Source: Methanosphaera sp. (GTDB taxonomy: Archaea; Methanobacteriota; Methanobacteria; Methanobacteriales; Methanobacteriaceae). Taken from it: 15,463 bases of DNA. Shown one piece after another: positions 1 to 15,463 of this stretch (position 1 is its first letter; the number at the start of each line of letters is the position of its first letter). The position numbers and the translations under genes were made by a program. The notes under the pieces were generated by a model. It was not told the origin of the DNA and searched no databases. It worked only from the letters and a program-made list of their open reading frames with translations. The stretch covers positions 1-15,463 of the forward strand of contig JAFRMD010000136.1 of the NCBI GenBank assembly GCA_017430835.1. Reading direction: 5' to 3'.

Positions 1-4
1 AAAA

Positions 5-112
5 ATGAGGGCTAATAGATCAAGATGGAATTATAGAGTATGCTTGGGAAAAACAGATTTTATCTTACCGGTCTTTGTAATACAACCCACTGAAAAAATA
101 TTAAATTTATAG
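5..112 (+). CDS. Short open frame at window edge, possibly the 3' end of a gene
   Basis: A frame of 35 codons starts at ATG 5 and ends at TAG 110-112. It stays open to the window edge, so it may be the tail of a gene that begins outside. The product is basic and aromatic (it contains RWNYRVCLGK and ends EKILNL). I recognise no family. No ribosome site can be judged because only four bases precede the ATG. It could equally be a chance frame. Confidence 0.22.
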   Translation: MRANRSRWNYRVCLGKTDFILPVFVIQPTEKILNL

Positions 113-409
113 GAAGTCAGACTGTATTTTGGACACTACCATAATTTATAAAATAAAAATAGAAAAAATAAAAAAACTAGTTTGTATAAAAAAACTAGTT
201 CGCCATAATTAAAAAAGATAAACTTAAAAATAAGATAAAGTAGTTCAAATAAAAAAAACCAGTTTGATTATAAATACCATATTGGATATTAAAAATCAAA
301 AAAATGGATAAAAATACTATCAAAAGCCGTTAAATATGAAGAAACATCATTCAATTAGTTAATCTTTTTTATTGTAATTCTGATTACTGGCTTAAAATCT
401 ATGGACATG
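113..409. other. Non-coding AT-rich flank beyond the distal end of the array
   Basis: Very AT-rich sequence with no convincing frame on either strand. It holds the AACTAGTT-containing direct repeat and poly-T run described as a putative minus-strand terminator. It lies at the leader-distal end of the repeat array, where the final degenerate repeat begins at 410. Confidence 0.5.
155..200 (-). terminator. Putative terminator for transcription leaving the array
   Basis: Read on the minus strand, the palindrome AACTAGTT occurs twice (the motif AAAAAACTAGTT lies at 171-182 and 189-200), and each copy is followed by a run of six or more T, with further T-rich sequence down to about 155. Archaeal transcription stops at U-tracts, so this is a plausible end for minus-strand transcripts that leave the array at 410. 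The palindromes may also pair with each other. This is inferred from composition only. Confidence 0.35.
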
Positions 410-446
410 AGTTAACCTTTCTTTGTAATTTTATAGTTTAATGAAC
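410..446 (-). repeat. Leader-distal degenerate repeat (R1)
   Basis: This is the only strongly diverged copy. On the plus strand it starts AGTTAACC instead of GTTTAACC and has two C-to-T changes (CTTTGT for CTTCGT, and AATGAAC for AACGAAC). Decay of the repeat farthest from the leader is typical of CRISPR arrays that grow at the leader end. It marks the old end of the array. Confidence 0.85.
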
Positions 447-458
447 ATAAATTCATAT

Positions 459-809
459 TCAACCCATACTTATATATAATTGTCCCAAATCAATAATCTG
501 TTGTAGTGTTAGACTACAACGACGCTCATCTACATTTCCTTCCATTAAATCGACAAATTCATCCCATGCTGTACCCATATCCACGAGGATAGCTAATTTT
601 TCAACAAAGTGAGTGCTTAATTCAATCATTCTATCTATTTCATGTCGGTACTTCCTGTACCAATCTAATCTTTCAATAGGATAACCGACAAACTTTGCAT
701 AGTTTATAATTTCTACAAGAGTATATTTACAACCATCTGCTTTCAGGGAGGAAGATAGTTTGTCATGTAATTCTTTGTATTCAGTTATTTCTTCAAGAAG
801 TGTTCTCAT
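459..809 (-). CDS. Spacer-1 gene: 116-aa protein of unknown function
   Basis: I recognise no family. The product is rich in charged residues and looks mostly helical, with no membrane segment or signal peptide; it begins MRTLLEEITEY and ends GQLYISMG. I chose ATG 809 because AGGTGA lies five bases upstream (815-820); an in-frame GTG at 818 would add three residues. The ribosome site starts one base after the repeat at 822, and the stop codon is 12 bases from the repeat at 410, so the gene fills its spacer almost exactly. It reads away from cas1, like most genes in the array. With no space for its own promoter, it must be transcribed from within or beyond the upstream repeat. Confidence 0.72.
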   Translation of the reverse strand: MRTLLEEITEYKELHDKLSSSLKADGCKYTLVEIINYAKFVGYPIERLDWYRKYRHEIDRMIELSTHFVEKLAILVDMGTAWDEFVDLMEGNVDERRCSLTLQQIIDLGQLYISMG

Positions 810-862
810 AATTATCACCTCGTCTAACCTTTCTTCGTAATTTTATAGTTTAACGAACGGTA

Positions 863-1006
863 ATGGCGGATACAATAATTCTAAAAATGATGGGTAATTT
901 CTTAGACGATTATGTAGACCCAACGAAAGAATTTACAAGTGATGATTTGGAAGAATTAGAACGAGTTATGCACATCGTTCATCTTGCACTTCAAATAAGA
1001 GAGTGA
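863..1006 (+). CDS. Spacer-2 first frame: 47-aa acidic protein or gene tail, inverted
   Basis: A frame of 47 codons on the plus strand, opposite to the other array genes, starts at ATG 863, only four bases inside the spacer. It has no ribosome site. The repeat places a stop in the same frame just upstream. The product (MADTIILKMMG...HLALQIRE) is acidic and helical, and unrecognised. It may be the 3' end of a longer captured gene with a fortuitous ATG. It is followed after six bases by a second frame, which looks like an operon junction. Confidence 0.5.
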   Translation: MADTIILKMMGNFLDDYVDPTKEFTSDDLEELERVMHIVHLALQIRE

Positions 1007-1012
1007 TTGAAA

Positions 1013-1117
1013 ATGAAATATCTTAGTACCACTTTAAGTTTGAACATGATGAGTTGTGATGAAGAAACACAACTCAACATAGAACCAATATGTGAAGACC
1101 AGTTCTGTATTGTTTAA
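1013..1117 (+). pseudogene. Spacer-2 second frame: gene start cut off by the repeat
   Basis: The frame begins at ATG 1013, preceded by GTGATTGAAA, a reasonable ribosome site, and runs 33 codons to the end of the spacer. The last codon GTT and the stop TAA (1115-1117) belong to the repeat at 1112, so the natural C-terminus is missing. The product (MKYLSTTLSL...EDQFCIV) is not recognised. I read it as the 5' part of a gene captured together with the end of its upstream neighbour. Confidence 0.45.
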
Positions 1118-1152
1118 CCTTTCTTCGTAATTTTATAGTTTAACGAACATAA

Positions 1153-1446
1153 TTAACGTACCCATCCCGTTTCAGTCACTCCTTCTATATATACAGTCCA
1201 TTTTCCATCAAAATTAACATATCTCTCTTGAAACCGTAAATTTCGTCTATCAAAAAAAGCTTCACTCCGTACATATCGAGGTTCAACAGGATCTGCTATA
1301 AACCAATCATACTCAGAATGTCCTAAAGTGATTATGCTATGTCTATAATATTCATATCCTTCTGGAAGTTTTATTTCATATGAAGCCATGTGTTCATTTA
1401 ACTTTACATCTATATTAAATTTTTCAAATAATTCTCTCAAATTCAT
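1153..1446 (-). CDS. Spacer-3 gene: 97-aa protein of unknown function
   Basis: The frame runs from ATG 1446 to a stop four bases from the repeat at 1112-1148. The product has an N-terminal helix (MNLRELFEKFNID) and then a beta-rich, aromatic part with many Tyr, Trp and Arg. There is no membrane segment. No ribosome site precedes the ATG, but a TATA box lies about 28 bases upstream, which fits a leaderless transcript, so this cassette seems to carry its own promoter. Family unknown. The size and make-up would suit a small immunity or inhibitor protein, but nothing in the sequence proves that. Confidence 0.7.
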   Translation of the reverse strand: MNLRELFEKFNIDVKLNEHMASYEIKLPEGYEYYRHSIITLGHSEYDWFIADPVEPRYVRSEAFFDRRNLRFQERYVNFDGKWTVYIEGVTETGWVR

Positions 1447-1468
1447 ATTATACTATATTGACATTATA

Positions 1469-1480
1469 ATATTTAAATTA
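1469..1480 (-). promoter_or_regulatory. TATA box inside spacer 3
   Basis: AATTTAAATATT on the minus strand matches archaeal box A. Its centre is about 28 bases upstream of ATG 1446, so transcription would start at or next to the start codon. It lies within the spacer rather than in the repeat. Confidence 0.45.
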
Positions 1481-1550
1481 TATAACTCATGTTATCATGG
1501 ACTGGATAATCATACCTCATAAGTTTAACCTTTCTTCGTAATTTTATAGT

Positions 1551-1808
1551 TTAACGAACATTATACTCGGGACAGGTTTTTTCTCCAAACCATCCATCCT
1601 GTGTTAGTCCGGTTGCGGCTTGTAGTTTCTTAACTGCTTCTACGGTTTTCGGTCCGTATTGTCCGTCGATGGTACTGGTGTAGTATCCCATCTTGGATAG
1701 TCCGGTTTGTAGTGTTTTTACATCGTCACCACTGCTTCCATTTTGGAGGCTTATTCCTTGACAGTTGAGGCCTCCACCTGCACTGCTTCCTGCTTTTCCA
1801 CTTCCCAT
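1551..1808 (-). CDS. Spacer-4 gene fragment with a PG_binding_1 domain
   Basis: From ATG 1808 the product is 85 aa with one peptidoglycan-binding-1 type fold at about residues 20-80: GISLQNGSSGDDVKTLQ, a GYYTSTIDGQYGPKTVEAVK segment and DGWFGEKTC. Such domains bind cell-wall polymers. The frame is also open upstream of the ATG through the rest of the spacer (1809-1912: a Ser-rich linker, then Thr-Thr repeats, then IKRYKIKQ) and into the repeat at 1913. At the other end the last codons GTT CGT TAA are the first nine bases of the repeat at 1523-1559. The spacer therefore has neither its own start nor its own stop and is an internal piece of a longer gene, probably a wall-binding or virus tail or lysis protein. 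It is visibly less AT-rich than its neighbours. Whether any protein is made is uncertain. Confidence 0.65.
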   Translation of the reverse strand: MGSGKAGSSAGGGLNCQGISLQNGSSGDDVKTLQTGLSKMGYYTSTIDGQYGPKTVEAVKKLQAATGLTQDGWFGEKTCPEYNVR

Positions 1809-2015
1809 CTGTTTTATCTTGTATCTTTTGATGGTTGTTGTGGTTGTGGTTGGTGTGGACTCGGTACTTGATGAGCTACTACTATCATCACTACTGCTGC
1901 TGCCACTGTCTAGTTTAACCTTTCTTCGTAATTTTATAGTTTAACGAACTCAATACTATATGTAACACTTTTAAAAAAAAGAGGGATTGGAGGGTGGTGA
2001 AAGATTTAATTGGTG

Positions 2016-2315
2016 CTATAATTTTGAGTTTCCATATTTACGTTCCCGCCATTCACGCTCATCATCCTCAATTGTACCCGTATAAATTTCTGCTTTATGG
2101 ATTAATTGTACAGGTGTTATACCTCCTAATTTTTCACAACATTCTACTATCAGATCATCCCAGATATCTGGTGAGACCCCTGACCATGCATCCAATAGTT
2201 CTTTTAAAATCTTTGCTTCAGGGTCTTTTCGTTTCAGTTGAATTTCACGTCTTAAACTCCTTTCATCTGAAGGACCATGGGGGATGTCCGAACGTATAAT
2301 ACTCGCACTAGGCAT
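2016..2315 (-). CDS. Spacer-5 gene: 99-aa protein, paralogue of the spacer-7 gene
   Basis: The start is ATG 2315, eight residues into the longest frame, because a GGAGAGAGAG ribosome site lies just upstream and because the paralogue in spacer 7 starts at the same MPSxSIIRSD. Shared blocks are SIIRSD, GPxDE, LRRE, CEKLGGIT and the C-terminal EDDEREWRE-KKYG type end. The protein is soluble and very rich in charged residues; family unknown. The region after the stop codon is also similar in the two spacers, so both come from homologous loci. The gene follows a truncated upstream frame whose stop is about 18 bases before this ATG. Confidence 0.75.
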   Translation of the reverse strand: MPSASIIRSDIPHGPSDERSLRREIQLKRKDPEAKILKELLDAWSGVSPDIWDDLIVECCEKLGGITPVQLIHKAEIYTGTIEDDEREWRERKYGNSKL

Positions 2316-2332
2316 ATAATCTCTCTCTCCTA

Positions 2333-2431
2333 TCAAATTTTAATTATCTTTGAATATACATCGTTTTTTTCCAAGACATTATAAATTTCTTTGTCAACCT
2401 TATTATTTATAGTTTCCAGTTCGTTTACACC
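2333..2431 (-). pseudogene. Spacer-5 fragment: C-terminal end of an upstream gene
   Basis: From the edge of the repeat at 2432 an open frame of 32 codons runs to TGA at 2333-2335, encoding GVNELETINNKVDKEIYN, then VLEKNDVYSKIIKI. It has no start codon and looks like a genuine Lys/Glu/Asn-rich protein tail. The stop sits directly before the ribosome site of the next gene, the usual operon arrangement. I infer that the captured fragment began inside one gene and ended after the next. Thirty-two open codons could still occur by chance. Confidence 0.4.
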
Positions 2432-2495
2432 GTTTAACCTTTCTTCGTAATTTTATAGTTTAACGAACATAAAAAAAATAGAAAGGATAAGATTT

Positions 2496-3086
2496 TTATC
2501 TGCGTCTGAAGTCATCATTACTTCTAGTATTGTAATTATAATCCTCAGAGTGATTCGATTCCTCCCGATAATCAGTTTTCTGATATGGATTCTTATGAGT
2601 CATATTATAATATATCACGTAGCTATTATCTCTAGGGAGTTGATTTTGATATTTTTCATAGATTCCTTGTTTTACTTTATGTTTTACATAATCGCTATAG
2701 GGGCTACAATTTACATTTAATTTTAAACATTCTACTTCATTTATTTCACTCATACGCCAAGCGGATTTGATAATAAAGTAATAAATAATGTTTAAGATTA
2801 TTATCTCTATTAGACATGTAAACCATAATGGTAGTATACTCTCTAGATACATGGGTATTCCAAACAGTATTATGAATTGGGGTATAACTGTGAATACCAT
2901 TATTGCTGCTGCGGTTGTACTTACTCCATGATCATAATGACTGCTGTTCATATAAAATCCATCACGGTCTCGGTCTGGTTCTAATCCGATACCTGTCTGG
3001 TACTCTCCCCACCATTTTGATATTGCATATACTGAGATTGCCATTGTCAATATCAGTAATGCGGTGGTTATATCTTGTATTTGCAT
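2496..3086 (-). CDS. Spacer-6 gene: 196-aa membrane protein of unknown function
   Basis: The start is ATG 3086, with GGTGA at 3096-3100. Three hydrophobic segments are visible: about residues 5-25 (TALLILTMAISVYAISKWW), 58-80 (AAAIMVFTVIPQFIILFGI) and 85-107 (LPLWFTCLIEIIILNIIYYF). An acidic loop with DRDRDG lies between the first two. The last 90 residues are hydrophilic and Asn/Tyr/Arg-rich, ending DDFRRR. The upstream 85 bases hold TATA-like sequence around 3141-3157, so the spacer may carry its own promoter. This is the largest spacer (703 bp). Family unrecognised; a small membrane effector, holin-like or inhibitor protein would fit, but none is shown. Confidence 0.75.
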   Translation of the reverse strand: MQIQDITTALLILTMAISVYAISKWWGEYQTGIGLEPDRDRDGFYMNSSHYDHGVSTTAAAIMVFTVIPQFIILFGIPMYLESILPLWFTCLIEIIILNIIYYFIIKSAWRMSEINEVECLKLNVNCSPYSDYVKHKVKQGIYEKYQNQLPRDNSYVIYYNMTHKNPYQKTDYREESNHSEDYNYNTRSNDDFRRR

Positions 3087-3246
3087 AATTATTTTTCACC
3101 TTCACATTTATTATAGTATAATGTCACTACTTTTTTCTTTGATTATACTATATTTTTTTTCATACATTTTAGTTTAACCTTTCTTCGTAATTTTATAGTT
3201 TAACGAACTAAAAAAAAAGATTGGGTAGTGAAAGTTTTAATTGGGG

Positions 3247-3567
3247 TTATGATTTGGGTTTTCCATATTTCTTTTCACGCCACTCACGCTCATCATCCTC
3301 CACATAACCTGTCCAAATATCAAATTTATGTAACAATTCCTCATACGTAATGCCACCTAATTTTTCACACATATAATCTGCTGTTTCTTCCCAAAACTTC
3401 TTATTTTCAGGTGTTTCATCAGGATATGGTGATTCCGTCTTAAGAAATTCTTTTATTATTTCTGCTTCTGGATCAGTTCTTTTCTTTTGATATTCACGTC
3501 TTAATATACCTTCATCTGCAGGTCCATTCGGTTTGTCAGAACGTATTATACTTACACTAGGCATCAT
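3247..3567 (-). CDS. Spacer-7 gene: 106-aa protein, paralogue of the spacer-5 gene
   Basis: The frame starts with two ATG codons (3567 and 3564) behind an AGGAGAG ribosome site; the second ATG aligns with the start of the paralogue. The product shares SIIRSD, GPADE, LRRE, DPEAE, CEKLGGIT and EDDEREWREKKYG with the spacer-5 protein and has a short insertion near residues 46-55 (TESPYPDETP). It is soluble, highly charged, and of unknown family. The 38 bases between its stop and the repeat at 3172-3208 resemble the same region in spacer 5. Two related but clearly diverged copies in one array point to repeated capture from related sources, not a recent duplication. Confidence 0.75.
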   Translation of the reverse strand: MMPSVSIIRSDKPNGPADEGILRREYQKKRTDPEAEIIKEFLKTESPYPDETPENKKFWEETADYMCEKLGGITYEELLHKFDIWTGYVEDDEREWREKKYGKPKS

Positions 3568-3645
3568 AATCTCTCCTATTCAATATGTATTATCCATGAA
3601 TCAAAATTGTTTAACCTTTCTTCGTAATTTTATAGTTTAACGAAC

Positions 3646-3933
3646 TCAATAATAAAATATTTCCTTCCATTGAGGAAATTTTTCCACAAATTCTTCAATT
3701 ACTTCCATTGGTTTAAGAAATTTCTTGCTCATTTCTCGGGTACTTTTTTCGCAAGCTGACGCATATGGCTCCTCCCAGATTAGTTCATCCATTTTCATAT
3801 CGAATTCAGGGGTAGTTCCTTTAAAAAAAATATCCCATGTATATCCAGGATGATCTACCGCATATTGATATAGTTCATCTTCGACTGAGTGTAAAAATTC
3901 CTCATTAGGAAGTAAATGTAATTTCTTCTTCAT
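3646..3933 (-). CDS. Spacer-8 gene (newest cassette): 95-aa acidic protein
   Basis: The frame fills the spacer nearly perfectly: ATG 3933 is five bases inside the repeat at 3939-3975, and the stop TGA (3646-3648) touches the repeat at 3609-3645. The product is acidic, with Trp and Phe, starts MKKKLHLLPNEEF and ends QWKEIFYY; no membrane segment, family unknown. There is no ordinary ribosome site. The TATA-like core of the upstream repeat lies about 27 bases before the ATG, so a leaderless transcript from the repeat is geometrically possible; the leader promoter would also read through it. As the leader-proximal cassette it should be the most recent acquisition. Confidence 0.7.
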   Translation of the reverse strand: MKKKLHLLPNEEFLHSVEDELYQYAVDHPGYTWDIFFKGTTPEFDMKMDELIWEEPYASACEKSTREMSKKFLKPMEVIEEFVEKFPQWKEIFYY

Positions 3934-3938
3934 GTTAT

Positions 3939-3975
3939 GTTTAACCTTTCTTCGTAATTTTATAGTTTAACGAAC
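3939..3975 (-). repeat. Leader-proximal repeat (R9)
   Basis: A perfect copy of the consensus, adjoining the leader that separates it from cas1. In a CRISPR-type system this is where new spacers enter. The 5-bp arms TTCGT and ACGAA inside the repeat can pair around a 14-base loop. Confidence 0.8.
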
Positions 3976-4086
3976 TCTTTATATTTTTATTTATTTTAAG
4001 TATTTAAATAGTTTTTTATCCTTTTTTTAAAAGTATTATTAGGAAGGATATTTATTATTACTTTTTTTGCTGTGCTTTCCTAATTT
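3976..4086 (-). promoter_or_regulatory. Leader between cas1 and the array
   Basis: An AT-rich non-coding stretch of 111 bp runs from the cas1 stop codon to the first repeat. It contains a TATA box at 4001-4010 and an inverted repeat, TATCCTT at 4017-4023 and AAGGATA at 4044-4050 (20 bases apart), that could be a protein or integration-complex site. Position and composition are those of a CRISPR leader. Confidence 0.6.
4001..4010 (-). promoter_or_regulatory. Leader TATA box directed into the array
   Basis: TATTTAAATA is a strong match to archaeal box A. Transcription would start about 25 bases on, near 3979, just before the first repeat, and read through the cassettes, seven of eight of which are in the sense orientation. 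Confidence 0.55.
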
Positions 4087-5091
4087 TTACCATTGTAAGT
4101 AAAATCCCCTATAATCTCTTTCATTCATTATGCTATCTTTTAATTTTCTGCTTTGTTCCTGCATTATTTCCTGATATGTCATTAAGTTATCATTATATGT
4201 TATTTGACTATTTATTTTATCCAATATTTTTTGTGCTAATACTTTTCTTGCTTCTATTTTTAATCTATTGGATCTTTTATCGATATCATCAATTTTTATC
4301 TGTCTATTGTTTATCAAGGATAATACGCTTTTATCTGTTATTTGTTGTCTGAATTCTTCTATTAAGTCATATGTTAAGCTTGTTCTACCTTTCAAATCAG
4401 AATGTAATAATCCACAGTATGGATCTAATTTTTCTTGTAGTATTATTCTTGTTATTTCTGAGGCAAGTATTGAATAACCATAGTTTAGCATAGCATTTAA
4501 CAAGTCATTTCTGGGTTTTTGATTTCTGTTTTGAAAGTTTATTTCTTTTGGTGTTAATTCTTTTATGCAAGCCCAGTATATTTTTGATGTTTCTCCTTCA
4601 ATGCCTCTGATTATGTTTTTCATGTAATTAATATTTTTGTTTTCTCTTATTTCAAGTTTATCCATTTTTTTTATGTTTTCTTTTATTTGTTTTTGTTTTT
4701 CTTGTACGTTACTGTATTTTTTAGTCTTGTTTAGAGTTTTAATTGTTGAATATTGGTTTTTTATTTTTGATTTTATTATTTCTTTTGATATTTTAACTCC
4801 GTTGTAGTTTTCACTTGTTTTGTATTGTTGTTTTCTTAGCATTATGTCATCAAAGTGTGGATTAGTGAGTATGTATTCTATTTGTCCATATTTGTTTATT
4901 GAGATTAGCGGAATGTTATGCTTTGATATTAATGTTAATGCATCGAATGTTACATATCCTTTTGCAAGTAATGTTATGTCAGTTACTTTTCTTGGAGTTA
5001 TTTTGTATATTTCATCTTCTTTTTCTTTTATTTGTAGCAATTCACTTTTTTTATGTATGGATTTATTGTATCCTTCGATTATTATTTTCAT
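4087..5091 (-). CDS. cas1: Cas1 integrase of a CRISPR-type adaptation module
   Basis: A protein of 334 aa, the usual length for Cas1. Cas1 with Cas2 forms the complex that inserts new DNA at the leader-proximal repeat. The family motifs are present in order: GIEGETSKIYW (Glu165), NRNQKPRNDLLNAMLNYGYS (187-206), LDPYCGLLHSD (His230) and SLTYDLIEEFR (Asp242, Glu245/246), so the metal-binding Glu/His/Asp site is intact. The N-terminal beta domain is at about 1-80, followed by a Lys-rich helical linker (100-155). The start ATG 5091 lies four bases after the cas2 stop without a ribosome site, suggesting coupled translation. Sequence style resembles archaeal type I Cas1. The array begins 111 bp downstream. 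The unusual point is the substrate implied by that array: fragments of 250-700 bp. Identification is firm; the role in gene capture is inferred. Confidence 0.95.
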   Translation of the reverse strand: MKIIIEGYNKSIHKKSELLQIKEKEDEIYKITPRKVTDITLLAKGYVTFDALTLISKHNIPLISINKYGQIEYILTNPHFDDIMLRKQQYKTSENYNGVKISKEIIKSKIKNQYSTIKTLNKTKKYSNVQEKQKQIKENIKKMDKLEIRENKNINYMKNIIRGIEGETSKIYWACIKELTPKEINFQNRNQKPRNDLLNAMLNYGYSILASEITRIILQEKLDPYCGLLHSDLKGRTSLTYDLIEEFRQQITDKSVLSLINNRQIKIDDIDKRSNRLKIEARKVLAQKILDKINSQITYNDNLMTYQEIMQEQSRKLKDSIMNERDYRGFYLQW

Positions 5092-5095
5092 GGTA

Positions 5096-5371
5096 TCATA
5101 TTATTTTGTATTTTTCTTCTTCTAGTTTTATTTTTTGTCCTATTTGTGTTATGTTTTTGTAGGTATTAGGTTTTAATGGTATTATTATTATCGTGTCTTG
5201 TAGATTGTTTTGTTTTGTCAGCTTTTCTTCTAGTATTTTTTGTTCTTCTTTTTTGATTTCACCGATAAATGTGTTTTCTGTAATTTCTCGAAATGCAAAT
5301 ATTTGTAATTTGTTTTTAATTTTTTCTTTATCTTTTTTGTATTTGATTTTTGTTATTATTATCATTTTCAT
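5096..5371 (-). CDS. cas2: Cas2-like protein, adaptation partner of Cas1
   Basis: From ATG 5371 the product is 91 aa, the normal Cas2 size; the longer frame only adds an implausible Lys-rich leader from a GTG. The ferredoxin-like layout is visible: strand MIIITKI, helix KDKEKIKNKL, then LQIFAFREITENTFIGEI (compare the family's QRSVFEG region), helix KEEQKILEEKL, and strand QDTIIIIPL. The Asp that usually ends the first strand is replaced (TKI), so nuclease activity is unlikely, though the structural role in the Cas1-Cas2 complex does not need it. The gene lies four bases before cas1 in the same direction. A TATA box about 28 bases upstream fits a leaderless transcript. Divergent for Cas2, but position, size and fold pattern agree. 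Confidence 0.8.
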   Translation of the reverse strand: MKMIIITKIKYKKDKEKIKNKLQIFAFREITENTFIGEIKKEEQKILEEKLTKQNNLQDTIIIIPLKPNTYKNITQIGQKIKLEEEKYKII

Positions 5372-5394
5372 ATTTTTATTTTTATATTTTTTGT

Positions 5395-5402
5395 CTTTTA
5401 TA
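5395..5402 (-). promoter_or_regulatory. TATA box for the cas2-cas1 operon
   Basis: TATAAAAG on the minus strand is centred about 28 bases before ATG 5371, the spacing expected for a leaderless archaeal transcript. No ribosome site precedes cas2, which agrees. Confidence 0.45.
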
Positions 5403-5491
5403 CTCCTATTTTTTCCAAGACACTTAAGATTGATAGAAGTAGTAAATATAATTAAGTACACGTATATGCTGTATATAAAAAATAGTATTTT

Positions 5492-5662
5492 TTAGGAGTT
5501 GAATTTTTCCACATTAAAATTGTGTATCATTTTGAAGATACTATAATATTTTTTTATTATCCATAGATTTTTTTTAAGATTAATTTTCATGAGCAAGTGT
5601 ATTACTTTTTTAAAATATTCATCATACTTCTTAGCCACATATTTTTTCAAAGACTTTTTCAT
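5492..5662 (-). CDS. Small lysine-rich protein upstream of cas2 (56 aa)
   Basis: A 56-codon frame starts at ATG 5662 and ends at TAA 5492-5494, in the same direction as cas2 and about 120 bp upstream of it. The product is strongly basic and probably helical: MKKSLKKYVAKKYDEYFKKV at the start, NFNVEKFNS at the end, with one Trp and several Tyr. There is no ribosome site; an inverted repeat lies 20 bases upstream over the expected promoter. I recognise no family. It could be a nucleic-acid-binding accessory of the module, the remnant of another gene, or a chance frame in AT-rich DNA. Confidence 0.4.
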   Translation of the reverse strand: MKKSLKKYVAKKYDEYFKKVIHLLMKINLKKNLWIIKKYYSIFKMIHNFNVEKFNS

Positions 5663-5681
5663 TTCATTTTTTTAGGGAAAA

Positions 5682-5717
5682 TTTTACTTCGTTATACAGC
5701 GGTATAGCGAAGTAAAA
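5682..5717. promoter_or_regulatory. 16-bp inverted repeat, possible operator or hairpin
   Basis: TTTTACTTCGTTATAC (5682-5697) and GTATAGCGAAGTAAAA (5702-5717) are reverse complements with one mismatch around a 4-base centre (AGCG). It lies 20 bases upstream of the small frame starting at 5662 and overlaps its expected TATA position, so an operator is likely. As RNA it would be a stable hairpin, and a run of A or T flanks each arm. The one G+C-containing block in this stretch makes it stand out. Confidence 0.5.
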
Positions 5718-5966
5718 AAATATGTCAATTTCAGGGTGGCTAAAACTATCAAAAATAAAGCGTTTAATATACATGTACTGAGTACTTTTTTGTATTTTAG
5801 AGAAGTTGGATTTTTTACCAAAAAATAGCATTATACATATGCAATTGTTATATTTCAAGTGTATATTGATTTTAAAAATTACGATGCGAAAAAAATTATA
5901 AAAAAGTAGAAATAATTAAATATATCATGATTTTTATTATACATTTTATCATCAAGTAACTCGTTA

Positions 5967-6194
5967 CTACATGAATGCAAAAATTTCTGGAGGAATATAA
6001 ATAATATCTCCTTTTTGAACTATTTCAGAGGTAGTATTTGATATAATGATTCCATGTGATGATTTATAACGAGACATAGCATCATTTATCTGACTTTTAT
6101 CCGTTTTAGCATTAACTAAGGCAATTTTATTGACTACAAAGTTTAACAATAAATGAGAAATGAAAGAATTTACATCCCCTTTTTTAAAGTTTAC
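5967..6194 (-). pseudogene. C-terminal remnant of an unidentified gene
   Basis: An open frame runs from just after a stop at 6195-6197 to TAG at 5967-5969 without an ATG start. The translation (GDVNSFISHLLLNFVVNKI, then ALVNAKTDKSQINDAMSRYK, then HGIIISNTTSEIVQKGDIIY and IPPEIFAFM) reads like a real protein end with a beta-rich finish. Its style recalls the C-terminus of archaeal AAA-type ATPases, but I cannot name the family with confidence. The 5' part of the gene is missing, and the flanks are non-coding, so I call it a decayed gene. Confidence 0.45.
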
Positions 6195-6520
6195 TTATAC
6201 TAAATCTCTAATTTATGATTTAAGTTAGCCTGATAATAGAAAATTATTTATTAATAATTAAATATATATTATTATTATATTATTATAATTAAATATATAA
6301 TATACATAGAAGTAGAAGGAGGAGGATTTGTTGTTGACATGAAATCTTAAAATATAATAAAATGAGTTTTAATCTTATATTAAAATTAAAACTATTATTA
6401 TTAATCGAATAAATTAATATAACTTGAAGTGAACACTTTTAAATGATTAACTGAGAATACATAGTAAAAAATACTCTTTGATTTGAAAATAAAAAGAATA
6501 AACCTATTTCAGGTGATTAA
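6195..6520. other. Intergenic region upstream of the giant surface-protein gene
   Basis: Extremely AT-rich and without a gene. It holds a 9-bp perfect inverted repeat (AGTTTTAAT 6365-6373, ATTAAAACT 6385-6393), a TATA-like TTTTAAATG near 6437 and the ribosome site AGGTGATT at 6511-6518 for the gene starting at 6521. A strong AGGAGGAGGA at 6317-6326 has only a three-codon frame behind it and may be left over from a lost gene. Confidence 0.45.
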
Positions 6521-9500
6521 ATGAATAATAAATTTTTAATAGTGAGTATAATAGTGTTTTTATTATCATTATCGATTGTATGTGCTTCAGATGTCAATGA
6601 ATCTCAATCTGAAAAAACACAAACACTTGAAGTGGATAATGATGATATTAACTCAAATGTAAATGATTATAATATTGTTTCTGAAAATATTGGAAAAAAA
6701 AATGAAAGTGATTCGGAGAAGATAAACAGGGAATATAAAAATAAAACAGTAAAAAGGGATGATGAATCATCAGATATCTCATTAATTGTTTCAGCTACTG
6801 ATATCAAATATGGTGATACTGCCAGTATATTTGGAACACTTAATAATAATACTGTTCCCTTAATGCAGGAAGAAATAACATTGCTGTTAAATGATGAGGA
6901 GTACACGACAACAACTGATGTGAATGGAGAATACAATTTCAGCATAACTGATTATGATATAGGATTAAATGAGGTGGTGGTATTTTATGATGGTGAAACA
7001 GACTTCGTATACAATATCACTTCATTTAATGTACGGAAATTAAATACAACGACGATAATAACTAATGCTATTGGAGTAGTATATCATAATGTAATTGAAT
7101 GTGCTATCGTTACAGATGAATGTAATTATGTTGTGAATGAAGGTTTTGTAACATTTATTCTAAGAAATCAAGTTATTGGAACAGCAGATGTTATAAATGG
7201 GCTGGCAATTCTGAATTTCGTGTATAATATCAGTGTAAATGATACTATACAGGCAATATATAGTGGTAGTGACATTTATAATCCGTCCAATAGCAGTCAG
7301 GTTATCGTAATTCGCAAGCAATATGCAAATATAATAATATCTCCGGTATTCTGTTATGTGAAGGATACTGTGACATTTACTGCATGGATACTCGATGAGG
7401 ATCATAATAATGTTTCATCAGGAAAGTGTGTGATGAAAATTAATGGTAAAACAGTCAAGGATGAAAATGGCAAGGTAATCTATGCTAAGGTAAACAATGG
7501 AATATCCTCATTTAATGTTACATTGCCGGCTACACTTGAGGGTATACATAATTATACTATAGTATATTCTGGAAGTAGTGCATATAATGGTAGTCGTACA
7601 ACAAATACGCTGGTTGTATATAAGCGAAATTATACGGTTAACTTAAATGTAACGCCGAATCCGACAAAAAGGGAAGGTACTGTTAACTTAACAACGACCA
7701 TAAACAGTTCCAATCTTAATATAAATGGTGGAAAAGTAATCTTTAAGTTAAATGGAAAAACCCTTAAATATGATAATGGAACGGTAATCCAAGTAGGTGT
7801 ACTGAATAATACAGCAGAACTATCATATACAATACCTGAGTCACTTAGCATAGGTGATAAGACAATGAAAGCTGTTTATATAGATGAATTGTATGATAGG
7901 TACGAAACAGAATCCACATTCACCATCGCAAAACAGGATATTTATATCGTGTTAGAAGAAATCGATTATTATGCCAATAAACTTGTAATCAAAGCAGATG
8001 TCTTCAATGAATTTAACCAAACAATCAACAGAAATATCACATATGCAGTAAAACTAAACGAAGTAACCCAATTAATATCTAATACGAATGGCAGTACAAT
8101 TAATGCTCAAATGTACAACAGATACAATCCAAACAATTATACATTATCTATTGTAATTGGTGAAAGTACTGGATATACTTCCTATATATATACAAATAAT
8201 ATCACATTACATAATCCAAAGATAAGCATTGAAAATGATGAGATATATCGCTGTAGTTACAATGCATTTACAATTTTCATACCATCTGAATACATCAGTC
8301 AAAACAATACTTTACTGTTATACTTTGATGAATTATTGTTATTAAATACAACAATTATCACAGATAATTTCACAGTAGATTATTACACGCCAATATTTTA
8401 TGAAGGAAACTATACCTTACATGCAATAATAATGAATGAAAATAATCAAAACTTAAAACAAGAAGACAAAAATATCACCATTTTATCAGATTATATCTAT
8501 GTCAACTCAAATGGGGACATAAACAGTAATGGAGATACGATAAACAATCCCACCACATTAGAAACAGCAGTTAATATAGCAAATGATAATCAGATAATAC
8601 TATTATCCACATTAACAGATACGGACACTTATCTTATGACAAATTTAACTATAAACTCTACTTCACACAACATTAAAATCATGGCTCAAGCAAATAAAAC
8701 AATAATATTTGATGGAAACAATACCAATAATTGCATGAATATTTCAAATGATTATGATGTTACATTCAGTAATATACGATTTATCAACGGATATAACAAT
8801 GATTGTGGGGGATTATTTGTAAATACTGGAAATTTGACAATAATTAACTCCACAATAGAAAATAATCATGCATTTTCAATGGCGGGTGCGATATTTAATA
8901 GGGGCAATATCACACTTCTAAACAACAATATCTCTGATAATTCCGTGATAAACAACTCTTACTCCCTAAATAATGATACATTGAACCATAAGGGTGGAAT
9001 AATCAAGAGTCTTGAAGGCAACATATTTTTAATAAACAACAGTATACATAATAACTCTGCTACTTTTGGTGGCGTAATTTCAACTAATAATAGTAGTGTA
9101 TACTTATTAAATAATACCTTTTCAAATAATGCCGGAAATATAGGTGGTGTGTTAGATTTATCGGACACATTATCAATACAATACAACAATATGTTCACAG
9201 GTAACTATGCAAAAAAGGCGTCAGTACAAAGATCCATATCTTCATTAGACTTTATCAACAATAACATTTATATAAACAATAACGCAACAGAAAAAGGACT
9301 ATTATTAATTGATGATTCCACTACCACAGTCGATAATTGTACATTTAACTATAATCATGCTAGATATGCATCTTCCATTTACTCTACAACAAGCAACTTG
9401 AATATCAACAATTCAGTATTCAATTATAACAATGTTTCAGTTCAGGGCGGAAGCATAATCAGTAAATATTCTATTGTCGTGATAAATAACACATTATTTA

Positions 9501-12500
9501 ATGAAAATAATGTTCTTAATGGTGTAGGTGGAGGGATATATTCTGAAAGTAGTAATTTATACATTGACAATTCAACATTCACCAACAATACCGCTAAATA
9601 CGGTGGAGCCATCTGCGTAATTGGAGAAAATGAAAACAGTATAGAAAACAGTCATTTCCTATCAAATAATGTATCAATCGATGGTGGTGCAATATACTCA
9701 TCCAAAAGCCTGTTATACCTCAACAATAATACATACACCTCAAACAATGCACAGAACAATGGTGGTGCAATCTCAGCAACAATGTTAAACACCCTAGAAG
9801 TAACAAACTCCACCTTCCAAGACAACAATGCAAACAATTACACAAACATACACACAATAGAAACAGTAACTCTTATCAATAATAACTCATTTGACTTAAA
9901 TACGATGAAAACATCCGTTATCACAAATGAACTAACAGGAAATATAAATGACAATTACTGGGGAACCAATACGCCTGATTTTATGACAATAACAAACAAC
10001 AACTCTCCGCAAACATGGAAAATAATAGAAAACAATGAATACATGACAATAAACAACACCAACACCACAGAAATACAAACAGGACTCAAAACATTATCCA
10101 TAACAAACAATAATAACAACCAAGTAAACACATTAATACCTAAAAAAGATATAAACCTAATAGTAGATGACATATTAACTATACCAGATACCAACATCAC
10201 AATAAACATAACATTTGATGAAAAAATAACTGCAACCGTTCAAATAATTTTCCCTGATGAAACAATCATACAACAATATTTAAGTAACACCAACCAAACA
10301 AGCATAACATATAAAACAGGCATTCAGGATGGTTTAGAACAGATACATATAAATTTAATCGAATCGGGTAGTTATGTTGCTAAAAGCAAGTTATTAAATA
10401 TATTTGTACAAGATGATTTATCATCATTTAATTTAAATGATTACAACATGGTTACATCAGTTAAAAATCAAGGCTCATCTAATGCGTGTTGGGCATTTGC
10501 AAGTCTTGGCACACTAGAATCAGCTATACTCAAATCATTTAATCAGACAACAGATTTCTCTGAAAATCATCTGAAAAACATTATCAACAAATACAACATC
10601 AACGGAACAGATGCAGATGCTAATACAGGTAGTTCACTACTTAGACCAATTAATTACCTGTTAAGCTGGACAGACCCAGTAAATGATTTGGATGATATAT
10701 TCTTTGAAGAAAGCATATTGTCTGATGATATTCCATCAACATTCCATATTCAGGACGTGGTATTTCTTGAAAATTACAACAGTTTAAATCCACAGGATAT
10801 AAAAAATGCAATATTAAAATATGGTGCATTATTTACAGATTTAAGTGTTAACGGAACTTGTGATCATACAAATAAGACAATAGAAGATAATCTAATAATA
10901 TCCACTACAGTAAATTATTATAATCCTACCATAACAAGTCCTAATCACGCAGTATCCCTTATAGGATGGGACGATACATATAGCAGATATAACTTCAATA
11001 ATAATGGAAGTATTCCTGTGGGTGATGGTGCTTTTATAATCAAAAATAGTTGGGGAACCGATAATGGAATCAGTGGATTCAACTATGTATCATATTATGA
11101 TAAAAGCCTCGGAACAGACGGATTCATAGCATTCCTATTAGATAATAGATGTAATTATTCCAATATTTATCAATATGAAACATGTAGTGTATACACATTT
11201 GACAGTAACAGTACTGAATTTACTATTGCAAACAATTACCATTCACGAAGTGCAGAACAAATACAAGCCGTAGGAACATTCTTCGATAAAGAATCCAACT
11301 ATACGCTTGTAATCTATAAAAATGGTGTAGAGCAGTATACTCAAGATGGTAATGTTAACCATGCAGGTTATCAGACAATAAAATTAAAACAATACATACC
11401 ATTAAATACTGGAGATGATTTCACGGCAATGTTAACAATTAAAAATAGTCATGTGAAGATATTTGTTCAAAACATCTTAACTGTAACTACTGAAAATATC
11501 ACGGATGAATCATTCATATTTAATAGCACAACATTGTATAATTTAAGAAAATACCATTTAACAGCATGTTTAAAAGTATATACCGGATATGACAATCAAA
11601 CAACACAAAACACCAACATCACAACCGGACAAATAAACATATACATACCACATAATGAACCTTCACAAATACCAGATATAATAAATAACCAGACAAATAT
11701 CAGTTCAAATAATTCACTATACACAATAAAAATACCGATAATATGGTATAGCCCAACAGGTACGGAAATATCATATGATAAATCCTTTGATATTGTCATT
11801 GCTAATGAAAGTTATTATTTCGAATCTGAACAATTAGTCAGGACTTATCTATCATTAAATGGAACTGCCATAATGAATTATGAAAATAAAGAGGGACAAG
11901 GATTCTACATCAGTAAAGAGGATGATGGTTCATTTATTAATATAGAATTAGTATATGATTTTACCGAAAATACCAACTTTTTAAGTATAATATTCAATAA
12001 TACCGATGGTTCTTTGGATAATAAGGCCAGTATCATAATAAATAATATTGTACTTTGTAATATAACTATTTATCCAGGATACAATTCTACTCTTGACTGG
12101 TATAGTATACAAGAGGATTTCATTACAATATTCTCTTATAACAACCAACAGATTCAACGAGTTGAACCTATATACTACTACAACGAATATAATATCAATG
12201 TTACTCAAACATACTTCATTACAAAGACAAAAATAAACACGACAGACTTCTTAAACACTAGCAATACTATTGTTAACCATTTAATTTATACTGCAGGTAA
12301 AGTGTTCTATTCAAATGATCTGCTTGCTGATACAATTGCAGAAGCATTAAATGTATCAAATCATAGAGAAAATTATACCGTAATCTTATGCGGATATAAT
12401 GGCAGAGTGTATATTAGTGCATTGGATCCCAATATGGGCATGATGATAAATGGGGCTAATGATAACAAGATAATGTTCAGATTCATCACATCTTACATGT

Positions 12501-13633
12501 TATCCATCTTAGAAGAAAAAGCGTTGGATTCATCTCATCCAGTTAATTCAGCCTTAAATAATATATTGGATGCTTTTGATACAAATTCATATAATGTCTT
12601 TGAGGATGAAAATTATCTTTACTTGGTTTTAAATGATAACATGAATACGACGTTGACTATGGATAAAAATACTGGTTTGGTTGTTGATTACATCCAGTAT
12701 GGAGATAATGTAATCCATGGCGTTCAAAGTGATGATGATTATACATTTACCGGATTTGAGATTGGCTCTCCAGAAGCTGAATTACAAAGAACCGTTGGAT
12801 CAGTATTAATGTCAGCAGCACCATACTGTGTGGGAATACCTGGTGTTGGCCCATTTCTAGTTCCAGTTGTTTATGTTGCTGGATTAGCTATATGTGCTGA
12901 TGCTTGTGGTGTTTTTAAACAATCTCCCTTTGAGAATAGTAGTCGATGGATAGATTTTGGTTGGGATGTTGCAACATCATTCCCAGTTGATCATATTATA
13001 GGATTCATAGCAGATAGTAAAAAGATAGCCGGCATCTTTAAAAACAGTGAAGTGATTGAACAATCAGCTAAAACAGTAGAAAACACCTTGAAATCCACCA
13101 TAAAAAGTACTGGTAATTACATTAAAACAAAATGCATGGAAATAGTACAAGATACAACATACTTTACATTAGATGAAATAACACATCTATCAAAGGTTAC
13201 CGAGAATATAGTTAAAGGATTTTTAAAAGTATTAAACCTGCCAGTACCCAAGACAGTTTATGATGAATTCTCCAAGGATTTGAATTTACTGTTTAAATTG
13301 GATACAGAACCACTAACAGAACATTCCATATTAAATGAGGCGAGTTATGAAATCTTTTGTTCCAGATTAGGTCAGGAAAAAAGTAATATAATGGGAATAT
13401 GTTATTTCTATTATGGATTCTCTAAAGAAGCTGTTGAAAACTTTTATCATGACTATAGTGAAAAGATAATTATGAACATAACTTTAAGCATGGAAAACGA
13501 AATATTAGAACTATTCCATGAACAATATAAAATTATTTCACTACTTAATTTAAATAAATCCCTGATGATTAATGATTATGAACATTATTATGTAGCAGAA
13601 GATTATTATGATACAATGAGCGTGGTATTATGA
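6521..13633 (+). CDS. Giant secreted adhesin-like protein with papain-like peptidase domain and variable C-terminus
   Basis: 2370 aa, starting at ATG 6521 behind AGGTGATT. Residues 1-22 form a signal peptide (cleavage likely after VCA). About 80-640: a series of Ig-like domains of roughly 95 aa, with repeated YSGSxxYNxS-type ends. About 655-1150: right-handed parallel beta-helix with Asn-rich rungs (NNSTF-NN, GGAI), closing with the NYWGTNTPDF motif common in methanogen adhesin-like proteins. About 1190-1290: another Ig-like domain. About 1295-1540: papain-like C1 peptidase with Gln1317, Cys1323 (NACWAF), His1476 (SPNHAVSLIGW) and Asn1509 (IKNSWGT), so the catalytic site is complete. It continues with beta-rich segments and a Gly-rich hydrophobic stretch (about 2093-2132). 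A connector (2161-2224) is copied downstream, and the last 146 aa have no recognised family. No wall anchor is seen. The protein is exported and probably binds host, diet or neighbour surfaces. The peptidase might release the C-terminus. The stop overlaps the next gene by four bases. Confidence 0.88.
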   Translation: MNNKFLIVSIIVFLLSLSIVCASDVNESQSEKTQTLEVDNDDINSNVNDYNIVSENIGKKNESDSEKINREYKNKTVKRDDESSDISLIVSATDIKYGDTASIFGTLNNNTVPLMQEEITLLLNDEEYTTTTDVNGEYNFSITDYDIGLNEVVVFYDGETDFVYNITSFNVRKLNTTTIITNAIGVVYHNVIECAIVTDECNYVVNEGFVTFILRNQVIGTADVINGLAILNFVYNISVNDTIQAIYSGSDIYNPSNSSQVIVIRKQYANIIISPVFCYVKDTVTFTAWILDEDHNNVSSGKCVMKINGKTVKDENGKVIYAKVNNGISSFNVTLPATLEGIHNYTIVYSGSSAYNGSRTTNTLVVYKRNYTVNLNVTPNPTKREGTVNLTTTINSSNLNINGGKVIFKLNGKTLKYDNGTVIQVGVLNNTAELSYTIPESLSIGDKTMKAVYIDELYDRYETESTFTIAKQDIYIVLEEIDYYANKLVIKADVFNEFNQTINRNITYAVKLNEVTQLISNTNGSTINAQMYNRYNPNNYTLSIVIGESTGYTSYIYTNNITLHNPKISIENDEIYRCSYNAFTIFIPSEYISQNNTLLLYFDELLLLNTTIITDNFTVDYYTPIFYEGNYTLHAIIMNENNQNLKQEDKNITILSDYIYVNSNGDINSNGDTINNPTTLETAVNIANDNQIILLSTLTDTDTYLMTNLTINSTSHNIKIMAQANKTIIFDGNNTNNCMNISNDYDVTFSNIRFINGYNNDCGGLFVNTGNLTIINSTIENNHAFSMAGAIFNRGNITLLNNNISDNSVINNSYSLNNDTLNHKGGIIKSLEGNIFLINNSIHNNSATFGGVISTNNSSVYLLNNTFSNNAGNIGGVLDLSDTLSIQYNNMFTGNYAKKASVQRSISSLDFINNNIYINNNATEKGLLLIDDSTTTVDNCTFNYNHARYASSIYSTTSNLNINNSVFNYNNVSVQGGSIISKYSIVVINNTLFNENNVLNGVGGGIYSESSNLYIDNSTFTNNTAKYGGAICVIGENENSIENSHFLSNNVSIDGGAIYSSKSLLYLNNNTYTSNNAQNNGGAISATMLNTLEVTNSTFQDNNANNYTNIHTIETVTLINNNSFDLNTMKTSVITNELTGNINDNYWGTNTPDFMTITNNNSPQTWKIIENNEYMTINNTNTTEIQTGLKTLSITNNNNNQVNTLIPKKDINLIVDDILTIPDTNITINITFDEKITATVQIIFPDETIIQQYLSNTNQTSITYKTGIQDGLEQIHINLIESGSYVAKSKLLNIFVQDDLSSFNLNDYNMVTSVKNQGSSNACWAFASLGTLESAILKSFNQTTDFSENHLKNIINKYNINGTDADANTGSSLLRPINYLLSWTDPVNDLDDIFFEESILSDDIPSTFHIQDVVFLENYNSLNPQDIKNAILKYGALFTDLSVNGTCDHTNKTIEDNLIISTTVNYYNPTITSPNHAVSLIGWDDTYSRYNFNNNGSIPVGDGAFIIKNSWGTDNGISGFNYVSYYDKSLGTDGFIAFLLDNRCNYSNIYQYETCSVYTFDSNSTEFTIANNYHSRSAEQIQAVGTFFDKESNYTLVIYKNGVEQYTQDGNVNHAGYQTIKLKQYIPLNTGDDFTAMLTIKNSHVKIFVQNILTVTTENITDESFIFNSTTLYNLRKYHLTACLKVYTGYDNQTTQNTNITTGQINIYIPHNEPSQIPDIINNQTNISSNNSLYTIKIPIIWYSPTGTEISYDKSFDIVIANESYYFESEQLVRTYLSLNGTAIMNYENKEGQGFYISKEDDGSFINIELVYDFTENTNFLSIIFNNTDGSLDNKASIIINNIVLCNITIYPGYNSTLDWYSIQEDFITIFSYNNQQIQRVEPIYYYNEYNINVTQTYFITKTKINTTDFLNTSNTIVNHLIYTAGKVFYSNDLLADTIAEALNVSNHRENYTVILCGYNGRVYISALDPNMGMMINGANDNKIMFRFITSYMLSILEEKALDSSHPVNSALNNILDAFDTNSYNVFEDENYLYLVLNDNMNTTLTMDKNTGLVVDYIQYGDNVIHGVQSDDDYTFTGFEIGSPEAELQRTVGSVLMSAAPYCVGIPGVGPFLVPVVYVAGLAICADACGVFKQSPFENSSRWIDFGWDVATSFPVDHIIGFIADSKKIAGIFKNSEVIEQSAKTVENTLKSTIKSTGNYIKTKCMEIVQDTTYFTLDEITHLSKVTENIVKGFLKVLNLPVPKTVYDEFSKDLNLLFKLDTEPLTEHSILNEASYEIFCSRLGQEKSNIMGICYFYYGFSKEAVENFYHDYSEKIIMNITLSMENEILELFHEQYKIISLLNLNKSLMINDYEHYYVAEDYYDTMSVVL
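13001..13191 (+). repeat. Connector segment of the giant gene, copied downstream
   Basis: This 191-bp stretch (residues 2161-2224, starting GFIADSKKIAGIF and ending DEITHLS) reappears at 14592-14781 with roughly nine in ten bases the same. Before and after it the two loci are unrelated, so the copied unit has sharp ends. Confidence 0.85.
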
Positions 13634-14520
13634 AGTATTGTGAGAATTGTAATGCAGAAAACCTTAACGAACAGATATTCTGCCGTAAATGCAACCATCA
13701 ATTCGAGGACTTTGACTGGAATACAGTTGAAAGAGAAAACGTCTACGCGGATTCATTAAATGACCAGTTCAGACAGACCGAACAGGATCTTCATGAAAAA
13801 CACTTCAATGTTTCATTGAAAAAGGATGGGATTAAATTCATCATATGGACAATAATATGTATTTACGGAATGTATTATGGAATACAGCATTCATGGCTAT
13901 GCTATTATATTTCCATTTTCACTTATGGGTTACTTTTTATCTTCAAGTATTATAAGTTGTTTTTTAAACTCTTTAATGTTAGACTTCAGGAGAAAATCGG
14001 AAATAAAACATTCAATAATTACCGTTTAGAAAGTAAGGGTGTAATTAGTGGAGGAATATTCCTATGGATGTTTTTTTATCCTTTAATTTATTTTTTTGAT
14101 GATTATGCTAGATTAGTTCTCTTTTCAGGTGTAATTCTTGGTGGATTAGTATATATCCTTTTTGGTTTGGATTTGTTCATTAGACCACATGTATTCAATC
14201 AGTATAATGATAATTATTATGTTATAACAGTTTATTTAATGTTTATAATGCCAGCAGGAGTTTTTTTGGGATTTTTATTAGGTGCAACGTATTATTCTAC
14301 CCATAATGATTTAATGGCAGTTTTTTTATTGGGTTTATATATAATAACTATAATTCCGGTTTTATTCTTGGATAAAGTTAATAAACATACAAAACATGAT
14401 ATAAGAGTACCCGGTTCATGGTTTCTCTTTTATTCAATTGGAGCACCCCTTATTCCAAGTGTTTTATTGTTTATATATGTAGTATCTGGTTTATATAAAT
14501 ACATCCCCATCTTTTTATAG
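13630..14520 (+). CDS. Zinc-ribbon multi-pass membrane protein, candidate immunity partner
   Basis: 296 aa, starting at ATG 13630, which overlaps the TGA of the giant gene (ATGA), so the two are co-translated. The N-terminus is a short zinc ribbon (CENC at 4-7, CRKC at 18-21). A charged linker follows to about 65, then about seven hydrophobic segments (around 68-87, 90-112, 138-158, 162-186, 197-222, 230-248 and 263-290). Many methanogen membrane proteins have this plan, and no enzymatic motif is visible. The coupling to a gene with an exchangeable C-terminus suggests it protects the producer from that C-terminus, or helps its export. That role is inferred only from position; the family is unrecognised. 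Confidence 0.75.
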   Translation: MKYCENCNAENLNEQIFCRKCNHQFEDFDWNTVERENVYADSLNDQFRQTEQDLHEKHFNVSLKKDGIKFIIWTIICIYGMYYGIQHSWLCYYISIFTYGLLFIFKYYKLFFKLFNVRLQEKIGNKTFNNYRLESKGVISGGIFLWMFFYPLIYFFDDYARLVLFSGVILGGLVYILFGLDLFIRPHVFNQYNDNYYVITVYLMFIMPAGVFLGFLLGATYYSTHNDLMAVFLLGLYIITIIPVLFLDKVNKHTKHDIRVPGSWFLFYSIGAPLIPSVLLFIYVVSGLYKYIPIFL

Positions 14521-14588
14521 AGTGAGTATCTAAATTAGGATATTTATTCAATTTCATAGGGTAAAAACATGTGTGAAAGGTGATTAAA

Positions 14589-15064
14589 ATGGGATTCATA
14601 GCAGATAGTAAAAAGATAGCCAGCATCTTCAAAAATATTGAAGTAATTGAACAATCAGCTAAAACAGTAGAAAACACCTTGAAATCCACCCATAAAAAGT
14701 AGCGATAATTACATTAAAACAAAATGCATGGAAATAATACAGGATACAACATATTTTGCTGGATGAAATAACACATCTATCTAACCAAAAAACGGAAGTG
14801 ATTAAGTTTTCAGTTGACAGTCATGATGAAGATGAAGCCTGGGATGTATATAATGGAATACTGGATATTGAGGATTGTGATGATCCGGTTGCGGTACAAA
14901 ATATATTGGAAAGTGAAATAGATCCCTGATATGATTCGAGTTATTTTCATTATACTGATTATAATCCAAATAAGAATAGAGAAAATAAAAAAGATATTTG
15001 TAATACATGGACATGCTGTCTGCTGCTTATTATCCTATTTATCCTCTATCTAACAATTATTTAA
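14589..15064 (+). pseudogene. Orphan C-terminal module with an alternative tail, degenerate
   Basis: An AGGTGATT ribosome site precedes ATG 14589, which leads straight into a copy of the connector of the giant protein (14592-14781). The copy has an extra C near 14690 and lacks two bases near 14758, so the frame breaks twice. From 14782 the sequence has a different tail: NQKTEVIKFSVDSHDEDEAW and on to LESEIDP, then TGA at 14927-14929. In the same frame after that stop the translation continues (YDSSYFHYTDYNPNKNR, then a membrane-like CCLLLIILFILYLTII) to TAA at 15062-15064, so the original tail probably ended in a membrane anchor. It looks like a displaced, decaying alternative C-terminus of the upstream gene. 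Confidence 0.6.
14592..14781 (+). repeat. Second copy of the connector segment
   Basis: Partner of 13001-13191: 190 bp after one inserted and two deleted bases, with about a dozen substitutions, many at silent positions. This suggests the copy was under coding selection before it broke. Confidence 0.8.
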
Positions 15065-15463
15065 AGATTTAAGAGGGTTATTACTCCTTCCCCAATTTTT
15101 TACTATATCAACTTATTCTTTATAGTGACAATCATCCACAGAATATCTAAGCCAAATCTGTAATTACATGCAAAAAGCTGGTGATTGCTTATAATTTGAG
15201 TATTATCATAATTATATTAATCTTCGAGTTTGCATCGATTACGTATGGGATGCTCTACTATTAAATCATTTAACCCCCCATTAATGCAATAAATCCAACT
15301 ACGATTCTTTTTTCTTTATTATGGAGACCGTGCAACAATTGTGATTTGAGAGTATGTTCTATTCCTACTCCAAGCCGAGTTGGTGTCTCTTATTAGATTA
15401 TTATAATTAGTTTATATTTTATATTTTTTTATATTTTATATTTCTATTTGATTTTCATTTTCT
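15065..15463. other. Right-end region without recognised features
   Basis: No convincing frame, RNA gene or repeat is seen on either strand. The middle part (about 15120-15390) is less AT-rich than true spacer DNA here and may be decayed coding sequence. The end (15410-15450) is a simple TATATTTTATA-type low-complexity run. Confidence 0.4.

Follow-up and report, generated by a model that had tools for sequence, protein, structure and literature searches.

A cas2-cas1 gene pair from Methanosphaera sp. adjoins an array in which 37-nt repeats bracket spacers of gene length, and it is very likely that Cas1-Cas2 builds this array by leader-end insertion of copied fragments of about 0.1-4.3 kb, duplicating the repeat. 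The window is the whole stretch of DNA analyzed (15,463 nucleotides). The position of Cas1-Cas2 and the Cas1 tree point to this pair as the probable inserting enzyme, and the module is best read as a type III-A adaptation module that would have lost its former length ruler and effector. To our knowledge, every known CRISPR adaptation system stores short pieces of near-constant length. The first-pass annotation named no described system of this kind, and no description was found in the full-text literature searched, a scope outside which subscription journals and most preprints lie.

The nine window repeats, all on the minus strand, bracket eight spacers (hereafter cassettes) of 253-703 nt, the range given previously (Table 1). 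Seven copies are identical, one carries one mismatch, and one is decayed (four mismatches); the earlier count of nine was correct, and the extra decayed copy listed with it is itself one of the nine. Distal repeats are also decayed in the arrays of L038, L040, L046, and L052, the same polarity. The leader contains an inverted repeat (TTAGGAAA...TTCCTAA) and, at 4001-4010, a TATA-like sequence (TATTTAAATA) located 25 nt ahead of repeat 1, a putative promoter, in keeping with the leader and promoter of the first-pass annotation. The adjoining cas2-cas1 was confirmed by the Pfam match of Cas1 (Cas_Cas1) and by an AlphaFold2 model of Cas2 (mean pLDDT, 83.5), which matches solved Cas2 structures.

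Table 1. Features of the array and the adjoining genes in the window
Feature	Positions	Strand	Evidence
Repeat 9, decayed, terminal; found in G001 too	410-446	-	
Cassette 8, 375 nt, 119-aa ORF	447-821	-	
Repeat 8, 1 mismatch (GTTAGAC), the variant in both intact G001 repeats	822-858	-	
Cassette 7, 253 nt, only a 47-aa ORF, oriented towards the leader	859-1111	-	
Repeat 7, intact	1112-1148	-	Repeat search
Cassette 6, 374 nt, 97-aa ORF	1149-1522	-	
Repeat 6, intact	1523-1559	-	Repeat search
Cassette 5, 353 nt, PG_binding_1 domain	1560-1912	-	Pfam, E 2e-17 for 1551-1916
Repeat 5, intact	1913-1949	-	Repeat search
Cassette 4, 482 nt, 106-aa ORF, paralogue of cassette 2 (57% identity)	1950-2431	-	
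Repeat 4, intact	2432-2468	-	Repeat search
Cassette 3, 703 nt, 196-aa ORF	2469-3171	-	
Repeat 3, intact	3172-3208	-	Repeat search
Cassette 2, 400 nt, 106-aa ORF	3209-3608	-	
Repeat 2, intact	3609-3645	-	Repeat search
Cassette 1, 293 nt, occupied by a complete 95-aa ORF	3646-3938	-	
Repeat 1, leader-proximal, intact	3939-3975	-	Repeat search
Leader, 111 nt, between cas1 and repeat 1	3976-4086	-	Alignment of 9 leaders and sequence
cas1, 334 aa	4087-5091	-	Pfam Cas_Cas1, E 3.6e-66
cas2, divergent	5096-5371	-	Pfam CRISPR_Cas2, E 1.8e-4, 22.0 bits, below the 23.8 cut-off

The tree was constructed from 129 Cas1 loci after omission of 11 same-contig duplicates and 9 sequences shorter than 295 aa, including the broken copy of G001. 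The window Cas1 was placed in a Methanosphaera/Methanobrevibacter clade of 32 rows (support 100/100), which is nested within Cas1 from type III-A CRISPR loci whose spacers are of ordinary length (~36 nt). Gene-length arrays accompany 24 of the 32 clade rows, the other 8 having no usable array and none an ordinary one. Long-array labels were assigned by hand before the tree was available (22 long and 0 short in the clade; L039 and L056 were added afterwards), and no row outside the clade could receive one. By a fixed, scripted rule (repeat unit of 34-48 nt, first copy 60-260 nt past cas1, spacing >150 nt), a long array was detected in 20/32 clade rows versus 0/77 rows outside, where 48 showed an ordinary period and 29 neither. 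The rule misses four hand-counted arrays (L038, L039, L056, and L051, the second repeat of which is decayed) and classes a coding repeat of 60 nt in L042 as ordinary. Three clade rows have no repeat or one clear repeat only, though their flanks are present. Outside the clade, L069 carries three III-A-type repeat copies separated by 2390 and 75 nt, which we would read as an interrupted ordinary array. The tree and the scripted rule, with no ordinary array in the clade, support a Cas1 clade associated with gene-length arrays, for which the first-pass annotation had suggested a Cas1 tree as a check.

A near-full-length Cas1 of the clade type was present in 23 of the 149 relatives searched, one of the 23 being broken, and among the matches listed (120 of 321) every protein cluster had at least 49% identity to the window Cas1. 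When virus contigs were searched for the window Cas1, none was returned by the single query and eight distant relatives (23-36% identity) by an alignment; an exact match to the window repeat was absent from virus contigs.

Residues E165, H230, and D242 of Cas1, presumably those of the active site, are invariant in all 43 sequences aligned (27/27 clade rows and 16/16 other Methanobacteriales rows). Only three columns (93, 98, and 240) separate clade Cas1 from the other Methanobacteriales Cas1, so that no residue accounts for the lost ruler. In an alignment with four III-A Cas2, K-rich residues of the window Cas2 stand where the type III-A sisters have an acidic loop, YDISDN. The module shares with the type III-A adaptation module of Methanobacteriaceae the order cas2-cas1-array, which is that of the nearest III-A relatives, as well as the 37-nt repeats, the three Cas1 residues, and an AA bias at spacer ends, and differs in the lost acidic loop of Cas2, in the stored length (0.14-4.3 kb in place of ~36 nt), and in the neighborhood, since a Csm effector, Csx1, and Cas6 lie near the type III-A module and none was found beside the clade modules scanned. 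In six III-A relatives the neighbors scanned (47 of 60 ORFs) include Csm3-5, Csx1, and Cas6, whereas in the upstream regions of twelve clade members (91 of the 92 ORFs listed were scanned, ORFs >1500 aa excluded) Cas2 was the sole Cas family among the matches listed (25 of 30 families), aside from a CARF model matching 2 of the 91 ORFs. A genome-wide search for Cas6 gave 0/23, yet it also missed the expected positives G070, G074, and G076; PADLOC returned six Cas6 matches among ORFs that included the III-A operons of these three genomes.

The neighborhood bears on whether the arrays are an immune memory with oversized spacers, which would be transcribed and cut to guides for an effector encoded elsewhere. 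Such a memory would suit the origin of the clade among type III-A adaptation modules, the virus-like genes in several cassettes, and the further Cas1, accompanied by an ordinary array, that G070, G072, G074, and G076 carry besides the clade Cas1. It is nevertheless judged improbable, because no effector gene was found beside the twelve clade members among the matches listed, donors in the organism's own chromosome (below) would mean self-targeting, and the long-array repeats are unlike III-A repeats.

Close genomes differ at the leader end. The window and G001 share 98.6% identity along 8709 nt, a match that stops at the last base of repeat 1 and resumes at repeat 8. In two further pairs, the match stops at the last base of repeat 1 (G023 and G066, 94.5%) or one base beyond it (G058 and G038, 95.9%). 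The leader-end differences anticipated by the first-pass annotation were thus found in three close pairs, and identical, fixed cassette content, which it had named as evidence to the contrary, was not the case. Nor was the window repeat associated with 30-40 bp spacers in G001, the one related genome in which it was traced; it occurs there twice, 865 nt apart from start to start. Cassette 8 is common to both genomes (98%), its frame being broken in G001, and the difference between them could partly reflect loss in G001, whose cas1 is broken. In the proposed mechanism, insertion would take place between leader and array with the 37-nt repeat doubled at each event, so that the repeat ruler (37 nt) would be retained and the spacer ruler lost, and the two DNA ends would probably be paired with the intervening fragment looped out. 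A minimum cassette length was considered as a sign of looping, but some cassettes measure 139 or 204 nt, and we therefore propose no sharp limit.

The long units might instead be made by another enzyme, whether by homologous recombination or because a recombinase or transposon that escaped notice works on the repeats, and Cas1-Cas2 would then be a bystander. Arrays with a like repeat and leader do lie on contigs of G072 and G074 that have no Cas1 match, so adjacency of Cas1 is not required, and a two-copy element in G072 bears the same repeats. This origin is held to be quite unlikely, however, given that long arrays go together with the Cas1 clade, that the differences fall at the leader end with repeat duplication, that cassettes having donors begin and end at repeats, and that the AA end bias is common to type III-A spacers. 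AA is over-represented at inward positions 3-4 of both cassette ends (single-position tests, uncorrected; n = 87, L227 c1 being a second copy of L037 c9), and type III-A spacers from sister loci (n = 353) show the same bias at one of their ends; in this set the repeat edge was short in two loci (30/353 spacers), touching spacer starts and not ends.

Cassettes measure 139-4299 nt (median, 730; n = 86), compared with mostly 34-39 nt for the sister III-A spacers (n = 353). When 34 cassettes were searched against the genomes that carry them, six proved to have chromosomal donor copies of full or nearly full length (483 nt at 100%, 499 nt at 99.8%, 529 nt at 99.2%, 333 of 335 nt at 98.8%, 440 nt at 97.7%, and positions 2-496 of 498 at 92.9%). 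The other 28, including the cassettes of L052, L046, and L040, had no full-length donor in the genome searched, a figure in which some donors may be missed, one screen having scored three candidates per genome; for L037, seven whole cassettes (c1-c7) were used as the query. The donor edges fall inside ORFs or span two ORFs and ignore gene boundaries, and the captured unit is therefore a DNA fragment, not a gene. This contradicts the first-pass annotation, in which the whole gene was the unit captured, and for these donors whole genes were ruled out as the capture unit; intact genes are at most retained by later selection, not captured as such.

Genes homologous to cassette genes recur in the arrays of other species between different repeats, and the captured DNA has differing edges and both orientations. 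The repeats are near-identical inside one array and different from species to species, which indicates that they are copied at insertion as in CRISPR and not cassette-borne like attC. A strict integron-like platform, in which each cassette would comprise its own recombination site and a whole gene exchanged as a unit, would explain this recurrence and the one complete forward small gene in six of the eight window cassettes. It has very little probability, since the repeats differ between arrays even around homologous captured DNA, edges and orientation vary, donors ignore genes, and no tyrosine recombinase was found by Pfam among the window proteins scanned. Capture of RNA, with cassettes as cDNA of transcripts, would account for the tight gene fit of the window and, in our reading, for the start of cassette 8 at a likely ribosome-binding site and the T-run ending cassettes 2 and 3, but it is scarcely credible, because the window Cas1 consists of a Cas1 domain alone with no reverse transcriptase domain (Pfam), and mRNA capture was ruled out by donors that lie wholly within an ORF and, in the reading direction set by the leader, run antisense to it, as well as by L037 c6, which covers ORFs on opposite strands.

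The complete forward ORFs of the six cassettes (95-196 aa) agree with the earlier description of spacers as genes read away from the leader, which fails for cassettes 5 and 7. The peptidoglycan-binding frame of cassette 5 crosses into both flanking repeats, with its stop inside a repeat, and is thus a gene fragment. The ORF of cassette 1 has a 75% DNA match across its entire length at a contig end in G013, and the cassette 2 ORF has a homologue in a different array, the second of two genes that share one cassette there. The homologue of cassette 3 in G012 adjoins tape-measure-like and endolysin-like genes, in what appears to be a provirus-like region. For two window cassettes the match is to the second member of a toxin-tip-like gene pair, the protein search with cassette 6 returned itself alone, and two cassette proteins sought in virus contigs had no match.

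The longest complete ORF fills a mean of 0.75 of a window cassette, compared with 0.40 for random fragments of equal length, 0.40 again without giant genes, and 0.47 on a provirus-like background (0/5000 resamples as high in each case). With its many intact small genes the window array is unusual, a pattern suggestive of selection following capture. Gene fit was weak in 31 Methanobrevibacter cassettes (0.49 vs 0.39, P = 0.002) and not raised in 7 cassettes from two other Methanosphaera loci (0.35 vs 0.375, P = 0.61), and older cassettes were not significantly more intact than young ones (18 vs 30 cassettes, P = 0.32); the missing enrichment at the two Methanosphaera loci and the missing age trend weaken the claim of selection. 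In the proposed scheme, fragments would be copied from DNA blind to genes, selection would retain cassettes with helpful genes, and transcription of these genes would start at the leader promoter or at promoters inside the cassettes, so that a module derived from type III-A adaptation would act as a gene-capture bank. That the leader drives expression and that the cell benefits is presumed. We put forward only tentatively a heritable gene bank that takes gene-length DNA from viruses, rivals, and self and keeps cassettes for protective proteins (e.g., toxin immunity), a protein-level counterpart of CRISPR memory.

In comparison with known systems, the features of CRISPR present here are Cas1 with its presumed active site intact, a Cas2 partner, a leader, near-identical repeats, and leader-end change, and the one absent is short spacers of near-constant length. 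Casposons resemble the module in that the DNA to be handled by a Cas1 homologue would reach kilobase length. The M. mazei casposon has terminal inverted repeats, a 14-bp target duplication, and a transposase active without Cas2 (PMC6977970). Here, in contrast, the duplicated unit is a 37-nt repeat next to cas2-cas1, cas1 is not enclosed by the repeats, the cassette ends share a weak AA bias only, and no element bounded by inverted ends and containing a cas1 of its own was observed. Integrons, reportedly found in Archaea as well (PMC9668308), likewise present a row of gene-length cassettes by an integrase and a promoter-like region. The integron integrase is a tyrosine recombinase, whereas here Cas1-Cas2 would be the integrase, the repeat is copied from the array, and capture ignores genes; the earlier statement that the module works like an integron therefore holds for the outcome and not for the mechanism, in which the repeat is duplicated at insertion. 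Polyimmunity loci of polymorphic toxin systems are similar in their rows of small genes, which here may be immunity partners, and differ in that the present rows lie between CRISPR repeats by Cas1-Cas2. In reverse transcriptase-Cas1 modules, a reverse transcriptase is fused to Cas1, unlike in the window.

A module that stores gene-length DNA while retaining its 37-nt repeat and the active site of Cas1 would illustrate how an immune integrase is converted to gene capture, opposite in direction to the route proposed from casposase to Cas1. The spacer ruler would become directly testable by comparison of sister proteins, and, if the proposal is true, Cas1-Cas2 may place kilobase DNA at one defined site. 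Archaea would gain a platform for gene acquisition unrelated to integrons. The module is common in its family, the hosts are methane-making archaea of the gut, and some of the cassettes are copies of their own chromosome.

The window carries a cas2-cas1 pair, a leader and an array of repeats, and their positions are listed in the table together with the chromosomal donors found for cassettes of related loci. Seven of the nine repeats were identical, the eighth had one change and the ninth was decayed (four changes), and they delimited eight cassettes (c1, c2 and so on, numbered from the leader) of 253-703 nt. The first-pass annotation had described Cas1-Cas2 beside a CRISPR-like array whose spacers are whole genes, mostly a single small one per spacer, reading away from the leader, and had inferred a module that works like an integron but uses a CRISPR integrase. 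The repeats, the leader and cas2-cas1 were confirmed, but the gene content was less regular than claimed: a complete forward ORF of 95-196 aa was present in six of the eight cassettes, c5 holds part of a peptidoglycan-binding ORF, the frame of which continues into both flanking repeats, and the sole ORF of c7 (47 aa) lies on the opposite strand.

Features of the window array and donors of cassettes in related loci (L, locus; G, genome)
Feature	Position or matched extent	Strand	Remark
cas2	5371-5096	-	first in reading order on the minus strand
cas1	5091-4087	-	after cas2
leader, 111 nt	4086-3976	-	between cas1 and repeat 1
nine copies of 37-nt repeat	3975 down to 410	-	
donor of L037 c1	483 nt, 100%		G058 (single-contig genome)
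donor of L037 c5	499 nt, 99.8%		G058
donor of L037 c6	529 nt, 99.2%		G058
donor of L043 c1	333 of 335 nt, 98.8%		G072
donor of L043 c2	440 nt, 97.7%		G072
donor of L035 c1	positions 2-496 of 498, 92.9%		G074

Elsewhere in the window (6521-13633, 13630-14520 and 14589-14929), a surface-like protein of 2370 aa was seen that combines Ig-like repeats with a papain-family domain. Part of the sequence close to its C-terminal end (12998-13165) occurs again downstream (14589-14757, about 92%), resembling the orphan tip of a polymorphic toxin.

Searching with the window Cas1 gave some match in 81 of 149 relatives and a near-full-length match of at least 48% identity in 23 (82% in G001, where the gene is broken). 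A tree built from 109 Cas1 rows placed the window inside a clade of 32 rows from Methanosphaera and Methanobrevibacter that has a long stem and a support of 100/100. Array labels given by hand ahead of the tree were gene-length for 22 clade rows, none found for 10 and short for 0; two of the 10 (L039 and L056, the latter on the other side of cas1) were later found to have gene-length arrays, raising the count to 24/32. Five of the remaining eight reach the contig edge 2-267 nt after cas1, two (L041, L048) have a leader and a single clear repeat, and in L055 nothing of the kind was seen. By a fixed scripted rule, a gene-length array lay just after cas1 in 20 of the 32 clade rows versus none of the 77 others (48 with an ordinary period, 29 with neither). 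The closest relatives of the clade are Cas1 proteins from Methanobacteriaceae loci whose period is about 73 nt, and six of these sister loci are assigned to type III-A because Csm3, Csm4, Csm5, Csx1 and Cas6 were among their scanned neighbours. Upstream of twelve clade members (91 ORFs), Cas2 was found, no effector family was detected among 25 of 30 families, and a CARF model was matched by two ORFs. E165, H230 and D242 of Cas1 were kept in all 43 rows aligned, and the window Cas2 retains its fold but no longer has the acidic loop seen in the sisters. A 423-aa relative (P0117) combines a Cas2 with a Cas1 domain in a single chain.

In three pairs of close genomes, the match breaks off at the leader-proximal repeat (repeat 1). 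G001, the genome nearest to the window, has the same locus, with 98.6% identity over 8709 nt spanning cas2, cas1 and the leader; identity stops with the final base of repeat 1 and restarts at the first base of window repeat 8, and between these points the window holds seven cassettes versus one different 828-nt cassette in G001. The variant of window repeat 8 is carried by both intact G001 repeats, and the seven leader-side window repeats have the other base. This difference and the variant pattern are predicted by growth at the leader end with copying of the leader-proximal repeat. Some of the difference could be loss in G001, in which cas1 and the copy of cassette 8 are both broken. In the sister-species pairs, identity is lost at the last base of repeat 1 (G023/G066, 94.5% over 2904 nt) or one base past it (G058/G038, 95.9% over 4334 nt), beyond which the latter two arrays share only two partial inverted matches.

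Repeats are near-identical inside each array and different between species, and homologous DNA of different species is bounded by different repeats, its orientation and its edges varying as well (L037 c2 versus L040 c2 and c3; L187 c4 versus L188 c1 and window c2 and c4). The repeats are made on site. Distal repeats were decayed in L038, L040, L046 and L052. In L036 (2315-9948), a single array contains two successive repeat types, as though one change of the repeat had left the older type on the distal side, and L042 has a second set of identical repeats (9964, 13564, 15507) that lies on the opposite strand and faces the main array.

Cassettes measured 139-4299 nt (median 730, n=86) versus mostly 34-39 nt for spacers of the sister loci (n=353, ten loci). 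With both ends of 87 cassettes pooled, A occurred at position 3 in 0.52 and at position 4 in 0.60 versus about 0.36 overall (uncorrected p-values, 2e-5 and 3e-10), and the frequency of N-W-A-A was 0.29 at starts and 0.26 at ends versus an internal mean of 0.10 and maximum of 0.23 (2000 draws). One end of sister III-A spacers has the corresponding excess of T at these two positions (0.52 and 0.50 versus 0.38) and the other end does not; we read the bias as an end preference common to one enzyme family.

Thirty-four cassettes of six genomes were each searched against their own genome, and a full-length or nearly full-length donor was found for six; the 28 without a donor are an upper bound, since one search scored three candidates per genome and missed the G058 donor of L037 c1. 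Because the source sequence remains at its own site, what the array contains is a copy. Of the six donors, three fall entirely within one ORF and the others cover parts of two ORFs, that of L037 c6 covering two long ORFs on opposite strands; thus DNA fragments are captured irrespective of genes and not by way of RNA. Some of the other cassettes look viral, with portal, head protease and minor head families among 95 scanned ORFs. In G012, a homologue of window c3 adjoins an ORF with a PG_binding_1 domain and a 1519-aa ORF, which we infer to be a tape measure gene in a viral region. The pieces held by three adjacent cassettes of L046 (10630-13262) come from a single source, overlap and occur in both orientations, as though captured at nearly one time. 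A 290-nt sequence whose start coincides exactly with a repeat boundary in L043 is found again at several sites in G072.

In the window, the longest complete ORF occupied on average 0.75 of the cassette versus 0.40 in random fragments (0/5000 as high), and two other backgrounds gave 0.40 and 0.47 (0/5000 each). Such an excess was absent from two other Methanosphaera loci (7 cassettes, P 0.61) and weak in Methanobrevibacter (31 cassettes, P 0.002), and the trend of gene intactness with cassette age was not significant; selection for useful genes is therefore plausible for the window rather than a general finding. One hint comes from an L187 cassette in which an HNHP-motif gene precedes a homologue of window c2 and c4 (about 48%); the two window cassettes hold only this second gene. 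In L043 c3, a Phage Mu F-like head protein (11374-12888), whose C-terminal ADP-ribosyltransferase-like match did not reach the Pfam cut-off, is encoded ahead of a 135-aa gene; related sequence occurs in L082 c1 and also in L046 c1, which yielded no head gene. The small genes are possibly immunity genes, a term taken from known toxin systems.

Nine short leaders could be aligned, most with TTAGGAAA...TTTCCTAA, with GTAATA and, close to the repeat, with a TTTAAATA box, and TGAGGAAA...TGTCCTCA was common to most of ten long Methanobrevibacter leaders. A TATA-like box located 25 nt ahead of repeat 1 suggests that transcription may enter the first cassettes. Some contigs without a Cas1 match also carry a gene-length array and a leader copy of its own (L267, 3132-5941, G072; L274, around 7639, G074), which suggests that Cas1-Cas2 acts in trans. 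G072 further contains two copies of a related element without a recognisable leader (L260, 5502 and 9130; L261, 5487 and 8956), each with two exact array repeats separated by about 3.5 kb.

No earlier description of such gene-length arrays was found in the literature searched, which included few subscription papers and few preprints, and one could exist elsewhere. Copied fragments sit between duplicated repeats. Cas1-Cas2 of this clade would join both ends of a long fragment to both ends of the repeat while the rest of the fragment is looped out, so that the repeat ruler would be kept and the spacer ruler lost. After insertion, cassettes would drift, or selection would retain some of them.
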